DNA of 64,000 bases from Niabella beijingensis (GTDB taxonomy: Bacteria > Bacteroidota > Bacteroidia > Chitinophagales > Chitinophagaceae): contig NZ_JAIQDI010000002.1 in the NCBI RefSeq assembly GCF_020034665.1, positions 806,001-870,000 of the forward strand, read 5' to 3'. Under the pieces are notes generated by a model. The model saw only the letters and a program-made list of their open reading frames with translations, had not been told where the DNA came from and ran no database searches. Below, piece after piece: positions 1 through 64,000 of this stretch. How positions within the stretch are numbered: the first letter of the stretch is position 1; the number at the start of each line of letters is the position of its first letter. The position numbers and the translations under genes are program-made.

Positions 1-1278
1 GTCTTTAAAAGTGAGATCCCACCCGGCTCCGCCATAAGTTTCGCAAAGCGTGCGTTCCTTACCCAGCTGGTTGGCTACGCTGGAAAGCTCTTTTACAGAA
101 CGGATATTCCCAAACTGTGCATTGGGACTGGATTCATTGAACTGGTTGAACAACATATCAATACCCGGCTGATCATGCCAGGCATACATGGCCATATTAT
201 CAGGCCCTTCCCCCGGATCGGGCCAGCCGTGTTCCCAGTAGTGCCCAGTCCATTTTAATTTATTTTTTTGAGTAAAAGCCTGCATGGGTTTCGACCAGCG
301 GTCGATAAATAACTGCAGCAGGGTTTCCTGGTAATTATGCCGTATCTTCTGCCAATCGCCGGTTTCTTCAAAGAGTGCCGGCAGATACGGAATAAGATCA
401 TATCCCCATTTTTCTTTGAAAGCGGAAAAAAGATCAGGTGTCCAACGCGTGGTCATGCTGCCATGCGTGGGAATGCTGGGCTCATCCGAGAAGGTTCCGG
501 GAACCGTTTTGCCAAAGGCATCACCAAAAGCTTTTTTATATTTTGTGAAGGTAACGTCGATAAATTTTTCGGTAACCCCTTTTACCATCAGGTCTACGAG
601 TGGGTAATTGGGAGGCCCTACCATACCGGCCTGGTTGGAGTAGCTCTGTTTGCGGAACAGGTAATAATTTCCTTTTTTGCCGGCGGACTGCGGCGCCTGC
701 GCCGTAATATCGGTAAACCGGTTTCCTTCTTTTTTTAAACAGATAAAATAGGAGTTCCTGTCCTGCGGAATGGTATCGGATTGAAATAACTGGAGCATTT
801 GCCCCTGGTTGTAAGACTCCGGCATCTGGTCAGGAACAAGACCTCCTGCGAACCCCGTCGGGTAAGAATTCTCATCATAGATCCATACATGCATGTCCAG
901 CTCGGCCGCTTTCTGAACAGCATGTTTATACAGTGACAGCCATTCGTCGCTGAGGTATTCAGTTATCAGACCGGGGCGGGGATGTATGAATACACCACCA
1001 AAGGCATTGGCTTTGAACTCCTGCAACATGGAATCGATGATTCCTGTGGTAACCTTCGTATTCCACACCCATAATGGTGCTGTCCGGAATTCCTTCCCCG
1101 GATTGGAAAAGTTGCGGCTGACAGTGGAGAAAGGGACAGGGGGCGCCGGTTTCATCAGCGATTGGGCAGGAGCGCCGGCCGGTAAGAGGAGCAGGAAAAA
1201 TGCAAGCCGGAAGATCGAAAAAGGGCTGTTTGATTGTTGATGCCTGTTAAAAACAAGGGCCAGTATTTTTATGATCAT
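1..1278 (-). CDS. GH106-like glycoside hydrolase (3' end outside window)
   Basis: The reading frame is open for 426 codons from an ATG at 1278 to the window edge, so the C-terminus is missing. The N-terminus has a hydrophobic signal segment (about residues 22-40, ending APAQ). The mature part shows a TIM-barrel-like start of the large GH106-related hydrolase group: an APLWVWN stretch near 69, GGVFIHPRPGL near 98, then WIYDENSYPTGFAGG. These enzymes are large secreted or periplasmic exo-glycosidases, often alpha-L-rhamnosidases. It is the last visible gene of the leftward operon SusC-SusD-GH39-like, 201 bp after the GH39-like gene, so it probably trims the same imported glycan. Family placement is from motif recall, and substrate is inferred only from context. 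The 201-bp gap before it could hold its own promoter, but I found no exact TAnnTTTG box there. Confidence 0.75.
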   Translation of the reverse strand, partial: MIIKILALVFNRHQQSNSPFSIFRLAFFLLLLPAGAPAQSLMKPAPPVPFSTVSRNFSNPGKEFRTAPLWVWNTKVTTGIIDSMLQEFKANAFGGVFIHPRPGLITEYLSDEWLSLYKHAVQKAAELDMHVWIYDENSYPTGFAGGLVPDQMPESYNQGQMLQLFQSDTIPQDRNSYFICLKKEGNRFTDITAQAPQSAGKKGNYYLFRKQSYSNQAGMVGPPNYPLVDLMVKGVTEKFIDVTFTKYKKAFGDAFGKTVPGTFSDEPSIPTHGSMTTRWTPDLFSAFKEKWGYDLIPYLPALFEETGDWQKIRHNYQETLLQLFIDRWSKPMQAFTQKNKLKWTGHYWEHGWPDPGEGPDNMAMYAWHDQPGIDMLFNQFNESSPNAQFGNIRSVKELSSVANQLGKERTLCETYGGAGWDLTFKD

Positions 1279-1479
1279 TTTTTCTTTTAAACGTTACTAT
1301 TGATTGCCTGGTTAAGAGATTTAAACACTGCAGGAAGGCAATCCGTACAGTTAAGCATCCCGGTAGCAGTGTTGAGGAAATCCTGTTAAACAATGAGTGT
1401 TGAAAATACAAATTAATTCAGAGTTTACAGGAGTTCGGGGTAATTATTTCCGGAGCAGCGGATCACACCTGCTTTTGGT

Positions 1480-2964
1480 CTACTCCAGCTGAACGATACA
1501 AACGGCAAAGGGGGCCATTGTTATTACGGGGCTGTTTAGTTTTGTCTGAAAGGGTGGCTGGTCGGCGCTCCGGCCATCAACGGTATTACATGTTTGATTT
1601 TTTGCAACATCCGGAAGCCGCACCATTGTGGTCGTGTTGCGGGTATTGATCAACAGGATGCGCCGGCCTTTTGCGGTTTGATAAGCCTGTGCCGCTATAC
1701 CATCGGATCGGTTGTTTTTAAACCCTGTAGTCATCAGCTGGTCTCCGCTCCCCAGGTGATCATGGATCATTTTCAACACCCAATACCTTGCGTTCGGGTT
1801 TCCTGTTTCCCAGTTCATCATGCTTACATCCGGAAACTGTGTGGGGTAACCCACCAGCTGCGATTCCCCGGCCACATCGATACCGGTTTTGGTAAGCTGC
1901 AGGAACAGGTAGGCATAGACCGCTCCGGAGAGATTCCAGTAAGCGGCAGGGATGGGCTTGATCACCTGTGGCGAACGCAGGATGCTGCCGATCTCATTAA
2001 TGGTGGTAAATACCTGCGGCGCCAGCCTTTTCCGTATATTTTCGATATAACGGACTTTGTCCATAAAGGCATCAGCTTTTTCAAAAAAAGCATACTGATA
2101 ACCGTCAAGATCCTGATCGGGAAAAGAAGGAGTGGAGTAATGATGATAAGAGATCCCTTCGGGTACAATGCCGAACCGGTGATTGTCGCGGTTCAGAAAA
2201 TATTCAAAGTATGCGGGGTTGGTGACATGGGCAAGAGAAAGTCCGATGAATTTGGTATGAGGGGAGATCTTCTTCAGTTCAACAACGATTCTGTCATAGA
2301 TCTTTGTATACAGTTCAGGTGAGATCGCATGCTCCAGGTCCGGTTCGTTCAGTACTTCCCAGTAGGGGATCTTATAGAAGTGTCCCGATTTATGAAACGT
2401 TCCGCGCTCATCTGTGAAGCCGCCTTTTGTGTACCAGCTCAGCAGCCGCGCATAATAACCGGCCAGTTCCTGCCCGGTGCTGTCGCGCAACTCCCGTCCC
2501 TGATTATAATCCCATGAAACGCTGTAGGGATCTTCGGGATAAACTACGGGCTGTGGCGTTTTCCACATCCATGCAGGAGTGGTACTGAAGTTAATGACCA
2601 CTGAATGCCCATCTGTCGCCTCCATGATGGCTTTCATGGTACTGTCGAGATAGGTGAAGTCCCAGTATGTTCGCTGACTGTCCGGTGGTTTTAATGCGGC
2701 AACGGCCATTTTGGGATAAGGGAACCAGGGCACATAACGGACATAATCGGCTCCGAGATCTTTAAGGGCTTTGAATGTTTGCTGATGAATGGGAGAGCCC
2801 GGCCGTACCATCGGGTTTTCCACCACCTGCAGGGTCGGCGTGGTCTTTGAAGTCATGAACGATTGATTCCAGTCGACTTCAAGCGTGTCCGCTTCCTGGG
2901 CGATGCCGTTTATCGCGGCAAGAGAAAGACTTATACAGGCAATACAAGAGAAGATCCGATACAT
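1480..2964 (-). CDS. GH39-like (clan GH-A) glycoside hydrolase
   Basis: This is a 494-residue secreted protein with a signal peptide (residues 1-22, ending NGIAQ). The (beta/alpha)8 clan GH-A pattern is clear: YWEVLNEPD places the general acid/base at Glu207, and TTINEIGS places the probable nucleophile at Glu324. The motif spacing and the NEPD signature best fit GH39 (beta-xylosidase or alpha-L-iduronidase relatives, also arabinobiosidases). A C-terminal beta-sandwich-like segment of about 100 residues follows. It starts 14 bp after the SusD stop and is in the SusC/SusD operon, so it should act in the periplasm or at the surface on the glycan taken up by that pair. Linkage specificity cannot be read from the sequence. 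The ATG at 2964 directly precedes the signal peptide. Confidence 0.8.
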   Translation of the reverse strand: MYRIFSCIACISLSLAAINGIAQEADTLEVDWNQSFMTSKTTPTLQVVENPMVRPGSPIHQQTFKALKDLGADYVRYVPWFPYPKMAVAALKPPDSQRTYWDFTYLDSTMKAIMEATDGHSVVINFSTTPAWMWKTPQPVVYPEDPYSVSWDYNQGRELRDSTGQELAGYYARLLSWYTKGGFTDERGTFHKSGHFYKIPYWEVLNEPDLEHAISPELYTKIYDRIVVELKKISPHTKFIGLSLAHVTNPAYFEYFLNRDNHRFGIVPEGISYHHYSTPSFPDQDLDGYQYAFFEKADAFMDKVRYIENIRKRLAPQVFTTINEIGSILRSPQVIKPIPAAYWNLSGAVYAYLFLQLTKTGIDVAGESQLVGYPTQFPDVSMMNWETGNPNARYWVLKMIHDHLGSGDQLMTTGFKNNRSDGIAAQAYQTAKGRRILLINTRNTTTMVRLPDVAKNQTCNTVDGRSADQPPFQTKLNSPVITMAPFAVCIVQLE

Positions 2965-2978
2965 GATTTTAGTTTTAC

Positions 2979-4487
2979 TTAGTAACCGGGATTTTGTCCA
3001 AGGTCCTTATTAATGATCAGCTCATTGTTGGGTATGGGGTAGAGTGCCCTGAAGGATTCAAATTTATAGTCGCTGGCGGAGGAGGGGATGCCCTGGCGGG
3101 GTATCGTAGGGTTGGCTTTTTCCTTTGCTCCGTAGGCATTCAGGAAGGCCGTCAGTTCCGGTACCGTCATCGTACGTTTCAGATCAAACCAGCGCCAGTT
3201 TTCAAAAGCCAGTTCCATACGCCGTTCATGCAGTACTTTTTCCCGGAAAGCGGTCTGCCCCAGTCCGGAAGCATTGGCCAGTCCGGCCCGCTGCCGTACC
3301 TGGTTCAGGTATTTGTAGGCATCGGCGGTCGGACCCTCCTGCTCATTGATGGCTTCCGCCAGCATCAGCAATACATCGGCATAACGCAGCACCGGCCAGT
3401 TATCTTCCGTACGACCTATTACCGAATGTGCATGCTGATATTTTTTGATATAGGGCACTACCAGTCCCGTTTTCGGGCTTTTGAAATCAAGACCCACAGA
3501 TGCGCCCTTCCGCTTGTCATTGCCTTCGTATGCCTGAATGAGATCATTGGTAGGAATATTCCATCCGGAGGGATTGCTTTGATCAAATCCTGTTACGGCC
3601 CCTTTCGAAAGCCGGGGTCCGAAGGTATAAATAAAACTGCTCCATTCCCCGTTGTCGTCGGTGCCTCCTTTGTACTGGATCTCAAAGACAGATTCAGGAC
3701 CATTTTTTTTAACGGGATCAAATACGTCGGCATATTCCGGTACCAGTTCATAGCCCAGTGCAAGCACCTGGTTCAGGGTGCTGACGGCCTCAGCATATTT
3801 TTTACGGGTAAGAAACATCTTTCCCAGCAGGGTTAACGCAGCGCCTTTTGTTGCCCTGCCCAGATGGGACGCGGCGTAACTTATCGGAAGCCCGTTTGCG
3901 GCCGCCTTCAGGTCGCTTTCGATCTGTGCGTAAATACTGTCTTGTGGCTTACGGGAATAATTCCAGGCCTCAGATGGTTTGGCCAGGGGTTGGGTAATCA
4001 GGACAACATCGCCAAAATATTGCACCAGTTCAAAATAAAGATAGGCCCGGAGGAATTTCAGCTGCCCTTCATCCACGTTCTTCAGTGAGTCGGTAAGCTC
4101 CGCCTTTTGCATCCGGAACAGGGTGTTGTTTATATTGTAGATAGCGTTGTAATGCAAATTGTACCAGTCAGTGATATTGCCATTTACCGCTGTATAGGTC
4201 CAGGTTTCATAAGATTCAATTTTGTCGGCCTGCCCGCGGTCATCCGGATTGAAATCAAAAGTAGTATTATCTGAAACCATTTCGTTGAACAGCCATTGCG
4301 TATTGCCTATCGATTGCAAAAGGCTGTAACATCCGTTGATGGCCTGTTCTACCTGCGTATGATCTGTGTAGAATAATTCCTGATTGATTTTAGTCGGATC
4401 GGTTTTTTCCAGGTAATTCTTCCTGCAGGAGCAAACGGATAAAATGATCAGCCCGGCGATGAATAATCTTGCCATTTCGTTTTTCAT
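2979..4487 (-). CDS. SusD/RagB-family surface glycan-binding lipoprotein
   Basis: A 502-residue lipoprotein with signal peptide and lipobox ending CSC at about residue 21. The SusD/RagB fold is visible as an N-terminal TPR-like helical part (residues about 85-250, with AYLYFELVQYFGDV typical of the family) and the C-terminal RagB/SusD domain. The C-terminus carries the family pattern of R-x-G followed by hERRMELAFENWRWFDLKR and ends NPGY, as SusD proteins usually do. SusD proteins cap the SusC channel at the outer membrane and capture oligosaccharide. The gene lies 11 bp downstream of the SusC gene, the canonical arrangement. Confidence 0.95.
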   Translation of the reverse strand: MKNEMARLFIAGLIILSVCSCRKNYLEKTDPTKINQELFYTDHTQVEQAINGCYSLLQSIGNTQWLFNEMVSDNTTFDFNPDDRGQADKIESYETWTYTAVNGNITDWYNLHYNAIYNINNTLFRMQKAELTDSLKNVDEGQLKFLRAYLYFELVQYFGDVVLITQPLAKPSEAWNYSRKPQDSIYAQIESDLKAAANGLPISYAASHLGRATKGAALTLLGKMFLTRKKYAEAVSTLNQVLALGYELVPEYADVFDPVKKNGPESVFEIQYKGGTDDNGEWSSFIYTFGPRLSKGAVTGFDQSNPSGWNIPTNDLIQAYEGNDKRKGASVGLDFKSPKTGLVVPYIKKYQHAHSVIGRTEDNWPVLRYADVLLMLAEAINEQEGPTADAYKYLNQVRQRAGLANASGLGQTAFREKVLHERRMELAFENWRWFDLKRTMTVPELTAFLNAYGAKEKANPTIPRQGIPSSASDYKFESFRALYPIPNNELIINKDLGQNPGY

Positions 4488-4498
4488 TGTACAGAGTT

Positions 4499-7400
4499 TT
4501 AAAAGTTGAATCTTAATCCGAAAGTGAAGGTTCTTGAAAGCGGGTAGGTCTCATCATCCACCCCCGGGTAAATACCGCCCCCGGTTACAGAGGCTTCCGG
4601 ATTAGCCCCCGGATATTTTGTGAAAAGCAGGAAATTGTCAATACTTCCGTAGAGCCTCAGTGTCTTAAAAAAGAAATCCGGTTTGTTAAATGTGTAGCCA
4701 AGGCTGATGTTTTTGATCCAGAGATAATCTCCCTTGTAAATGTACCGGGAGTTGGATTCCCGCTGCCACTTATAGTTTAGCGTACCGGCGTATTTCCCGT
4801 TACCCGGGTTCTGTTCGGAACGCCAGCGTTGCAGGGCCCCGTCAGAAACGTTGAATACACCGTCCATATTCATGATGGATTTTTCAATTTCCCGGTACAC
4901 ATTGAAACCGGTAGCACCGTTGAGCAGAACAGTAAAATCAAAATTTTTGTAATCTGCTCCAAGAGTCAGACCATAATTCATTTTGGGCCAGGGATTGCCG
5001 ATCTCCACCATGTCCTTGGTATCGTAAGAGATGGTGCCATCACCATCACCATCATAATAGCGGTACACACCGGGTACTGCCCCGTCCTGCTTGGGTGCGG
5101 CATCGATCTCTGCCTGGTTATTAAAGATGCCCAGTACCTGGTAGCCGTAGAACATACCAATGGGGCGGCCCACTCTTGAAATGCTATAGGCTCCGTAAAA
5201 TGTGCCGTTGAGTATCTGGTCATTTTCCCCGCGTATCTCCAATACTTTATTCCGGTTCATAGAAACATTAAGATTCGACCGGAAGCCGACTGCACCGATA
5301 TTTGAATTGTACGAAGCAATAAATTCTAATCCGGTATTTTGTACCTTGCCAACGTTTGCGAGATAAGAGATAAATCCTGAAATAGCGGGAACCTGTACCG
5401 GTAACAGCATATCGGATGTTATTTTTCTATAGTATTCGGCAGTAAATGAAAACTTGTTTCCAAATGTAAGCAGGTCCAGACCGATATCCAGTTGTTTAGA
5501 AGTCTCCCAGCCAAGGTCGGGGTTGGGAAGTCCGCTAACAGTATACCCGCGGGCAAGACTGTTGCCGAGTATATAATCATTTTTTGTCATGAAGGAAAGG
5601 CTGTTATAATTGCCGATATTGTTATTTCCGGTGACACCCCAGCTGGCCCTTAATTTCAGGTCATCCAGCCAGGTGGGTTTGGGTATAAAGTTCTCGTTGA
5701 ACAGCCGCCAGCCCACGGATACGGCAGGGAAATTACCATAGCGATTGTCCGCTCCAAAGCGGGAGCTGCCTTCCCTCCGGAAGGTGGCTGATAACAGATA
5801 TTTCTCATTAAAAACATAGTTTACGCGGCCAAAAAAAGCATTTAGTCCCCATCCGTATTCTGAAGATGATGCTGATTTGATTGCAGCGGCGTCTAAAAAT
5901 GGTGTCAGATCATTAGGAAAATCGGATCCGGTGCCTGACAGTCCCCTCACTGTTTCGGTTTGTGCCGTGTAACCGGCCAGCACATTCAGCCGGCTGGAGC
6001 CAAAATTATTATCATAGGAAAGGAGCTGATCGGCAGAATAGTTTACCGTACTGAACGCATTGTCGCTTTCGGTAGCGGGGCGGGGAGGCGCGGCGTTTTC
6101 AGCTGCGAGTGTGGATGGCCGGAATTGTTTCTGTTCGGAGTAGCGTAGCAGTGCATTTAAAGAGGTTTTAAAAGTAAAATGTTTTAAAAATTTTGCTTCT
6201 GCAAATGCATTGGTAAGCACCTGACCCACCCGAACTACGTTCAATTGTTCCTGCAGCAGCTGAACCGGATTAGGGTAGCCAAAGATGCCATCGTGCCCTC
6301 CGATATAGGCATTATAGCTGCCGTCCTCATTGTAAACGGGCTCGCGTGGATCCAGTAAGAGGGTGCTTCCCACGAGACTGGAACGCCCTTCTGTAACAGG
6401 GCCTACATTGTTGATGGCATAAAAACCGGTTATATTCAGCCCTGTTCTTATAAAGTCATTGAGTTTTCCTTCGATATTGGTATGAGCGGAAAATTGTTCA
6501 AAGTCCGTATTCTTTAATACACCATCCTGTTTAAAATATCCCACTGACAGCAACGATTTGGTATCACCCTGTCCGTCGCTGTAAGTCAGGTTAAAGTTTT
6601 TAAAAGGTGCATTGTTATGTAATATTTCGTTGAACCAGTTCGTGGAGATTTTTGTCTGTTCGGGATACCGGAAGTCTGCGGGTATCTCATCGATGGAGGG
6701 ATCGTGATTATTAAAATAACGTTGGTTGTCTACAAAAATGTCTTTTTTGAATTGAGCAAATTGCTGACCGTTGAGCACCTTGGTCCGCCAGGATTCCGGG
6801 ACAGATTGTATGCCGTAGGTGGCGGAAAAATCCATTGATTTTGTACCTGTTTTGGCGGCTTTGGTGGTGATCAGCACAACACCGTTGGAGCCGCGTGCTC
6901 CGTAAATGGCGGAAGACACGGCATCTTTTAAGATGGTGATGTTCCCGATATCATTGGCGCTGATGCCGTAGTCCATTGAATTTCCGATAGGGAATCCGTC
7001 GATCACATAAAGCGGCTGACTGCCGGCGCCCAGGCTGCTGAGGCCCCGTACCACCACTTCAAATTGTTGTCCCGGCCGGCCGGTGAGCTGTTTTGCTGTT
7101 ACACCGGGCACCTGTCCCACCAGCAACCTTCCCGGGTTTGTTGCGGGCACATCCTTTGTAGCCGCGAGGTTAACGGTTGCTACCGACCCGGTAATATCCC
7201 TTCGCCGCTGCGTGCCGTATCCAACTACCACTACTTCGCCCAGATCCTTTGCTGCGGAAGGTTTCAGCGCTACCGTGATGTTGTTTTCTGCAGTTATGGT
7301 CTGTGTTTCATATCCGATATAGGAAATCTCCAGTACAGTGCCCGGAGCAGCACTGATGCTAAAAGCGCCCTGTGCATTTGTAAGCACGCCTGTTGAAGAA

Positions 7401-7576
7401 TTTTTTATACTTACTGAAGCACCTTCAACAGGTTGCTTGGTAGCGGCATTGACAACAGTTCCTGACAAAGTGTTGTTCTGCGCCTGAAGGCAACTGAAGG
7501 CACCGGTAATAAAAGAACAGGTCAGCAGGAGGGCACGCAACCACATAGTTGGTCTGAGTTTGAAAAAGTGATTCAT
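4499..7576 (-). CDS. SusC/RagA-family TonB-dependent outer-membrane transporter
   Basis: The protein has 1025 residues from the ATG at 7576, which I prefer because the signal peptide (residues 12-33, ending CLQAQ) follows directly; an in-frame upstream start at 7633 would add 19 unlikely residues. Order: signal peptide, carboxypeptidase-D-regulatory-like beta domain (about 36-115, LSGTVVNAATKQPVEGASV), TonB-box/plug beginning with GEVVVVGYGTQRR, then the 22-strand barrel ending in phenylalanine (RFNF). It imports glycan fragments in partnership with SusD. It heads the leftward operon and is divergent from the AraC regulator gene. The plug-domain sequence VLKDAVSSAIYGARGSNGVV is the standard SusC signature. 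Confidence 0.95.
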   Translation of the reverse strand: MNHFFKLRPTMWLRALLLTCSFITGAFSCLQAQNNTLSGTVVNAATKQPVEGASVSIKNSSTGVLTNAQGAFSISAAPGTVLEISYIGYETQTITAENNITVALKPSAAKDLGEVVVVGYGTQRRRDITGSVATVNLAATKDVPATNPGRLLVGQVPGVTAKQLTGRPGQQFEVVVRGLSSLGAGSQPLYVIDGFPIGNSMDYGISANDIGNITILKDAVSSAIYGARGSNGVVLITTKAAKTGTKSMDFSATYGIQSVPESWRTKVLNGQQFAQFKKDIFVDNQRYFNNHDPSIDEIPADFRYPEQTKISTNWFNEILHNNAPFKNFNLTYSDGQGDTKSLLSVGYFKQDGVLKNTDFEQFSAHTNIEGKLNDFIRTGLNITGFYAINNVGPVTEGRSSLVGSTLLLDPREPVYNEDGSYNAYIGGHDGIFGYPNPVQLLQEQLNVVRVGQVLTNAFAEAKFLKHFTFKTSLNALLRYSEQKQFRPSTLAAENAAPPRPATESDNAFSTVNYSADQLLSYDNNFGSSRLNVLAGYTAQTETVRGLSGTGSDFPNDLTPFLDAAAIKSASSSEYGWGLNAFFGRVNYVFNEKYLLSATFRREGSSRFGADNRYGNFPAVSVGWRLFNENFIPKPTWLDDLKLRASWGVTGNNNIGNYNSLSFMTKNDYILGNSLARGYTVSGLPNPDLGWETSKQLDIGLDLLTFGNKFSFTAEYYRKITSDMLLPVQVPAISGFISYLANVGKVQNTGLEFIASYNSNIGAVGFRSNLNVSMNRNKVLEIRGENDQILNGTFYGAYSISRVGRPIGMFYGYQVLGIFNNQAEIDAAPKQDGAVPGVYRYYDGDGDGTISYDTKDMVEIGNPWPKMNYGLTLGADYKNFDFTVLLNGATGFNVYREIEKSIMNMDGVFNVSDGALQRWRSEQNPGNGKYAGTLNYKWQRESNSRYIYKGDYLWIKNISLGYTFNKPDFFFKTLRLYGSIDNFLLFTKYPGANPEASVTGGGIYPGVDDETYPLSRTFTFGLRFNF

Positions 7577-7661
7577 AATCCTGGTAGGTTTAAAAGATGA
7601 ATGAACGGCAAGGCATTGAAGAATGCAGTACAAAAATCAGCTGCACGGCAACTAAAGTCAA

Positions 7662-7696
7662 TATCAAAAATGATCTTTGACGTGTATTTTTTGATA
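7662..7696. promoter_or_regulatory. 9-bp inverted repeat, candidate operator
   Basis: TATCAAAAA at 7662-7670 is repeated inverted as TTTTTGATA at 7688-7696, with centres 26 bp apart. The right arm overlaps the putative -7 box of the AraC gene. The site lies between divergent regulator and SusC genes, so it could be bound by the AraC protein itself. That role is inference. Confidence 0.4.
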
Positions 7697-7702
7697 AATT
7701 TG
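7695..7702 (+). promoter_or_regulatory. Bacteroidota -7 box (TAAATTTG) of the AraC gene
   Basis: The sequence matches TAnnTTTG exactly. It ends 7 nt before the ATG at 7710, which would put the transcript start at or next to the start codon. Confidence 0.45.
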
Positions 7703-7709
7703 AGAACGC

Positions 7710-8591
7710 ATGAACAACTATTATAAATACCTGCCGATTAGTAAAGTGGATAAAAGCTGGGGGTTGTATGTAGTGAATGTAGGATGTACAAAGATCTCAA
7801 AGTCCCAGCTTTATCCCCCAGGCGATCACCCTTCACATCATTATTTTAAATGGGAGGACGGGCGCATTTTTGATGAGTTCCAGTTGATCTATATATTGAA
7901 CGGGGAAGGGGTCTTTGAATCAAAGAGTTGCCCGCTTATGCCGGTGAAATCAGGTACATTGCTGATATTGTATCCTTATGAATGGCATCGGTTCAAACCC
8001 AATGAGGACACGGGCTGGGAAGAATACTGGATCGGATGTAAAGGGAATATCCTTCAGAATATATACAATCATCATTTTTTTCCGAAGGAAACACCTGCTT
8101 ATTATCTGGGAACCAATGAGTCGGTCATTAATTTATTCACCGATATGATTGAACATACGCGGTCGGAGAAGACCGGTTATCAGCAACTGGTATCGGGAAT
8201 GCTGCTGCATTTGTTTGGAAAAATATTTTCTCTGTCCAAACAACTGAGTTTTGATAAAAAGAATAAACACGAAGAGGTGATCAACCAGGCAATGTCTATT
8301 ATGCATTCGAATATTAATTCTTACCTGTCGTTTGAAAAACTGTCCGGTGATTTTTGTATCAGTTATTCCCTGTTTCGCAAGGCGTTTAAATTATATACCG
8401 GCATGTCTCCGCATCAATATTTTTTGCAGCTGAAGCTGAACAAGGCCAAGGCTTTGCTGCTGAACTCCGGCGATTCTGTCAAACAAATTGCAGATGAGCT
8501 GGGCTTTGAATCGGCCTATTCCTTTTCCAAGATCTTTAAGGCAAAGACGGGCTATTCTCCCAATCACTTCAAGAAAAAATTTCTTTTATAG
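7710..8591 (+). CDS. AraC-family transcriptional regulator of the glycan locus
   Basis: A 293-residue cytoplasmic regulator. Residues about 25-170 form a cupin-like ligand-sensing domain of the AraC type (FQLIYILNGEGVFES, then LILYPYEWHRFKP). Residues about 195-290 are the double helix-turn-helix DNA-binding domain, with the second HTH signature GFESAYSFSKIFKAKTGYSP and end HFKKKF. It is transcribed divergently from the SusC-SusD operon, the usual place for a regulator of such loci, and probably activates it in response to a sugar. It is not a hybrid two-component or sigma/anti-sigma regulator. Confidence 0.9.
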   Translation: MNNYYKYLPISKVDKSWGLYVVNVGCTKISKSQLYPPGDHPSHHYFKWEDGRIFDEFQLIYILNGEGVFESKSCPLMPVKSGTLLILYPYEWHRFKPNEDTGWEEYWIGCKGNILQNIYNHHFFPKETPAYYLGTNESVINLFTDMIEHTRSEKTGYQQLVSGMLLHLFGKIFSLSKQLSFDKKNKHEEVINQAMSIMHSNINSYLSFEKLSGDFCISYSLFRKAFKLYTGMSPHQYFLQLKLNKAKALLLNSGDSVKQIADELGFESAYSFSKIFKAKTGYSPNHFKKKFLL

Positions 8592-8602
8592 CCCCGCTTT
8601 AT

Positions 8603-11600
8603 TTACTGTTCCCTTATCAGGGTTACAGGGCCCAGGAGGCCGGAACTGATCAGCGGGTCGTCTTTTTTATAAGGATTAAAAGTGGTGAATGTATACCGTT
8701 TGCTGGTCCGGGGCTTGCCTTCAAGCAGCCATGATGGCCATTTGCTGTCTTTGACGCCATCGTCTGCAAATTGCTGATCCCCGATCAACCGGTTGATCCA
8801 CAGGTTGGCAACGGTGATCTCAAGCTGGTTGTTGGTTTCCCTAAGCCATGGACCGACTGAAACCCGCCAGGGTGCGGTCCACAATATGCCAAGGTCATGC
8901 CCGTTCAGGCGCACCCTTGCCAGTTGTTTTACATTTCCGAGGTCAAGACTTATCTGCGCATTTTTATCTGATGCCATTGGGGCATCGAATGTTTTCCGGT
9001 ACACAGCAATGCCGGAATAATACCTGATGCCGGGGTCGTTATTGTCTTTCCAATCGGAAAGCTGGCTGAATGCGGTCCGGGCGGGGCCTCCCCATTTCGG
9101 ATCAAAGGTCACGGTCCAGCTTCCCGAAAGGGTATCTGTCTGTTGTATACTCCTGCCGCTGCCTTCCGGCCGCTGACCGGAAGGAGTATCGGAGAATACC
9201 ACGAAATAACTTTGAAATGAAGCGAATGTTATATTCAGCATGACCTGCTGCCCTTCCCTGCGAAGTGGTCCAAGAGATCTGAAGGTTCCGCTCAGCGGTT
9301 CCCAAAGCTCTGCGTACTTCTTTGTGGTCCGGAACCGGCATCCGGCCGTAAGCGTGTCGGTCGTTGTATTGGAGATAAAAAACAGATCTGTTCCGGGGAG
9401 CTGCCGCTGGGTATAACGCAGGGGCTGGTCGCTGCTGAAATTCTCACTAACCTTTTTTGACTTCAGGATACCGGCCAGTGCATTGTAATTGCAGTACAAC
9501 TGATCCATCTGGTCTTCAAGCGCTTTACCCCATATGATATAACCTTTTCCGTAGGGGTGTGTTGTAACGGTTTCCTGCTGAAGCGAAGGGCCCCAGAGGG
9601 TTGCCGCCATTTTGCGGATGGCCGCATCGCTTTCCGGATAGCCTGAAAGGCCCGGGGCTTTTTGCGGAGGCGGCCCTACAACAGTTGCACCCTGGGCCAC
9701 AAGCTCAGCTATTTTTTGAAGCAATGCTGCTGACATGGCCGGATAGCGGGGCAGCACCAGCAACTGGTAAGAGGCACCACCGGGAAAGCAGATCTTTCCG
9801 TTTTTGACACTTGCTTTTCCGATCAGTCCCGGAGGGCAGGCGTCGAAGTTATATTCCCGACGGTCCAGGAGATCAGCATCGCCTCTCAATGCCGAGGCAG
9901 GTGCTGTAAATACAAAAGGTGCTTCTTCCGGGGTAAGGTACAGGATATCGGCTACCGTATTGCCCTGTTGCAGCAGGTAAGAACAACGCGCAATATACTG
10001 ATGATAGCCGCCTGCCATGGGCCACCAGGTCTGGTTACGGTTCCATTGGATCCCATAGGGTCCCATGGTCATACCCGGTTTTAAAGAGTCCGGAAGAGGT
10101 TGACTCTGATAGGTATGGTAGAAGAATTTATTAACGCCCGCCGCGAAGGCCCAATCACCCTGGTTTTTCATTGACCCCGGATATTGTTTCCAGCCTTCAT
10201 TGTTCTGTGCTGTAAATGCCTCGGCCCCGATCACCGGCTTTCCCTGTACATGACCAAGTGAGGAGGCCTCCACACAACTGAATTGGGTATTGAATCCAAA
10301 ACCTTTACTCCAGAATTCACACATAGGAATATCGGCAACGGCCCCCAGTTCAAGATCTGCAGTAGGGTTCATATCATACGGCTCTATGGACAAACGAAGT
10401 CCGTTGCGATAGGCATACTTTTTTACCTGCTGTGCGTGATGCTCCAAAACCAGGTCCATGGCGGTTTTCCGAAGATCCCACATGAAGCGGTCACTGATCT
10501 CTTTGCTGCCAACGATCCTGCCGGCGTATACGGGGTAATAGGGGAGGGGATCATATCCTCTGCGGTTAATGAATTCCTGCCGGAAATTTTTGGTCCAGTT
10601 CTGTGCACCCATTTCCCAGCTGTCGATATGAAGAAATTTTAGCCCGCCTTTCTTTTGTTTGCCGGAGTGGCCGATCTGTTCCAGGATCTTGCCCACATAA
10701 AAGTCCAGGTGTTGGTTAATGGCAGTGGTATCAAATTTATCCGCCTCAAAGCCCAGCCCGGGGCGGGGTGCAGGTCTTGTTCCGGCACCGTTATTCCGTA
10801 CTCCAAAACGCATGACGGTCCAGACGCCGGATTGCGGTTTCCAGTTGAGTTTTCCATCGGCTGCCAGGTGGTCTGTAATGTCAACGACCGCTGTTTTTTG
10901 AATGGCATTTTTTTTAACACCCGGTTCGCCTGTTACCGGCGGATAAAAAGCGGGAACACCTTTGGCCGAGCTAAAGGGTGCCCGGTAGTAAAGCGCACGG
11001 TAATCCACGTCTTTGATACTGTCTTCCTGAGATGGAGCCGGAAATGCGAGTACAGCTACGTCCCTGTAAAAATCATTGCGTATCCTGGTCAGCTCGGGTG
11101 TCAAAGCACCCTCACCAAAAAACGGAGCTTTGGGCGCCGGCACGGGCAATGTTACCGGATCTTTATCGTGTGCAGTAACAGTAGTACTGCTGCTTACCAG
11201 GTGCTGCATAGAATATTCCGGTGCCACCCAGGGACCGCCGCTTCCTGCCCAGCCCGGTCCGATACCGAGTGTGATGGCAATGCCCTGTTTTTCTGCCTCC
11301 TGTTCGATCTGTTTAAAAAGTAATAACCATTCCTTGCTGAGAAAATCGATCCTGCCCCTGGGCACACCTACGTTTACCTCAAGGAATATCACATGCCCGA
11401 TACCGGCTTCTTTCATGGCCTTCAGATCTTCCCGGATCCCGCTCGCCGACAGGTTCCCATCCATAAAATACCAGTACACACCCGGCTTTGCAGAATCCGG
11501 CGGCGTGATGAATTGTGTTTTTAGTTGTTCCAGCACATTGTTCTTTTGCTGTGCATTCAGGGTGCAACAAAAACAAACTGCAACGGTCAGGAAAAGTATC

Positions 11601-11620
11601 GCGTAAATATTCCGGCACAT
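8603..11620 (-). CDS. GH106-type glycoside hydrolase (putative alpha-L-rhamnosidase)
   Basis: A 1005-residue secreted enzyme. The ATG at 11620 is preferred over one 16 codons upstream because the signal peptide (MCRNIYAILFLTVAVCF, ending LNAQQ) begins there. The N-terminal barrel carries the GH106 hallmarks: GVYWYFMDGNLSASGI, KAMKEAGIGHVIFLE, and GPGWAGSGGPWV. A central domain includes FLHIDSWEMGAQNW, whose acidic residues are probably catalytic. The C-terminal 150 residues form a galactose-binding-like jelly roll (RVRLNGHDLGILWTAPWRV, ending SSGLLGPVTL). Known GH106 members are inverting alpha-L-rhamnosidases in pectin-degradation loci. The gene converges on the AraC gene and is divergent from the paralogue at 11824. 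Confidence 0.85.
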   Translation of the reverse strand: MCRNIYAILFLTVAVCFCCTLNAQQKNNVLEQLKTQFITPPDSAKPGVYWYFMDGNLSASGIREDLKAMKEAGIGHVIFLEVNVGVPRGRIDFLSKEWLLLFKQIEQEAEKQGIAITLGIGPGWAGSGGPWVAPEYSMQHLVSSSTTVTAHDKDPVTLPVPAPKAPFFGEGALTPELTRIRNDFYRDVAVLAFPAPSQEDSIKDVDYRALYYRAPFSSAKGVPAFYPPVTGEPGVKKNAIQKTAVVDITDHLAADGKLNWKPQSGVWTVMRFGVRNNGAGTRPAPRPGLGFEADKFDTTAINQHLDFYVGKILEQIGHSGKQKKGGLKFLHIDSWEMGAQNWTKNFRQEFINRRGYDPLPYYPVYAGRIVGSKEISDRFMWDLRKTAMDLVLEHHAQQVKKYAYRNGLRLSIEPYDMNPTADLELGAVADIPMCEFWSKGFGFNTQFSCVEASSLGHVQGKPVIGAEAFTAQNNEGWKQYPGSMKNQGDWAFAAGVNKFFYHTYQSQPLPDSLKPGMTMGPYGIQWNRNQTWWPMAGGYHQYIARCSYLLQQGNTVADILYLTPEEAPFVFTAPASALRGDADLLDRREYNFDACPPGLIGKASVKNGKICFPGGASYQLLVLPRYPAMSAALLQKIAELVAQGATVVGPPPQKAPGLSGYPESDAAIRKMAATLWGPSLQQETVTTHPYGKGYIIWGKALEDQMDQLYCNYNALAGILKSKKVSENFSSDQPLRYTQRQLPGTDLFFISNTTTDTLTAGCRFRTTKKYAELWEPLSGTFRSLGPLRREGQQVMLNITFASFQSYFVVFSDTPSGQRPEGSGRSIQQTDTLSGSWTVTFDPKWGGPARTAFSQLSDWKDNNDPGIRYYSGIAVYRKTFDAPMASDKNAQISLDLGNVKQLARVRLNGHDLGILWTAPWRVSVGPWLRETNNQLEITVANLWINRLIGDQQFADDGVKDSKWPSWLLEGKPRTSKRYTFTTFNPYKKDDPLISSGLLGPVTLIREQ

Positions 11621-11686
11621 ATCAATCGTTTTAGAACTCGGGGTCAGAATGAATCGACAAGATAGCATATCAGAAAGAATCCACTA

Positions 11687-11731
11687 TCATGTACTGTCAT
11701 GCATGACCACTTTCGCCATGACGGTACATGA
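11687..11731. promoter_or_regulatory. 15-bp inverted repeat between divergent GH106 genes
   Basis: The left arm at 11687-11701 and the inverted right arm at 11717-11731 match at 14 of 15 positions, with the arm centres 30 bp apart (about three helical turns). A perfect 12-bp palindrome, GTCATGCATGAC, overlaps at 11696-11707. The position between two divergent, co-functional genes suggests an operator that serves both, or a strong cruciform or hairpin. No promoter box was clear. Confidence 0.5.
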
Positions 11732-11823
11732 CAGCTGATCTGAAACGAAGACCTATATTCGCCCTTTATACAAAGCTGTTTGCCGAACATACAGTTGGTC
11801 TTAATGATTACAATGCTTTGCCC

Positions 11824-14800
11824 ATGTTGCGAAAATTATTTTTAAGCGGACTTGTTTTATTAATTGCCGGATCCGGTATAGCACAGCAGACTGCTGCGCT
11901 TGCGTTTAAAGAACCGCCCCTTGTTTACCGGCCGGGATGTTATTATTACTGGATCAGTGACAACATTTCTGAAGAAGGAATTAAGAAGGACATTCAGGCA
12001 ATGGCGGCTGCCGGCATTGGCAGGGCCTTTGTCGGGAATGTCGGATTCCCGGAGAGTGAATTATCATTAAAACAGGGAAGCGCGCGGCTGTTCTCGGATG
12101 GCTGGTGGAATGCCACGCTGGCCGCAGTAAAAGCCGGCGCCGAACACGGCGTTGATATTGGTTTTTTTAACAGTCCCGGCTGGAGCCAGAGCGGCGGACC
12201 CTGGATCAAAGAGCAGCAAAGCATGCGCTACCTGGATGCTCAGGAACTGCTGGTTGAAGGACCGGGAACCGTGACAAAATCCTTTTCTCCGGTACCGCTT
12301 TTTCAACAGGTGGCTGTAATGGCTTTTCCACAGCCGGCTTATGAGGGGCAGGAGTTGTCGAAGGTATTAAAGAGTGTAACGGTCAATATCGACAGTGTGG
12401 AGATCCGCCGAGCATTTGACGGGGATACCGCAACTGTTGCCGGTTTCCCGGATAAAGTGGAACAGCCGGTTCATATTGATATCAGTGGGGATAAGGTATT
12501 TACGGCACGGTCGCTGATCCTCTGCGGACAGGGAAGCGCTTTTGCTGCTGACATTACCTTGCAGGTCAGAACAGCAGCGGGATACAGGACGGTGAAATCA
12601 TTTTCTTATAACCGGACAAACCCGGCATTAAATGTAGGCTTCCGGCCCTGGGCCCCGGTGGTGATCACTTTCCCGGAACAGCAGGCGAAGGACTACCGGA
12701 TCGTGCTGGATCATATAAGGGGTAAGGCCGGATTTTCGGAGATCCGGCTAACCGGCGCTGCGGCTATGGAGCGTATTGAGGAAAAACAGCTGGCAAAGAT
12801 GTTTCAGACACCACTGCCGCTATGGAACGAATACCAGTGGGCATCCCAGGCGCCTGTAACGGATGCTGCCGCACGGATCGCGCCTTCCAAAGTGATAGAC
12901 CTTACCGCGATGACGAGCCCTTCAGGAAAATTGAGCTGGAAAGTCCCTCCGGGCAAATGGGTGATCGTGCGTTTTGGGATGGTGCCCACCGGTGTTACCA
13001 ATGCGCCTGCCACACCGGAGGGCAGGGGATACGACGTTGATAAAATGAGCCGTACTGCAATTGCGGAACACTTTAATGCATTTATCGGGAAGATCCGGAG
13101 TCGCATTCCCCAAAAAGATCAGAAAGCATTTAAGTATGTGGTGGCCGACAGTTATGAGACCGGCTCGCAAAACTGGACGGATGATTTTGCAGCCTCCTTC
13201 AGAAAAAAATATGGTTATGACCCGTTGAAATGGTTGCCGGTACTTACCGGAAGGGTTGTTGGCAGCAGGGAGCAAAGCGACCGGTTTCTCTGGGATATGC
13301 GCCGGCTGGTAGCGGACAAGGTGGCGTACGATTATGTGGGCGGATTGCGAGATGCCTGCCATGGCCAGGGATTAAGCCTGTGGCTGGAGAACTACGGACA
13401 TTGGGGGTTCCCTTCCGAGTTTCTTATGTATGGCGGACAAAGCGATGAAGTAGGCGGTGAGTTCTGGGCAGAAGGTGATCTGGGAGGAATAGAATGCAGG
13501 GCGGCTTCTTCGGCGGCTCATATCTATGGTAAAACAAGTGTTTCCGGAGAATCTTTTACAGCGGCGGGCCAGCCCTATGCACGTTATCCGGCATTGCTCA
13601 AGCGGCGCGGCGACTGGTCCTTCACCGAAGGGATCAACAACACGATCTTTCATGTATATATACAACAGCCGGATGAACGGCTTCCGGGCATCAACGCCTG
13701 GTTTGGCACGGAGTTTAACCGGCACAATACCTGGTTCGGACAGGGGCAGGCATTTATAAAATACATTCACCGTTGTAACTACATGTTGCAGCAGGGAAAA
13801 CCGGTGAATGATGTGGCTTATTTTATAGGCGAAGATGCACCAAAGATGACCGGTATTACTGATCCGAAATTGCCCGATGGGTTTCAGTTCGATTACATCA
13901 ATGCGGAAGTAATCGAACAAAGACTCAGTGTAAAAGATGGAAAGCTGGTGTTGCCGGATGGTATGAGCTACCGGATGCTGGTATTGCCGCATCTTGAAAC
14001 CATGCGCCCGGAGTTGCTCCAGAAGATTACCGAACTGGTGAAAGCCGGAGCCGTGGTGCTGGGTCCCCGTCCGTTGCGATCCCCCAGTCTGCAAAACTTT
14101 CCTGCTGCCGATCAGCGTGTACAGGCCTTGGCTGCAGCGCTCTGGGCCAATGCTGACGGGGTACACCGCAAAGTGGCCGCATTCGGAAAAGGAAAGATCA
14201 TGAATGGTCTTACCATGGAGGAGGCGCTCGGTCAGATCCGGACAGCACCGGATTTTGTGAGCGGCAGACCCGGCCAGATCGCCTATACACACCGCTCCCT
14301 GGCGGATAAGGAACTTTATTTTATTTCCAACCAGACCGATACGCTGGTTGATTTTGCACCGCTCTTCCGTGACGGCAAAGGCCAGCCCTATTTTTATGAT
14401 GCGGTAACCGGCAGAAAACTTAAATTAACGGATCATACACAACAACCCGGCGGCATAAAAATACCGCTGCGGCTGGACCGGTTCCAGAGCGGGTTTGTGG
14501 TGTTTCATAAGAACGAGACATTGCCGCCAGCAACCGGTGAGAATTTCCCCCGGCCTTACGAAACAATACCGGTAAAAAGTTCCTGGGTGGTTTCGTTTGA
14601 TACGGCCGGCCGCGGACCGGTTGAACCGGTGGTGTTTGAACAGTTGCAGGATTGGAGCATGCATCCGGATGACCGGATCCGGAATTATTCCGGAACGGCG
14701 GTGTATAAGACGAGTTTTCAGCTGAAGCCCCTTGCCGGTAAAAAAGTATTCCTGAATCTGAATAAAGTGGTGGCTATGGCAAGGGTGCGGCTGAATGGTA

Positions 14801-15039
14801 AAGACCTGGGAACGGTATGGACCGCACCTTACACCGTGGATGCTACGGAAGCCGTAATAACAGGCGAAAATAAACTGGAGATCGAAGTAGTAAATACATG
14901 GGTGAACCGGATGATCGGCGACAGTAAATTACCGGAAGCCGAACGCCGCACCTGGAGCAATGTAAATACGTTTAAACCGGAATCTTCGTACATGTCTTCC
15001 GGATTGCTGGGGCCGGTACAGCTGGAGCTGGTCCGGTAG
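11824..15039 (+). CDS. GH106-type glycoside hydrolase, paralogue of the neighbouring gene
   Basis: A 1071-residue secreted enzyme. The ATG at 11824 starts a clean signal peptide (MLRKLFLSGLVLLIAG, ending GIAQQ); the frame stays open 32 codons upstream to 11728 but that segment is not signal-like. It shares the domain plan of the leftward neighbour: YYYWISDNISEEGIKKD, GIGRAFVGNVGF, SPGWSQSGGPWI, then the acidic motif ADSYETGSQNW, and the C-terminal galactose-binding-like domain (ARVRLNGKDLGTVWTAPY, SSGLLGPVQLEL). An extra jelly-roll-like segment near residues 190-300 makes it longer than the neighbour. The two are diverged paralogues and may cut different rhamnosidic linkages of the same glycan. 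Substrate remains inferred. Confidence 0.85.
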   Translation: MLRKLFLSGLVLLIAGSGIAQQTAALAFKEPPLVYRPGCYYYWISDNISEEGIKKDIQAMAAAGIGRAFVGNVGFPESELSLKQGSARLFSDGWWNATLAAVKAGAEHGVDIGFFNSPGWSQSGGPWIKEQQSMRYLDAQELLVEGPGTVTKSFSPVPLFQQVAVMAFPQPAYEGQELSKVLKSVTVNIDSVEIRRAFDGDTATVAGFPDKVEQPVHIDISGDKVFTARSLILCGQGSAFAADITLQVRTAAGYRTVKSFSYNRTNPALNVGFRPWAPVVITFPEQQAKDYRIVLDHIRGKAGFSEIRLTGAAAMERIEEKQLAKMFQTPLPLWNEYQWASQAPVTDAAARIAPSKVIDLTAMTSPSGKLSWKVPPGKWVIVRFGMVPTGVTNAPATPEGRGYDVDKMSRTAIAEHFNAFIGKIRSRIPQKDQKAFKYVVADSYETGSQNWTDDFAASFRKKYGYDPLKWLPVLTGRVVGSREQSDRFLWDMRRLVADKVAYDYVGGLRDACHGQGLSLWLENYGHWGFPSEFLMYGGQSDEVGGEFWAEGDLGGIECRAASSAAHIYGKTSVSGESFTAAGQPYARYPALLKRRGDWSFTEGINNTIFHVYIQQPDERLPGINAWFGTEFNRHNTWFGQGQAFIKYIHRCNYMLQQGKPVNDVAYFIGEDAPKMTGITDPKLPDGFQFDYINAEVIEQRLSVKDGKLVLPDGMSYRMLVLPHLETMRPELLQKITELVKAGAVVLGPRPLRSPSLQNFPAADQRVQALAAALWANADGVHRKVAAFGKGKIMNGLTMEEALGQIRTAPDFVSGRPGQIAYTHRSLADKELYFISNQTDTLVDFAPLFRDGKGQPYFYDAVTGRKLKLTDHTQQPGGIKIPLRLDRFQSGFVVFHKNETLPPATGENFPRPYETIPVKSSWVVSFDTAGRGPVEPVVFEQLQDWSMHPDDRIRNYSGTAVYKTSFQLKPLAGKKVFLNLNKVVAMARVRLNGKDLGTVWTAPYTVDATEAVITGENKLEIEVVNTWVNRMIGDSKLPEAERRTWSNVNTFKPESSYMSSGLLGPVQLELVR

Positions 15040-15178
15040 GATTGCTATGCTCTTTGTATAAAACAGCTTCCCAGAGAAGTAATGATTGTTGCAGGGATTC
15101 TGCCAGGATAAAAATAATCTTGTTGCGTTGTTGTAAGGGGCTGATTTTGAGTCGTAAAGGTATTTTCATTTTTTAAGT

Positions 15179-15186
15179 TAAATTTG
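15179..15186 (+). promoter_or_regulatory. Putative -7 box (TAAATTTG) of the toxin-antitoxin pair
   Basis: This is an exact TAnnTTTG match, 15 nt before the antitoxin ATG at 15202. The rest of the 160-bp gap after the GH106 gene shows nothing else I can name. Confidence 0.4.
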
Positions 15187-15201
15187 TAGAAAATAGTTGT
15201 T

Positions 15202-15432
15202 ATGGCAAATGTATTAGATCAGGCAATGTTCAATTATTTCACCCAGTTGAATGAGGCGGAAAAAAGGTCTGTAGTGCAAATGCTAAAAACTTTTTTAAAG
15301 GGGCGTCAGGTCACCGATGACCATATTAGCATCGAAGAATATAATAAGGAAATAGATGAAGCTGTTGCCCGTGTCAAATCCGGGGCTTTTGATACACAGG
15401 AAGAAGTAGAAAAGATGGCAAAGGAATGGTGA
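15202..15432 (+). CDS. Antitoxin-like protein of a type II toxin-antitoxin pair
   Basis: A 76-residue acidic, helical protein without a signal peptide. The N-terminus (NYFTQLNEAEKRSVVQML) and the C-terminal acidic tail (SIEEYNKEIDEAVARV ... EEVEKMAKEW) match the general form of small Bacteroidota antitoxins encoded before RelE/ParE-type toxins. Its TGA overlaps the ATG of the toxin frame by one base, the normal translational coupling for such pairs. Because the partner frame is broken, this antitoxin may now stand alone. Confidence rests on context more than on a named family. Confidence 0.7.
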   Translation: MANVLDQAMFNYFTQLNEAEKRSVVQMLKTFLKGRQVTDDHISIEEYNKEIDEAVARVKSGAFDTQEEVEKMAKEW

Positions 15433-15727
15433 TGAAAAAGCGGGAGATCAAATGGGATAAGCAATCCTGTATTTTAGTGAAGCAATCCGCTCTATCCGCC
15501 GGGATTCTGTACAAAATGCAACCAAGGTAAAAAGAGAAATACTTCAAAAGATCAGTGAATTGTCTGTACGGCCTGAAATACACGCCCCGGATAAATATAA
15601 AAACAATAATATGGGAAACTACCGCGCTTTTGAACTACGCCATTATCGCATAGCATACCTGATAATGGAAGATGTGATAATTATTGCAAGGATAAGACAT
15701 ACCAGCCAGAACCCCCGAGAATATTAG
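15432..15727 (+). pseudogene. RelE/ParE-family toxin, frame-shifted
   Basis: The ATG at 15432 opens MKKREIKWDKQ, but that frame then leaves the toxin sequence and stops soon after. The rest of a RelE/ParE toxin is intact in another frame from about 15461 (ILYFSEAIRSIRRD ... YRAFELRHYRIAYL ... RIRHTSQNPREY, stop at 15725-15727). The toxin frame has a TAA at 15458-15460 and no start codon before its middle, so it cannot be made alone. Adding GCAA after 15464, a second copy of the GCAA already there, restores one continuous 99-codon frame. A slippage deletion of one 4-bp unit therefore explains the break. A sequencing error is the alternative. Confidence 0.75.
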
Positions 15728-15792
15728 CATAATACCGGAATGATTACTGTATCTGTTTATATTAGACCTTTTGTTCTGATAGTTCCAGAAAC

Positions 15793-16542
15793 CTAAGAAA
15801 TATCGGAAAGGATCTTTAAAAATAGCGCCAGGCCCTTGCGTTTTTCCTCATCAAGCGTATAGCTCAGATCCTGCGAGTAATATTTTTTAAGATCATAGAT
15901 CCCTTCCGGAATTTTTGCGATCACCTCATCCAGGTGGGCGAGTCCGTAGGCATTGGCTTTATCAAATTCAGTAATAAAAGCATCCGGCAGCTTCCGGGTA
16001 CTTACCCATGCCGCAAATACAAACGGTAGCCCGGTAGCCTGCTTCCATTCACCGGCAAGATCATAAATATATTCGAACCGCGGCCGTTGCTGCAGGGCAC
16101 GATCGCCGATCACCAGACCGGCGGTAGTACCCTTTATCTCTTCAAGATAAGATTCATTGCGTGCATCCACGATTTCGGGTGTTATCTTCCAGTGGTTCTT
16201 AATGAGCCACCGGCACAGGGCCACTGAAGACCGGCTTTGATAATCGAGGTAGATCTTCTCCACTTTTTCCAGGGGAACCTGGCTGAATACACAAACCGAA
16301 GCCACATCGCCGATAGCTCCGATGCAATAATTGCCATTAATAGAATAGTGCGACAGTTTCTGTGTGATGGCTACAGGGACCAGTCCCACATCGATCTGCC
16401 CGTTAATCAACAACTCCGCCAGTTTCGCGGGTACATCTTCAATAAGCTCAATTTTTTCAGTTATCGGAGGGAATTGTAAACCGTATAAAAGAGGTCTTGT
16501 ATTCAGGTAATTAATTATTCCGACTCTTATCTTTTCTTCCAC
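15793..16542 (-). CDS. mqnA: Chorismate dehydratase MqnA (futalosine menaquinone pathway)
   Basis: A 249-residue cytoplasmic enzyme of the periplasmic-binding-protein fold that converts chorismate to 3-enolpyruvylbenzoate, the first step of the futalosine route to menaquinone. The N-terminus RVGIINYLNTRPLLYGL is the family signature, and GLVIGDRALQ near residue 150 also fits. No ATG lies in frame before this motif. I place the start at the GTG at 16542, with AAAGGA spaced 6 nt upstream. A TTG at 16566 is possible but sits inside the promoter box at 16564-16571. It stands alone, divergent from purB. Confidence 0.9.
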   Translation of the reverse strand: MEEKIRVGIINYLNTRPLLYGLQFPPITEKIELIEDVPAKLAELLINGQIDVGLVPVAITQKLSHYSINGNYCIGAIGDVASVCVFSQVPLEKVEKIYLDYQSRSSVALCRWLIKNHWKITPEIVDARNESYLEEIKGTTAGLVIGDRALQQRPRFEYIYDLAGEWKQATGLPFVFAAWVSTRKLPDAFITEFDKANAYGLAHLDEVIAKIPEGIYDLKKYYSQDLSYTLDEEKRKGLALFLKILSDIS

Positions 16543-16563
16543 GCTGAATCCTTTATTTTTGTG

Positions 16564-16571
16564 CAAATTTA
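16564..16571 (-). promoter_or_regulatory. Putative -7 box (TAAATTTG) of mqnA
   Basis: On the minus strand this is an exact TAnnTTTG. It lies 21 nt before the GTG start proposed at 16542 and argues against the upstream TTG start. Confidence 0.5.
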
Positions 16572-16579
16572 GTTTGTTT

Positions 16580-16630
16580 AGGGTTTAAACTTCAACAATA
16601 AACCTTAAACCTTGAACTTTAAACTTTAAG
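16580..16630. repeat. Short AT-rich repeats of the AAACTT/AAACCTT type
   Basis: The stretch just before purB contains several near-copies of TTTAAACTT, AAACCTTAAACCTT and AACTTTAAACTTTAAG. It may be a degenerate low-complexity spacer or may bend DNA at the mqnA/purB divergent promoter region. Function unknown. Confidence 0.35.
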
Positions 16631-16631
16631 T

Positions 16632-17969
16632 ATGTCTTTAACAGCAATTTCGCCGGTGGACGGCCGTTATCATAAACAAGTGCAGCAGTTGCAGGAATAT
16701 TACAGTGAGTATGCCCTTATTAAATACCGTGTGATCGTGGAGATCGAATATCTTTTTTTTCTGGCGGAAAAAAAGTTCCTGAAATTATCAGCCTCCGCTA
16801 AAAAGCACCTGCGATCCGTGATCGAAAATTTCGGGACAGATGAGGCAAAGGCCATAAAAGAGATCGAAAGAACCACCAACCATGATGTAAAGGCAGTGGA
16901 ATATTTCCTGAAAGCAGAACTGGACAAGACCGATGCACGGGAGGCAAAAGAGTGGATCCATTTTGGTCTGACCTCACAGGATGTAAACAATACCGCGATT
17001 CCGATGCTGTGGAAAAGCAGCCTGGAGCAGGAGCTGGTGCCGGCATATGCAAACCTTCAGCTGCAGCTGCGGGAACTGGCAAAACAGTGGAAGGATATTT
17101 CCATGTTGGCCAAGACCCACGGGCAGCCGGCATCTCCCACTAAATTGGGTAAGGAGTTTATGGTTTTTGTGGAACGCCTCGATCACCAGGTACAGCTGTT
17201 TTCCTATATTCCTTTTGCCGCTAAGTTTGGTGGTGCTACCGGTAACTTCAATGCGCATCATGTGGCTTATCCGAAAACTGACTGGGTGAAGTTCGGGAAC
17301 GAATTCGTGGATGAAGTGCTGGGACTGCAGCGGATGCAGTATACCACCCAGATCGAGCACTATGATAACCTGGCTGCTCATTTTGATGCGATCAAACGCC
17401 TGAACACCATTCTGCTGGATCTTTGCCGTGATATCTGGACCTATATCAGTATGGATTATTTTAAGCAGCGTACCAAAGCCGGCGAGGTTGGTTCATCGGC
17501 GATGCCCCATAAAGTGAACCCGATCGACTTTGAAAATGCGGAAGGGAACCTGGGTATTGCAAATGCACTGCTGGAGCACCTTTCTGCCAAATTGCCGGTG
17601 AGCCGTCTGCAGCGCGACCTTACCGACAGTACGGTGCTGCGCAATATCGGCGTACCCGTGGCCCACACTATCATCGCCATAAAGAGCATTGAGAAAGGAC
17701 TGGGCAAACTGGTGCTCAATGAAGCTAAACTGAAACAGGATCTGGAAGACAACTGGGCGGTGGTGGCGGAAGCCATCCAGACCATCCTCCGCCGGGAAAA
17801 GTATCCGAACCCTTATGAGGCTCTGAAAGCGCTTACAAGAGGCAAGGAAGGCATTACAAAGAATGCGATCCATGAATTCATAAAGGGATTAAAAATATCG
17901 GCCGGTCTTAAAAAAGAGCTTCGCCAGATCACTCCGCATAATTATACGGGGATCGTGGCAAAGTATTAA
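16632..17969 (+). CDS. purB: Adenylosuccinate lyase
   Basis: A 445-residue cytoplasmic enzyme that acts twice in purine synthesis, releasing fumarate from SAICAR and from adenylosuccinate. It opens with LTAISPVDGRY, the usual N-terminus of the E. coli-like branch. Visible motifs are the TSQDVNNTA loop, AKTHGQPASPTKLGKE (with the conserved His), and the fumarase/aspartase superfamily signature GSSAMPHKVNPIDFENAEG around residue 290. Length and motifs are normal. It is transcribed rightward from an AT-rich gap and is not in an operon; purC lies 43 kb away at 59397. Confidence 0.97.
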   Translation: MSLTAISPVDGRYHKQVQQLQEYYSEYALIKYRVIVEIEYLFFLAEKKFLKLSASAKKHLRSVIENFGTDEAKAIKEIERTTNHDVKAVEYFLKAELDKTDAREAKEWIHFGLTSQDVNNTAIPMLWKSSLEQELVPAYANLQLQLRELAKQWKDISMLAKTHGQPASPTKLGKEFMVFVERLDHQVQLFSYIPFAAKFGGATGNFNAHHVAYPKTDWVKFGNEFVDEVLGLQRMQYTTQIEHYDNLAAHFDAIKRLNTILLDLCRDIWTYISMDYFKQRTKAGEVGSSAMPHKVNPIDFENAEGNLGIANALLEHLSAKLPVSRLQRDLTDSTVLRNIGVPVAHTIIAIKSIEKGLGKLVLNEAKLKQDLEDNWAVVAEAIQTILRREKYPNPYEALKALTRGKEGITKNAIHEFIKGLKISAGLKKELRQITPHNYTGIVAKY

Positions 17970-18016
17970 AATAAAGGTTACTATTCTTCAGAATGAAAAA
18001 ATAGGCACCAAGGAGG

Positions 18017-18622
18017 TCATTCTGTCTGAAAGGCTCCGCCCAAGATAACGACTTCTCCGGCCAGCCTGCCCGCGGCACGCTGTTGTTTCCGTTGCTGTTT
18101 TTGGATCTGTTTTAATTTTCTTTTTGTTGTCTTTTTTTGTTCTGTTATAACCAATCCGCCCACGAATCCTTCAAGGCATTGCTCCTGGTTCTGAGGCGGG
18201 ATGGGTTCGGAGAGTACAATTGAATCTTTTTTCAAAGTTATTTTTCCCTCCAATTTGGTACCGGTGATAACCGCAACCTGCGATGAATCTTTTTCGCCGA
18301 TCTGCGCATTTCCGGTGTATGATAACGCAAAGAACAATACAAAAACAGCAGCGATTTTTTTCATTAAGGACCATTCCGAATGGGCTATATGTGTTGCCGC
18401 GCGATAAATGTCGGTATCATATTCTTTTGCCAGTTGCGCTTCGGTAAGCCTCCCGCATATTTTTTGTGACTGATGCCGAATGAGATAGGCAGCTATGTCA
18501 TCGGTTGTCATATGGGTGAAATCAACCACGGTTTTGCAACAACTGCTGCAGTAACGGCCTTTTTCCTGGGGTACCATGGTGTCCCAGTTTTCGTGGCAGG
18601 GAACGGGTATTTGTATTTTCAT
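18017..18622 (-). CDS. Cys-rich N-terminal, single-pass membrane protein of unknown function
   Basis: A 201-residue protein. The N-terminus has a cysteine cluster (PCHENWDTM, then GRYCSSCCKTVVDFTHMT) that looks like a small zinc-ribbon or metal site, with a further Cys near residue 57. A hydrophobic helix follows (about 90-108, AAVFVLFFALSYTGNAQ) and then a 90-residue tail with a Lys/Gln-rich stretch. I have the impression that such proteins recur in Chitinophagaceae without known role. If the helix is a membrane anchor, the cysteine part would be cytoplasmic. It converges on purB. Confidence 0.7.
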   Translation of the reverse strand: MKIQIPVPCHENWDTMVPQEKGRYCSSCCKTVVDFTHMTTDDIAAYLIRHQSQKICGRLTEAQLAKEYDTDIYRAATHIAHSEWSLMKKIAAVFVLFFALSYTGNAQIGEKDSSQVAVITGTKLEGKITLKKDSIVLSEPIPPQNQEQCLEGFVGGLVITEQKKTTKRKLKQIQKQQRKQQRAAGRLAGEVVILGGAFQTE

Positions 18623-18673
18623 AACTGCTGTTTGAATAAAGATGCAGTTAGGGATCCGATTGCATAAATTTTT

Positions 18674-19276
18674 TTAATCGCTGAACCGCAATGCATAAAG
18701 ATCGGCCATGGGCAGGTCATCAAAAACTTCCGTTTTATTGAACAGATAGAAAATATAGACATCCGCGCAGTCGGCTTTATGCAAACCGATAAGGATACAA
18801 AAAGAATATGCTTTGGCAAAGTCCGGAGCAGGTGCATAGCCCATGGTTGCGCCCCAGTCTGCATTAAATTCTCTGGTGACTTTTTCTTTTGAGTAAACCT
18901 TATTGAAATAGGGCCGTACCGGGTCGGCAGCAGTATTGAGGTTCAGCAGCGAGAATGTCAGGCGGTATTCCTCATTGGGATCCGGGGTAGCGGGGTTTTT
19001 CCCGGGGGGTGTGCTGATCCTGATCTTCCGGTACGTTTCTGCCCGTTCTTTTAACAGGTTGACGTAGTATCTTATTTCTATCTGTTTTGTTTTGTGTTTC
19101 AATGCATATTGATAAGCCACGCCCGTTTTGGATAAAACAGCAGTAGTGTCAAACCCATTGGGTCTTGTAAAACGGATCGATGCTTTTTGTAAAAGATCTT
19201 CAAATTGCCTGCTTTGGCCGGTACTGCAAACGGGAAGGAGGATAAAAAGCGCCATGGCGCACAGGATCGTTCTCAT
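18674..19276 (-). CDS. Secreted protein of unknown function
   Basis: A 200-residue protein with a signal peptide (residues 1-20, ending CSTGQ). The mature part begins FEDLLQKASIRFTRPNGFD, contains YALKHKTKQIEIRYYVN, and has no membrane helix after the signal. I do not recognise a family with confidence. It lies 36 bp downstream of the M28 peptidase stop and 51 bp before the Cys-rich gene, all leftward, so the three may be co-transcribed. Confidence 0.7.
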   Translation of the reverse strand: MRTILCAMALFILLPVCSTGQSRQFEDLLQKASIRFTRPNGFDTTAVLSKTGVAYQYALKHKTKQIEIRYYVNLLKERAETYRKIRISTPPGKNPATPDPNEEYRLTFSLLNLNTAADPVRPYFNKVYSKEKVTREFNADWGATMGYAPAPDFAKAYSFCILIGLHKADCADVYIFYLFNKTEVFDDLPMADLYALRFSD

Positions 19277-19312
19277 ATCAGAGCATGTTAGTGGCTGAAA
19301 CTATTGGCTGAT

Positions 19313-20581
19313 TTAATTTTCCGTAACCCGGCTGGGTGTGTCCTCACCCGCAATAACGGATTGCGCGCTGATTCCAATGGACCGGATAATTTCTGTCATA
19401 TTGGTCAGGTCCAGTGTTTCCACGGCGTCGCTGGGTTGGTGATAATGCGGCTCATTGTCCATTTTTGAAGTGGAGATGGTATGCGCCGGAACACCCAGTT
19501 TGGCCAGGGTGGCGTTATCAGAGCGATAGAATAATTGCTGGTCAGGATAGGGGTCCGGATGGAATTCAAAGCCACTCCCCGCCAGATTTTTCTGAAGGAT
19601 GGTGCCCAGGGATGATTTCTCGAAACCGGTAATGTAAGCGGAGTTCTTGCCCCATTTACTGTCGGTGCCGATCATTTCTATGTTCAGCATCGCTGCTATT
19701 TTGGAGGGGTCCAGCTGCCTGCTGAAGTGCTGTGACCCGAAGCCGCCGGATTCTTCAGCAGTGAAGGTTACAAAAATGATCGAACGCTCATTGTTTTTTA
19801 AAGAAGCAAAATAATCGGCCAGCATCATTACTGCTGTTGTTCCGGAGGCGTCGTCATTGGCACCATTATAAATGGAGTCACCGTTCTCCGGTTTGCCGGT
19901 ACCAATGTGATCATAGTGCGCGGAAAAGATCACGTATTCGTCTTTTTTTGATTTGCCCGGCAGAATGCCCGCTACATTTGCAAGCTTATGTTCTTTGATG
20001 CTATGCGATGCTTTTATGGAATAGGTCTGCATTGCCGGCTTTCCCAGGATAAAAATGACAGATCCGGTGCGCTTAAAGAAGTTCCTTTTAAAGAATACCA
20101 GCCGTTTAAAGTCTGCTGCGAAACTTTCGTCTACCAATACAATGGTGTTGGTGCCCTTGCCGACCGCTTCGGAAGCTTCCCGGAAAAGGGAACTGCCTGC
20201 GGCGATGGTGCTGATGCTGTAACCGGATTTTTCTGTTACTGCCAGTTCCGGCTCCCCTGTGATGACGATCACATTGTCTTTGGAAATATCTTTCTGGTCG
20301 ATGCGCGCGGAAAGTCCTCTGAACGCGGCGCTATAAACGGCAAAGGATTGTAAAAAGGAATCGTCCTGCAATGGTTGCAGCCCGCTTTTCTTAAAGGAGG
20401 CAGCAATAAAACCGGCTGCTTTATCAATCTCGGGCGAAAAGACCGCCCGGCCTTTCATCTCGTCCGAAGCCAGAAAACGGATCGTTTTTTCAACAGTTGC
20501 CGTATTGAAGACGCTGGTGTTCTGAGCGGATATATGTAAAACCGGGATCAATGCCGGAATCAGAAATCTGAAAATGCGCAT
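19313..20581 (-). CDS. M28-family zinc aminopeptidase, secreted
   Basis: A 422-residue exported metallopeptidase. The ATG at 20581 starts the signal peptide (MRIFRFLIPALIPVLHISAQ); a longer frame to 20707 is not supported. A PA-like insert region (about 90-200) precedes the catalytic domain. Metal ligands fit M28: FSAHYDHIG (His), NGANDDASG (bridging Asp), FTAEESGG (catalytic Glu and Glu ligand), NIEMIGTD (Asp), and PHYHQPSD (His) near residue 390. These enzymes remove N-terminal residues from peptides outside the cytoplasm. It is upstream of the 200-residue secreted protein. Confidence 0.9.
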   Translation of the reverse strand: MRIFRFLIPALIPVLHISAQNTSVFNTATVEKTIRFLASDEMKGRAVFSPEIDKAAGFIAASFKKSGLQPLQDDSFLQSFAVYSAAFRGLSARIDQKDISKDNVIVITGEPELAVTEKSGYSISTIAAGSSLFREASEAVGKGTNTIVLVDESFAADFKRLVFFKRNFFKRTGSVIFILGKPAMQTYSIKASHSIKEHKLANVAGILPGKSKKDEYVIFSAHYDHIGTGKPENGDSIYNGANDDASGTTAVMMLADYFASLKNNERSIIFVTFTAEESGGFGSQHFSRQLDPSKIAAMLNIEMIGTDSKWGKNSAYITGFEKSSLGTILQKNLAGSGFEFHPDPYPDQQLFYRSDNATLAKLGVPAHTISTSKMDNEPHYHQPSDAVETLDLTNMTEIIRSIGISAQSVIAGEDTPSRVTEN

Positions 20582-20761
20582 GCGTATGATTTTTAGAAGA
20601 AAGATAATAAAAAAAACGCTTGCTGGCAACGCAACAGATGCATCAGCAGGAAAAATCCGCAGGCGGCACAGATAAAATACGGAAAGGAAATCAGCAGCAC
20701 CAATCAAAGAAACCGGTCAGTGCCAATCAGCAGGAGAAATATAACCCGCACAATACATGGA

Positions 20762-22348
20762 TCACTGGTGGATCTCACTGCTGAAATGGAACTCGATATC
20801 CGGGTTGTTGTTGATTTCCGTGTTCAGGAACCACTCGCTTTGTGCCAGATAAACCATGTTCCCGTCTTTATCTTCGCCGGTATTGGCCAGTTTGAATTTG
20901 CCGAAGTCATCCAGCTTTTGAGGATCCTTGCTTGTAAGCCAGCAGGCTTTATAAAAAGGCAGCGCACGAAACTCCACAGAGGCACCGTATTCGTGTAAAA
21001 GACGGTACTGGATCACTTCAAACTGGAGCTCGCCCACACAACCCACGATTTTTTTTGTGCCGCCAAACTGGGTAAAGAGCTGGGCCACACCCTCGTCGGT
21101 CAGTTGTAACAATCCTTTTTCCAGTTGTTTGGTTTTCATCGGGTCTTTGTTGATGACCTCTTTGAAAATCTCGGGAGAGAAAGAGGGGATACCTGTAAAG
21201 TAAAAGTCCTCGCCCTCGGTCAGGGTATCGCCGATCTTAAAGTTACCGGTGTCGAACAGGCCCACCACATCACCGGCATAGGCATCCTGGATGATGCTTT
21301 TATCCCGCGCCATAAAAGAGTAGGGGTTGCTGAAGCGGACATCCTTATCCAGGCGCACATGATGAAAGTATTTGTTGCGTTCGAACCGGCCGGAACAAAC
21401 CCGGAAGAAGGCGATACGGTCGCGGTGCTTGGGATCCAGGTTGGCGTGGATCTTAAAAATAAAACCGCTCAGTTTATCTTCTTCCACATCTATCTTACGT
21501 GCGGTCGTTTCCCGGCTCTGGGGCGGCGGCGCTATCCGGATAAATGTATCCAGCATTTCCTTTACACCGAAATTGTTGATGGCACTTCCGAAGAATACCG
21601 GCGATACTTTTGCTGCCAGATAATCGGCTACATTCAATTCCCCGTTCACTCCGTCCACCAGTTCCACATCTTCCCTTAAAACAGCCGCATCGGTAGCGCC
21701 CAGCCGGGTATCCAGTATGGGATCGTTGATGTCGGAAATGGCCAGCGTATCTTCTTCGTCAGCCTTTGTATTGGCGGTGAACAAGCGGATGTTTTTGTCA
21801 TAAAGATTATACACCCCTTTAAAGTCCTTACCGCTGTTGATGGGCCAGGTCATGGGGTGCAGGGAAATATTCAGCTCTTTTTCAATTTCTTCAAGAAGAT
21901 CAAACCGGTTCTTTCCGTCACGGTCCATTTTATTGATGAACACGATCACCGGTGTGTCGCGCATGCGGCAAACCTCCATCAGGCGACGTGTTTGCTCTTC
22001 CACGCCATTCACACTGTCAACCACGAGGATCACACTGTCCACCGCGGTGAGGGTCCGGAACGTATCTTCGGCAAAGTCTTTGTGACCCGGTGTATCCAGC
22101 AGGTTGATCAGGATATCATTGTATTCAAAACTCATTACGGAGGTAGCTACAGAGATACCCCGCTGCCGCTCGATTTCCATAAAATCGGAAGTGGCTGATT
22201 TTTTTATTTTATTGCTTTTAACAGCTCCGGCCACCTGGATGGCGCCGCCGAATAAAAGAAATTTTTCTGTAAGCGTGGTCTTACCGGCATCCGGGTGACT
22301 GATGATCGCAAAGGTGCGCCGGTGCATGATCTCATCGTGATACTTCAT
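20762..22348 (-). CDS. prfC: Peptide chain release factor 3
   Basis: A 528-residue translational GTPase that recycles RF1 and RF2 from the ribosome after termination. G motifs are all present: [10 protein letters not shown] (P loop, G1), RGISVATS (G2), DTPGHKDF (G3), and NKMDRDG (G4). The central and C-terminal parts contain [16 protein letters not shown], typical of RF3 rather than EF-G. Length is the family norm. It is monocistronic as far as can be seen. A promoter-like box lies 7 nt before the ATG. Confidence 0.97.
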
Positions 22349-22355
22349 AAGGGCG

Positions 22356-22363
22356 CGAAGATA
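22356..22363 (-). promoter_or_regulatory. Near-match -7 box (TATCTTCG) of prfC
   Basis: One base differs from TAnnTTTG. It lies 7 nt before the prfC ATG on the minus strand, the same spacing as other start-proximal boxes in this window. Confidence 0.35.
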
Positions 22364-22422
22364 GGAAGGTTTCCGTTTTCCTGTTCAGGTTTTTGCCGCT
22401 GAGCTCCTGAAGCGTGGGGGCC

Positions 22423-23808
22423 TTATTTTTTTGTCTTCTTTTTGGCCGGTGGGGTTGTTTTTTTTGATGCTGTGGTCTTTTTAACAGGCGTCTTTGCTAC
22501 CGGTTTCTTTAAAGTGGTTTTAGTCGCGGTCCGGCCGGATCTTACAGGGGCCCTTGGGGCTGTTTTGGGCGCGGGCCGTACTTCCCGTGCCGGAGCAGCA
22601 GCCGCCGCCGCTGCTGCGGTTCTGGCATCGCCTTCTTCTTCACTGCCGCCTACCTTGTTTTGCATATAGTCGCCAAAAAAATCATAGGCTTTCCGGGCCA
22701 TATTGTACATGTTGGAATTCATTTTATTGCCCAGGATGACGATCACTGCCTGCTCATCAAGCAGCCGGCCAAAAGCCGGAGTGAACCCGTGCCACTTGCC
22801 ATTGTGATAGATCACATTTTTGCCGTTGGGCAGGTTCAGCATGCGCCAGCCCAGGCCGTAATTGTGAATAGAGGGCTTTTCATGACTGTGCGGCTGATAC
22901 GCGGAATCCAGCAGCGACTGGCGTATAAAAGCCGGGTTGTACAGTGCCCGGTCCCATTTAAACATATCTTCCGGTGTGCTGTACACATTCTTATCACCAT
23001 AGGTGTTGTCAAACTGGTCGTTCACCCATAAGGCACCGGAAGGTTTATAAGACATGACCACTTTGCCGCTGTCTGCCGGCGTATAAATAAAGGTGTGCGT
23101 CATCTGCAGCGGATCAAAAATGGTTTCCTTTACATACTGGGGAAACTTTTTACCGGTAACTTTTTCCACGATCAGTGCCAGCATTACAAAATTGGTATTG
23201 CAGTAGGCAAAGCGGGTGCCGGCTTTGAACATAGGTACCGGTTTGTATTGTTCGAGGAACTGCAGCACATCATCATTGGAGACCATCTGCTTCGGGTCCC
23301 ATTTGGTCTTATCCTCCATTACGGAAAGATAATTGGGCAGTCCACTTCTATGGGAGAGCAATTGTTCTACCGTAACAGCAGGATAGGGAAAAGCGGGGAA
23401 ATACCGGGTCACAGGGTCCTGTAGTCCTATTTTTGAATCCTGTATTAACCGCAACACGGTCACCGCAGTGAAAGGCTTGCTGGTAGATGCAAGATGAAAC
23501 TGGGTGCCAGCGTCAATCGTATCCGCTTTTTTATTCGGGTCTTTATATCCGTGGTAGGATTCATACAATATATTACCTCCTTTTGCTACAAGGATCCCTC
23601 CGTTAAACCCGCGACGGATCAATGCAGAATCAAAGAAGGCACTGAGTATTTTTTGATACCGTTCTTTTTCTTCAGCCGTCATTTGCGCGGCGTTGTAAGC
23701 AGCCGGATCCGATGCTTCGGCAGCTGCTTTTTCTTTCTGGGCCTGCGTTTTCGACTTACAACCAATCGTTAATGATATCCATGCGATGATAACTATAGCT
23801 CTTCTCAA
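22423..23808 (-). CDS. Beta-lactamase-fold serine hydrolase lipoprotein with H1-like tail
   Basis: A 461-residue class C beta-lactamase/PBP4-type serine hydrolase. The signal peptide ends in a lipobox (TIGC, Cys17). The active site is present as S108-T-S-K111 and Y202-C-N204, with a H-x-G-like motif (YHNGKWHG) near 350. The start is read as TTG at 23808, since no ATG occurs in frame before the signal sequence. Residues about 385-461 are very unusual: a run of alanines, then a Lys/Ala/Pro/Thr-rich basic tail (for example KKPVAKTPVKKTT) like histone H1 or AlgR3-type tails. The tail may bind anionic wall polymers or DNA. Substrate is unknown. Confidence 0.85.
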   Translation of the reverse strand: MRRAIVIIAWISLTIGCKSKTQAQKEKAAAEASDPAAYNAAQMTAEEKERYQKILSAFFDSALIRRGFNGGILVAKGGNILYESYHGYKDPNKKADTIDAGTQFHLASTSKPFTAVTVLRLIQDSKIGLQDPVTRYFPAFPYPAVTVEQLLSHRSGLPNYLSVMEDKTKWDPKQMVSNDDVLQFLEQYKPVPMFKAGTRFAYCNTNFVMLALIVEKVTGKKFPQYVKETIFDPLQMTHTFIYTPADSGKVVMSYKPSGALWVNDQFDNTYGDKNVYSTPEDMFKWDRALYNPAFIRQSLLDSAYQPHSHEKPSIHNYGLGWRMLNLPNGKNVIYHNGKWHGFTPAFGRLLDEQAVIVILGNKMNSNMYNMARKAYDFFGDYMQNKVGGSEEEGDARTAAAAAAAAPAREVRPAPKTAPRAPVRSGRTATKTTLKKPVAKTPVKKTTASKKTTPPAKKKTKK

Positions 23809-23900
23809 GGTACAAAGATTTTTAAAGTGGCAAATTTAACCTTATCTGCACCTGACCGAAACTAATCACTATAAAATTTTAATTTTTGTTAACTTATTTG

Positions 23901-23908
23901 GATATTTG
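23901..23908 (+). promoter_or_regulatory. Near-match -7 box (GATATTTG) of serA
   Basis: One base differs from TAnnTTTG. It ends 5 nt before the serA ATG at 23914 and fits the start-proximal box pattern seen elsewhere in this window. Confidence 0.3.
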
Positions 23909-23913
23909 CCCGT

Positions 23914-25152
23914 ATGACAAATAAAAAAGAGACGAGCTATCCCAAAGAGAAGATCCGGATATTGTTCCTGGAAAATATAAGCGACCTCGCGGTACAACGG
24001 TTTAAGGATGAGGGGTATTCGAAAGTAGAGAAATTAACAAAAGCTCTTTCGGAAGAAGAGCTGATCAAAGAGATCAAGAACGTTCATATTCTTGGAATCC
24101 GTTCCAAAACACATATTACCAAAAAAGTACTGGATGCCGCAGAAAAGCTGCAGGCCATCGGGTGTTTTTGTATCGGAGTGAACCAGGTGGACCTGGCAGC
24201 AGCTACCGAAAAAGGAGTAGTGGTATTTAATGCGCCTTACAGCAATACCCGTTCGGTTGCGGAGCTGGTGATCGCAAATGCGGTGATGCTGATCCGCCGG
24301 TTGCCGGACAAGATCATGGCGGCGCATGAAGGGGTGTGGATGAAAGATTCAAAGAACAGCTATGAGCTGCGCGGAAAAACGCTGGGTATTATCGGTTACG
24401 GAAATATCGGCTCCCAGGTAAGCGTGCTGGCGGAGGCCATGGGTATGAAAGTGCTGTTCTATGATATAGAAATAAAACTCCCGCTGGGAAATGCAAAAGA
24501 TGCCAAAACGCTGAAAGACCTGTTGCAGAAATCGGATGTGGTGACGCTGCACGTGCCGGATACGCCCCAGACGAAAAACCTGATCACAAAAAATAACCTG
24601 AAATATTTTAAAAAGAATGCCATCCTTATCAATTATGCACGCGGCGAGGTGGTAGACCTGGATGACCTGAGCAAGGCTATTAAAGAAGGGCATATCAGCG
24701 GAGCGGCACTGGATGTATTTCCCTGGGAACCGGAGAAGAACGGGGATCAATTCACCAGCCCGATGCAGCACCTTCCCAATGTTATTTTAACGCCGCATAT
24801 CGGGGGAAGCACCGAAGAGGCGCAGGAGAATATTGGCGTGGATGTAAGCACAAAGCTGTTCAATTTTGTTGAAAAGGGGATTTCAAACGGATCACATACC
24901 GTTCCTGCACTGGCACTGCCCTCGCAGGAAGGCGTACACCGGATCCTGCACATCCATTATAACAAACCGGGGGTACTTTCCGAGATCAATACCCTGTTGT
25001 CCAACAACAATATCAATATCACCGGTCAGTACCTGAAAACAAACGACGAGATCGGCTATGTGGTGCTGGATGTGGAAAAAGGTGTTTCGAAAAAGGCCGC
25101 ATCTATTCTCAATGATGTCAAGCATACGATTAAGACCCGGTTGGTTTACTAG
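23914..25152 (+). CDS. serA: D-3-phosphoglycerate dehydrogenase with ACT domain
   Basis: A 412-residue cytoplasmic enzyme that oxidises 3-phosphoglycerate with NAD to start serine synthesis. The N-terminal substrate-binding part shows AIGCFCIGVNQVDL. The NAD-binding Rossmann domain begins GKTLGIIGYGNIGSQV (about residue 152), followed by the 2-hydroxyacid dehydrogenase signature NYARGEVVDLDDL and the catalytic His in LTPHIGGSTEEAQ. The C-terminal 75 residues are an ACT domain (HYNKPGVLSEINTLLSNNNINI), the usual site of serine feedback inhibition. The length matches the E. coli type. A strong shared terminator follows. Confidence 0.97.
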   Translation: MTNKKETSYPKEKIRILFLENISDLAVQRFKDEGYSKVEKLTKALSEEELIKEIKNVHILGIRSKTHITKKVLDAAEKLQAIGCFCIGVNQVDLAAATEKGVVVFNAPYSNTRSVAELVIANAVMLIRRLPDKIMAAHEGVWMKDSKNSYELRGKTLGIIGYGNIGSQVSVLAEAMGMKVLFYDIEIKLPLGNAKDAKTLKDLLQKSDVVTLHVPDTPQTKNLITKNNLKYFKKNAILINYARGEVVDLDDLSKAIKEGHISGAALDVFPWEPEKNGDQFTSPMQHLPNVILTPHIGGSTEEAQENIGVDVSTKLFNFVEKGISNGSHTVPALALPSQEGVHRILHIHYNKPGVLSEINTLLSNNNINITGQYLKTNDEIGYVVLDVEKGVSKKAASILNDVKHTIKTRLVY

Positions 25153-25178
25153 TGGGTTACTGTATAGATGAAGAAAAT

Positions 25179-25206
25179 AAAAAAGCCTCCATCCGGAGGC
25201 TTTTTT
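25179..25206. terminator. Bidirectional intrinsic terminator between serA and pyk
   Basis: GCCTCC at 25185-25190 pairs with GGAGGC at 25195-25200 around a 4-nt loop, flanked by A and T runs on both sides. It serves serA rightward and pyk leftward. Confidence 0.9.
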
Positions 25207-25208
25207 AT

Positions 25209-26705
25209 TTATGGTACTTCTGTAACTTTTATCGTATTGGTATGCAGCTTCAGATGCACCGGCGTACTGCCCGTACTTACAGCCGTATCACCCCGTTTCA
25301 GGAAGCCGTTCTTTTTCAGGATATTGATCTGGTCTGCGAAAATGGTATCCAGATCGTGCTGGTCGTCATCATAGAAAAAGGCACGGATGCCCCAGCTCAG
25401 GCTGAGCTGATTGATGAGGGCATGATTTTTTGTAAATACATACAGCGGAACTTTCGGACGGTAGCTGCTCAGCATAAAGCCGGTATAACCACTCTGCGTC
25501 ATCCCGATCAATGCATCGGCCCTTGTATCCTTGGCCAGGTTACAGGCATTGTAACAGATCGCATCGCTGGAAAGGGAAGGAGAATGCGGTTGTGGCTGCA
25601 GCTCGTTGGAGAGATCGTAATGGTATTCTGTTTTTTCGATCTCCAGGATGATCTTGCGCATGGTCTGCACTACCAGTGTCGGATGTTTTCCGCTTGCGGT
25701 TTCGGCACTCAGCATTACCGCATCGGTACCTTCAAGCACCGCATTGGCCACATCGGTGATTTCGCTGCGGTTGGGCTTTGAACGGTCGATCATGCTTTCC
25801 ATCATCTGTGTGGCAACGATCACGGGTTTGGCACGGTGAATGCACTTGCGGATGATGCTTTTCTGGATCAGGGGAACTTTCTCAACGGGAAGTTCCACAC
25901 CCAGGTCGCCGCGGGCGATCATGATACCATCGGATGCATGGATGATCTCCCGGATATTGGGAATTGCTTCCGGCATTTCGATTTTCGCGATGATCTTGGT
26001 CTTGCTCTTGTGTTTGTCCAGTATTTTGCGGAGCTGTTTAATGTCCTCCACCTGGCGCACGAAGGAAAGCGCCACCCAGCCCAGCTGTTCCTTGATGATC
26101 AGGTTGAGATCTTCCAGATCTTTGGGTGTTAAAGCGGGGAGCGAAATTTTTGTATCAGGCAGGTTTACTCCTTTTTTGGATGATAAAAAGCCGCCCAGTA
26201 TTACCTCCACTTTCACATCATTGTTGGACAGTATTTTTCGAACGATCACTTCCAGTTTCCCGTCATCGATCATTATTTTGTTTCCCACTTTTACATCCTT
26301 GTGGAAATTGGGGTAGGAGATATAGATTTTTTCCTTGGTGCCCACCATTTTTTTATTGGTAAAAATGAAGGTGTCGCCCGGCTCAACAATCACGCCGCCG
26401 CCTTCCATCTCACCCACACGGAGCTTGGGGCCCTGTAAATCACCCAGGATGGCCACCGTTGTTTTCTCTTTCCGGTTGATCTCCCGGATGTAATTGATGA
26501 TCTGTATCTTCTCCTCATGTACGCCATGGGAGAAATTTAAACGGAAAACGTTTACACCGGCGTTTACCAGGTCCAGCAGTTTTTCGTAAGTATTGCATGC
26601 CGGACCTACGGTCGCTACTATTTTTGTACGGTTAAAGCTGTGATCAGTGTCCTTGGGAACTGCAGCCACCAATGTTTTCTTTCGAACTTTTTGAGTTTCT
26701 GTCAT
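25209..26705 (-). CDS. pyk: Pyruvate kinase
   Basis: A 498-residue glycolytic enzyme making pyruvate and ATP from phosphoenolpyruvate and ADP. The TIM-barrel signatures are intact: RTKIVATVGPA near the start, NVFRLNFSHG, the active-site pattern IIAKIEMPEAIPN (Lys), DGIMIARGDLGVELP, and VIVATQMMESMI. The C-terminal allosteric domain covers about residues 370-498. About 25 residues precede the barrel, slightly longer than usual. It sits 150 bp downstream of the PPi-type phosphofructokinase gene on the same strand but behind that gene's terminator. Confidence 0.97.
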   Translation of the reverse strand: MTETQKVRKKTLVAAVPKDTDHSFNRTKIVATVGPACNTYEKLLDLVNAGVNVFRLNFSHGVHEEKIQIINYIREINRKEKTTVAILGDLQGPKLRVGEMEGGGVIVEPGDTFIFTNKKMVGTKEKIYISYPNFHKDVKVGNKIMIDDGKLEVIVRKILSNNDVKVEVILGGFLSSKKGVNLPDTKISLPALTPKDLEDLNLIIKEQLGWVALSFVRQVEDIKQLRKILDKHKSKTKIIAKIEMPEAIPNIREIIHASDGIMIARGDLGVELPVEKVPLIQKSIIRKCIHRAKPVIVATQMMESMIDRSKPNRSEITDVANAVLEGTDAVMLSAETASGKHPTLVVQTMRKIILEIEKTEYHYDLSNELQPQPHSPSLSSDAICYNACNLAKDTRADALIGMTQSGYTGFMLSSYRPKVPLYVFTKNHALINQLSLSWGIRAFFYDDDQHDLDTIFADQINILKKNGFLKRGDTAVSTGSTPVHLKLHTNTIKVTEVP

Positions 26706-26808
26706 TTTAACTTTATTAATACGCTTGCGTTAAATTAAACCTGCAAATATCCGACAATTATTTCAAAACGGGAGCAGGCAAACAAAACCGGAATCTACAA
26801 ATTAAAAC

Positions 26809-26837
26809 AAAAAACCGCACACTAAAGGCGGTTTTAA
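26809..26837 (-). terminator. Intrinsic terminator after the phosphofructokinase gene
   Basis: AAAACCGC at 26811-26818 pairs with GCGGTTTT at 26828-26835. On the minus strand the hairpin is followed by a U-rich run, just after the PFK stop. Confidence 0.8.
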
Positions 26838-26855
26838 TATCAATCCGGTTTTATT

Positions 26856-28076
26856 TTAGTTCCACTCCAGGATATTATTGAACAGGTATTCATCCGGGTG
26901 CTGCAGGTACTGCTTCGCCGCTTCTTTGTCGGCATCCGTCAGGTAGTGAAGTGCATCGGCAAATACGGTCTGCGCATCAGCGCTTTGCATGTCGATCAGG
27001 CGGGGCTTCACTTTCCCTTTCTCATCTGCTACATCCTTCAGGTAAAGCGGTTTAACAGTACCGGTGGCATCTGCTGTAACAACAGCGCCGGTGATATCCT
27101 GGTCAAACAGCTTTTTAACACCAATACCCAGGAACGTGCAATATTCCAGGTCATAAGCGGTAGGCGCCAGGCAACGCAGTTCGTAGCCCAGTTCCACCGG
27201 ACGGCTTTTTACCGCTATATTCAGTTTTTTCAGTTCATTCTGCAACAGGATATTGTAAATATGTGCTTTACTTACATTGCCCAGCTCCGGATGTCCGTGG
27301 TCATCATACGTGAACTGGATGCCGGAGGCTTTGATATCATCATCGCTCATAAAGTGGAAAACCCCCTCACTCACCACGGCAACACCATACGGGATGCCCA
27401 GGATATTTCTTTTTACAATGGAAGACACGATCAGTTTGGTGATCTTATCCAGCGTGAGCTTTGTTTTGTTGAACATTTCCGGGATCACGATCATGGGATA
27501 ATGACAGGCTACCCCAATACCGAAGGCCAGGTGACCGGCCTCACGTCCCATTGCGGATACCACAAACCAGTTACCGGAGGTGCGGGCATCTTCATAAATG
27601 GTCTTACCCAGTTTTACACCTTCTTCTCTTGCGCTCTGGTAGCCAAAGGTAGGCTGGCCGTAAGGCAGCGGAAGGTCGTTGTCAATGGTTTTGGGAACGT
27701 GGATATTTTTAACCGGCACGTTTTTGCTGGTGAGGAAGTTTGCGATACGGTTGGCTGTAGATGCCGTATCGTCACCACCAATGGTTACCAGTAATTTAAT
27801 ATTGTTCTTTTCGAAAAATTCACTGGTGAATTCATCGTCTTTTGGTTTATAACGGCTCATACGGAGAAAAGAACCTCCGCGGCTGAAAATGTCGTCTGCC
27901 AGCTTAAAATCAATATCAGTGGTCAGGCCTTTACCATTGAAAAGGTTTTTGTACCCGTCGTGCAGACCAATGACCCGGTAGCCGTCTTTTAAAAAGATTT
28001 TGGCTACAGAGCCGATCACTGTGTTAATACCAGGGGCAGGACCACCGCCGGCCAGAATTACGATACTTTTCTCCAT
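26856..28076 (-). CDS. 6-phosphofructokinase with pyrophosphate-type active site
   Basis: A 406-residue PFK-superfamily enzyme. The ATG at 28076 is preferred to a TTG two codons upstream. The phosphoryl-donor site reads GGDDT at residues 100-104 where ATP enzymes have GGDG, and PKTIDND at 128-134 where bacterial ATP enzymes have PGTIDND. The extra Asp and Lys are the classic marks of pyrophosphate-dependent PFKs, which run reversibly between fructose 6-phosphate and fructose 1,6-bisphosphate. Lys alone would not suffice because some ATP enzymes also have it, but the Asp is telling. It is transcribed toward pyk. Confidence 0.9.
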   Translation of the reverse strand: MEKSIVILAGGGPAPGINTVIGSVAKIFLKDGYRVIGLHDGYKNLFNGKGLTTDIDFKLADDIFSRGGSFLRMSRYKPKDDEFTSEFFEKNNIKLLVTIGGDDTASTANRIANFLTSKNVPVKNIHVPKTIDNDLPLPYGQPTFGYQSAREEGVKLGKTIYEDARTSGNWFVVSAMGREAGHLAFGIGVACHYPMIVIPEMFNKTKLTLDKITKLIVSSIVKRNILGIPYGVAVVSEGVFHFMSDDDIKASGIQFTYDDHGHPELGNVSKAHIYNILLQNELKKLNIAVKSRPVELGYELRCLAPTAYDLEYCTFLGIGVKKLFDQDITGAVVTADATGTVKPLYLKDVADEKGKVKPRLIDMQSADAQTVFADALHYLTDADKEAAKQYLQHPDEYLFNNILEWN

Positions 28077-28103
28077 ATACAATTATTATTAAACTTAAGT
28101 GCG

Positions 28104-28111
28104 CAAATATA
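28104..28111 (-). promoter_or_regulatory. -7 box (TATATTTG) of the phosphofructokinase gene
   Basis: Exact TAnnTTTG on the minus strand, 27 nt before the ATG at 28076. This would give a 5' leader of about 20 nt. Confidence 0.55.
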
Positions 28112-28238
28112 AGTGAAATTGATTTTTATTCTGTTCTGTTTGCTGTTATTTAAAGATTATTAAACTATAACAGTTGTTTGTATAAAAATATCAAAAAGAA
28201 GTTGCCATTTGCAGCGGAATAACAGCTGATCTTACGAA

Positions 28239-29090
28239 TTACCTAAATCGATTTAGCACCGCCCGGACCGACGATACATAATTTCCGCCGAACAGGAAGG
28301 CATGGATCAGCAGGGGATAAAGCTGACTGAAGGGCAAACGCTGCCGCCAGCCGGACGATAACGGATAGACCGCTTCATAAGAGCTGTAGAAGTCCTGCGT
28401 AAATCCGCCGAACAGGAGCGTCATACCAATATCCATTTCGCGGTGCCCGTAATAAACGGCGGGGTCAACAACAACCGGCTCGCCACGCATCGTAAAGAGA
28501 ATATTTCCGCTCCACAGATCGCCGTGCAACAGCGCCGGCTGCTCATCAGGAAACAGCTCCGGCAGTCGCCTGCAAAAGCGTTCTGCCAGGGTACTGTCTG
28601 CTTTTGTCAGTATCCCGGAGTGATAAAGCTCCCGGATGAGCGGCAGGATGCGGTGGTTGCCGTAAAACTCCGGCCATGTGACTGTCACTGTGTTTTCCTG
28701 CGGCCACACCGACAGGTAATTGTCTTCAAAAAAACCAAAATATGGCGCCCCTTCCCGGTGGATACGTGCAAGACCACTGCCCAGTAATTCCCAGCTTTTT
28801 GGTAAGGGAGCAGCGGTGTCCATCCACTCAAGAAGCAGGTATTGCTCTTCACCGGCAATGCCCCATTTCAGTGGCTCCGGGACCCTGAGGGCATTCCGGC
28901 CGGAGAGCGCTTTCAGCGCGTTGTATTCCTTTTCAAACAGCATCGGACAGCCGGAAGCGTTGTTCACTTTGAGGAAATAGCTGGAGGTGCCGGATGCAAT
29001 GCGGTGACACCGATTGACCGGTCCGCTTTGAATGACCTCCTGCTCCGTTACCGGGAATTTCAGCTGATCGAGTAAGGGCTTTGAAATCAT
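28239..29090 (-). CDS. Fructosamine kinase family protein
   Basis: A 283-residue cytoplasmic kinase-like protein of the fructosamine/ketosamine-3-kinase family in the APH fold. Evidence is the Lys-containing strand SSYFLKVN, YLLLEWMD hinge, the catalytic loop LLHGDLWSGNILF, and the metal-binding PVVVDPAVYYGHREMDIGM. Family members phosphorylate Amadori products such as fructosamines, leading to protein deglycation. The ATG at 29090 is chosen over a GTG at 29108 since the family N-terminus fits. It is divergent from the kinase operon that begins at 29345. Confidence 0.88.
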   Translation of the reverse strand: MISKPLLDQLKFPVTEQEVIQSGPVNRCHRIASGTSSYFLKVNNASGCPMLFEKEYNALKALSGRNALRVPEPLKWGIAGEEQYLLLEWMDTAAPLPKSWELLGSGLARIHREGAPYFGFFEDNYLSVWPQENTVTVTWPEFYGNHRILPLIRELYHSGILTKADSTLAERFCRRLPELFPDEQPALLHGDLWSGNILFTMRGEPVVVDPAVYYGHREMDIGMTLLFGGFTQDFYSSYEAVYPLSSGWRQRLPFSQLYPLLIHAFLFGGNYVSSVRAVLNRFR

Positions 29091-29272
29091 GTCAGTGCAA
29101 ATTAACACAGATCTGTGAATGCACCAGAACCGGCATTGACCGTTTTTAAACCGCCGTTCGCCGGTTTTATCCCAATTTTAAGAGATTCCGGCTCCGGGAG
29201 CTGTTACTTTACAGGTTACAATACAGCCAAAAGGGTATTAATCAGGGGTATGGCAGTTCCAAATATTTGGAG

Positions 29273-29280
29273 TAAGTTTG
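29273..29280 (+). promoter_or_regulatory. Putative -7 box (TAAGTTTG) of the kinase/wall-synthase operon
   Basis: Exact TAnnTTTG, 64 nt before the first kinase ATG. A perfect 12-bp palindrome (CCAAATATTTGG) sits just upstream at 29259-29270 and could be an operator. The rest of the 236-bp gap shows nothing else I can name. Confidence 0.5.
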
Positions 29281-29344
29281 GATACAGAAGACAGAAAGCA
29301 TATCCGGAGAAAAATTGTTGGCAGATCAAGCAAGTATATAAGGA

Positions 29345-30859
29345 ATGGAGAATACGACCATTAACGGCTATAAACTAAAGTACAAATTAGGGGAAGGAGG
29401 CATGGCCGCTATCTGGTATGCAGAAAATTACCTGCAAAAGCCAGCAGCGGTAAAAGTGCTGCAACAACGTTTTTGCGAAATGCCGGAGATCGTAAGCCGC
29501 TTTGAAAACGAGGCGAAGCTGATGGTACACCTGAATCATCCGCATATCCGCAATATCTATGATTATTCCACGGTGGACGGGTGCCCCTGTATGCTCATGG
29601 AATACCTCGAAGGGAAGGACCTCTCGCAACGGATGAAAGACGGGGAAAAATTTTCCAACCTGCAACTGGTCCAGTGGTGGAACGATCTGGTGGATGCGCT
29701 CCAGTACACGCACCGGAAAAATATCATTCACCGGGATATCAAACCGTCCAATCTTTTTCTTACAGAAGAGGGTAAAATCAAAATACTTGATTTTGGAATT
29801 GCCAAGCTCCGGGATAATGTGACGGTAACACAAACCGGCTCCCGCATGGGAACACTGATGTATATGAGCCCGGAGCAGGTATATGACGTAAAGACGCTTA
29901 CCTATAAAACGGATATCTACTCACTGGCCGTTACCTTCTATCATCTTGTCAGCGGTAATGCTCCTTATGATGCTTCCAGGATATCGGATTTTGAGATCCA
30001 GGAGAACATCGTACGTAAAAATATTGATACCAGCGTGCTTCCGGAGCCCTGGAAGGGGTTGCTGGCGCTGTACCTGGCAAAGAACCCTGAAGACCGCAAG
30101 GAGCTGCGCCGGATCGATGCACAGGCTACAAAAGCAGATGAAACGATCGTCTTTACCCCTGTGCCGCCGCAACCCATCGAGACCATCTACCCGCCGTTAT
30201 CGACACATCCTGCCCAACGGACAGGATCCAATCGTTTCGGATATATTTTCCTGGTGTTTTTTATCGTTGCGGGGCTCGTCGTTTTTGCATTGAACAAAGA
30301 AGAGATCCTGTCCCTTTTCGGTGTTAACGGGGAGAAGAAGCCTCCGGTGGAGAAGCCGGTAACCCGTCCGTCTTCCCGTAAACAGGCGCCCAAACAACCG
30401 GCTGAAGAAATGCCGGCGGATACCACGGACGCAAAAAATGACACCATGACCTCAACGCAGGTGGTCACCAGCGAAGACCTTGGGATGAAGAAAGCAACGC
30501 TTAAAAACCAGATCAACGATTACTACCGGATGCGGCAGGATTGCGGCAGTTTGTCGCGTTTCTTCCGGGATACCGTGCAGCAATACTATAACCGGTCGAA
30601 TGAAGTGCTGACCCGGATACAAAAAGAATGTGCGGCCTATCATGGAAAATGGCGCTTCACAGAAGCGGATATCACCAGCTCTTCCTATGTGTTCACCTTT
30701 AATCCGAACGGGAATACTTATGTAGACTTTAGCATGCTGTACAAGATAAAACAGAATGAAGGAGATGACTGGATCCCCTACAATATTGATGTTTCAATGG
30801 TTTTTGATAGCGATATGAAGATTACCCGGATTGTGGAGCGCAGGATCGAAAAATTATAA
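29345..30859 (+). CDS. Transmembrane Ser/Thr protein kinase (PknB-like)
   Basis: A 504-residue Hanks-type kinase. Residues 9-250 form the kinase domain: glycine loop LGEGGMAA (15-22), Lys37, helix-C Glu56, HRD at 129-131 (an RD kinase needing loop phosphorylation), DFG at 149-151, and MSPEQ at 174-178. A proline-rich juxtamembrane part leads to one membrane helix (about 299-317). Residues 320-504 would be outside the cytoplasm; they are Pro/Lys-rich and then a folded-looking module (NQINDYYRMRQDCGSLSRFF...). This is not a PASTA repeat, so the sensed signal must differ from that of PknB. It is the first gene of the operon with PP2C, FHA and SEDS-PBP proteins. Confidence 0.93.
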   Translation: MENTTINGYKLKYKLGEGGMAAIWYAENYLQKPAAVKVLQQRFCEMPEIVSRFENEAKLMVHLNHPHIRNIYDYSTVDGCPCMLMEYLEGKDLSQRMKDGEKFSNLQLVQWWNDLVDALQYTHRKNIIHRDIKPSNLFLTEEGKIKILDFGIAKLRDNVTVTQTGSRMGTLMYMSPEQVYDVKTLTYKTDIYSLAVTFYHLVSGNAPYDASRISDFEIQENIVRKNIDTSVLPEPWKGLLALYLAKNPEDRKELRRIDAQATKADETIVFTPVPPQPIETIYPPLSTHPAQRTGSNRFGYIFLVFFIVAGLVVFALNKEEILSLFGVNGEKKPPVEKPVTRPSSRKQAPKQPAEEMPADTTDAKNDTMTSTQVVTSEDLGMKKATLKNQINDYYRMRQDCGSLSRFFRDTVQQYYNRSNEVLTRIQKECAAYHGKWRFTEADITSSSYVFTFNPNGNTYVDFSMLYKIKQNEGDDWIPYNIDVSMVFDSDMKITRIVERRIEKL

Positions 30860-30925
30860 AAGGAACAGCCGGATGAACGTACCGGGGGAAGAGAGGGTTA
30901 AAATAATAAATTTCAAATTGAAAAT

Positions 30926-31873
30926 ATGTTTGACAGATTAAAAAAGTGGTTATTGCCGGATGAGGAAGAAGAAGAGGAACTGCGGCTGACCAATCAGGCG
31001 CTGGTAGATCAGGTACTGGTTTCCTTTAAAGAGACGGTGGAGCGGGAATCCTTTAACCGGCGGATGATGTACGACTGCAGCTACCTCATCCTCATGCGGC
31101 CGGAGGATTACCGGCACGCAGAGCTGCGACTGGCGGGCATTACCGAGGGGATCCTCGACGAATTTTATGATTATATCAATCAGCGCAAAGAGCAGTATCC
31201 CCGCTATGAACCGATCGGCAGCTTCTGGGATTTCCAGTATTGTCCCGCAGAACGGGGGGTTGATAACAGTGAAATTGAACCGGGGACGATCCAGGTAGTG
31301 AGCACACCGACTTCTGAGAAATCCTGGTCGGAGCTCTCATCCGAACACATTAAGGTATCGGTAAGCAGCAAACATTCCAAGTATTCAAAATATGATCTGA
31401 ACCCCACCACTTTTGCAAACATTGATATCCTTTCCAAAGGACATTTCCGGGTAAAGTTCCGCCGGGAATTCCTGGGCGATTTTACCACGCAGCAGGCGGC
31501 TCCCGCGGGTTCGCGGAACAGTGCGCCGGCGGATAAGCTGGCTACGATCCAGTTTGTGCTGAACAAACAACGGTACAGTTTCCCCATGCGTGAAAAACAA
31601 CTGAAGATCACCAAGGAGATCGACGGGATGACCAGTACGGCAACCTTGCTGTGTATCAATGAACCGAGCGGAAGCCTGCAGAAAGAACATGTGATGATCA
31701 AATATGAAGAAGCTGCCCGGGCATTCTACATCGCGCTGTTTGCCGACGCATTTGTAAACGAGCAAAAGCTGGAGCTGAGCAGGGTAGGTGAAAATCCCGT
31801 ATGGCACCCGCTGAAGAATGAATCCACCATTGTCTGTGGAATTTTTCAGCTGGATTTTAAAGGGACGGTTTAA
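30926..31873 (+). CDS. FhaA-like protein: DUF3662-like N-terminus and divergent FHA-like C-terminus
   Basis: A 315-residue cytoplasmic protein. The start is MFDRLKKWLL plus an acidic run. Residues about 40-130 (MYDCSYLILMRPEDYRHAELR ... GITEGILDEFYDYINQ ... IEPGTIQVVST) resemble the DUF3662 domain at the N-terminus of actinobacterial FhaA. Residues about 200-315 have the strand rhythm of an FHA domain (LATIQFVLNKQRYSFPM ... KEIDGMTS ... KEHVMIKYE), but the usual GR and SxxH motifs are not clear. In mycobacteria FhaA recruits the phosphorylated peptidoglycan flippase MviN. The gene stands between kinase and phosphatase, so a scaffold role is inferred. This assignment is motif-by-eye only. Confidence 0.6.
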   Translation: MFDRLKKWLLPDEEEEEELRLTNQALVDQVLVSFKETVERESFNRRMMYDCSYLILMRPEDYRHAELRLAGITEGILDEFYDYINQRKEQYPRYEPIGSFWDFQYCPAERGVDNSEIEPGTIQVVSTPTSEKSWSELSSEHIKVSVSSKHSKYSKYDLNPTTFANIDILSKGHFRVKFRREFLGDFTTQQAAPAGSRNSAPADKLATIQFVLNKQRYSFPMREKQLKITKEIDGMTSTATLLCINEPSGSLQKEHVMIKYEEAARAFYIALFADAFVNEQKLELSRVGENPVWHPLKNESTIVCGIFQLDFKGTV

Positions 31874-31901
31874 ATCATGGCGCAACAAAAATAAATAGCG
31901 T

Positions 31902-31970
31902 ATGCTGGGTAGTGCAATGCTGGTATTTATTGTCCTGGTATTTCTGTTACAATCTAAAACGAAATCATGA
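31902..31970 (+). CDS. 22-residue single-helix membrane peptide
   Basis: The frame encodes 22 residues. Positions 5-16 (AMLVFIVLVFLL) are one strong hydrophobic helix, followed by a short basic tail (QSKTKS). Its TGA overlaps the ATG of the phosphatase gene as ATGA at 31967-31970, the classic sign of translational coupling. It starts 28 bp after the FhaA-like gene, so it fills the gap exactly. It is too short for routine gene callers. It could be a membrane regulator of the kinase or of the wall synthase, or a coupling leader. It may of course be chance; the overlap and composition argue otherwise. Confidence 0.5.
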   Translation: MLGSAMLVFIVLVFLLQSKTKS

Positions 31971-33094
31971 GCAGGAAGATCGTTTTATACGGGCAAACAG
32001 ATGTAGGACGCAGACGGGAGGAGAATGAAGATAACTTCATTGCGCTTTCGGCGCTCTGGAATGCACCCGCGCGTGCGCTCATCGGCGCCATTGACGGTGT
32101 GGGCGGCTACGAGGGCGGGGCGGAAGCAGCAGCGATCGCAAAAGAGACCATCGAACATTATTTGCAGAATTTCAGTTTTGGCGCACCGCTGCAGCTGCTG
32201 AAAGAAGCAGCTATTGCCGCCAACAACCGGATCGTTGAGCAACGAAGAACCAATGAAGCACTGAACCGTATGAGTTGTGTGATGTCGGTTGCTGTGCTGG
32301 ATGCCGATAAGGAAATGATGTATGTGGCGCATGTGGGCGACAGCCGGGGGTATGTATTCCGTAACGGGAACATGCTGAAAATAACCCGCGATCATTCTGC
32401 TGTGGGAATGAAAGAAGACAGCGGATATCTTACCGAGGCAGAGGCGATGCAACATCCGCGCAGAAATGAGATCAGCAAAATGGCCGGGGAACTTTTCCTT
32501 GATGCGGATGACTCTGATAATTATTTCGACAGCATTGAACACAGTTTTCTGCCCGGAGATATTGCGCTGTTTTGTTCCGACGGATTAACAGACCTGGTTA
32601 CACAGGCACAGATGGTACAGTTGCTGTCAGCCCCCGGTACCTTACAGCAAAAAACGCAGCAGCTGATCGATGCCGCCAATGAACTGGGAGGAAAAGATAA
32701 TATTACCGTAGTACTGGCTTCCTATGCTGCCCCGAAAAAGCCGGGGCGTAAGAAAGGATCAAAAACAGCGATCGAAGTTCCGATTACTGAAGCCCCACCT
32801 TCATCTGATGAAATTATGACTGAAATAAATACGCGCTCCTCCAAAAAAAAAATAGCGGTGCTTCCGGTTATCATCGCGTTCGTCGTTGGATTTCTGGCTA
32901 ACTGGCCGGGAACAGGGTCGTTCTTTAGCGGGCAGGAGACACCGCCTGCGGTACTACCGGACACTACCGGGATACGGCCGGACAGTCTGCCCCTGACGGA
33001 CAGCGCCCATTTACAACATCTGGATACTTTAATCAATGCAACGGATACGATCTATCGCGACAGTATCCGGCGGAATGCATTGCAAGGCTACTAG
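31967..33094 (+). CDS. PP2C-type Ser/Thr phosphatase with C-terminal membrane anchor
   Basis: A 375-residue protein, the counterpart of actinobacterial PstP. Catalytic domain about 1-255: VGRRREENEDNF (13-24), metal-binding IDGVGGYEGG (Asp43), VGDSRGYVF (Asp125), LFCSDGLTDL (Asp205) and GGKDNITVV (Asp244). A Lys/Pro-rich linker is followed by a membrane helix at 296-313 and about 60 outer residues rich in Pro, Thr and Asp. It would reverse the phosphorylation set by the flanking kinases. It starts inside the stop of the 22-residue peptide and ends 3 bp before the SEDS-PBP gene, so all three are co-translated in effect. Confidence 0.95.
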   Translation: MSRKIVLYGQTDVGRRREENEDNFIALSALWNAPARALIGAIDGVGGYEGGAEAAAIAKETIEHYLQNFSFGAPLQLLKEAAIAANNRIVEQRRTNEALNRMSCVMSVAVLDADKEMMYVAHVGDSRGYVFRNGNMLKITRDHSAVGMKEDSGYLTEAEAMQHPRRNEISKMAGELFLDADDSDNYFDSIEHSFLPGDIALFCSDGLTDLVTQAQMVQLLSAPGTLQQKTQQLIDAANELGGKDNITVVLASYAAPKKPGRKKGSKTAIEVPITEAPPSSDEIMTEINTRSSKKKIAVLPVIIAFVVGFLANWPGTGSFFSGQETPPAVLPDTTGIRPDSLPLTDSAHLQHLDTLINATDTIYRDSIRRNALQGY

Positions 33095-33097
33095 CAC

Positions 33098-36000
33098 ATG
33101 AAGAAAAAAATAGTTTTATATCCCCGGAGAACCGAACGTATTCTTTTACTCGGTGCCACCCTGCTGCTGGGCATTATGGCATTTCAATATTACCAGAACA
33201 GGAAGGCGGATTTTATCAATACGGACTATGGGTATGAAAGCGGTAAAGTGATCAACCTGGCTGCGCCGGTTCAGGCGGCTACCCTGCAGCAGCTCTTTGC
33301 AAAAGGTGGCTATTTTACGGATGAGGCGTATATCCGTTTTATTGCGGGAAAGATCAAAACGCTTGTTGAAAAGGAAAGGGTGCTGCCCAACCTGGGGGCA
33401 TTGAACAAAAACAGCCTGATGATCCCTGCAACGGATTTTCTGAATACTTCCAGTCCTTCGGGTAAACTCCGTTTTTTAAATGCCATTACGCAACTGGATA
33501 TGGACAGTGCCCTGTATGATCAGGAATTGAAAAACCCGGTAGCCTATCCGGATGAAGTGGCCGTTCAGAACACAAAAACAAGACTGTCCATTCATGGCAA
33601 GGTCCGCCTGGGCGTCTCCGACAGCAGCGAAGGAGGTGCCGCAAAAGGAGTGCTGGTAAAACTTACGGAGATCTTTCCTTCCAATTATTATGATACCCTG
33701 AGTACAAAAGCCGCTGATGCACCGGCAGAGTTCCTGGCCCGGACAAATGAGAACGGCGCCTATGAATTCTATAACCTGAAAGAACACAGCAACTACCGGG
33801 TAACGGCCATGAAGCCCGGATATGATTTCGGTGGCGCCAAAGGCATCGCAGCAATGGATAATGATCAGACCTTCAACTTTTCGGGAAAGCCGCATCTGAT
33901 AAGGCTGCTGGACCGGACGGAGTTCCGGCAGATCAAAAATGACAAGATCTTTACCGTGCGTACGCCAGCCGATTTTAAGAAAGAATACATCACCAATCTG
34001 GTATTATTCGTGCTGGCGTTCTGGGCCTTTCACTTTATTCTGTGGCTAAAGAATTACCGGAGCGATCAGTTCATCCTGCCGTTGCTGTTTTTCCTTTCGG
34101 GTACGGGGATCATGGCACTTTACAGCATGCAGGACCCGCTGCGCGATATTATCCACGGAAGCGGTATGGCAAAATGTGCAGCCGGTGTATTATTGTTTGC
34201 AGCGGTTGTATTGTTCTTTTTAAAGGACAGGGCCGTGATGCGTTTTTATCATTCCCGGTGGTTCGATCCCGTGTATGCGTTACTGCCCGGGGCGGGCGGG
34301 TTAAAAGCGCCCCGCGGCTATTCCTGGATGCTGTTGTCTATCGCACTGATGTTGCTGCTGGCCTTTATCGGTACCGGTCCGGAAGGGAGTGGTGTGAAAG
34401 TGAACCTGTTCGGGTTCCAGGTAAGCGAATTGTCCAAATTCTTAATGATCGTTTTTTTTGCGGCTTACTTCGCGGTGAATTCCGATTACTTCAGGAATAT
34501 CCCGGACAACCGCTGGCTGACGCGCAATAACCTGAAGATGCTGCTGCTGTTCGTTTTCCTGCTGGCGGTTTATGCGGCCCTGGGGGATCTGGGGCCTGCG
34601 ATCGTGCTTTGTCTCACCTTTCTGTTCTTCTATTCATTTGCAAAAGAAGAATTCTTTGCAATGGTGCTGGCTGCTGTTAGCTATGTGGTGCTGCTGACGA
34701 TCACTTCCCGGTTCATCAATGATGCCCGGCATGATTTTCTTCCCGGCCTGGCCACACTAGCCTGCGTGGGAACACTGGCATTCGCCTTTTTCAAAAAGCG
34801 GTACGAATCGGTGTTTTTTATCATTCTGATCATCTCTTCCTTTATCCTGCTGGCCACCCTGCCATTTGAGTTTACACAGCGGCTGGCCGACCGTAACGGA
34901 ATGTTCCGGAATATCTGGGAGAATAAGCTCATTGGCGGGGATCAGGTGGCGCACGGGATCTGGTCGCTGAATGCCGGAGGATTTTTCGGACAGGGCCTGG
35001 GGCAGGGTTATTCCAGTGTAATGCCCGCTTATCATACGGATATGATCCTGGAAAGCATCGGGGAGGAGTTGGGGATCACAGCACTGATCGCCCTTTTCCT
35101 GGCATTCGGATTACTGACCTATCGCTCCCTGCTCGCAGCGCGCAGAACGGGAAAGCCGTTTCTTTTCTACCTTGTGGCGGGTATCGCTATTGCCACTGTG
35201 CTGCAGTTTTTCCTGATCACGGCAGGTACCCTGGGATTGATCCCGCTTACAGGGATCTCAGTTCCGTTCCTCAGTAAGGGGAATGCGGGTATCATCATAA
35301 CGCTGGCTGCTTTTATTCTGGTGCTGATACTGTCGCATGAAAGGGGGGATGCGCTGGAAATGGAATACGTGAAAAAGAACTTTGATAATGTGAATGCCTA
35401 TGCGATCCTGAGCTTTTTTGCCGTGCTGATTTTTTATACCGGCACCCTGTTCTGGTACCAGTATAAATCGGATGAATATATTACAAAACCGTCCCTGGTG
35501 CTGAACCGTAAAGGTGCCTGGCAATACAGTTATAATCCACGCATCGGTATCTTCCTACGCGAGATCCGCTCGGGCAATATTTATGATAAGAACGGGGTAT
35601 TGCTGGCCACTTCCAGCAAAGCGACTTTTGACCAGTTTAAGAACAAGCTCATTCCTCTGGGGGCCAACCCGGTTCTGTATGCCGAACAACTGAAACGGGA
35701 GCAGCACCGGTATTATCCGTTCGGGGCGGACCTGCTGTTCTGGCTGGGCGACTACAATAAAGAGATCGCAAACGAAGAAGAAGCGGGTTATGCGGCCGAA
35801 TACCGCCATTACACCCTGCTGAAAGGATTTGATGTTACCTATACCACATCGCAGAAAACATCCGACCGCTACCGGGAAGCCCGGTTCCTGCCGGTTACCG
35901 AAAAGGAATCGGAGCTGGTGAAATATGATTACAGCGCATTGGCGCCGATTCTGAAGGAGGGTAAAAATGGCAAATGGGTAGAGCTGCAGAATAATAAGGA

Positions 36001-37144
36001 TAAGGACATCCGCCTGTCGCTGGACGTGGTGCTGAACCAGAAGATCAATGCGGTGATCCAGAATACCGCGGCATCCGGTCCGTTCCGGACTTCTGTGGTT
36101 GCGCTGAATGCAGCAACCGGTGATGTGCTCGCCTCAGCGTCCAATCCGGCACCTTCCTACAAGGATCTGAAGCTGATCAGCAATATCGACCCTTCCGATT
36201 ACCGTACGATCTTCCGGCAACTGTTCCAGGACCGGGTGGTCGTGCCCCAGGACCTGGGGATCACTTTCAATTCCAGGCCGGGATCAACGGTGAAAATCAT
36301 TGATGCCACTGCTGCCATGAACCAGTATGGCACTGCAGCCTCACAGTTCAGTTATTTTATTTATCCCGCAGAGGTGATCCATCAGGGTGAGCCGGTGAAC
36401 ATGAATGTGGATATGCGTACGGCCATCGTCCGCTCCAGCAATGTTTATTTTATCAAACTGGCCAACGATAAGAATTTGCAGACTTCCCTTTTTAACCTGT
36501 ATGATGCTTTGGGGATGAATATCCTGAACCGGGGTGGCTTTCATTTTCAGCGGCCGGAGGATTACGACAGCGAGCGTTATTTCAAAGAGTGGGGAACATT
36601 TGTTGCAAAAGGTAAGAGTATTTTTAACAGCCAGCGGCTGATGAATACACGGAGACGGCTGCAGTCGCCGTATTCCGACCTGGCCTGGGGGCAGGGCGAG
36701 CTGGCTGCAACACCGCTGCACCTGGCGCGTATGTCTGGTGTAATAGCCGATAGCGGCGTGCTGCAACCCTCCCGTTTCCTGTTTCAAAGCTGGAATAACA
36801 AATTGTCACTGCAAAAGGAACAGTCCATTACCAGTGAGCCCCGGATCGCGCCACTCATCGGTGAATTTATGAAAGAGCAATCCGCTAAGGTATCTGCCGC
36901 TTCGGGGTTGACGGTACATGGGAAAACGGGTAGTCCCGAACGCGATAAACTGATCCGGAAGGCAGACGGGAAAACCGCGCTGAAACGGGTCACGGACTCC
37001 TGGTATACATTTTTTGTAGCTTCGCCGAAGCTAAGGGCCCCGGTGGCTTTTACCATACGGATCGAAGAGATCGGAAATTCGGAATACGCAAAAACACTGG
37101 CGGTTGAACTATTGAAACAATTAAAATCGGCCGGGTATTTTTAG
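33098..37144 (+). CDS. Fused SEDS (RodA/FtsW) glycosyltransferase and class B PBP transpeptidase
   Basis: A single 1348-residue chain. Residues 12-28: first membrane helix. About 30-295: outer region with a carboxypeptidase-regulatory-like Ig fold (160-270). About 299-740: polytopic RodA/FtsW part, with FGFQVSE at 438-444, GGDQVAHGIW at 613-622, HTD at 646-648 in the position of the essential loop Asp, and the late motif GISVPFLSKGN. About 765-787: membrane helix of a class B PBP, then the pedestal motif IRSGNIYDKNGV (about 821-832). Transpeptidase: S1063-T-V-K1066, S1113-S-N1115, K1276-T-G1278, all three catalytic motifs present. Elsewhere these are two proteins (RodA-PBP2, FtsW-PBP3) that work as a complex, polymerising lipid II and cross-linking the strands. 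There is no frame break in the fusion. Confidence 0.93.
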   Translation: MKKKIVLYPRRTERILLLGATLLLGIMAFQYYQNRKADFINTDYGYESGKVINLAAPVQAATLQQLFAKGGYFTDEAYIRFIAGKIKTLVEKERVLPNLGALNKNSLMIPATDFLNTSSPSGKLRFLNAITQLDMDSALYDQELKNPVAYPDEVAVQNTKTRLSIHGKVRLGVSDSSEGGAAKGVLVKLTEIFPSNYYDTLSTKAADAPAEFLARTNENGAYEFYNLKEHSNYRVTAMKPGYDFGGAKGIAAMDNDQTFNFSGKPHLIRLLDRTEFRQIKNDKIFTVRTPADFKKEYITNLVLFVLAFWAFHFILWLKNYRSDQFILPLLFFLSGTGIMALYSMQDPLRDIIHGSGMAKCAAGVLLFAAVVLFFLKDRAVMRFYHSRWFDPVYALLPGAGGLKAPRGYSWMLLSIALMLLLAFIGTGPEGSGVKVNLFGFQVSELSKFLMIVFFAAYFAVNSDYFRNIPDNRWLTRNNLKMLLLFVFLLAVYAALGDLGPAIVLCLTFLFFYSFAKEEFFAMVLAAVSYVVLLTITSRFINDARHDFLPGLATLACVGTLAFAFFKKRYESVFFIILIISSFILLATLPFEFTQRLADRNGMFRNIWENKLIGGDQVAHGIWSLNAGGFFGQGLGQGYSSVMPAYHTDMILESIGEELGITALIALFLAFGLLTYRSLLAARRTGKPFLFYLVAGIAIATVLQFFLITAGTLGLIPLTGISVPFLSKGNAGIIITLAAFILVLILSHERGDALEMEYVKKNFDNVNAYAILSFFAVLIFYTGTLFWYQYKSDEYITKPSLVLNRKGAWQYSYNPRIGIFLREIRSGNIYDKNGVLLATSSKATFDQFKNKLIPLGANPVLYAEQLKREQHRYYPFGADLLFWLGDYNKEIANEEEAGYAAEYRHYTLLKGFDVTYTTSQKTSDRYREARFLPVTEKESELVKYDYSALAPILKEGKNGKWVELQNNKDKDIRLSLDVVLNQKINAVIQNTAASGPFRTSVVALNAATGDVLASASNPAPSYKDLKLISNIDPSDYRTIFRQLFQDRVVVPQDLGITFNSRPGSTVKIIDATAAMNQYGTAASQFSYFIYPAEVIHQGEPVNMNVDMRTAIVRSSNVYFIKLANDKNLQTSLFNLYDALGMNILNRGGFHFQRPEDYDSERYFKEWGTFVAKGKSIFNSQRLMNTRRRLQSPYSDLAWGQGELAATPLHLARMSGVIADSGVLQPSRFLFQSWNNKLSLQKEQSITSEPRIAPLIGEFMKEQSAKVSAASGLTVHGKTGSPERDKLIRKADGKTALKRVTDSWYTFFVASPKLRAPVAFTIRIEEIGNSEYAKTLAVELLKQLKSAGYF

Positions 37145-37166
37145 CTGTCAGCAATTAGCTGTCAGC
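37141..37166. repeat. Two direct copies of TTAGCTGTCAGC
   Basis: Copies lie at 37141-37152 and 37155-37166, the first overlapping the stop codon of the SEDS-PBP gene. A related partial copy (GGTAGCTGA) follows near 37182. The 74-bp gap holds no obvious terminator or promoter, so the operon may continue through it. Confidence 0.6.
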
Positions 37167-37218
37167 CCTTAGTTATCCGCCGGTAGCTGAAATAATAATT
37201 AACATTGAATCCAGTAAT

Positions 37219-38133
37219 ATGAATTGGTTTAAGAAAAAATTTGAACAGTTTTCGGAAAAGCTGAACGCCGATGATCCTTCTTTTGGTGAGGTGGAAAAAA
37301 AGGCAAGGGCCGCGGAAGAGGCTTCCGGAAAAAAAGTGGTACCGGTGGTACCGCCTGCTGCGCCGTCGTCGCCACGGGTGGATAATATCGAAGCGTTAAA
37401 GGAGATCACCCTGGGTGCCATCAGCAATACGGTGCGGATGCTGGGTTACAGCGCTACAAAAATTTCCGGCCTGGTATTTCATTCTGCGTATAAGGACAAT
37501 GCGATTGAGAATGTGGGCCTGATGAGCCTCGTTAAAGACCCGCAGTTCATCAGCCGCATCAAGCGCGAATTCCGGTCACGGGGCATCCAGTACCTGGAGC
37601 CCCTGAGCGTGGAAGTGATCCATGAATCGCCCGACACCGCCCGTGTTACGGCCATTACAGAAGGGATAGGGGTGGAAGTGCTGACACCGGGGGAATCACT
37701 GAGGAAACTGAAAGCCCGCGTAGTGGCCACTGAAGGCATCACCTGGGAGCAGGAGTATATCCTGGAACCCTCGGGCAAGCATTATTTTATCGGGAGGGGT
37801 AAGGATCCCAAAATTGAGAACGGTCCTAAAATTCACAACGACATCGCATTTGTGGGGATCGAAGAGCAAAACGAAGAACAATACAAGATCAACAATTTTA
37901 TCAGCCGCTCGCATGCCATGATCGTCTTCGACAAAGAGATCGGGGCCTATAAGATTTACCGCTCAAAATTCCTGAACAACCCCTCGCATAAGATCAAGAT
38001 CTTTAATGCATCGCTGGATGATTTTTCGGGGATCAGTCTGGGCAATGCAGCGGTGCCGCATGTTTTGAAGGACGGAGACAGCATTTGCTTTAATGATAAG
38101 ATCGTACTGGAATTTTTTCTGTTAACCCAATAA
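37219..38133 (+). CDS. FHA-domain protein
   Basis: A 304-residue cytoplasmic protein. It opens with a basic amphipathic helix (MNWFKKKFEQFSEKL), reminiscent of FhaA N-termini, then a Pro/Ala linker (40-52) and an uncharacterised alpha/beta region (55-175). Residues 183-303 are the FHA domain with IGRG (191-194), the phosphothreonine-binding SRSH at 229-232, and a long insert between strands. FHA domains bind phosphothreonine peptides, so it is a likely reader of the marks set by either kinase. It stands 8 bp before the kinase-FHA gene. No transmembrane segment is present. Confidence 0.9.
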   Translation: MNWFKKKFEQFSEKLNADDPSFGEVEKKARAAEEASGKKVVPVVPPAAPSSPRVDNIEALKEITLGAISNTVRMLGYSATKISGLVFHSAYKDNAIENVGLMSLVKDPQFISRIKREFRSRGIQYLEPLSVEVIHESPDTARVTAITEGIGVEVLTPGESLRKLKARVVATEGITWEQEYILEPSGKHYFIGRGKDPKIENGPKIHNDIAFVGIEEQNEEQYKINNFISRSHAMIVFDKEIGAYKIYRSKFLNNPSHKIKIFNASLDDFSGISLGNAAVPHVLKDGDSICFNDKIVLEFFLLTQ

Positions 38134-38141
38134 AAAGGAAC

Positions 38142-39506
38142 ATGCTGGAACTGGCATCGAAATATGATATTCTGAAGGTGATCGGTCACGGAGGTTTTTC
38201 TGCCGTATTCAAGGCGCGGAGCAAAGATGACCCGGAACACGTGGTGGCGCTGAAACAGCTGGATTTTGTGCTGGAAAACGAGGACGCCAAAGAATACCGG
38301 GATTTTAAGAATGAGGTAGAGATCCTGAAGCGGCTGGATCATCCGCATATTGTAAAGATCTACGAAGAATACATACTGGATAATAAACCCTCGCTTGAGA
38401 TGGAGTTTGTGGACGGCGAAACACTGGAAACCGTACTGCAACGCGAAGGCCCTTTTTCTGTGGATGACGCGCTGGATGTGATCGCCCAGATGGCTGCTGC
38501 ACTCAGCTATTGCCACCATTACCATACTTATGGCGCATCGCCCCGGCACCGGGTTTCCGATTCGGTGATCATCAACCGCAATGCCATTATCCATAACGAT
38601 ATCAACCCCAAGAATATCATCCGCTCCAAAATTGAGGACGGATCCTACCGCTACGTGCTTATCGATTTCGGTTTGTCTTTTGTGGATCCTGATGCCGTTA
38701 GGCACAGTAAGAAGGAAGACGGCATGGCCGAGTACAAGGCCCCGGAGAAATGGCGTGGTCAACTGGTGGATACGCCGTCGGATATTTACAGTCTGGGGAT
38801 CGTGATTTATGAATTGCTGACCGGCGGCGTCCCGTTTCCGGTAAAGGATTATAAGCAGGCCAATGAAATGATCGCGCTGGAAGAAAAACATAAAAGCGCT
38901 CCGGTGCCGGATATCTGTGAAAAACGGATCGAAGCCCTGGAGCAGAGAGAGGGACAGCGGCCGGATAGCTGCGACATTCCTGCGTGGCTGGAGCTGCTGG
39001 TGCTCCGGTGCCTGGAAAAGGATCCGTTGAAGCGTTTCAGAACAGGCAGGGAGCTGGCCCGGTTCTTTTACGACGGACTGGATGGTAAGATCGAGATCCC
39101 GGAGGAAGAAGCGGAAGTGATCGATATTGACCCCGCGGGTCCGGTAAAGAACGCCGGAGCCTACCTGGAAGTAGCCCCCAATATCCTTACCGAAGGACAG
39201 CACTTTTTTCTGAATAAGGACCTGGTTACCGTTGGCAGATGGAATGATCAGCCGGGCATGCCGGCCGATTTCAGCATCCGGACATCCGACCGGTTCATCT
39301 CTAAAAATCATTGCCAGGTTTTACGCCGGCGCAACACCGACGGGGAGTATACCTATTTTCTCCAGGACAAGGCTCCGAGTAAGAACGGGACCTTTTTCAA
39401 TACAGAAAAGAATTCCATACGTCTTTCCGACAGAACGGAAGTGGCATTAAAGGACGGCGACTATTTCTGGTTGGGAAATACAAAACTCATCTTTCATCAG
39501 GGCTAA
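38142..39506 (+). CDS. Ser/Thr kinase fused to a C-terminal FHA domain
   Basis: A 454-residue cytoplasmic protein with no membrane helix. Kinase domain 8-312: GHGGFSAVF loop (15-23), Lys38, catalytic loop HNDINPKN (151-158), DFG 175-177, APE 200-202. The catalytic loop has HND in place of HRD, so it is a non-RD kinase whose activation need not depend on loop phosphorylation. The FHA domain covers about 355-452 with VGRW (364-367), SKNH (387-390) and KNGTF (414-418), the full phosphothreonine pocket. It closes the operon. An FHA fused to a kinase suggests docking to substrates already phosphorylated by the first kinase, though this is inference. Confidence 0.93.
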   Translation: MLELASKYDILKVIGHGGFSAVFKARSKDDPEHVVALKQLDFVLENEDAKEYRDFKNEVEILKRLDHPHIVKIYEEYILDNKPSLEMEFVDGETLETVLQREGPFSVDDALDVIAQMAAALSYCHHYHTYGASPRHRVSDSVIINRNAIIHNDINPKNIIRSKIEDGSYRYVLIDFGLSFVDPDAVRHSKKEDGMAEYKAPEKWRGQLVDTPSDIYSLGIVIYELLTGGVPFPVKDYKQANEMIALEEKHKSAPVPDICEKRIEALEQREGQRPDSCDIPAWLELLVLRCLEKDPLKRFRTGRELARFFYDGLDGKIEIPEEEAEVIDIDPAGPVKNAGAYLEVAPNILTEGQHFFLNKDLVTVGRWNDQPGMPADFSIRTSDRFISKNHCQVLRRRNTDGEYTYFLQDKAPSKNGTFFNTEKNSIRLSDRTEVALKDGDYFWLGNTKLIFHQG

Positions 39507-39563
39507 GCCCTGCAACAATTACCGTCGCGCACACGCAGCAGCCCTGGCGAATAACGGCCTTGT

Positions 39564-39908
39564 TTACAGTTTATTCCCTTCTTTGGGGAAAACAATGGTT
39601 GGCTGGTGTTTTTTGGCTTCTTCAACGCTCATCATGGCATAGGAGATAATGATGACCGGGTCACCTACCTGGGCCTTGCGTGCAGCAGGTCCGTTGAGGC
39701 AAATGGTGCCGGAGCCTCTTTTGCCCTTGATCACATAGGTTTCCAGACGTTCGCCATTATTGACATTTACTACCTGAACCTTTTCATTCTCAAGGAGATT
39801 GGCCGCTTCCATCAGCGCTTCATCGATGGTGATGCTGCCCATATAATTGAGAAAGGCCTCTGTGACCACGGCTCTGTGGATCTTGGATTTAAAAACTTCA
39901 ATAAACAT
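39564..39908 (-). CDS. panD: Aspartate 1-decarboxylase
   Basis: A 114-residue pyruvoyl-dependent enzyme that makes beta-alanine from aspartate for pantothenate and CoA. The self-cleavage site is visible at Gly24-Ser25 (NYMGSITID), where Ser25 becomes the pyruvoyl group. [18 protein letters not shown] and [12 protein letters not shown] are family signatures. Length is normal. It converges on the kinase-FHA gene with a 57-bp gap that has no clear terminator. Confidence 0.97.
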
Positions 39909-39915
39909 AGGGGTG

Positions 39916-39923
39916 CAAAAGTA
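39916..39923 (-). promoter_or_regulatory. Start-proximal -7 box (TACTTTTG) of panD
   Basis: Exact TAnnTTTG on the minus strand, ending 7 nt before the panD ATG, which predicts a leaderless mRNA. Confidence 0.5.
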
Positions 39924-40036
39924 CAGTTTTCAAAATATACACTCATCCTGTACAATGATTTAGTTAACAAATTCTAAAGCTGTTTAGTTCTAAATATTAT
40001 TGTAAATTCGTGAATTAGTAAGGATTTTTTATAAGA

Positions 40037-40044
40037 TATATTTG
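40037..40044 (+). promoter_or_regulatory. Start-proximal -7 box (TATATTTG) of the LysM/SH3b gene
   Basis: Exact TAnnTTTG, ending 6 nt before the ATG at 40051. It also makes a TTG start at 40042 impossible in practice. Confidence 0.5.
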
Positions 40045-40050
40045 AAACTC

Positions 40051-41946
40051 ATGAAATCGTTTATTGTTACGGCAGGATTAATTCTACTACTGGGAACCGC
40101 CCAGGCGCAAAAAAGACTGACTGCAGTAGTTACTTCCAAAGGTACTGTTGTTGAGCATAAAGTTACCTCCGGGGAGTCGTTATTGTATCTAAGCAATAAG
40201 TACGGCATTTCCCTTTCAACACTTGCCAGGGCCAACGGATTGAAAACCAATCAGGATATACGGATTGGCCAGCTGATCCGGGTGCCGGTTACCGCTGCCA
40301 ACCTGAATACAAAATCAAGAAAAGGGATTCCGGTGTATTATGAAGCCGGTGCAAAGGATAACCTGACCACGATCAGCAGGAAATTTAACCGGGTTGACAT
40401 CAAAACCCTGAAGTCCTGGAATAAACTGCGGAAAGACGTGGTTTCAAAGGGACAGGACCTGCTGGTGGGTTATATGACCGATAATGCAGCAAAAAAAGAA
40501 GAGGATAAAAAAGAGACCGCTGCCACAAATTCAGGAGCTGATATTAAAGCCGGTAAAAAAGTTACCGCAACCTCGGCCGTGAACATCCGCAAGGGTGCCG
40601 GTACCGATAAGGCGGTAGTAGGCACGGTTCAGAAGGACGAAGTGGTTACCGTTACACGCCGTGTAAACAGCGAGTGGGCCGAGATCCGCACAGCTGACGG
40701 AAAAAAAGGCTATATGGCTGCTCAGTTCCTTGAGCCGGCAGCTTCCCAGCCCGAAGAAGAGAAAAGTACTGCTAAAAGCGGTAGCGATCTGAAGGCGGGC
40801 ACGAAAGTAACTGTATCTTCAGCTGTAAATATCCGTAAGGGACCGGGCACCGACCAGCCGGTGGTGGGCCGGCTGGAAAAAGATGAAGTGGTTACTGTAA
40901 CGCGCCGGATAAATGATGAATGGACTGCGATCCGCACTGCTGATGGAAAAAAGGGCTATATGGCTTCCCAGTTTCTTGAAACAGCAGATCGTGCAGTAAC
41001 TGAAACGCGCGAAGTTCCAAAAACGGCAGCAGCAAAAAACTCCGGTAAAAAAGTAAAGGCAGCAACAGATACCTATATAAATATCCGCAAAGGTCCGGGC
41101 ACGGATCAGCCGGTGGTAGGGCAGGCACAGAAGGATGAACTGCTTACTTTGATCCGCCGGGTAAATGACGAATGGTCCGTTGTACGTACAGGCGATGGTA
41201 CCGAAGGCTATGCTGCCAGCCAGTATCTTGTTGATCCTTCCGTTGAACCGGCGCCGCCGGTGGCTAAAAAAGAACAGCCTGCAGCCCGGGCAGAAAAACA
41301 AATGGCGATTACAGGAACCGGCATCAACATCCGCAAAGGTCCGGGAACCAATGAACCGGTAGTGGGCAGGGCAGAAAGCAATGAAATCGTTACGGTAACC
41401 CGTGATGTAAATAGCGAATGGGCTGCAGTCCGCACCGGTGAAGGTGTTACGGGGTATATCGCTTCCCGCTTTTTAGGGCCGGTAGGCAGCAACAATGTTG
41501 CGGAAGCCGCGCCTGAAGAAACTGCTGTTGCCAAAACGGAATCCAAAAAACAACCCCGCACAAAAACTGAAGCGCCGGTCTCTTCTGCCCCGGTTGCTGA
41601 AACAGCGCCGCCTGCTGTAGGTTTTGATGAGAGCGGCTATTTTAAAACCGCATATGATACACAAACGGGGGCGGCTGCTACAAAAGACCGGTCGGTACAT
41701 GCAGGGGTGTTTAAAACAGACAAAGGCTGGGATGACGGGAAATACTACATGCTGATCGACGGGATCCCCTCCGGCACAATTGTAAAGCTGTCCAATCCCA
41801 ATGCCAACACTTCCGTGTATGCCAAAGTGCTGGGTGATATAAAAAGCCTGAAACAGAAAAAAGGACCGGCGGCACGTATCAGCGATGCGGCTGCAACAGC
41901 ATTACGCATCAATGCCGGCGATTTTGATGTGGTGGTAACCCATTAA
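40051..41946 (+). CDS. Secreted LysM protein with four SH3b repeats
   Basis: A 631-residue exported protein with signal peptide (ending AQAQ). One clear LysM domain (about 31-80, VEHKVTSGESLLYLSNKYGIS) is followed by a second LysM-like segment (about 90-145). Four bacterial SH3 domains follow at about 168-230, 250-312, 334-394 and 415-474, each with a VNIRKGPGT-type core. Linkers are Lys/Ala/Pro-rich. The C-terminal 100 residues resemble a weak double-psi barrel like RlpA (SVHAGVFKT ... AATALRINAGDFDVVV), without certain catalytic residues. LysM and SH3b both bind peptidoglycan, so it is a wall-binding protein near the wall-synthase operon. Enzyme activity is unproven. Confidence 0.88.
   Translation: MKSFIVTAGLILLLGTAQAQKRLTAVVTSKGTVVEHKVTSGESLLYLSNKYGISLSTLARANGLKTNQDIRIGQLIRVPVTAANLNTKSRKGIPVYYEAGAKDNLTTISRKFNRVDIKTLKSWNKLRKDVVSKGQDLLVGYMTDNAAKKEEDKKETAATNSGADIKAGKKVTATSAVNIRKGAGTDKAVVGTVQKDEVVTVTRRVNSEWAEIRTADGKKGYMAAQFLEPAASQPEEEKSTAKSGSDLKAGTKVTVSSAVNIRKGPGTDQPVVGRLEKDEVVTVTRRINDEWTAIRTADGKKGYMASQFLETADRAVTETREVPKTAAAKNSGKKVKAATDTYINIRKGPGTDQPVVGQAQKDELLTLIRRVNDEWSVVRTGDGTEGYAASQYLVDPSVEPAPPVAKKEQPAARAEKQMAITGTGINIRKGPGTNEPVVGRAESNEIVTVTRDVNSEWAAVRTGEGVTGYIASRFLGPVGSNNVAEAAPEETAVAKTESKKQPRTKTEAPVSSAPVAETAPPAVGFDESGYFKTAYDTQTGAAATKDRSVHAGVFKTDKGWDDGKYYMLIDGIPSGTIVKLSNPNANTSVYAKVLGDIKSLKQKKGPAARISDAAATALRINAGDFDVVVTH
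40550..41480 (+). repeat. Four tandem SH3b-coding repeats
   Basis: Copies of about 180-190 bp recur at roughly 40552, 40795, 41050 and 41299, with spacers of 60-90 bp. Copies 1 and 2 are the most alike, including GACGGAAAAAAAGGCTATATGGC-type ends. They are diverged at third positions, so they are old or under drift. The copy number could vary between strains. Confidence 0.8.
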
Positions 41947-41970
41947 AGAACGTCACATTAAATAATTCAT

Positions 41971-41997
41971 GAACGCCCTGCTTTGCGGGGCGTTTGT
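41971..41997. terminator. Hairpin terminator after the LysM/SH3b gene
   Basis: ACGCCCTGC at 41973-41981 pairs with GCGGGGCGT at 41985-41993 around a 3-nt loop, with a short T run after. It may act on the convergent small membrane-protein gene as well. Confidence 0.6.
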
Positions 41998-42023
41998 GCT
42001 TCGGAACTGTTGCAGTAAGGGCA

Positions 42024-42287
42024 TCAGGGCCGCAGAAAGATCCAGTAAGTAATAAAGAGTACAATGCTGTGGATGAGGGCAACCAGGAAAAAATTTTTCC
42101 CGACGGTAAACCCTTTGATGATATTGATCAGCACAAGAAGTCCGATAAAGACCATAAAGAAAATGAGGGTGGTACTGCCCAGGCCGGGTGTTCCGTCGGG
42201 ATGATCAGGGCTCAGTCTTACAAACGCAAAAACAATAAGCGCTGCAACAATATAAAATGAGAGGAGGAGGGTATATGTCTTTTTCAT
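42024..42287 (-). CDS. Small three-helix membrane protein of unknown function
   Basis: An 87-residue hydrophobic protein with helices at about 5-24, 39-58 and 65-85. The loop between the first two contains SPDHPDGTPG. No conserved catalytic residues are evident. It lies between the LysM gene (convergent) and the DUF6624-like gene (same strand, 112 bp away). Codon use and composition fit a real gene. Function unknown. Confidence 0.65.
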   Translation of the reverse strand: MKKTYTLLLSFYIVAALIVFAFVRLSPDHPDGTPGLGSTTLIFFMVFIGLLVLINIIKGFTVGKNFFLVALIHSIVLFITYWIFLRP

Positions 42288-42399
42288 ATCAGGGCTTTAT
42301 TTCCCTAATGACACAAACTTTGTGCTAAAAATATCAGCCGGAATTTATAAAAGCTTAAAAATCCGGAGTATGAGGGAACATATTGTTTCAGTTGTGGTT

Positions 42400-43059
42400 T
42401 TATTGTTTGTTTTGCGGATATCGTTTTGGACCGGTAATGCCTTGTTTCATATAGGATTCCCGGTTCATTTCAAAGTGTATTTCAGACATAGCATTGAGAT
42501 AGGCTTCCAATGGCTCCATGCCCAGTAGGGCCCTTCGTTTGTTAACATGAACGCTGTCGTATAAATTTTTAGGATAAGCCTGGCAACTGTCCGTGTTATA
42601 CGTTACCTGGGATCCGTAGATTTGGGGCTTCCCGGTATTGAGATTTACGCGGTCTGTCAGCCAGCCGTATTTATCAGCCGGCGCGTTCTTTTTATCTACC
42701 TGCTGCCGCATTCCCTCCAGTACCTGTTGCTGAAAGGCCGGATCAAAATCACAATGTTGTACCATAAGCCAAAAATTGAATGCGCCCTCTTTGCCGACAA
42801 GATCATAGCCCGGATAGCCGTGATCGCGGTAGATTACCGCCAACCGCTTTTTGTGGGTTTGGAAAACACTGTCTTTAAAATGCTGCCAGTCTGCCTTATC
42901 CAGATCCTTGTAAGCGCCTGCCGGAGGCTTAGCGGCTATCTGGTCGGTTTTTACCATTGCCGCTAATTCGTTTGCCAATGCGGCATTGTATGTTTTTTCC
43001 TGAGCAGCGGTGGAAATGCAGATCAACAATGTGGCAATGAAACAGTACCGTTTTTTCAT
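42400..43059 (-). CDS. DUF6624-like secreted protein
   Basis: A 219-residue protein with a signal peptide (ending STAAQ). The pattern YRDHGYPGYDLVGKEGA, FWLMVQHCDFDPAFQQQ, WLTDRVNLNTGKPQIYGSQV is typical of the DUF6624 group, whose role is unknown. It lies 70 bp downstream of the esterase-TPR pair's last gene, on the same strand, and may be co-transcribed with it. Family recall is from motif memory. Confidence 0.75.
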   Translation of the reverse strand: MKKRYCFIATLLICISTAAQEKTYNAALANELAAMVKTDQIAAKPPAGAYKDLDKADWQHFKDSVFQTHKKRLAVIYRDHGYPGYDLVGKEGAFNFWLMVQHCDFDPAFQQQVLEGMRQQVDKKNAPADKYGWLTDRVNLNTGKPQIYGSQVTYNTDSCQAYPKNLYDSVHVNKRRALLGMEPLEAYLNAMSEIHFEMNRESYMKQGITGPKRYPQNKQ

Positions 43060-43129
43060 ATTTATAATTATTATTGGACGTCCTGTAAATTAAAATAATC
43101 TCCTGAAATTGCATTTCTTTTGGCCAGTG

Positions 43130-44608
43130 TTAGCCGGGAGCCTTACCGTATTTGAATAAAATATATCTGGCCGGATCGTTGCCAGGATTCAATGCCACTG
43201 TCTTTTCTGCAAACTCAAGGGCTTTCTTTTTATTATCCTGAAGAAAATAGCCCTGTGCCAGGTATTGATAGATTCGTTCTTCGTATTGTATAAATTCTTC
43301 GCTGTCTTTCATGTCAAGGCATTTTTTCAGGTAGGAGATGCCTGCTTCCAAATGCAGCTTTTTTTCGACCCCGAATCTACCTGCATTGAAATAATTACCG
43401 ATGTATTTTATTGTTTTCGCGGCATGAAGCAGTATGTTCCATGCTTTATCCGGGTCGGCGGTATAGATCTTGAACGCCAGGTTACGGGAGGCCATTTCAA
43501 TATTGTACTGGTTTTGTACGGCCGGTTTTGTTTGTTCATCTTCAGCAGCTTGTTTGATCGCTTGCTGATACAGGGCTTCTGCCTTGCTTTTCCATCCCTC
43601 GGCAAGACAAACAGACGCGATATTGCAATAATCCAGACCGGCACCGCCCAGCATTTTTTGAAACGGGAAATAATTGCTGAATGTGTTGAACGCTTTTTCG
43701 TCGCGGTTTTTTGCAGCCAGTTTATAAAAATACCACGAGGTTTCGGGGTATTTCGGGATGTCAATACCGAATACATCATTCAGGTCTTTCTGCACTTCGT
43801 TAAAATATTCGAGCGCATTTACCACACTGTCCCTGTCCTGGAAATTGGTGACAGAGTTGAAAATATGCCAGAGCGCCGCCTCCATTTTGTTCGGTACGAT
43901 GCTCATGTGGTGCGAACCTGCTGCTATCTCTGATTTAAAAATAAACCGGGTACTGTCCAGTATCTTTACTTTATCGGCGATTTCACTTACATAGTCCTTT
44001 CTTCTTTTTATATCCTCTGCTCCCACGGCCAGATATACAAAAGCCTTATTGTTGTTATAGTACCGGGCAATGGAATCGGAGATGGAATAAACCGGTTTGG
44101 TCTCGTCGTTCCAGTACCGTTCGGGAGCGAACAATATATAACCCTTAAACAGTCCGGGATGGTGAAGCATCAGGTAATTCCCGTAAACGGCGCTGTAGGA
44201 ATGGCCCATAAAGGCTTTGTATACCGATGCCCCGAATTCTTTTTCCACGTCGGGAATGATCCGGGTGGTCCATTCCTTTAAAAAGGTCATCCCTTTTGGA
44301 TTGGGTTTGCCGGTTAAAAAATTAAAATCGATAAGTTTTCTTCCGCTGATGATGCCAACAACGATGGTGCCGGGGATGCTTTTTTGTTTCATTGCAAAAG
44401 AGGCACAGCCAAACAGGATGCCGTCTTCTGTGTCCTCAACGGTGTAAATGGCGGTATGTTTTGCATTCTTATCAAAACGTTCCGGAAGCCATACGCGGTA
44501 ACGGATGCTATCGTTCAGTTCAGAGGCATAAATGCTTCTGGTAACAATGGTCTGCGCTTTTACAAATGATGTTGCAAAAAAGGCGGTTAAAAACAGGATC
44601 GGTTTCAT
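43130..44608 (-). CDS. Secreted alpha/beta hydrolase (esterase D type) with C-terminal TPR-like region, copy A
   Basis: A 492-residue exported protein with signal peptide (ending VKAQ). The N-terminal 260 residues are an esterase D-like alpha/beta hydrolase: RVWLPERFDKN, IYTVEDTE, nucleophile elbow FMGHSYSA (Ser in GHSYS), and His in AGSHHMS. The C-terminal 220 residues are helical and TPR-like (GYFLQDNKKKALEFAEKTVALNPGNDPARYILF). It is a diverged tandem copy of the gene just upstream (44676-46067), with the same domain order and a matching 5' region. Substrate unknown; related enzymes cleave siderophore or acyl esters. Confidence 0.85.
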   Translation of the reverse strand: MKPILFLTAFFATSFVKAQTIVTRSIYASELNDSIRYRVWLPERFDKNAKHTAIYTVEDTEDGILFGCASFAMKQKSIPGTIVVGIISGRKLIDFNFLTGKPNPKGMTFLKEWTTRIIPDVEKEFGASVYKAFMGHSYSAVYGNYLMLHHPGLFKGYILFAPERYWNDETKPVYSISDSIARYYNNNKAFVYLAVGAEDIKRRKDYVSEIADKVKILDSTRFIFKSEIAAGSHHMSIVPNKMEAALWHIFNSVTNFQDRDSVVNALEYFNEVQKDLNDVFGIDIPKYPETSWYFYKLAAKNRDEKAFNTFSNYFPFQKMLGGAGLDYCNIASVCLAEGWKSKAEALYQQAIKQAAEDEQTKPAVQNQYNIEMASRNLAFKIYTADPDKAWNILLHAAKTIKYIGNYFNAGRFGVEKKLHLEAGISYLKKCLDMKDSEEFIQYEERIYQYLAQGYFLQDNKKKALEFAEKTVALNPGNDPARYILFKYGKAPG

Positions 44609-44675
44609 GTGTAGGTTTGAACAACGAAATACCTGTTTTCGTACAGTTTGAAATTGTAGTTTTCGGCCAATCTGT

Positions 44676-46067
44676 CTATTGCTTCAGCTGTTCCAGCAGT
44701 TTTTTACCTTCCTCCAACGAATATTGCGTGCGGGATGGATCATAGTTGTTAATAAAATATTCTATGGCATTGAGCCCCTCTTTTTTCCGGATATTTTTGT
44801 CTGCGGCAATTTTTGCAATAAAATAACTGAATGAAAGTTGTAGTACAGGTGCCTGTTTTTCCCATTTTTTTGCAAAATCAATGGCCCGTGTACCATCGTT
44901 CATTTTGTAAGCCAGTAACTCAATCGGTCTTCTGAAATAAAAGAAATGCCCCTTATAGGTATGGGGATCGGTCAGGTATTTTACCCAGTATTCAAGGGCG
45001 ATGTTGTATTCATGGATCCTTTCATACAACTGGGCGGCTGATGAGTTGAACTGGTCATTCTCTGGCGGCAATTTTGACATATAGTTCAGATAATTTGCAG
45101 CCTGTTCCTTATTAGTGATGATCGCAAAGGCAAGGCTGAGTACTCCGGAGCGGGAGGGTTTCACATCCACATTATAAATATCGGCCACCGCCGAAGTATA
45201 AAGTTCGATGATTTTTTCAGGATCAGCCCCGGTCTTTTTTAATGAATCGATCAATGGCCGGTTCCAGTCGTTTGGCTGATAATAATCCGAAAATACGAAT
45301 GTAATGCCGCCCGAAAGGCCAATACCTCCCACACCAAAATGTTCCGCCTCAAACAATTCCTGTTTTGTTTTTAAATGGGCGTTGTGATTCAGGCGGAACA
45401 GGCTGTCCAGCGCCTGCCCCGACCGGATCCTGGATGTAGCATCCCGGGTTCCTGAAGCAACATAATAATAAATATTACTGGTAAATTGCTGGTTCATGAA
45501 GTCCCTGAATTCGCCCAACTGATCTCCAAACAGATTTTGACTCAGGCAAATGACGCCGCGGAAAGCAGCAGGATAGGTGGTGAGTACTTTTTGGGCAAAG
45601 CTGGCACCGTCAGAATGGCCCACCAGTATATTGAAGCCGGAGGCCGCATAATGCTGTGTTATAAACTCCCGTAATTCAGTAACAATGTATGCTGAAAATT
45701 TTTTACTGGTCTCGCTGAACGCACCGATCTTAAAATTAAGACTGACATCTTTTCCGCGGTCCGGACTGCTGATCCCTACCACTATGGATGGAGGTATGAT
45801 ATTAAAGCTTGTCAGTTTTCTTACCTCCTGTACTGTTGGTTCAAACATCCAGCTTTCATCCAGCACATAGAGGACGGGATATTTTTCATTCTTCTTAAAG
45901 TTGGGGGGCAAATACACTTTGATCGTCCGGTCTTCGTTAAGAAGTGATGAATGCAGGGTATCTTTCCGGTAAGCAATAACGATACTGTCCGTTGCAGAGT
46001 TTACTGTTGCTTGGGCCGGGCTGCTTCCGGTCATGAGTACCAGCAGCAATGCAGATAATATTTTCAT
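44676..46067 (-). CDS. Secreted alpha/beta hydrolase (esterase D type) with C-terminal TPR-like region, copy B
   Basis: A 463-residue exported protein. The ATG at 46067 is chosen because the signal peptide (MKILSALLLVLMTG, ending SPAQA) starts there; a longer frame to 46172 runs into the AraC gene. Motifs: KVYLPPNFKKNEKYPVLYVLDES, nucleophile elbow LVGHSDGASF, and His in FEAEHFGVG. The C-terminal half is helical and TPR-like, ending YSLEEGKKLLEQLK. It has an AraC regulator gene 55 bp upstream and its paralogue downstream. The order AraC-B-A, on one strand, suggests one regulon. Confidence 0.87.
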   Translation of the reverse strand: MKILSALLLVLMTGSSPAQATVNSATDSIVIAYRKDTLHSSLLNEDRTIKVYLPPNFKKNEKYPVLYVLDESWMFEPTVQEVRKLTSFNIIPPSIVVGISSPDRGKDVSLNFKIGAFSETSKKFSAYIVTELREFITQHYAASGFNILVGHSDGASFAQKVLTTYPAAFRGVICLSQNLFGDQLGEFRDFMNQQFTSNIYYYVASGTRDATSRIRSGQALDSLFRLNHNAHLKTKQELFEAEHFGVGGIGLSGGITFVFSDYYQPNDWNRPLIDSLKKTGADPEKIIELYTSAVADIYNVDVKPSRSGVLSLAFAIITNKEQAANYLNYMSKLPPENDQFNSSAAQLYERIHEYNIALEYWVKYLTDPHTYKGHFFYFRRPIELLAYKMNDGTRAIDFAKKWEKQAPVLQLSFSYFIAKIAADKNIRKKEGLNAIEYFINNYDPSRTQYSLEEGKKLLEQLKQ

Positions 46068-46085
46068 TCTGGCGATTTTAACAAC

Positions 46086-46109
46086 AAAATACGTATGTTT
46101 TCGTATTTT
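46086..46109. promoter_or_regulatory. 8-bp inverted repeat upstream of esterase copy B
   Basis: AAAATACG (46086-46093) and CGTATTTT (46102-46109) are perfect inverted copies around 8 bp. A related but less symmetric element precedes copy A at about 44624-44645. It may be an operator for the adjacent AraC protein. Confidence 0.45.
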
Positions 46110-46122
46110 TAAATTGTACTTT

Positions 46123-46986
46123 TCAGCCAAAATCGATAGTCTTTTCAAGGAATTCAAAGATGACATTGTCATCGGCCAGTTTGGCGATGGCTTTATAAAG
46201 GTTTTTGGGACTTTTACCGGTCAGTTTTTTGTACATTTTTATATAATAGGCCTGATCATAGTAGTTGCTTTCATAACTGATGTCGGTAAGCCGTTTGAAT
46301 TTTTCCTTTATTACTTTATTTTCCAATGATTGACGGAAACGGGCTATTTTTCTGTATCCTACAGGTGCAATGCCCACATAGTTTTTGAACAGACGGTTAA
46401 AGCTTCGTTCTGCGATATTTAAAACAGCCGCTGTTTCACTGATGGTTTTTTCATTAGTGAAGTCACCCAGTATATCAATGGCGGTATACAACAACGGCTC
46501 TTTCTCATATGGACGACAGATATCCAGCAAAAAATCTTCTGTGGTCTGAGTGCGTTTGTTTATGTCTGCGGTGGTATACAATTTTTGAAGAAAAACCTGG
46601 TATTCCGGTAATGAATCCCATCCGGTAAAAATATTCGTAAAGCCCCGTACGGCATGCTGCAGTGGTTCATTTATAAATGCGTTGAGGCCGGCGGGTTTAA
46701 AAGCAATAGTCAGTTTGTCAATATTCCCGTTCCACTCCACCTGCAGCGGGGCCTCCCGCATACCGTTAACAATAGCAGTAATACCCGCTGCAGCGCTTTC
46801 CCTGATCTGTACTTTTTCTTTTTCAATTGATACCGTCACATTCCTGTGAATGTTAACCGGCATTGTGGTATTCGGAAAAGAATAATAACGACTGTAGTGT
46901 GCCGGGCTGTCCGTTTTTACAAAATAATAATACTGAATGTATTTTTTCAGTAATGGATGGTTCGGGTATCGCGCTTCAAATTTCAT
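46123..46986 (-). CDS. AraC-family transcriptional regulator (esterase cluster)
   Basis: A 287-residue regulator. The N-terminal 170 residues (YPNHPLLKKYIQYYYFVKTD...) are of the AraC sub-type with an unusual sensor domain rather than a plain cupin. The HTH half begins near 180 (AAVLNIAERSFNRLFKNYVGIAPVGYRKIARFRQSL) and ends with YDQAYYIKMYKKLTGKSPKNLYK, the second HTH. It overlaps the fmt stop by 4 bp (ATGA), so it is coupled to fmt. It probably controls the esterase genes just downstream. Confidence 0.88.
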   Translation of the reverse strand: MKFEARYPNHPLLKKYIQYYYFVKTDSPAHYSRYYSFPNTTMPVNIHRNVTVSIEKEKVQIRESAAAGITAIVNGMREAPLQVEWNGNIDKLTIAFKPAGLNAFINEPLQHAVRGFTNIFTGWDSLPEYQVFLQKLYTTADINKRTQTTEDFLLDICRPYEKEPLLYTAIDILGDFTNEKTISETAAVLNIAERSFNRLFKNYVGIAPVGYRKIARFRQSLENKVIKEKFKRLTDISYESNYYDQAYYIKMYKKLTGKSPKNLYKAIAKLADDNVIFEFLEKTIDFG

Positions 46987-47927
46987 ACGAACTGATACCC
47001 TCTAAGGAAATCGGCGATCTGCATGCGTTTTTTCCCTTCCAGTTGCAGCTCCTTTATTTCAAGATAACCATCCGTGCAGGCAAAACGCAGGAATGTTTTT
47101 CCATCTGTATGATAGCTGCCGGGCCTGATATCCGGATCCTCCATATGTTTGATAGCAGTGAAGACCTTTAGTTTTTTACCATTCAGATAGGTGAACGCAC
47201 CCGGATAAGGGGAAAGACCGCGTACCAGGTTGTAGATGGCCGTTACCGGCCGGTTAAAATCGATCAGACAGGTTTCGGTGAAGATCTTTGGCGCATGGTG
47301 TATCGCGCTTCCTTCGGGGAGCTGCTGGGGTATTTCTGTAATTGATCCATCCGCCAGGCGCTGCACCGTTTCTACGAGCAGGTCTGCACCGATTGCTTTC
47401 ATGGTATCATGAACGGTACCCGCAGTATCGGTTTCCGAAACCGGGAAGCGGGCCTGCAGCAGGATATTGCCGGTATCGATCTCGTGCTGTAGTTTGAAGG
47501 TAGTGACCCCCGTTTCCTTTTCGCCATTGATCACTGCCCAGTTGATGGGCGCGGCACCCCGGTACTGGGGCAGCAATGAACCATGCAGGTTGATGGTGCC
47601 CATGGGCGGCATATTCCACACGATCTCGGGAAGCATCCGGAATGCGACGCAGATCTGAAGATCGGCCTTCAGTTCCCCGAGCTCCTGCAGGAAATCAGGG
47701 TGTTTCAGCTTTTCCGGCTGTAGGATCTTCCAGCCTTTATCCAGCGCATATTTTTTTACCGCACTTTGCTGCAATTCCATCCCCCGGCCTGCGGGCTTGT
47801 CCGGAGCAGTAATAACCCCTGCAATGGTAGCCCCGGCCCGGGCAAGGGCATCCAGACTGGCCACCGCGAACTCCGGTGTTCCCATAAACACGATACGTAA
47901 ATTTCTTGCCTGTTCATTAAATATCAT
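46983..47927 (-). CDS. fmt: Methionyl-tRNA formyltransferase
   Basis: A 314-residue cytoplasmic enzyme that formylates initiator Met-tRNA using 10-formyl-tetrahydrofolate. N-terminal catalytic domain: LRIVFMGTPEFA, the loop GVITAPDKPAGRG, and the signature NLHGSLLPQYRGAAPINWAVINGEKETGVTTF with catalytic Asn/His/Asp around residues 108-145. The C-terminal OB-like tRNA-binding domain follows. Full length. It shares a 4-bp ATGA overlap with the AraC gene. Confidence 0.97.
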   Translation of the reverse strand: MIFNEQARNLRIVFMGTPEFAVASLDALARAGATIAGVITAPDKPAGRGMELQQSAVKKYALDKGWKILQPEKLKHPDFLQELGELKADLQICVAFRMLPEIVWNMPPMGTINLHGSLLPQYRGAAPINWAVINGEKETGVTTFKLQHEIDTGNILLQARFPVSETDTAGTVHDTMKAIGADLLVETVQRLADGSITEIPQQLPEGSAIHHAPKIFTETCLIDFNRPVTAIYNLVRGLSPYPGAFTYLNGKKLKVFTAIKHMEDPDIRPGSYHTDGKTFLRFACTDGYLEIKELQLEGKKRMQIADFLRGYQFV

Positions 47928-47931
47928 CCCG

Positions 47932-47939
47932 CAAAAATA
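47932..47939 (-). promoter_or_regulatory. Start-proximal -7 box (TATTTTTG) of fmt
   Basis: Exact TAnnTTTG on the minus strand, ending 4 nt before the fmt ATG at 47927. Confidence 0.5.
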
Positions 47940-48101
47940 ATGATGTAATCGAACATGGTAGCTTGTTTGCGGAATAACCTGTTTTTAAAAACGGATCCCT
48001 GTGCTATTTACAGAAGGTAACAGGCGCCGGCCCGGGATCCGGATATTTCATCCCGATAATAAAAATATCGGTGTAATTTTAACCAACTAAAATTCTATTT
48101 T

Positions 48102-48704
48102 ATGAAACAGCTGGTACTTTGTCTGCTCGTAGTAATGGCGAGCAGCTTTCTTACTCCCGTAACAACGGACCTTTCTCCCAAGGACAGGAAATTTGCTGTA
48201 GATTATTATATAAAAACAAAAGAGCGGCTATTGAAAGATGTGGGGCAACTGACCTCGGCACAACTGGCCTTTAAACCGGACAGCTCCCGCTGGTCGATCA
48301 CGCAGTGCATCGAACACATCGCTTTGGCGGAGGATGGCCTGTGGCAGTGGTGCATGCTTTCTTTAAAGAGCGATACCCTGAAAAAGCCGGAAACAGCGCC
48401 TACGAATGAACAGCTGATCGCCGGTGTTACCGACCGGACAAAAAAAGCACAGGCCCCCGAAATGCTGCAACCCAAAGACCAGTTCCCGGATGCAGCGGCT
48501 GCGCTGAAAGCTTTTGTTGAAAGAAGAGACTCCACCATACAATACCTGAAAGGCACAACTGATCCGCTAAAGGAGCATTTTATGCCAACACCCGCCGGAA
48601 CGATTGATGTCTTCCAGGGCTTGCTGCTGCTGGCAGCACACAGCGAACGGCACACACTGCAGATAGAAGAGGTGATGAAAAGCCCCGGCTTTCCTTCCCG
48701 GTAA
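48102..48704 (+). CDS. DinB-like family protein, exported
   Basis: A 200-residue protein with an N-terminal signal segment (MKQLVLCLLVVMASSFLTP). The DinB-like four-helix bundle is indicated by SRWSITQCIEHIALAEDGLW (His in an EHI motif), and LLAAHSERHTLQIEEVMK at the end, giving the metal-binding His set. DinB/YfiT proteins are metal-dependent, some acting as thiol transferases; the role of exported members is unknown. Standalone gene divergent from fmt. Confidence 0.82.
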   Translation: MKQLVLCLLVVMASSFLTPVTTDLSPKDRKFAVDYYIKTKERLLKDVGQLTSAQLAFKPDSSRWSITQCIEHIALAEDGLWQWCMLSLKSDTLKKPETAPTNEQLIAGVTDRTKKAQAPEMLQPKDQFPDAAAALKAFVERRDSTIQYLKGTTDPLKEHFMPTPAGTIDVFQGLLLLAAHSERHTLQIEEVMKSPGFPSR

Positions 48705-48803
48705 CGCATTTGCCCGGATTTGGGAAGGATTTCAAATTGTGGGGTCTGCCTAAAAATGGTTACCTTGCCCGCAAATAAGATTATTCATTATTAAATTCAT
48801 TCA

Positions 48804-49259
48804 ATGCAACAAGCAAAAAAAGGCGATAAGGTAAAAGTGCACTATCACGGCAAACTGACTACCGGAGAAACCTTCGATTCTTCAGAAGGCCGGGATCCGC
48901 TGCCGTTTGAGATCGGAAGCGGCATGGTTATCAAAGGGTTTGATGATGGTGTTACCGGGATGGCTGTTGGGGATAAAAAGACCATTACCATACCGGCTGA
49001 AGAAGCCTATGGCCCGGTGAACCCTGACATGATCATTGAGATGCCGAAAGACCGCCTGCCGCAGGATATGGAAGTTGAAGTGGGCATGCCATTGGTGATG
49101 AGCGATCCGCAGGGACAGCAATTCCAGGTTACTGTAAAAGAAATTACAGATGATAAGATCGTTCTGGATGCCAACCATCCCCTGGCGGGCAAGGACCTGG
49201 TATTCGACCTGGAGCTGGTTGAGATCGAAGGCGGCAGTCCGCTGATCATTATGCCTTAA
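48804..49259 (+). CDS. FKBP-type peptidyl-prolyl isomerase, SlyD-like
   Basis: A 151-residue cytoplasmic protein without a signal peptide. FKBP core: [43 protein letters not shown] and the C-terminal strand [18 protein letters not shown]. Between lies the insert-in-flap chaperone domain (residues about 70-130), the hallmark of SlyD. The His/Cys-rich metal tail of E. coli SlyD is absent. The likely role is proline isomerisation and holdase activity. A terminator follows. Confidence 0.93.
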
Positions 49260-49282
49260 TTTTGTCTGGTAAATAAATTTTG

Positions 49283-49311
49283 TAAAAAGCAGCTTTCAGG
49301 AGCTGCTTTTA
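49283..49311 (+). terminator. Intrinsic terminator after the SlyD-like gene
   Basis: AAAAGCAGCT (49285-49294) pairs with AGCTGCTTTT (49301-49310) around a 6-nt loop, leaving a T run. Confidence 0.85.
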
Positions 49312-49403
49312 TAGTTAAGTTTTTATTTTGATGATACTTTGTAAAATATTACTACTGCTGCAATTGTGAGCCGGTATGATATTTTAAAATAAAGATAAAA
49401 AAG

Positions 49404-50657
49404 ATGGACACAACTTATGATTTTACCGTTGCCGAACGCTTTCTGCGCTATGTCACTGTTGATACCCAAAGCGATCCCCTGTCGGATACTGTGCCTTCCA
49501 CAAGCAAGCAAAAAACATTAAGTAAAATTCTGGTAAAAGAGCTTAAGAAGATTGGGATAGAATATGTTGAACTGGATAAATTTGGTTATGTGTATGCCAC
49601 GATACCGGCCAATTCACAAAAAAAGGTACCGGTGATCTGCTTTTGCAGTCATGTGGATACATCATCAGATTGCCCGGGAACCGGAGTAAAACCTGTTGTG
49701 CACTACAATTACGATGGAAAGGATATGGTGCTGCCGGATGATCCGGAACAGATCATACGGCCCGGTGACCATCCTTACCTGAAAACCAAAAAAGGGGAAG
49801 ATATCATTACGGCTTCCGGTACCACACTTCTCGGAGCCGATGACAAAGCGGGCGTCGCCATCATTATGGACCTGGCCAACTACCTGGTAACACATCCGGA
49901 AGTAAAGCACGGCACCATCCGCATCCTGTTCACCCCGGATGAAGAGATCGGACGGGGCGTGGATCATGTGGATCTGAAAAAGCTGGGCGCGGATTTCGGG
50001 TACACACTGGATGGCGGAGAACGGGGCAGCTATACCGATGAAACATTCAGCGCGAATGGCGTAACCGTTACTTTTTTGGGAAACAGCATCCACCCGGGCT
50101 ATGCCAAGGATAAACTGATCAATGCGATCAAGATCGCGGGAACTTTCCTGGATCTTTTGCCGCGGGATGGCTTTAGTCCCGAGACCACGGAAGACCGGGA
50201 AGGCTTTGTGCACCCGGTTCATATGGAGGGCACTGCTGAAAAAGCCACAGTCAGCTTTATCATCAGGGATTTTGATACCTCCCGGCTGAAACTGCATGAA
50301 GCCCGGCTGGAGCAATTCGCAAAGCAGGCTGCAGGCAGGTACTCCGGCAGCCGATATGAATTTGAGAGCAGGGAGCAATACCGGAATATGAAGGAGATCG
50401 TGGATCAGCATCCGGAGGTAGGGGAGTATGTGAAAATTGCGATGGAGCGGAGTGGAGTTGCGTTTAAAAAGAGCAGTGCACGCGGAGGCACAGACGGTTC
50501 GCGGCTGTCTTTTATGGGAGTGCCTTTTCCGGATATTTTTACCGGGGAAATGGCCTTCCACGGCAAACAGGAATATGTCAGCATCCAGGATATGCAAAAA
50601 TCGGTGGAAACCTTAATCAATCTGGTGCAGGTATGGGAAGAGAAAACGGCGCATTAA
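49404..50657 (+). CDS. pepT: Tripeptide aminopeptidase (peptidase T)
   Basis: A 417-residue cytoplasmic M20B zinc peptidase that removes the N-terminal residue from tripeptides. Ligands and signature: ICFCSHVDTSSD (first His-Asp), LLGADDKAGVAI (bridging Asp), FTPDEEIGRGVD (catalytic Glu pair), YTLDGGERG (Asp), and MAFHGKQEYVS (His). The length is normal. Its stop TAA overlaps the stop of the convergent cyclase gene by four bases. The start ATG follows an AT-rich gap with no clear Shine-Dalgarno. Confidence 0.96.
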   Translation: MDTTYDFTVAERFLRYVTVDTQSDPLSDTVPSTSKQKTLSKILVKELKKIGIEYVELDKFGYVYATIPANSQKKVPVICFCSHVDTSSDCPGTGVKPVVHYNYDGKDMVLPDDPEQIIRPGDHPYLKTKKGEDIITASGTTLLGADDKAGVAIIMDLANYLVTHPEVKHGTIRILFTPDEEIGRGVDHVDLKKLGADFGYTLDGGERGSYTDETFSANGVTVTFLGNSIHPGYAKDKLINAIKIAGTFLDLLPRDGFSPETTEDREGFVHPVHMEGTAEKATVSFIIRDFDTSRLKLHEARLEQFAKQAAGRYSGSRYEFESREQYRNMKEIVDQHPEVGEYVKIAMERSGVAFKKSSARGGTDGSRLSFMGVPFPDIFTGEMAFHGKQEYVSIQDMQKSVETLINLVQVWEEKTAH

Positions 50658-51742
50658 GGATGCATCAGTGCATTTAATAAAAGCCGTTGCTCCTTTCCTC
50701 TCAGCAACAGTGCCCCCAGTGGTTTGGTAATAAACTGGGCAGCTGCGGGTATCCGAAGCAACACGTCAGCGGATGCTATAAATTCTTCCTGCAGCTCGCT
50801 GCATTTATTCAGGATCCGTGAGGTGGTATTCAGTACATCACCCGAGTAAGTGATGTCCCGTTTATAAACCCCAACTTCCCCGGCAATAACATTGCCGCAG
50901 TGTATACCGGCTTTAAACGAGGGCAGCAGGCCATATTTTTTCAGGTAGTGCGGTTCCTTTTTCCGCAGGTGATTTTTCATGTCATAAAAGCATTTCAGAC
51001 ACCGGGCATTTTTTAATCCCTCTTCATAATTCCAGGCGATCACGATTTCATCGCCCACATACTGATAGATCATGCCCTGACTGTCGAGAATGGGTGGGGT
51101 AAGATCGGCAAAGAAATCCTTCAGCAGCGCATGATAGCGCTCATTGCCCAGCTGTTCGGCAATAGTAGTGGATGCATTGATATCGAGAAACATGAAAATA
51201 CGCTGCTCTTTCTTCGGTGTATTGTATTTGCCACGGATGATGTTCCAGAAATTATTTTGTCCGAACTTATAATTGATCTGCAGCAGCAGCTGGGTAATGC
51301 CTACAATAAAAGACCATACCAACGCATTTTTCAACGGCGTGGGGTCGTTGAAAAATTGCCGGAGGGCAAGCCTGCTTTCCGGATGACCCAGCGGTTGGCC
51401 CGTCTGTAACGGTACCTGTATAACGGCAACAACAACCGTAACCAGCATGATGATAACAGGAAAAGAAATACAAACCGCCGCCAGTGTATAGCCGTAAGGT
51501 TTGTCCTGGTACCTGACATTAATAAAGAACACCAGCAGACTGCCTCCGAGCAAAGCGCCTACAAAACCGCCGATCAGATTCCGGACGAGCGCTGTGGTAA
51601 ATGTATAGTGCGCCGCGGGTCCCGCTGAAAGGGCCGAATGAAGGATAAGGTAGTCGTAAAGCGTGATAAAAAAGCCAACGATCAGCCACCCGCAGGTGAT
51701 GATGAAGAGTTGTCTGAATTTTAAACTGTTCCTTGTACGCAT
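50654..51742 (-). CDS. Membrane class III adenylate/guanylate cyclase
   Basis: A 362-residue protein with four predicted membrane helices (about 12-32, 52-74, 85-108 and 138-155), then a cyclase homology domain (about 182-340). Both metal-binding aspartates are present: Asp187 (FLDINAS) and Asp231 (YVGDEIV). FKAGIHCGNVIAGEVG is the typical core, and the partner strand reads DITYSGDVLNTTSRI with conserved Asn and Arg. This is a likely active cNMP producer with a membrane sensor. It converges with pepT, sharing four bases at the stops. Nucleotide specificity cannot be settled by eye. Confidence 0.88.
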   Translation of the reverse strand: MRTRNSLKFRQLFIITCGWLIVGFFITLYDYLILHSALSAGPAAHYTFTTALVRNLIGGFVGALLGGSLLVFFINVRYQDKPYGYTLAAVCISFPVIIMLVTVVVAVIQVPLQTGQPLGHPESRLALRQFFNDPTPLKNALVWSFIVGITQLLLQINYKFGQNNFWNIIRGKYNTPKKEQRIFMFLDINASTTIAEQLGNERYHALLKDFFADLTPPILDSQGMIYQYVGDEIVIAWNYEEGLKNARCLKCFYDMKNHLRKKEPHYLKKYGLLPSFKAGIHCGNVIAGEVGVYKRDITYSGDVLNTTSRILNKCSELQEEFIASADVLLRIPAAAQFITKPLGALLLRGKEQRLLLNALMHP

Positions 51743-51841
51743 AATGCCGGGCTTTTAAAAGGTTTCCTCCCGGACCGGGGAGGCAAAAAGCATTATCTCA
51801 CATATAGGTTAATCCTTACCTTTATAAAAATAATTATTGTT

Positions 51842-52792
51842 ATGGAAATCATTGCAAACTTTTGGTGGGTGCTGGTGCTTTTGCTGGTAGTGCTCAGCGG
51901 ATTGTTTACCATCAACCAGGGCTATATAGGGGTGATCACCATGTTTGGAAAATACCGCCGTGTGGTAAGACCGGGCTTGAATATAAAGATCCCATTTATT
52001 GAAAGGGTATACCGGAAGGTGTCTGTACAGAACCGGTCGGTGGAGCTGGAGTTCCAGGCAGTGACCCAGGATCAGGCGAATGTGTATTTCAAAAGTATGT
52101 TGTTATACGCGGTGCAGAACGAATTGGAGGAAACCGTGAAAAAGGTGGCGTTTAAATTCATTGATGAGCGGAACCTGATGCAGGCATTGGTGCGGACCAT
52201 TGAAGGCAATATCCGTGCTTTTGTTGCGACCAAAAAACAGGCCGAGGTGCTGGGGCTGCGCCGCGAGATCGTACAGTACGTGAAAGTAGAAATTGATCAT
52301 ACCCTGGAAGAAGAGTGGGGCTATCACCTCCTGGATCTGCAGATCAACGACATCACCTTTGATAAAATGATCCTGGATTCCATGAGCAAGGTGGTGGCCA
52401 GTAATAACCTGAAAGCTGCTGCGGAGAATGAGGGCCAGGCATTGCTGATCACCAAGACCAAATCGGCCGAGGCCGAGGGAAATGCGATCAAGATCAGCGC
52501 GGAAGCAGAGCGGGAAGCAGCCCGGCTGAGAGGACAGGGGATCGCCCTGTTCCGGGAAGAGGTGGCAAAAGGGGTGTCGTCGGCCGCAGTGGAACTGCGC
52601 CAGGCCAACCTGGATACCAATTTTATTTTATTCAGCATGTGGACCGAAGCGATCAAAAACTTCGCCGAATACGGAAAGGGGAACGTTATTTTCCTGGACG
52701 GAAGCACCGAGGGCATGGAGCATACCATGAAGCAATTTCAAGGGATGATGATGCGGCCTTCGGGAACAGACGCGCTTAAAAAAGAAAACTAG
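51842..52792 (+). CDS. SPFH/Band 7 membrane protein (prohibitin/stomatin-like)
   Basis: A 316-residue protein. N-terminal membrane helix (about 5-22), then the SPFH domain (MFGKYRRVVRPGLNIKIPFIERVYRKVSVQNRS...) to about 190 and a coiled Ala/Glu-rich part (AAAENEGQALLITKTKSAEAEGNAIKISAEAEREAARLRGQG). Such proteins make membrane scaffolds or microdomains that regulate proteases. Standalone; it converges on prmC with 16 bp between. Confidence 0.93.
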   Translation: MEIIANFWWVLVLLLVVLSGLFTINQGYIGVITMFGKYRRVVRPGLNIKIPFIERVYRKVSVQNRSVELEFQAVTQDQANVYFKSMLLYAVQNELEETVKKVAFKFIDERNLMQALVRTIEGNIRAFVATKKQAEVLGLRREIVQYVKVEIDHTLEEEWGYHLLDLQINDITFDKMILDSMSKVVASNNLKAAAENEGQALLITKTKSAEAEGNAIKISAEAEREAARLRGQGIALFREEVAKGVSSAAVELRQANLDTNFILFSMWTEAIKNFAEYGKGNVIFLDGSTEGMEHTMKQFQGMMMRPSGTDALKKEN

Positions 52793-52808
52793 ATTGTGCG
52801 GGATAAAG

Positions 52809-53669
52809 TCAGGATCCATTGCCTGCGAACCCGGCCAGCACAAACCGCTGCTTGCCCTGCATATCTGTTTTGATTGAAGACCGGTATCCGTTTGTCTCAA
52901 AAAGCTGAAGCGTATCTGCTGCCAGGCGCTCATGTACCTCCAGGTAGATCCTGCCATCCGGCGCCAAAAGGGTTTTTGCTGCTTCCGCTATTTCCCGGTA
53001 AAATAATAAGGGATCTGCATCCGGAACAAACAGCGCAAGGGAAGGTTCGTATTCCACTACATTCTTATGCATGGCCGCTTTGTCTGCAAGCGGGATATAA
53101 GGCGGATTGCTGACCAGCACATCCACCTGCGGCAGGCGCGAGCGGTTGCCGGTGTTTAAAAAATCCAGTTCAATAAAATCGATCTCCTGCCGGTATTTTG
53201 CCGCATTCCTATGGGCAACGGCTAAGGCATCAGCACTGATATCGCAGGCGGTAACCGTTGCGGCCGGCAGCTTCCGCTTTAAAATAACCGGGATACAGCC
53301 GCTTCCGGTGCCCACATCCAGTATACGGACCTCCGGTCTGTCCTGGTGGTCGCGGATGATCAGGGCAACCAGCTCTTCTGTTTCCGGCCTGGGGATGAGT
53401 ACGTGCCGGTTCACAAAAAACGAGATATCGTAAAACCAGGCCTCATTGAGAATATACTGGATGGGTTCGGCCTTTAGCAGTCTTTTTTTTATATCCTGCA
53501 GCATCTTCAGCATACAGGGGTCGGGGTTGAACGGTTGCCTGCCACCTGCCCGTAAATCAATGCCCGTAAGGTTTTCCACGGTCATGTACCAGATCTGCCG
53601 TGCTTCACTCTCAGGGTAAAGCTCCCCGAGATCCTGTACAAAGCTTTTTTCTGTATTTTTTAAAGACAT
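52809..53669 (-). CDS. prmC: Release factor glutamine methyltransferase
   Basis: A 286-residue SAM enzyme that methylates the GGQ glutamine of RF1 and RF2. N-terminal helical domain, then the Rossmann core: ILDVGTGSGCIPVILKRK (SAM loop), ACDISADALAVA, and the catalytic NPPYIPL near 187. Position PRPETEELV before the core is diagnostic. It is divergent from ribD; their ATGs are only 32 bp apart with two facing promoter boxes. Confidence 0.96.
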   Translation of the reverse strand: MSLKNTEKSFVQDLGELYPESEARQIWYMTVENLTGIDLRAGGRQPFNPDPCMLKMLQDIKKRLLKAEPIQYILNEAWFYDISFFVNRHVLIPRPETEELVALIIRDHQDRPEVRILDVGTGSGCIPVILKRKLPAATVTACDISADALAVAHRNAAKYRQEIDFIELDFLNTGNRSRLPQVDVLVSNPPYIPLADKAAMHKNVVEYEPSLALFVPDADPLLFYREIAEAAKTLLAPDGRIYLEVHERLAADTLQLFETNGYRSSIKTDMQGKQRFVLAGFAGNGS

Positions 53670-53673
53670 GCTG

Positions 53674-53681
53674 CAAACTTA
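53674..53681 (-). promoter_or_regulatory. Start-proximal -7 box (TAAGTTTG) of prmC
   Basis: Exact TAnnTTTG on the minus strand, ending 4 nt before the prmC ATG at 53669. Confidence 0.5.
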
Positions 53682-53688
53682 ATTCTTT

Positions 53689-53696
53689 TACTTTTG
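53689..53696 (+). promoter_or_regulatory. Start-proximal -7 box (TACTTTTG) of ribD
   Basis: Exact TAnnTTTG, ending 5 nt before the ribD ATG at 53702. It faces the prmC box with only 7 nt between them. Confidence 0.5.
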
Positions 53697-53701
53697 CAAA
53701 A

Positions 53702-54763
53702 ATGGGTACAGGGATACAGGGTATTTATATGGAACGTTGTTTTCAGCTGGCACAGCTGGGAGCGGGCCATGTAGCGCCTAACCCGATGGTGGGTGCCATA
53801 CTCGTTCATGAAGATGCCATCATAGGGGAAGGGTATCATCAGCGGTACGGGGAAGCGCATGCGGAAGTACATTGCATTAATAATGCACTCCGGCTCCATC
53901 CGGAGCTGATCGCAAAGGCGACCCTTTATGTATCGCTGGAGCCCTGTGCGCATTATGGTAAAACGCCGCCCTGTGCTGACCTGATCATCCGGCATAAGAT
54001 CCCGCGGGTGGTGATAGGCTGCCGCGATAGTTTTGAAGCGGTCAATGGCAAGGGAATTGAAAAACTGCGGAACGCCGGTGTGGAGGTCATAGAGCAGATC
54101 GCTGACGGGAAAGCCATAGCGCTGAACAAACGGTTCTTTACTTTTCACGGACTGAAACGGCCGTATATTATTCTGAAATGGGCGCAGACCAGGGACGGGA
54201 TAATGGCTTCGGAAGGAGCGGAACGGTTGAAGATCACCAACCCGGTGACCGACCGGCTGGTGCACCGGTGGCGCTCGGAGGAAGCGGCGATCCTGGTAGG
54301 GGCGGCCACGGCGGTAAAAGATGATCCGTTGCTGGATAACCGCTACTGGTTTGGAAACCCGCCGCTGAAGATCATTGTATCGGCTTCAGGTAAGCTGCCG
54401 GGAGAACTGCAACTCTTTCATTCCGGGGATCCTGTATGGGTCTTTAACCGGGAACAGGCAAAAAAAGAAGCGCAGGCGGAATGGATCCGCGTGGAAGACC
54501 CGGACCTCATCGGGGGAATGCTGGACCTGTTGTTTGAACGGCAGGTTCAGAGTGTTTTTGTGGAGGGCGGCCGTCGCCTGCTTCAATCCTTTATCGACAG
54601 CGACCTTTGGGATGAGGCGCGGGTGATCACCAATACCGGGATGATTGCCGGCAGCGGGCTTCAGGCACCCCGGTTGCAGCGCCAGGCACTGCTGCAAACC
54701 ACCGTTTCCGGATCCGATGAAATAGCGATTTATAAGAATATGAGTAACCAGTTTATAATTTAA
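53702..54763 (+). CDS. ribD: Bifunctional riboflavin deaminase/reductase
   Basis: A 353-residue cytoplasmic enzyme for the second and third steps of riboflavin synthesis: deamination of the pyrimidine and reduction of the ribosyl chain. The deaminase zinc site is HAE (53-55), Cys82 and Cys91 in PCAHYGKTPPC. The reductase half starts near 145 (PYIILKWAQTRDG) and has VFVEGGRRLLQSFI. The ATG at 53702 follows the box directly; the frame open further upstream overlaps prmC and would not be used. It is followed after one base by a YigZ-like gene. Confidence 0.95.
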   Translation: MGTGIQGIYMERCFQLAQLGAGHVAPNPMVGAILVHEDAIIGEGYHQRYGEAHAEVHCINNALRLHPELIAKATLYVSLEPCAHYGKTPPCADLIIRHKIPRVVIGCRDSFEAVNGKGIEKLRNAGVEVIEQIADGKAIALNKRFFTFHGLKRPYIILKWAQTRDGIMASEGAERLKITNPVTDRLVHRWRSEEAAILVGAATAVKDDPLLDNRYWFGNPPLKIIVSASGKLPGELQLFHSGDPVWVFNREQAKKEAQAEWIRVEDPDLIGGMLDLLFERQVQSVFVEGGRRLLQSFIDSDLWDEARVITNTGMIAGSGLQAPRLQRQALLQTTVSGSDEIAIYKNMSNQFII

Positions 54764-54764
54764 A

Positions 54765-55385
54765 ATGGATCAGGGAAATTACTATCAGACCATTGAAGCA
54801 AGCGGACAGGCAGAATTTAAAGACAGGGGAAGCCGCTTTATCGCGATCGCTTATCCGCTTAAGGATGCCGACGATTTTAAAAAGATACTGGCTGCTGTGA
54901 AAAAAGAACATCCCAAAGCCAACCATCACTGTTTTGCTTACCGCCTGGGAACAGACGGCAATACCTTCCGGGTGAGCGATGCCGGAGAACCTTCGGGTAC
55001 AGCAGGAAGACCGATACTTGGACAGATCGACAGCCGGCAGGTCACAAATGTGCTGGTGGTGGTGGTCCGTTATTTCGGAGGCACACTATTGGGAGTGCCG
55101 GGACTGATCAATGCTTACAAATCAGCTGCAGCCATGGCGTTGCAGGTGACGCCTGTAGTGCGTAAACCGGTGTTGAAGACCTGTCACCTTCAGTTTGATT
55201 ATACCCAGCTTAATGAAGTAATGAACGTGATAAAACAATTCGACTGCACCATCATCAAACAGGAACTGCAATTGTTTTGTGTGATGGATATCGGTATACC
55301 CAAACACCGCTTTACGGAATCGCTGATGCGGTTCGGGGATATCCGGAACCTGGTACTGACGGAACCAGCCGTTATTTCAAATTAG
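54765..55385 (+). CDS. YigZ/IMPACT-family protein
   Basis: A 206-residue cytoplasmic protein of the YigZ/IMPACT family. Characteristic stretches: DRGSRFIAIAYPL, HHCFAYRLG, DAGEPSGTAGRPIL, and VVVRYFGGTLLGVPGL. The C-terminal 60 residues form a ferredoxin-like part. Its role is not well defined; eukaryotic IMPACT affects Gcn2. It starts one base after the ribD stop, in one operon, and overlaps the convergent rhodanese-thioredoxin gene by 14 bp. Confidence 0.92.
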   Translation: MDQGNYYQTIEASGQAEFKDRGSRFIAIAYPLKDADDFKKILAAVKKEHPKANHHCFAYRLGTDGNTFRVSDAGEPSGTAGRPILGQIDSRQVTNVLVVVVRYFGGTLLGVPGLINAYKSAAAMALQVTPVVRKPVLKTCHLQFDYTQLNEVMNVIKQFDCTIIKQELQLFCVMDIGIPKHRFTESLMRFGDIRNLVLTEPAVISN

Positions 55386-56061
55386 CCACTACATTGTCTT
55401 TTGTAATATAGCCCAGGTGCGACCATTGCAGTGCGCCCTTTTTATAAATGTGGAGCACCGGCAATGCATCTATTTTCAGTGCATCAGCCAGTTCCTGGTT
55501 CTTATCGACATCGATCCGCAGCACTGTTACCGTAGCTTGTTTTTCACGGGCGATTTCTTTAAGGTAGGGCTCCATTTTTTTGCAGGGACCACACCACTCG
55601 GCATAAAAATCAACCAGTACGATCTTATCGGTATTCAACGCTTTTTCAAAGTTAGCTTTGGTAAGTCCTTCTTTGCCCGCTGCTGCTTTTTCTTCCGGCA
55701 ATTTTGCGGCGCGCCATTTCATCATACCACCTTCCATTTCATAAACCTGTTTAAAGCCCTGCCCGCGTAAATAAGCGGCAGCTTTGGCGCTACGGCCCCC
55801 GCTGAGGCAATATACATATACCGGCAGGTTCGTTGGCAGCAGCTGTGCTTTTTCACCAAAACTGCTGTCGTTCCAGTTGATGTTCACCGAACCGGCAATA
55901 TGACCGGAAGTATATTCATCAGGGGTGCGTACATCCAGTATTGTTTTTTCAGCCGGTGCGGAGAGTGCCTTGCTGAATTGCTGAACCGGCAGCACCGTTG
56001 TCTGGGCCCGGGAAGTGACGAACAGGAGAACGGCAGACAGGAATAAAAATGCGTATTTCAT
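55372..56061 (-). CDS. Exported rhodanese-thioredoxin fusion
   Basis: A 229-residue protein with signal peptide (ending SRAQ). Residues about 24-118 are a rhodanese domain (TILDVRTPDEYTSGHIAGSVNI) with catalytic Cys85 in YCLSGGRSA, intact. Residues about 125-229 are a thioredoxin with the active site W-CGPC-K at 157-160. It should act outside the cytoplasm in sulfur transfer or thiol-disulfide exchange. It is 4 bp downstream of the lactonase gene and in its operon. Confidence 0.93.
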   Translation of the reverse strand: MKYAFLFLSAVLLFVTSRAQTTVLPVQQFSKALSAPAEKTILDVRTPDEYTSGHIAGSVNINWNDSSFGEKAQLLPTNLPVYVYCLSGGRSAKAAAYLRGQGFKQVYEMEGGMMKWRAAKLPEEKAAAGKEGLTKANFEKALNTDKIVLVDFYAEWCGPCKKMEPYLKEIAREKQATVTVLRIDVDKNQELADALKIDALPVLHIYKKGALQWSHLGYITKDNVVANLK

Positions 56062-56065
56062 GCTG

Positions 56066-57175
56066 TTATTTTAAGATCCATTTTAATGATACGGGGATGC
56101 CTGTTTTTACTTCATGCCCGGAGGGTTCCGGCAACCCGGTAGCAGGGTTGAGTTTGAAAACAGTGATGTTGTCGCTTTTCTGGTTGGCAGCGATCAGCCA
56201 GCGCCCGGAAGGGTCGATGGTGAAATTCCGGGGAAAGTCTCCGTTGGTGGACTGACTGCCCACAAATGCCGGGATGCCGGTTGCGGGATCGATCTGGTAG
56301 ACTTCAATGGTACTGTTGCTGCGTTGTGAGACATACAGGAATTTATTGTCGGGCGAAAGATGGATATCCGCACCGGCGGCTTTTCCTTTTTCTGCTTTCA
56401 GGGCATCTGTTGTATGCAGGTGCTGCAGCCTTCCGTTTTTTAGCGTATAGGTATTCACCGTGCCGCCCATTTCATCCACATTGTAAACAAATTTTTTACT
56501 CCGGGCGATGACCATATGACGGGGACCCGCGCCTGGCGCAGTGCTGGTGAAGAATGCGTTGGCCGTATCCACCTTACCCGTTGTTGCCTTAAAAGGGTAG
56601 GTGACAATTTTATCCGTTCCGAGGTCGCATACAAATACAAAACGGTTGTTGGGAGAAACCGTGGTGCTGTGCACATGTGGTGCCTGCTGGCGGGCAGTGT
56701 CCGGCCCGCTGCCTTCGTGAGTCACAACCTGTGACAGGCCGCCCAGTGATCCGTCTTTATTGATGCGGTAAATGGAAAAGCTGCCGCTGGAATAATTAGA
56801 GGCAAACAGCCATTTGCCGCTACGGTCAATTTCCAGGTAACAGGGATCATCGCCCTTGCTTTCCACGGTATTCAACAGGGTCAGCTTTCCGGTTTTTTTA
56901 TCGAATGAAAAAGCACTGATGCCGCCGTTGGCCGTTTCATTTACGGAATAAACAAAACGCTGGTTTTTTGAAACCACCTGGTAGGAAGGGTTCACAGCCG
57001 GGGTCATACTTACTTCGGTCAGTGTTCCGTTTTGTTGATCGAAATCATAAATATAAATACCCTTGCTGGAACTATTGTTATTGGTATAAGTGCCGGCTAC
57101 CAGGTACTGACCCCAGCTGGTGCGGGCGGTACCTGTAAGGCTTAAGAGGAACAGGGATGCCAGGATTGTTTTCAT
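56066..57175 (-). CDS. Secreted lactonase of the 7-bladed beta-propeller type
   Basis: A 369-residue exported protein with a signal peptide (MKTILASLFLLSLTG). The lactonase (6-phosphogluconolactonase, PF10282-like) propeller is indicated by YLVAGTYTN, SYQVVSKNQRFVYSVNE, HVHSTTVSPNNRFVFVCDLGTDKI, and GPRHMVIA with conserved His and Arg. A signal peptide makes a cytosolic Pgl role unlikely, so extracellular or periplasmic lactone is likely. The ATG at 57175 is preferred over one 10 codons upstream. It leads the operon with the rhodanese-thioredoxin gene. Confidence 0.87.
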   Translation of the reverse strand: MKTILASLFLLSLTGTARTSWGQYLVAGTYTNNNSSSKGIYIYDFDQQNGTLTEVSMTPAVNPSYQVVSKNQRFVYSVNETANGGISAFSFDKKTGKLTLLNTVESKGDDPCYLEIDRSGKWLFASNYSSGSFSIYRINKDGSLGGLSQVVTHEGSGPDTARQQAPHVHSTTVSPNNRFVFVCDLGTDKIVTYPFKATTGKVDTANAFFTSTAPGAGPRHMVIARSKKFVYNVDEMGGTVNTYTLKNGRLQHLHTTDALKAEKGKAAGADIHLSPDNKFLYVSQRSNSTIEVYQIDPATGIPAFVGSQSTNGDFPRNFTIDPSGRWLIAANQKSDNITVFKLNPATGLPEPSGHEVKTGIPVSLKWILK

Positions 57176-57191
57176 GCTTGAATTTAAAAAG

Positions 57192-57199
57192 CAAAGGTA
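57192..57199 (-). promoter_or_regulatory. -7 box (TACCTTTG) of the lactonase operon
   Basis: Exact TAnnTTTG on the minus strand, 16 nt before the ATG at 57175. Confidence 0.5.
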
Positions 57200-57358
57200 C
57201 AACAAGTTAAAGGTTTGAACGGTATAAATCGGAAGCAGCGTTCCTTTTGTTTTATCTGTTTTTTAACAATCGCGGTGCAATTTTAGCGCGCAATAAATCT
57301 TCTATATATCAAAGGAACAAGCGATCAGAAAATTTAAAAACAATTAAATCGAACTACC

Positions 57359-57829
57359 ATGAAACGGATTCTTACATTTTCAATCGTAGCAGTATTAGCT
57401 ACCGTTGTATTGGCGAGTTGTTCAAAACGGGACCACTGGCGCGATGACAATAATACGAATGATGAGTATGCTTACGTTACAGGATATAACAAAGGATATC
57501 CTTATAGCATTGTCCAGTTTTCGAACGATAATACTTATGCCATTATTGAAAGCAGGTATAATGATGAATTACCGGAGAATGGAGATGAATTATATGGGGA
57601 CTTCTATCGTAGCAATCAATATAGAATAGTGCGTAATAATTCTCGTGCTCCCAACAAGATTTCAATAAGAGTTATTGAAGATGGGATACAGACTGCCACT
57701 GACGCAACAGATGCCCTGGATTACTATTGTTTTGGTTCTAATGCATCAAGCGCAACAAAGCAAAACAAGGTATTTATTTCATCAAAACAAAATACACCAA
57801 GAAAATTGGACGTTCAAATAACTAAATAG
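57359..57829 (+). CDS. Orphan lipoprotein
   Basis: A 156-residue lipoprotein (lipobox LASC, Cys21). The mature protein is small, polar and Asn/Tyr-rich (YVTGYNKGYPYSIVQFSNDNTYAIIESRYNDE), beta-like, and has no family that I know. It starts the AT-rich patch. The ATG follows a plausible A-rich leader. A strong terminator lies 30 bp after it. Confidence 0.72.
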   Translation: MKRILTFSIVAVLATVVLASCSKRDHWRDDNNTNDEYAYVTGYNKGYPYSIVQFSNDNTYAIIESRYNDELPENGDELYGDFYRSNQYRIVRNNSRAPNKISIRVIEDGIQTATDATDALDYYCFGSNASSATKQNKVFISSKQNTPRKLDVQITK

Positions 57830-57858
57830 ATTTTTTTAGTCCGTTCCCTATACATGAG

Positions 57859-57880
57859 CCGCCCGCGAGGGCGGTTTTTT
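57859..57880 (+). terminator. Intrinsic terminator after the orphan lipoprotein
   Basis: CCGCCC (57859-57864) pairs with GGGCGG (57869-57874), loop GCGA, then six Ts. Confidence 0.9.
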
Positions 57881-58051
57881 GTTGGTTAAATTGTAAAATA
57901 AATGTATATATTTGTTGAGCTAAAGGCTGTATGATGCTAATGATATGAATGACTGAAATATTACAAGCCCAAAGAATGTTCTATCAAATATTAAAAGCAC
58001 CATCAGGTACAGACCTCTTTTAGCAGATTATTTAACCTAAAAGAATCATTT

Positions 58052-58339
58052 ATGAAAAAAACAATTACTAAGCTGCTTCTGATTGTAGCTATTTCTGCTT
58101 TTTCGAATTGTACTAAATCTAACACCCACAGAGATGCGTTAGCCGGTGAAGCGCCTGCAGATACTGTTCAATTAACAAAATATCTGTCAGATGTTTTGGG
58201 AGTTGCACAATCTTCAATTGAGATTGATCAAACTACGAATGAATTTTATGTCCCCGGTACAATTTTTAGAATGAAGATTGAGAAAATTCAAGAACAGTAT
58301 GACGAAGCAAATATTTATAAACTAACTCATGAAAACTAA
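58052..58339 (+). CDS. Small lipoprotein of unknown function
   Basis: A 95-residue protein with signal peptide and lipobox-like end (SNC, Cys20). The mature 75 residues contain VQLTKYLSDVLGVAQSSIEIDQ, a helix then strands. No family recognised. Its end overlaps the longest possible start of the next gene by 11 bp, so the two are likely one unit. Confidence 0.65.
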   Translation: MKKTITKLLLIVAISAFSNCTKSNTHRDALAGEAPADTVQLTKYLSDVLGVAQSSIEIDQTTNEFYVPGTIFRMKIEKIQEQYDEANIYKLTHEN

Positions 58340-58346
58340 TATCTGT

Positions 58347-59282
58347 ATGAAAAAGAATACCTTATTATTAATAGTGCTGCTATTTTCTACCTCTTTTGCT
58401 TTTGCATTTCCAACAATAACGAAATTTACGATAACTCCGTCGACTCCTGACTATAAGATACCTGTTTCTAATAGTGTTGCAACCACGGTAAACTATAGTT
58501 TAAATGTTACGCGGCAATTTAATTCGAATGGAAGGGAATATGAGACTTTTGGAGTCCTGAACTATCAGATATTTTACAAAGATGGTAGTGGAGAGCTTGC
58601 TTTATCGCAAGTCGAAAACATTCAAACTTCGCAATTTGACAATTATCTTACTCAGATTAATAAAACTTTTTCAATACCTGCAGGAAAGGTCGGTGGGCAT
58701 ATTATTTTACGTATGTATTATGCATGTTGGCATAGTAATAATGTTACCGCAGCGCCAATTGAAGCTGGCGGGGCTTTTATTACCTATATTCCTGGGGTAA
58801 CACCTCCGGATGGTAATAATGGCCCACCTCCAGCGACTTACACAGAAGGGGCCTTCATTAGGAATGACATAACTGGGGAGATTTTTGTTGGGATTGATAG
58901 TGTTTACAGGAGGATTATTGCCAGAAATAATACGACTAATCTGACAGATGACTATGCGCTTTTTTCAAAACCTGCTGTGGATCAGTCATTATATCATACA
59001 AATTCAAATGCGTCTTTTTCTCCTTTAGGAGCTGATATTGGTATGGTCTCCAGACGGCACGTATTTTATTTAGAACGGGATGAATTTAACGGAAGAGTCT
59101 ATTTAATGGAAGATCAATCTGCTACTATTACAGCAAGGTGGATTCGTAGCCCGGCAACAATCAGTTTTTATAGATTTGATGAAACTAAAATAAGAATTTT
59201 TGTTCCAACTACCAGGGACCCGAGCTTTTTTTCTAGGGAAGGAATAGTAGCAGGAGCAGATCTGGGAACTCCTCCTTATTAG
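58347..59282 (+). CDS. Secreted protein of unknown function
   Basis: A 311-residue exported protein with signal peptide (MKKNTLLLIVLLFSTSFAFA). The first half looks like an Ig-like beta domain (ITKFTITPSTPDYKIPVS ... LNVTRQFN). The second half, after a Pro/Gly linker (TPPDGNNGPPPA), has GAFIRNDITGEIFVGIDSVYRRI. No catalytic signature seen. The ATG at 58347 is chosen for its signal peptide; one at 58329 would overlap the previous gene. AT-rich like its neighbour. Confidence 0.7.
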   Translation: MKKNTLLLIVLLFSTSFAFAFPTITKFTITPSTPDYKIPVSNSVATTVNYSLNVTRQFNSNGREYETFGVLNYQIFYKDGSGELALSQVENIQTSQFDNYLTQINKTFSIPAGKVGGHIILRMYYACWHSNNVTAAPIEAGGAFITYIPGVTPPDGNNGPPPATYTEGAFIRNDITGEIFVGIDSVYRRIIARNNTTNLTDDYALFSKPAVDQSLYHTNSNASFSPLGADIGMVSRRHVFYLERDEFNGRVYLMEDQSATITARWIRSPATISFYRFDETKIRIFVPTTRDPSFFSREGIVAGADLGTPPY

Positions 59283-59313
59283 CGGCAGCAAAGGAGAAAA
59301 TGGTTTTTTGATA

Positions 59314-59352
59314 TAACAGCGCAGAGTTCTCAGTGAGAAGCTCTGTGCTGTT
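59314..59352 (+). terminator. Long hairpin terminator-like element
   Basis: An imperfect inverted repeat (about 16 pairs with one bulge and one G-U) spans 59315-59352 and lies between the secreted-protein gene and purC. The following T content is weak (CATTATTTTCTC). Confidence 0.5.
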
Positions 59353-59396
59353 CATTATTTTCTCAGTTGTAATAGAATATAGACAGTTTTATTTCG

Positions 59397-60317
59397 CTAG
59401 AGATTTAATGCTTTTACAATCCGCTCATACAATTCCTCATCCCCGAGCACTTCCGGTTTAAACGCTTCCCCGATCACTTTTTCATACAATTCAATATACC
59501 GGTTGGAGATGGTCTGGATCCATTCGTCGCTCATTTCGGGCACGGCCTGTCCTTCCTTGCCCATAAAATTATTGGCGATCAGCCATTCTCTTACAAATTC
59601 CTTACTCAGTTGCTTTTGTTTTTCACCGGCAGCCAGCCGCTCTTCAAAACCATCGGCATAAAAATAGCGCGAACTGTCCGGTGTATGGATCTCATCCATC
59701 AGGATGATCTTGTTCTCTTTTTTCCCGAATTCGTATTTGGTATCTACCAGGATCAGTCCCTGTTTTGCTGCCAGTTCCTGTCCCCGTTTGAACAACAGGA
59801 GTGCCAGCCGCTCCAGCTCCTCCCATTCGTCCCGGGTGGTCAGTCCCTGCCGGATGATCTCTTCTTTACTGATATCCTCATCATGTCCTTCATCCGCTTT
59901 TGTACTGGGCGTAATGATGGGCGCAGGGAAGGCTTCATTTTCCTTCATACCCTCGGGTAACGGTATGCCGCAAAGTGTTCTTTTTCCGGACTGATAAGTA
60001 CGCCAGGCATGACCAGTGAGATGGCCCCGTACCACCATTTCAATTTTAAACGGGATACATTTAATACCGATAGAGGCATTGGGCGCCGGCTTTTTTTGCA
60101 GCCAGTTGGCACAGATATCTTTTGTGGCATTGAGCATAAAGGCAGCGATCTGGTTCAATACCTGACCCTTAAAGGGAATGGGGCGGGGAAGGATGACATC
60201 AAAAGCAGAAATGCGGTCGGATGCGATCATTACCAGCAATTCGTCCTGGATGGTATAAACATCCCTTACTTTACCCTTATAGAAAGCGGTCTGACCCGGA
60301 AAATTAAACGTTGACAT
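59397..60317 (-). CDS. purC: Phosphoribosylaminoimidazole-succinocarboxamide synthase
   Basis: A 306-residue cytoplasmic ATP enzyme making SAICAR in purine synthesis. Signatures: [49 protein letters not shown], and [12 protein letters not shown]. The size is that of the longer SAICAR-synthetase class. It is monocistronic; it is on the opposite strand from the TonB receptor. A box close to TAnnTTTG lies 4 nt before the ATG. Confidence 0.97.
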
Positions 60318-60321
60318 GCTG

Positions 60322-60329
60322 CGAAAATA
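60322..60329 (-). promoter_or_regulatory. Near-match -7 box (TATTTTCG) of purC
   Basis: One base differs from TAnnTTTG. It lies 4 nt before the purC ATG on the minus strand. Confidence 0.35.
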
Positions 60330-60461
60330 ATCAGGGTTTAGGTATTAACCACCAACGGGCTGAAAAAAAATCCATTACGACCGAATCTGTTAATAATTAA
60401 ATTTTTATTTCCCACTAACAAGTGTTATTTTAACATTCAAATCACAAAACCTTAGAAATTT

Positions 60462-63200
60462 ATGAGACCTGCGATTTGCTTATTAGCCACTCTATTCCTC
60501 CTTTTATTTACCGCGGCGGAGGGCGATGCCCAAACGACGGTCACCGTTACAGGAACCGTAAAGAACAGCGAAACCGGGGAGGGCGTGAACGCGGCCTCGG
60601 TTGTTGTTGCGGGAAGTACAACAGGCGCTTATTCCAGACCCAGCGGCAGCTTTGAAATAAAAGCAGCCAGCTATCCTGTAAAACTGGTGATTTCTTCTGT
60701 GGGCTATGAAACACAGGAGATCACCGTAACCGGGCCGGAACCCGTGACCCTGTCCCTGGTGCCAAAAACTGAACTGGGGCAGGAGGTAGTGGTCTCTGCG
60801 AGCCGTGTGGCGGAACGGCTTATCGAGTCGCCCGTTACCGTAGAGCGGGTAAACAGTGCCGCGATCACAAATGCACCTGCTGCTAGCTATTATGATATTG
60901 TAGCCAATCTGAAAGGAGTGGATGTGGTAACCGCTTCGCTTACGTTTAAAACGCCCACCACCCGGGGGTTTATGGGAAGCGGTAACCTGCGCTTTAACCA
61001 GATCGTGGATGGTATGGACAACCAGGCGCCCGGTCTGAATTTTTCAGTAGGCTCGGTGATCGGGACCACACAGCTGGACGTGGAAAGTATGGAACTGCTG
61101 CCCGGCGCCTCTTCTGTTTTATACGGCCCTGGCGGGATGAACGGAACACTGGTGATCAACAGCAAAAACCCGTTTAAATACCAGGGACTTTCAGCAGAAA
61201 TAAAAGAAGGTGTGATGCACCTGGACGATGCGGCCCGTGATGCATCGATCTTTAATAACTATGCCCTCCGCTGGGGACACAAAGTGTCGGATAAGTTCGC
61301 CTATAAGATCGCTGCGGAATACACTTCGGCCAAAGACTGGGTAGCGCAGGATGACAGGAACTATGCGCGGATCGGGACGGATGGTGTTCCGAAAGCGGGA
61401 ACCAGGGCCTCAGATCCCAACTACGATGGCATCAATGTATATGGAGATGAAACAACAGTGAACTTGGTTAAAGATGTATTTCCGGGAATTGGCCAGCAGG
61501 CACCTTTTCTTCAGGGATTGATCAATTCCTTATCCGGAAGCCCGATCTGGGTTTCCAGAACAGGGTACCAGGAGGCTGATATTATTGATCCGACCACAAA
61601 GAATTTTAAGGTGAGCGCTGCATTGCATTATAAGATCACACCTAACACGGAAGCGATCCTCGCCGGTAATTTCGGAACTGGTAATACCGTATATACCGGC
61701 AGCGACCGCTACTCGCTGAAGAACCTCAAAATGGGTCAGTACAAACTGGAACTGGTAAATAAGAACTGGTTTTTACGCGGCTGGACAACACAGGAGAACG
61801 CCGGCGAATCGTTTAATGCCACAGTAACCACAAGGCTGACGAATGAGGCCTGGAAAGCCAGTGGCGGGGCCACGGGTTGGTATTCGCAGTATTCGCAGAC
61901 ATTCCTTGCCAGTAAGATGGCCGGTATGTCTGATAATGACGCGCATGCCGCTGCCCGTGCATTTGCCGACCAGGGCCGGCCGGAAGCGGGCAGTGCAGAA
62001 TGGAAAAGGATGTTTGATAGTGTAAGAGCAATTCCTATTTCAAAAGGAGGCGGACTTTTTGTTGATAAAACGGATCTGTACAGTCTGGAAGGCCAGTATA
62101 ATTTTTCGCATATTACCGGAAAAGTGGTGGATCTGCTGGTGGGCGGTAATTATAAACGGTATGTATTGAATTCCGAAGGGACCTTGTTCGCGGATTCGAC
62201 CGGAACCATTCCCATTAATGAAATGGGGGCTTATATCCAGGCCAGCCGTAACCTGGGGGATATTGTAAAGCTAACCCTTGCCGGGCGTTATGATAAGAAT
62301 GAGAACTTCAAGGGTCGTTTTACCCCGAGGGCCACGGCAGTGGTCAAAGTTGCCGAGAACAACAACATCCGCCTGAGCTTTCAGACGGCCTACCGCTTTC
62401 CATCCACACAGCAGCAATGGATCAACCTGAATGTGGGCGGCAATACCCGGCTCATTGGCGGACAGAGCGAGTTCTGGGATTTTTATAAGTTCAGGGAAAA
62501 TAAAGTGTATTACCTGAATAACCTGAGGGATGATAACCAGCTGGTGGAGTATGACTATGTAAAATATAAACCGGAAAGTGTGTCTACATTTGAATTGGGG
62601 TATAAAGGATTACTGGCGGATAATCGCCTCATGATCGATGTATATGGTTACTACGGTCAGTATAAGGATTTTCTCACCCGCAGTTTACTGGTTCAGAATA
62701 AAACCGGGGCCCCGGTAACACAATCAGATACTGCAAACGGAAATATTTATTCGGTGCCTACAAATATCGATGAAGGGGTAAAGACCTATGGCTTCGGGCT
62801 GGGACTGGATTACCGCTTCTATGGCAATTTTACGGCGAATGCAAATGTTTCCTCCGATAATCTGAGCGACCTGCCGGCGGGATTTGTATCGTTCTTCAAC
62901 GCACCGAAATACCGTTTCAATATCGGTGTGGCCAACACGGGGTTCGGACCTAAAAACCGGTTTGGATTCAGCATTACTTATCGCTGGCAGGACACATTCT
63001 ATTACAACGGTGACTTTGCCAACGGGCAGGTGCCCGGAATCAATGTAGTGGATGCACAGGTGAGCTTCAAACTCCCCGAAACCAAATCGATGATCAAGAT
63101 CGGTGCCAACAACCTGCTGAATGAATATTATGTGAATGCCATCGGCAATGCACGCGTAGGCGGATTGTACTACATCAGCTTTGGGTATAACGTGTTTTAA
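60462..63200 (+). CDS. TonB-dependent receptor with N-terminal regulatory-like domain
   Basis: A 912-residue outer-membrane protein with signal peptide (ending GDAQ). A carboxypeptidase-regulatory-like domain (about 27-105, GTVKNSETGEGVNAASVVV) precedes the plug (GQEVVVSASRVAERLIESPVTVERV ... RFNQIVDGMDNQAPG ... MELLPGASSVLYGPGGMNGTLVI) and the barrel ending in Phe (YNVF). No SusD gene follows; instead a fasciclin lipoprotein is 17 bp downstream. The protein is smaller than SusC and lacks the SusC plug signature, so a siderophore, heme or other ligand is possible. Confidence 0.92.
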   Translation: MRPAICLLATLFLLLFTAAEGDAQTTVTVTGTVKNSETGEGVNAASVVVAGSTTGAYSRPSGSFEIKAASYPVKLVISSVGYETQEITVTGPEPVTLSLVPKTELGQEVVVSASRVAERLIESPVTVERVNSAAITNAPAASYYDIVANLKGVDVVTASLTFKTPTTRGFMGSGNLRFNQIVDGMDNQAPGLNFSVGSVIGTTQLDVESMELLPGASSVLYGPGGMNGTLVINSKNPFKYQGLSAEIKEGVMHLDDAARDASIFNNYALRWGHKVSDKFAYKIAAEYTSAKDWVAQDDRNYARIGTDGVPKAGTRASDPNYDGINVYGDETTVNLVKDVFPGIGQQAPFLQGLINSLSGSPIWVSRTGYQEADIIDPTTKNFKVSAALHYKITPNTEAILAGNFGTGNTVYTGSDRYSLKNLKMGQYKLELVNKNWFLRGWTTQENAGESFNATVTTRLTNEAWKASGGATGWYSQYSQTFLASKMAGMSDNDAHAAARAFADQGRPEAGSAEWKRMFDSVRAIPISKGGGLFVDKTDLYSLEGQYNFSHITGKVVDLLVGGNYKRYVLNSEGTLFADSTGTIPINEMGAYIQASRNLGDIVKLTLAGRYDKNENFKGRFTPRATAVVKVAENNNIRLSFQTAYRFPSTQQQWINLNVGGNTRLIGGQSEFWDFYKFRENKVYYLNNLRDDNQLVEYDYVKYKPESVSTFELGYKGLLADNRLMIDVYGYYGQYKDFLTRSLLVQNKTGAPVTQSDTANGNIYSVPTNIDEGVKTYGFGLGLDYRFYGNFTANANVSSDNLSDLPAGFVSFFNAPKYRFNIGVANTGFGPKNRFGFSITYRWQDTFYYNGDFANGQVPGINVVDAQVSFKLPETKSMIKIGANNLLNEYYVNAIGNARVGGLYYISFGYNVF

Positions 63201-63217
63201 TTATTAAAAACCGGTTT

Positions 63218-64000
63218 ATGAAATACATAAAATCAAAAACGATCTATAGCTTTCTGGTGCTTTTGGTGATGATAGTAACTTTTTCCTGTAATAAAGATGT
63301 GCAGCAGTTTCCCGAGCCGGAGCCGGCAGATACAAGCAGCCAGCCCGGACTGGCGGCCGCTATTGCAGCCGATGCGAATTACAGCCTGTTCAGTGAAGTA
63401 ATTAAGAAATCGGGCTATGCCGACACGCTGAATGATAAAAAACGCATGCTTACCCTGTTTGTACCAACCAATCCGGCGGTGAAAACAGCAGTGAGTTTCC
63501 TAACCGGCGGACAGGTTCCGTCAAACGCCCCGGATGCTGTGGTGGCCGGTTTCATTCAAAGCGCTGCTTTCCCGGTAGCCACGGCCAATGGACTGGTGAA
63601 ATACAATACCATTCCACAGAGTTTGGATTTGTCGGCACTGGCCGGAGGATCGTTCAATCTGCAATATCCATCCATGATCAACCCGGCTCCCAATCTGAGC
63701 GCTCTGGCGCGGCTGTCTGTTTTCCTGGCAAAGAACAATGGCGTCAATTATGTTAATAATGTGCCGGTAGCATCCGCCCGGGTGGCTGCCGGAAATGGCG
63801 GCTATTACGGCACGGCAGCAGTGGTAATGCCTCCTACACGGCTATTGTGGCAGCGCATCAGCGAGGCACCGGATCTGACCTACTTAAAAGCCGCAGTGGA
63901 ACGCGCCGACAGCGGACTTACGGCCGACGATAAAAAGAACCCCGCAAAGTCGATGGTTACCTTGTTGTCTTCTTTCGGCCCCAGCATCACCCTGTTTGCA
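63218..64000 (+). CDS. Fasciclin-domain lipoprotein (3' end outside window)
   Basis: An open frame of 261 codons from the ATG at 63218 to the window end. The signal peptide ends in a lipobox (TFSC, Cys24). The mature part starts with a Pro/Glu linker, then a fasciclin-like region (about 45-200: NYSLFSEVIKKSGYADTL, MLTLFVPTNPA, VAGFIQSAAF). Near residue 235 a second one begins (YLKAAVERADSG ... FGPSITLFA). Fasciclin proteins are surface adhesion or ligand-binding modules. The close spacing after the TonB receptor suggests that it works with it, perhaps as a SusD substitute. Confidence 0.85.
   Translation, partial: MKYIKSKTIYSFLVLLVMIVTFSCNKDVQQFPEPEPADTSSQPGLAAAIAADANYSLFSEVIKKSGYADTLNDKKRMLTLFVPTNPAVKTAVSFLTGGQVPSNAPDAVVAGFIQSAAFPVATANGLVKYNTIPQSLDLSALAGGSFNLQYPSMINPAPNLSALARLSVFLAKNNGVNYVNNVPVASARVAAGNGGYYGTAAVVMPPTRLLWQRISEAPDLTYLKAAVERADSGLTADDKKNPAKSMVTLLSSFGPSITLFA

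Follow-up and report, generated by a model that had tools for sequence, protein, structure and literature searches.

The window (the whole stretch of 64,000 nucleotides analysed), which comes from a soil-type bacterium, probably carries a Bacteroidota relative of the actinobacterial FhaA-PstP-RodA-PbpA-PknA/B operon. This would be a cassette for peptidoglycan synthesis equipped with Ser/Thr kinases and a phosphatase of its own, and its SEDS protein would be an accessory third one, additional to the FtsW-like and RodA-like genes that do the housekeeping. Control of wall synthesis by Ser/Thr phosphorylation has been studied mainly in Gram-positive phyla, and a patchily distributed Gram-negative version with fused polymerase and cross-linker would make such control testable beside the housekeeping enzymes and with few other Ser/Thr kinases. 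The set consists of seven plus-strand frames at 29345..39506 (Table 1), separated by 3–74 bp or overlapping by 4 bp (66, 28, -4, 3, 74 and 8 bases in 5' to 3' order); the first-pass annotation had likewise described seven frames on one strand, with gaps of 3–75 bp or overlaps, and the six larger frames lie at its coordinates. The arrangement is operon-like, and the genes are presumably co-transcribed. Elsewhere the genome holds FtsW-like, RodA-like and MreB genes, but its only PF00498 matches and its sole PF13672 match (the PP2C) fall within the set, as do two of its three Pkinase matches, the third being flanked by restriction-like genes.

Table 1. Genes of the set, with positions in the window
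Gene	Position	Strand	Length (aa)	Description	Pfam match
STK1	29345..30859	+	504	Membrane Ser/Thr kinase	Pkinase 9.3e-45
FhaA-like	30926..31873	+	315	Putative FhaA_N-like N-terminal domain and degenerate FHA domain	
Microprotein	31902..31970	+	22	Single TM; stop overlaps PP2C start (ATGA) by 4 bases	
PP2C phosphatase	31967..33094	+	375	TM near C-terminus (296-314)	PF00481 1.1e-13
SEDS-PBP fusion	33098..37144	+	1348	N-terminal part, SEDS domain, PBP transpeptidase	PF01098 2.2e-34; PF00905 5.9e-18
FHA2	37219..38133	+	304	N-terminal domain and FHA domain retaining GR and SR motifs	
STK-FHA	38142..39506	+	454	Kinase, C-terminal FHA	Pkinase 3.2e-41; FHA 4.3e-9

Pfam cut-offs are passed by the kinase domains of both kinases, the FHA domain of STK-FHA, the PP2C, and the FTSW_RODA and Transpeptidase domains of the synthase, and hydropathy assigns one TM helix each to STK1 and PP2C and many to the synthase. 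STK1 contains the K, HRD and DFG kinase motifs, followed by a TM segment at 298–316 and some 188 residues beyond it; its closest PDB chains are StkP and, in second place, PknA, and it matches the NCBIfam family PknB_PASTA_kin (1.1e-68, 232.7 bits) below the family cut-off of 450. STK-FHA, for which hydropathy indicates no TM, has PknB among its top PDB rows and a weak match to TagH (25.1 bits, cut-off 120.25). The absence of a PASTA sensor, already remarked upon in the first-pass annotation, holds for both kinases, neither of which has a Pfam PASTA match, nor is there one at their place in the genome; the four PASTA matches of the genome sit in a 712-aa PBP ORF and a 309-aa ORF. The PP2C has its catalytic motifs and matches Stp1_PP2C_phos of NCBIfam (8.6e-54, 182.5 bits) short of the cut-off of 230.

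The window FhaA-like protein has no match of its own in Pfam or NCBIfam, and FHA2 reaches the Pfam model for FHA, a phosphopeptide-binding type of domain, only below threshold (E 0.12). Both are predicted to end in an FHA fold (mean pLDDT 78.4 for the FhaA-like protein and 85.3 for FHA2), and the rows listed in the PDB structure comparison span these C-terminal parts. Assignment of the FhaA-like N-terminal domain draws on relatives: three of 24 aligned FhaA-like proteins, the window member not among them, match Pfam FhaA_N (PF12401), one above cut-off, and the family profile finds FhaA_N at 2.8e-5 (probability 74%; subsets 0.0013 and 0.0043). FhaA_N was also considered for the N-terminal domain of FHA2, and was unsupported (E 0.13).

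In the synthase, the SEDS Asp and the PBP SxxK, SxN and KTG motifs are all present. Some 295 N-terminal residues precede the SEDS domain, whose HTD motif (646–648) aligns with RodA and FtsW chains, and the PBP motifs follow at 1063 (SxxK), 1113 (SxN) and 1276 (KTG); H646, T647, D648, S1063, K1066, S1113, N1115, K1276 and G1278 are invariant in 14 aligned sequences. Natural SEDS-PBP fusions, yielding polymerase and transpeptidase from one ORF as here, are known (PMC10449877). The present fusion differs from them in belonging to a kinase-phosphatase-FHA set, in its N-terminal part, and in that the PP2C has in one relative joined SEDS and PBP in a single 1384-aa ORF; the median PP2C-synthase gap is a single base (53 adjacent pairs).

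The reference for the whole set is the actinobacterial fhaA-fhaB-pstP-rodA-pbpA-pknA-pknB operon, as presented in PMC6554272 and PMC11898655, and the parallel with it drawn in the first-pass annotation stands: a putative FhaA_N-FHA protein, a PP2C, a RodA, a PBP of class B and kinases of the Pkn type run in one direction and in the same core order. The order had been thought different, but FhaA > PP2C > RodA > PBP > kinase is common to the window and to the two actinobacterial loci compared, Actinomyces oris (L161) and Tsukamurella (L162), the PP2C of the latter being missing from its gene table and found by further search. Differences from the actinobacterial operon lie in the fusion of RodA and PBP, a lone TM microprotein instead of FhaB, an additional FHA2 gene, a kinase gene at the head of the set, the lack of a PASTA kinase and presence of a kinase with its own FHA domain, a degenerate FHA domain in FhaA (in Bacteroidia), and patchy presence. 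In the clostridial Monoglobus cluster (L163) an FHA gene likewise adjoins RodA and PBP, which are separate enzymes there, unlike here; in the SEDS tree its RodA, which has a long branch, sides with the module, and within its 16.9 kb neither an incomplete gene table nor the module profiles yielded a PP2C or kinase. Among the titles and abstract openings listed in searches of open-licence PMC, none describes this gene set in Bacteroidota.

Transfer and convergence had both been proposed for this resemblance. Of the module proteins, trees were built for SEDS and PBP. In the unrooted SEDS tree the module falls together with SEDS proteins of actinobacteria and others named as Chloroflexota, and a split (100/99) separates it from the FtsW and RodA of Bacteroidota. 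AU tests, for groups picked after the tree was seen, reject uniting the module in one clade with the FtsW-like (p-AU 0.000124) or the RodA-like (6.19e-8) rows of Bacteroidota. Because of this grouping, the FhaA_N matches and the actinobacterial core order, shared ancestry is favoured over convergence. Assembly within Bacteroidota, by capture of a duplicated FtsW or RodA into a kinase-phosphatase set, is accordingly unlikely, even though other components are compatible with it: the PBP tree (18 rows, two of them long) does not indicate the nearest PBPs, the best PDB rows of this domain being MrdA (124.2 bits) and PbpA (122.0 bits), and in the PDB the PP2C profile scores higher against 5iti and 2j82 (~202 bits) than against Stp1 (160.5) and PstP (157.5). 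For SEDS, FtsW outscores RodA among PDB models, in rows that hold no actinobacterial RodA.

Relatives were found to keep the genes together, the neighbourhood check called for by the first-pass annotation. The loci were located through the synthase, whose presence is therefore no test. From 289 matched stretches the best 80 were read, so that the sample tilts toward close relatives; 67 of the 80 had enough flank, representing 18 named genera plus others, and in 65 of these the FhaA-like protein, PP2C, SEDS-PBP fusion and FHA2 occur in order with at least one kinase. At two loci (L075 and L080) neither FhaA nor PP2C nor a kinase lies within 8 kb of the synthase. In loci of other classes the kinase part is not constant, since five of six have no kinase nearby and some no PP2C: only L139 has a kinase in the stretch read, with FhaA, PP2C and FHA2 absent in view, and L138, L140 and L141 likewise show no PP2C in theirs. 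Kinases precede the synthase in a Niastella-Spirosoma arrangement.

The distribution raises the thought of an anti-phage or conflict cassette, in which kinase-FHA-phosphatase logic would govern a wall synthase acting as effector. The occurrence is patchy, with 14 positive genomes among 147 of the family, one copy of the set is plasmid-borne, no extra neighbour is widely shared (flank families were defined by clustering, without names, the largest occurring at 30 of the 80 loci), and FHA2 carries a Swt1-type HEPN domain at two loci (L142, L143). Such a role is nonetheless improbable: in PADLOC the two kinases alone have matches (for example PD-T4-6, mad6, MkoA and Stk2, among the 25 listed of 35 and of 33), with none for FhaA, PP2C, SEDS-PBP or FHA2 at 0.01, no defence family turns up in a majority of the 80 flanks as far as these unnamed clusters tell, and the SEDS domain clusters with RodA of the actinobacterial wall operon. 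Far less probable still is a phosphorylation pathway of type VI secretion (PpkA-PppA-Fha type); STK, PP2C and FHA proteins co-occur in the set and STK-FHA has its weak TagH match, but the T6SS sheath gene VipB (PF05943) has no match in the genome. The one example listed from the largest flank cluster resembles a sensor kinase.

For the favoured reading, an actinobacterial-type synthase cassette, a mode of assembly and a physiological role can be proposed, and the same control logic, i.e., control by phosphorylation, may apply. STK1 would sense the extracytoplasmic state and phosphorylate threonines on cassette proteins, to which FHA2 and STK-FHA would bind, assembling at the membrane. FhaA, which in Bacteroidia has an FHA domain devoid of phosphopeptide motifs, would serve as a scaffold, and PP2C would return the phosphorylation state to its start. 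As the output, the fused enzyme, SEDS polymerase joined to PBP cross-linker, would be activated or positioned, with the microprotein as a near-constant membrane component produced alongside PP2C and synthase.

What had been listed as a membrane peptide is a conserved microprotein, a finding new in this analysis. A single-TM ORF occurs in 68 of 72 FhaA-PP2C gaps (shuffled mean 0.54), compared with three of 72 in antisense and none of 41 synthase-FHA2 gaps, and its pN/pS is 0.37–0.42 in frame versus 0.95 and 1.72 in shifted frames. It lacks an FHA domain and lies between FhaA and PP2C, where actinobacteria have FhaB (TM and FHA). Identity with the FhaB TM was considered, but the profile does not distinguish it from other TMs, FhaB TMs ranking 8th, 15th and 92nd of 124. 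A bolder and tentative proposal is that the cassette constitutes a third system for making peptidoglycan in Bacteroidota, mobile and self-contained, with Thr phosphorylation as its switch. Its near-constant subunit would be this 21–36-residue membrane microprotein, which would regulate or tether PP2C and SEDS-PBP and perhaps be a remnant of the FhaB membrane anchor, the FHA domain having disappeared or been transferred to the FHA2 gene. The conserved microprotein is a candidate subunit of a kind that gene calls may miss.

The seven frames lie in close succession on one strand of a 6.59-Mb genome of three contigs (see table), and form a real and conserved gene set that, in its best-tested part, appears by sequence to be kin to the actinobacterial kinase–wall operon; a phosphorylation-based regulatory mechanism is the likeliest reading of this set rather than a result. 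The sole genomic matches to PF00498 and, in a phosphatase search covering the PF13672 family, to PF13672 fall within it, as do two of the three Pkinase matches, and PASTA matches fall outside kinases. Elsewhere the genome encodes two more SEDS ORFs (FtsW-like and RodA-like); across the genome there are six matches to transpeptidase, MreB is matched strongly, and VipB has no match. By reading, the third Pkinase ORF (L168:3616–4680) is flanked by ORFs resembling type I restriction HsdS and HsdR.

Features of the gene set and its downstream flank (gaps in bases to the next frame)
Feature	Coordinates	Strand	Gap	Motifs or content
STK1	29345–30859	+	66	Lys, HRD and DFG present
FhaA-like	30926–31873	+	28	
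22-aa TM peptide (microprotein)	31902–31970	+	-4	
PP2C	31967–33094	+	3	conserved motifs present
SEDS-PBP fusion (synthase)	33098–37144	+	74	PBP part: SxxK, SxN, KTG; SEDS part: HTD
FHA2	37219–38133	+	8	
STK-FHA	38142–39506	+		Lys and DFG present; HND replaces HRD
panD-like gene (by reading)	39564–39908	-		
Downstream ORF	40042–41946	+		LysM-like and repeated SH3-like segments (by eye)

Of the FHA motifs, whose role is phosphothreonine binding, [IV]GR and [IV]SR are kept in all 25 aligned FHA2 sequences, and S[RK]xH occurs in 3 of 24 aligned FhaA-like sequences, all three being members from other classes (0/21 in Bacteroidia). The PBP and SEDS catalytic residues of the synthase are invariant across 14 aligned sequences (alignment A1), and its HTD aligns with that of FtsW and RodA PDB chains; by this alignment, D648 would be the counterpart of RodA D262. 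PMC6207328 reports that RodA D262A abolishes polymerisation, and PMC10449877 records SEDS-PBP fusions existing as a single ORF.

The fusion is present in 14 of the 147 genomes of the family sample, this genome included, and all 13 others have one or more kinases next to it, together with PP2C and FHA2. FhaA is also adjacent in 12, the remaining one being an 8.2-kb contig that starts at PP2C. Across the phylum sample 169/395 genomes match at 1e-20, mostly via ordinary-looking SEDS frames, and 15 carry fusions (10 at E=0, five at 7.7e-117 to 1.2e-131). A locus set was drawn as the best 80 of 289 matched stretches, obtained by scanning a single genome for each species, and shares some genomes with the family sample; among its 67 evaluable loci (synthase flanked by at least 6 kb upstream and at least 3 kb downstream), 65 keep the order FhaA > PP2C > synthase > FHA2 and also hold one or more kinases. 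The two exceptions, L075 (Spirosoma endophyticum) and L080 (a record named Flavobacterium), have a synthase, but in the 8 kb around it neither FhaA nor PP2C nor a kinase, FHA2 lying 7.6 kb away in L080. Module genes are broken into several ORFs in L064, L068 and L115, by damage or sequencing errors. Many PP2C relatives (alignment A5) bear a tail of ~100–200 residues after the TM segment, with a repeated pattern that is beta-helix-like by eye; Niabella copies are shorter. Among the papers listed in searches of the open-licence PMC literature, none describes the gene set in Bacteroidota by its title and abstract opening, and the terms Bacteroid-, Flavobacter-, RodA and Chloroflex- are absent from the main text of PMC6213207.

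The synthase tree, a quick one with composition and long-branch warnings, has three deep lineages, to which three arrangements correspond: a Niabella type with STK1 first and STK-FHA last, a Niastella-Spirosoma type in which one or two kinases separate PP2C from the synthase, and a Segetibacter-Pedobacter-Mucilaginibacter type with kinases at one or both ends, assigned by their match to the STK-FHA profile and not by FHA presence. In this tree the window synthase has its closest relatives in Niabella (87% identity to locus L059). Chitinophagaceae are found in all three lineages, a spread that would fit an old duplication or transfer. The best 80 of 289 stretches share no widespread flank family, the maximum being 30/80 loci, and a single match at 1e-10 was obtained among 72,556 plasmid records, a 136,743-bp Spirosoma oryzicola plasmid (L146) bearing FHA-PP2C-STK-STK-synthase-FHA. 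Relatives of the downstream ORF lie near the gene set in 6/80 loci, five of them named Niabella.

Searching the FhaA-PP2C gaps shorter than 400 bases (72 of 75 adjacent pairs) for an ATG-initiated ORF of 15–45 codons with a hydrophobic core recovered the microprotein in 68, compared with a mean of 0.54 (maximum 3) over 50 rounds of shuffled gaps, 3/72 on the antisense strand and 0/41 in the synthase-FHA2 gap. It is absent from the gap in L067, L069, L110 and L137, and missing from the gene table of the Spirosoma oryzicola plasmid, a table that by design does not list every gene. It lies at a median distance of -4 from the called PP2C start (range -65 to 133). For 50 of the 68, of equal length within lineages (7, 21 and 22 sequences; 20, 210 and 230 pairs, those with very low pS removed), pN/pS of means was 0.39, 0.37 and 0.42, with shifted frames of the third lineage giving 0.95 and 1.72, all uncorrected values from non-independent pairs at high pS. 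The counterpart position in the actinobacterial operon is held by FhaB, which starts with a hydrophobic stretch; sequence gives no support for descent from it.

Beyond Bacteroidia, six loci from four families or genomes of other classes were read. L142 has FhaA-PP2C-synthase-FHA2, and in L143 FhaA and FHA2 enclose a single 1384-aa ORF (L143:6262–10416) joining PP2C, SEDS and PBP. L138, L140 and L141 have FhaA-synthase-FHA2, PP2C not being found there, and L139 has a second synthase copy and a kinase fragment at a contig end, FhaA, PP2C and FHA2 being absent from the stretch read. Under looser limits the microprotein was found in all five loci tried (L138, L140–L143). A kinase was seen in only one of the six stretches, an observation against the kinase part being constant in these lineages, unless kinases lie elsewhere. 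FHA2 of L142 (11435–12805) and L143 (10479–11753) carries an N-terminal Swt1-like HEPN domain (PF18731, 1.5e-25 and 7.4e-22), and an ORF upstream of FhaA (L142:3072–5342) matches SLT transglycosylase and LysM repeats.

As for origin, a 100/99 branch of the 56-row SEDS tree parts module and actinobacterial rows from Bacteroidota FtsW/RodA-type rows. One side holds 17 module, four actinobacterial (three belonging to the operon and one carried on a Streptomyces plasmid), three Chloroflexota-named, one clostridial FHA-linked, one Firmicutes-named and ten other rows, and the other 17 Bacteroidota rows with Bacillus SpoVE, Klebsiella FtsW and Azospirillum RodA. Fourteen rows had been picked by length and name from 120 matches listed of 778, and one of these, P0300, was placed inside the module clade. 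Constraining the module, P0300 included, to form a clade with the FtsW-like or with the RodA-like rows of Bacteroidota was rejected (p-AU 0.000124 and 6.19e-8), for groups defined after the tree was inspected. Being rooted at its midpoint, the tree does not show which way a transfer would have gone, and an 18-row PBP tree was uninformative on relationships. General profiles place the module SEDS closer to FtsW than to RodA, in lists holding no actinobacterial RodA. The module SEDS profile scored actinobacterial rows at 1e-45 to 3e-56 and Monoglobus at 5e-49, and Bacillus SpoVE at 1e-41, Klebsiella FtsW at 1e-37, and the host's own FtsW and RodA at 1e-32 and 3e-30.

For FhaA, alignment A2 comprised the window protein and 23 of 26 non-redundant relatives (from 79 found); PF12401 matches 3 of these 24, one above cut-off. 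Against the N-termini of three actinobacterial FhaA proteins, their N-terminal profile gave a match at 2.8e-5 (probability 74%; 0.13 reversed; 0.0013 and 0.0043 for subsets). The actinobacterial operon is described as conserved, with growth arrest upon knockdown in M. smegmatis, in PMC6554272, and as highly conserved in Mycobacteriales in PMC11898655. Its order is DUF3662-FHA, FHA, PP2C, RodA, PBP, STK, PASTA-STK in Actinomyces oris and Tsukamurella, and PP2C-RodA-PBP-STK-STK in Nonomuraea. The module is a new arrangement, in which the synthase is fused and a microprotein is conserved.
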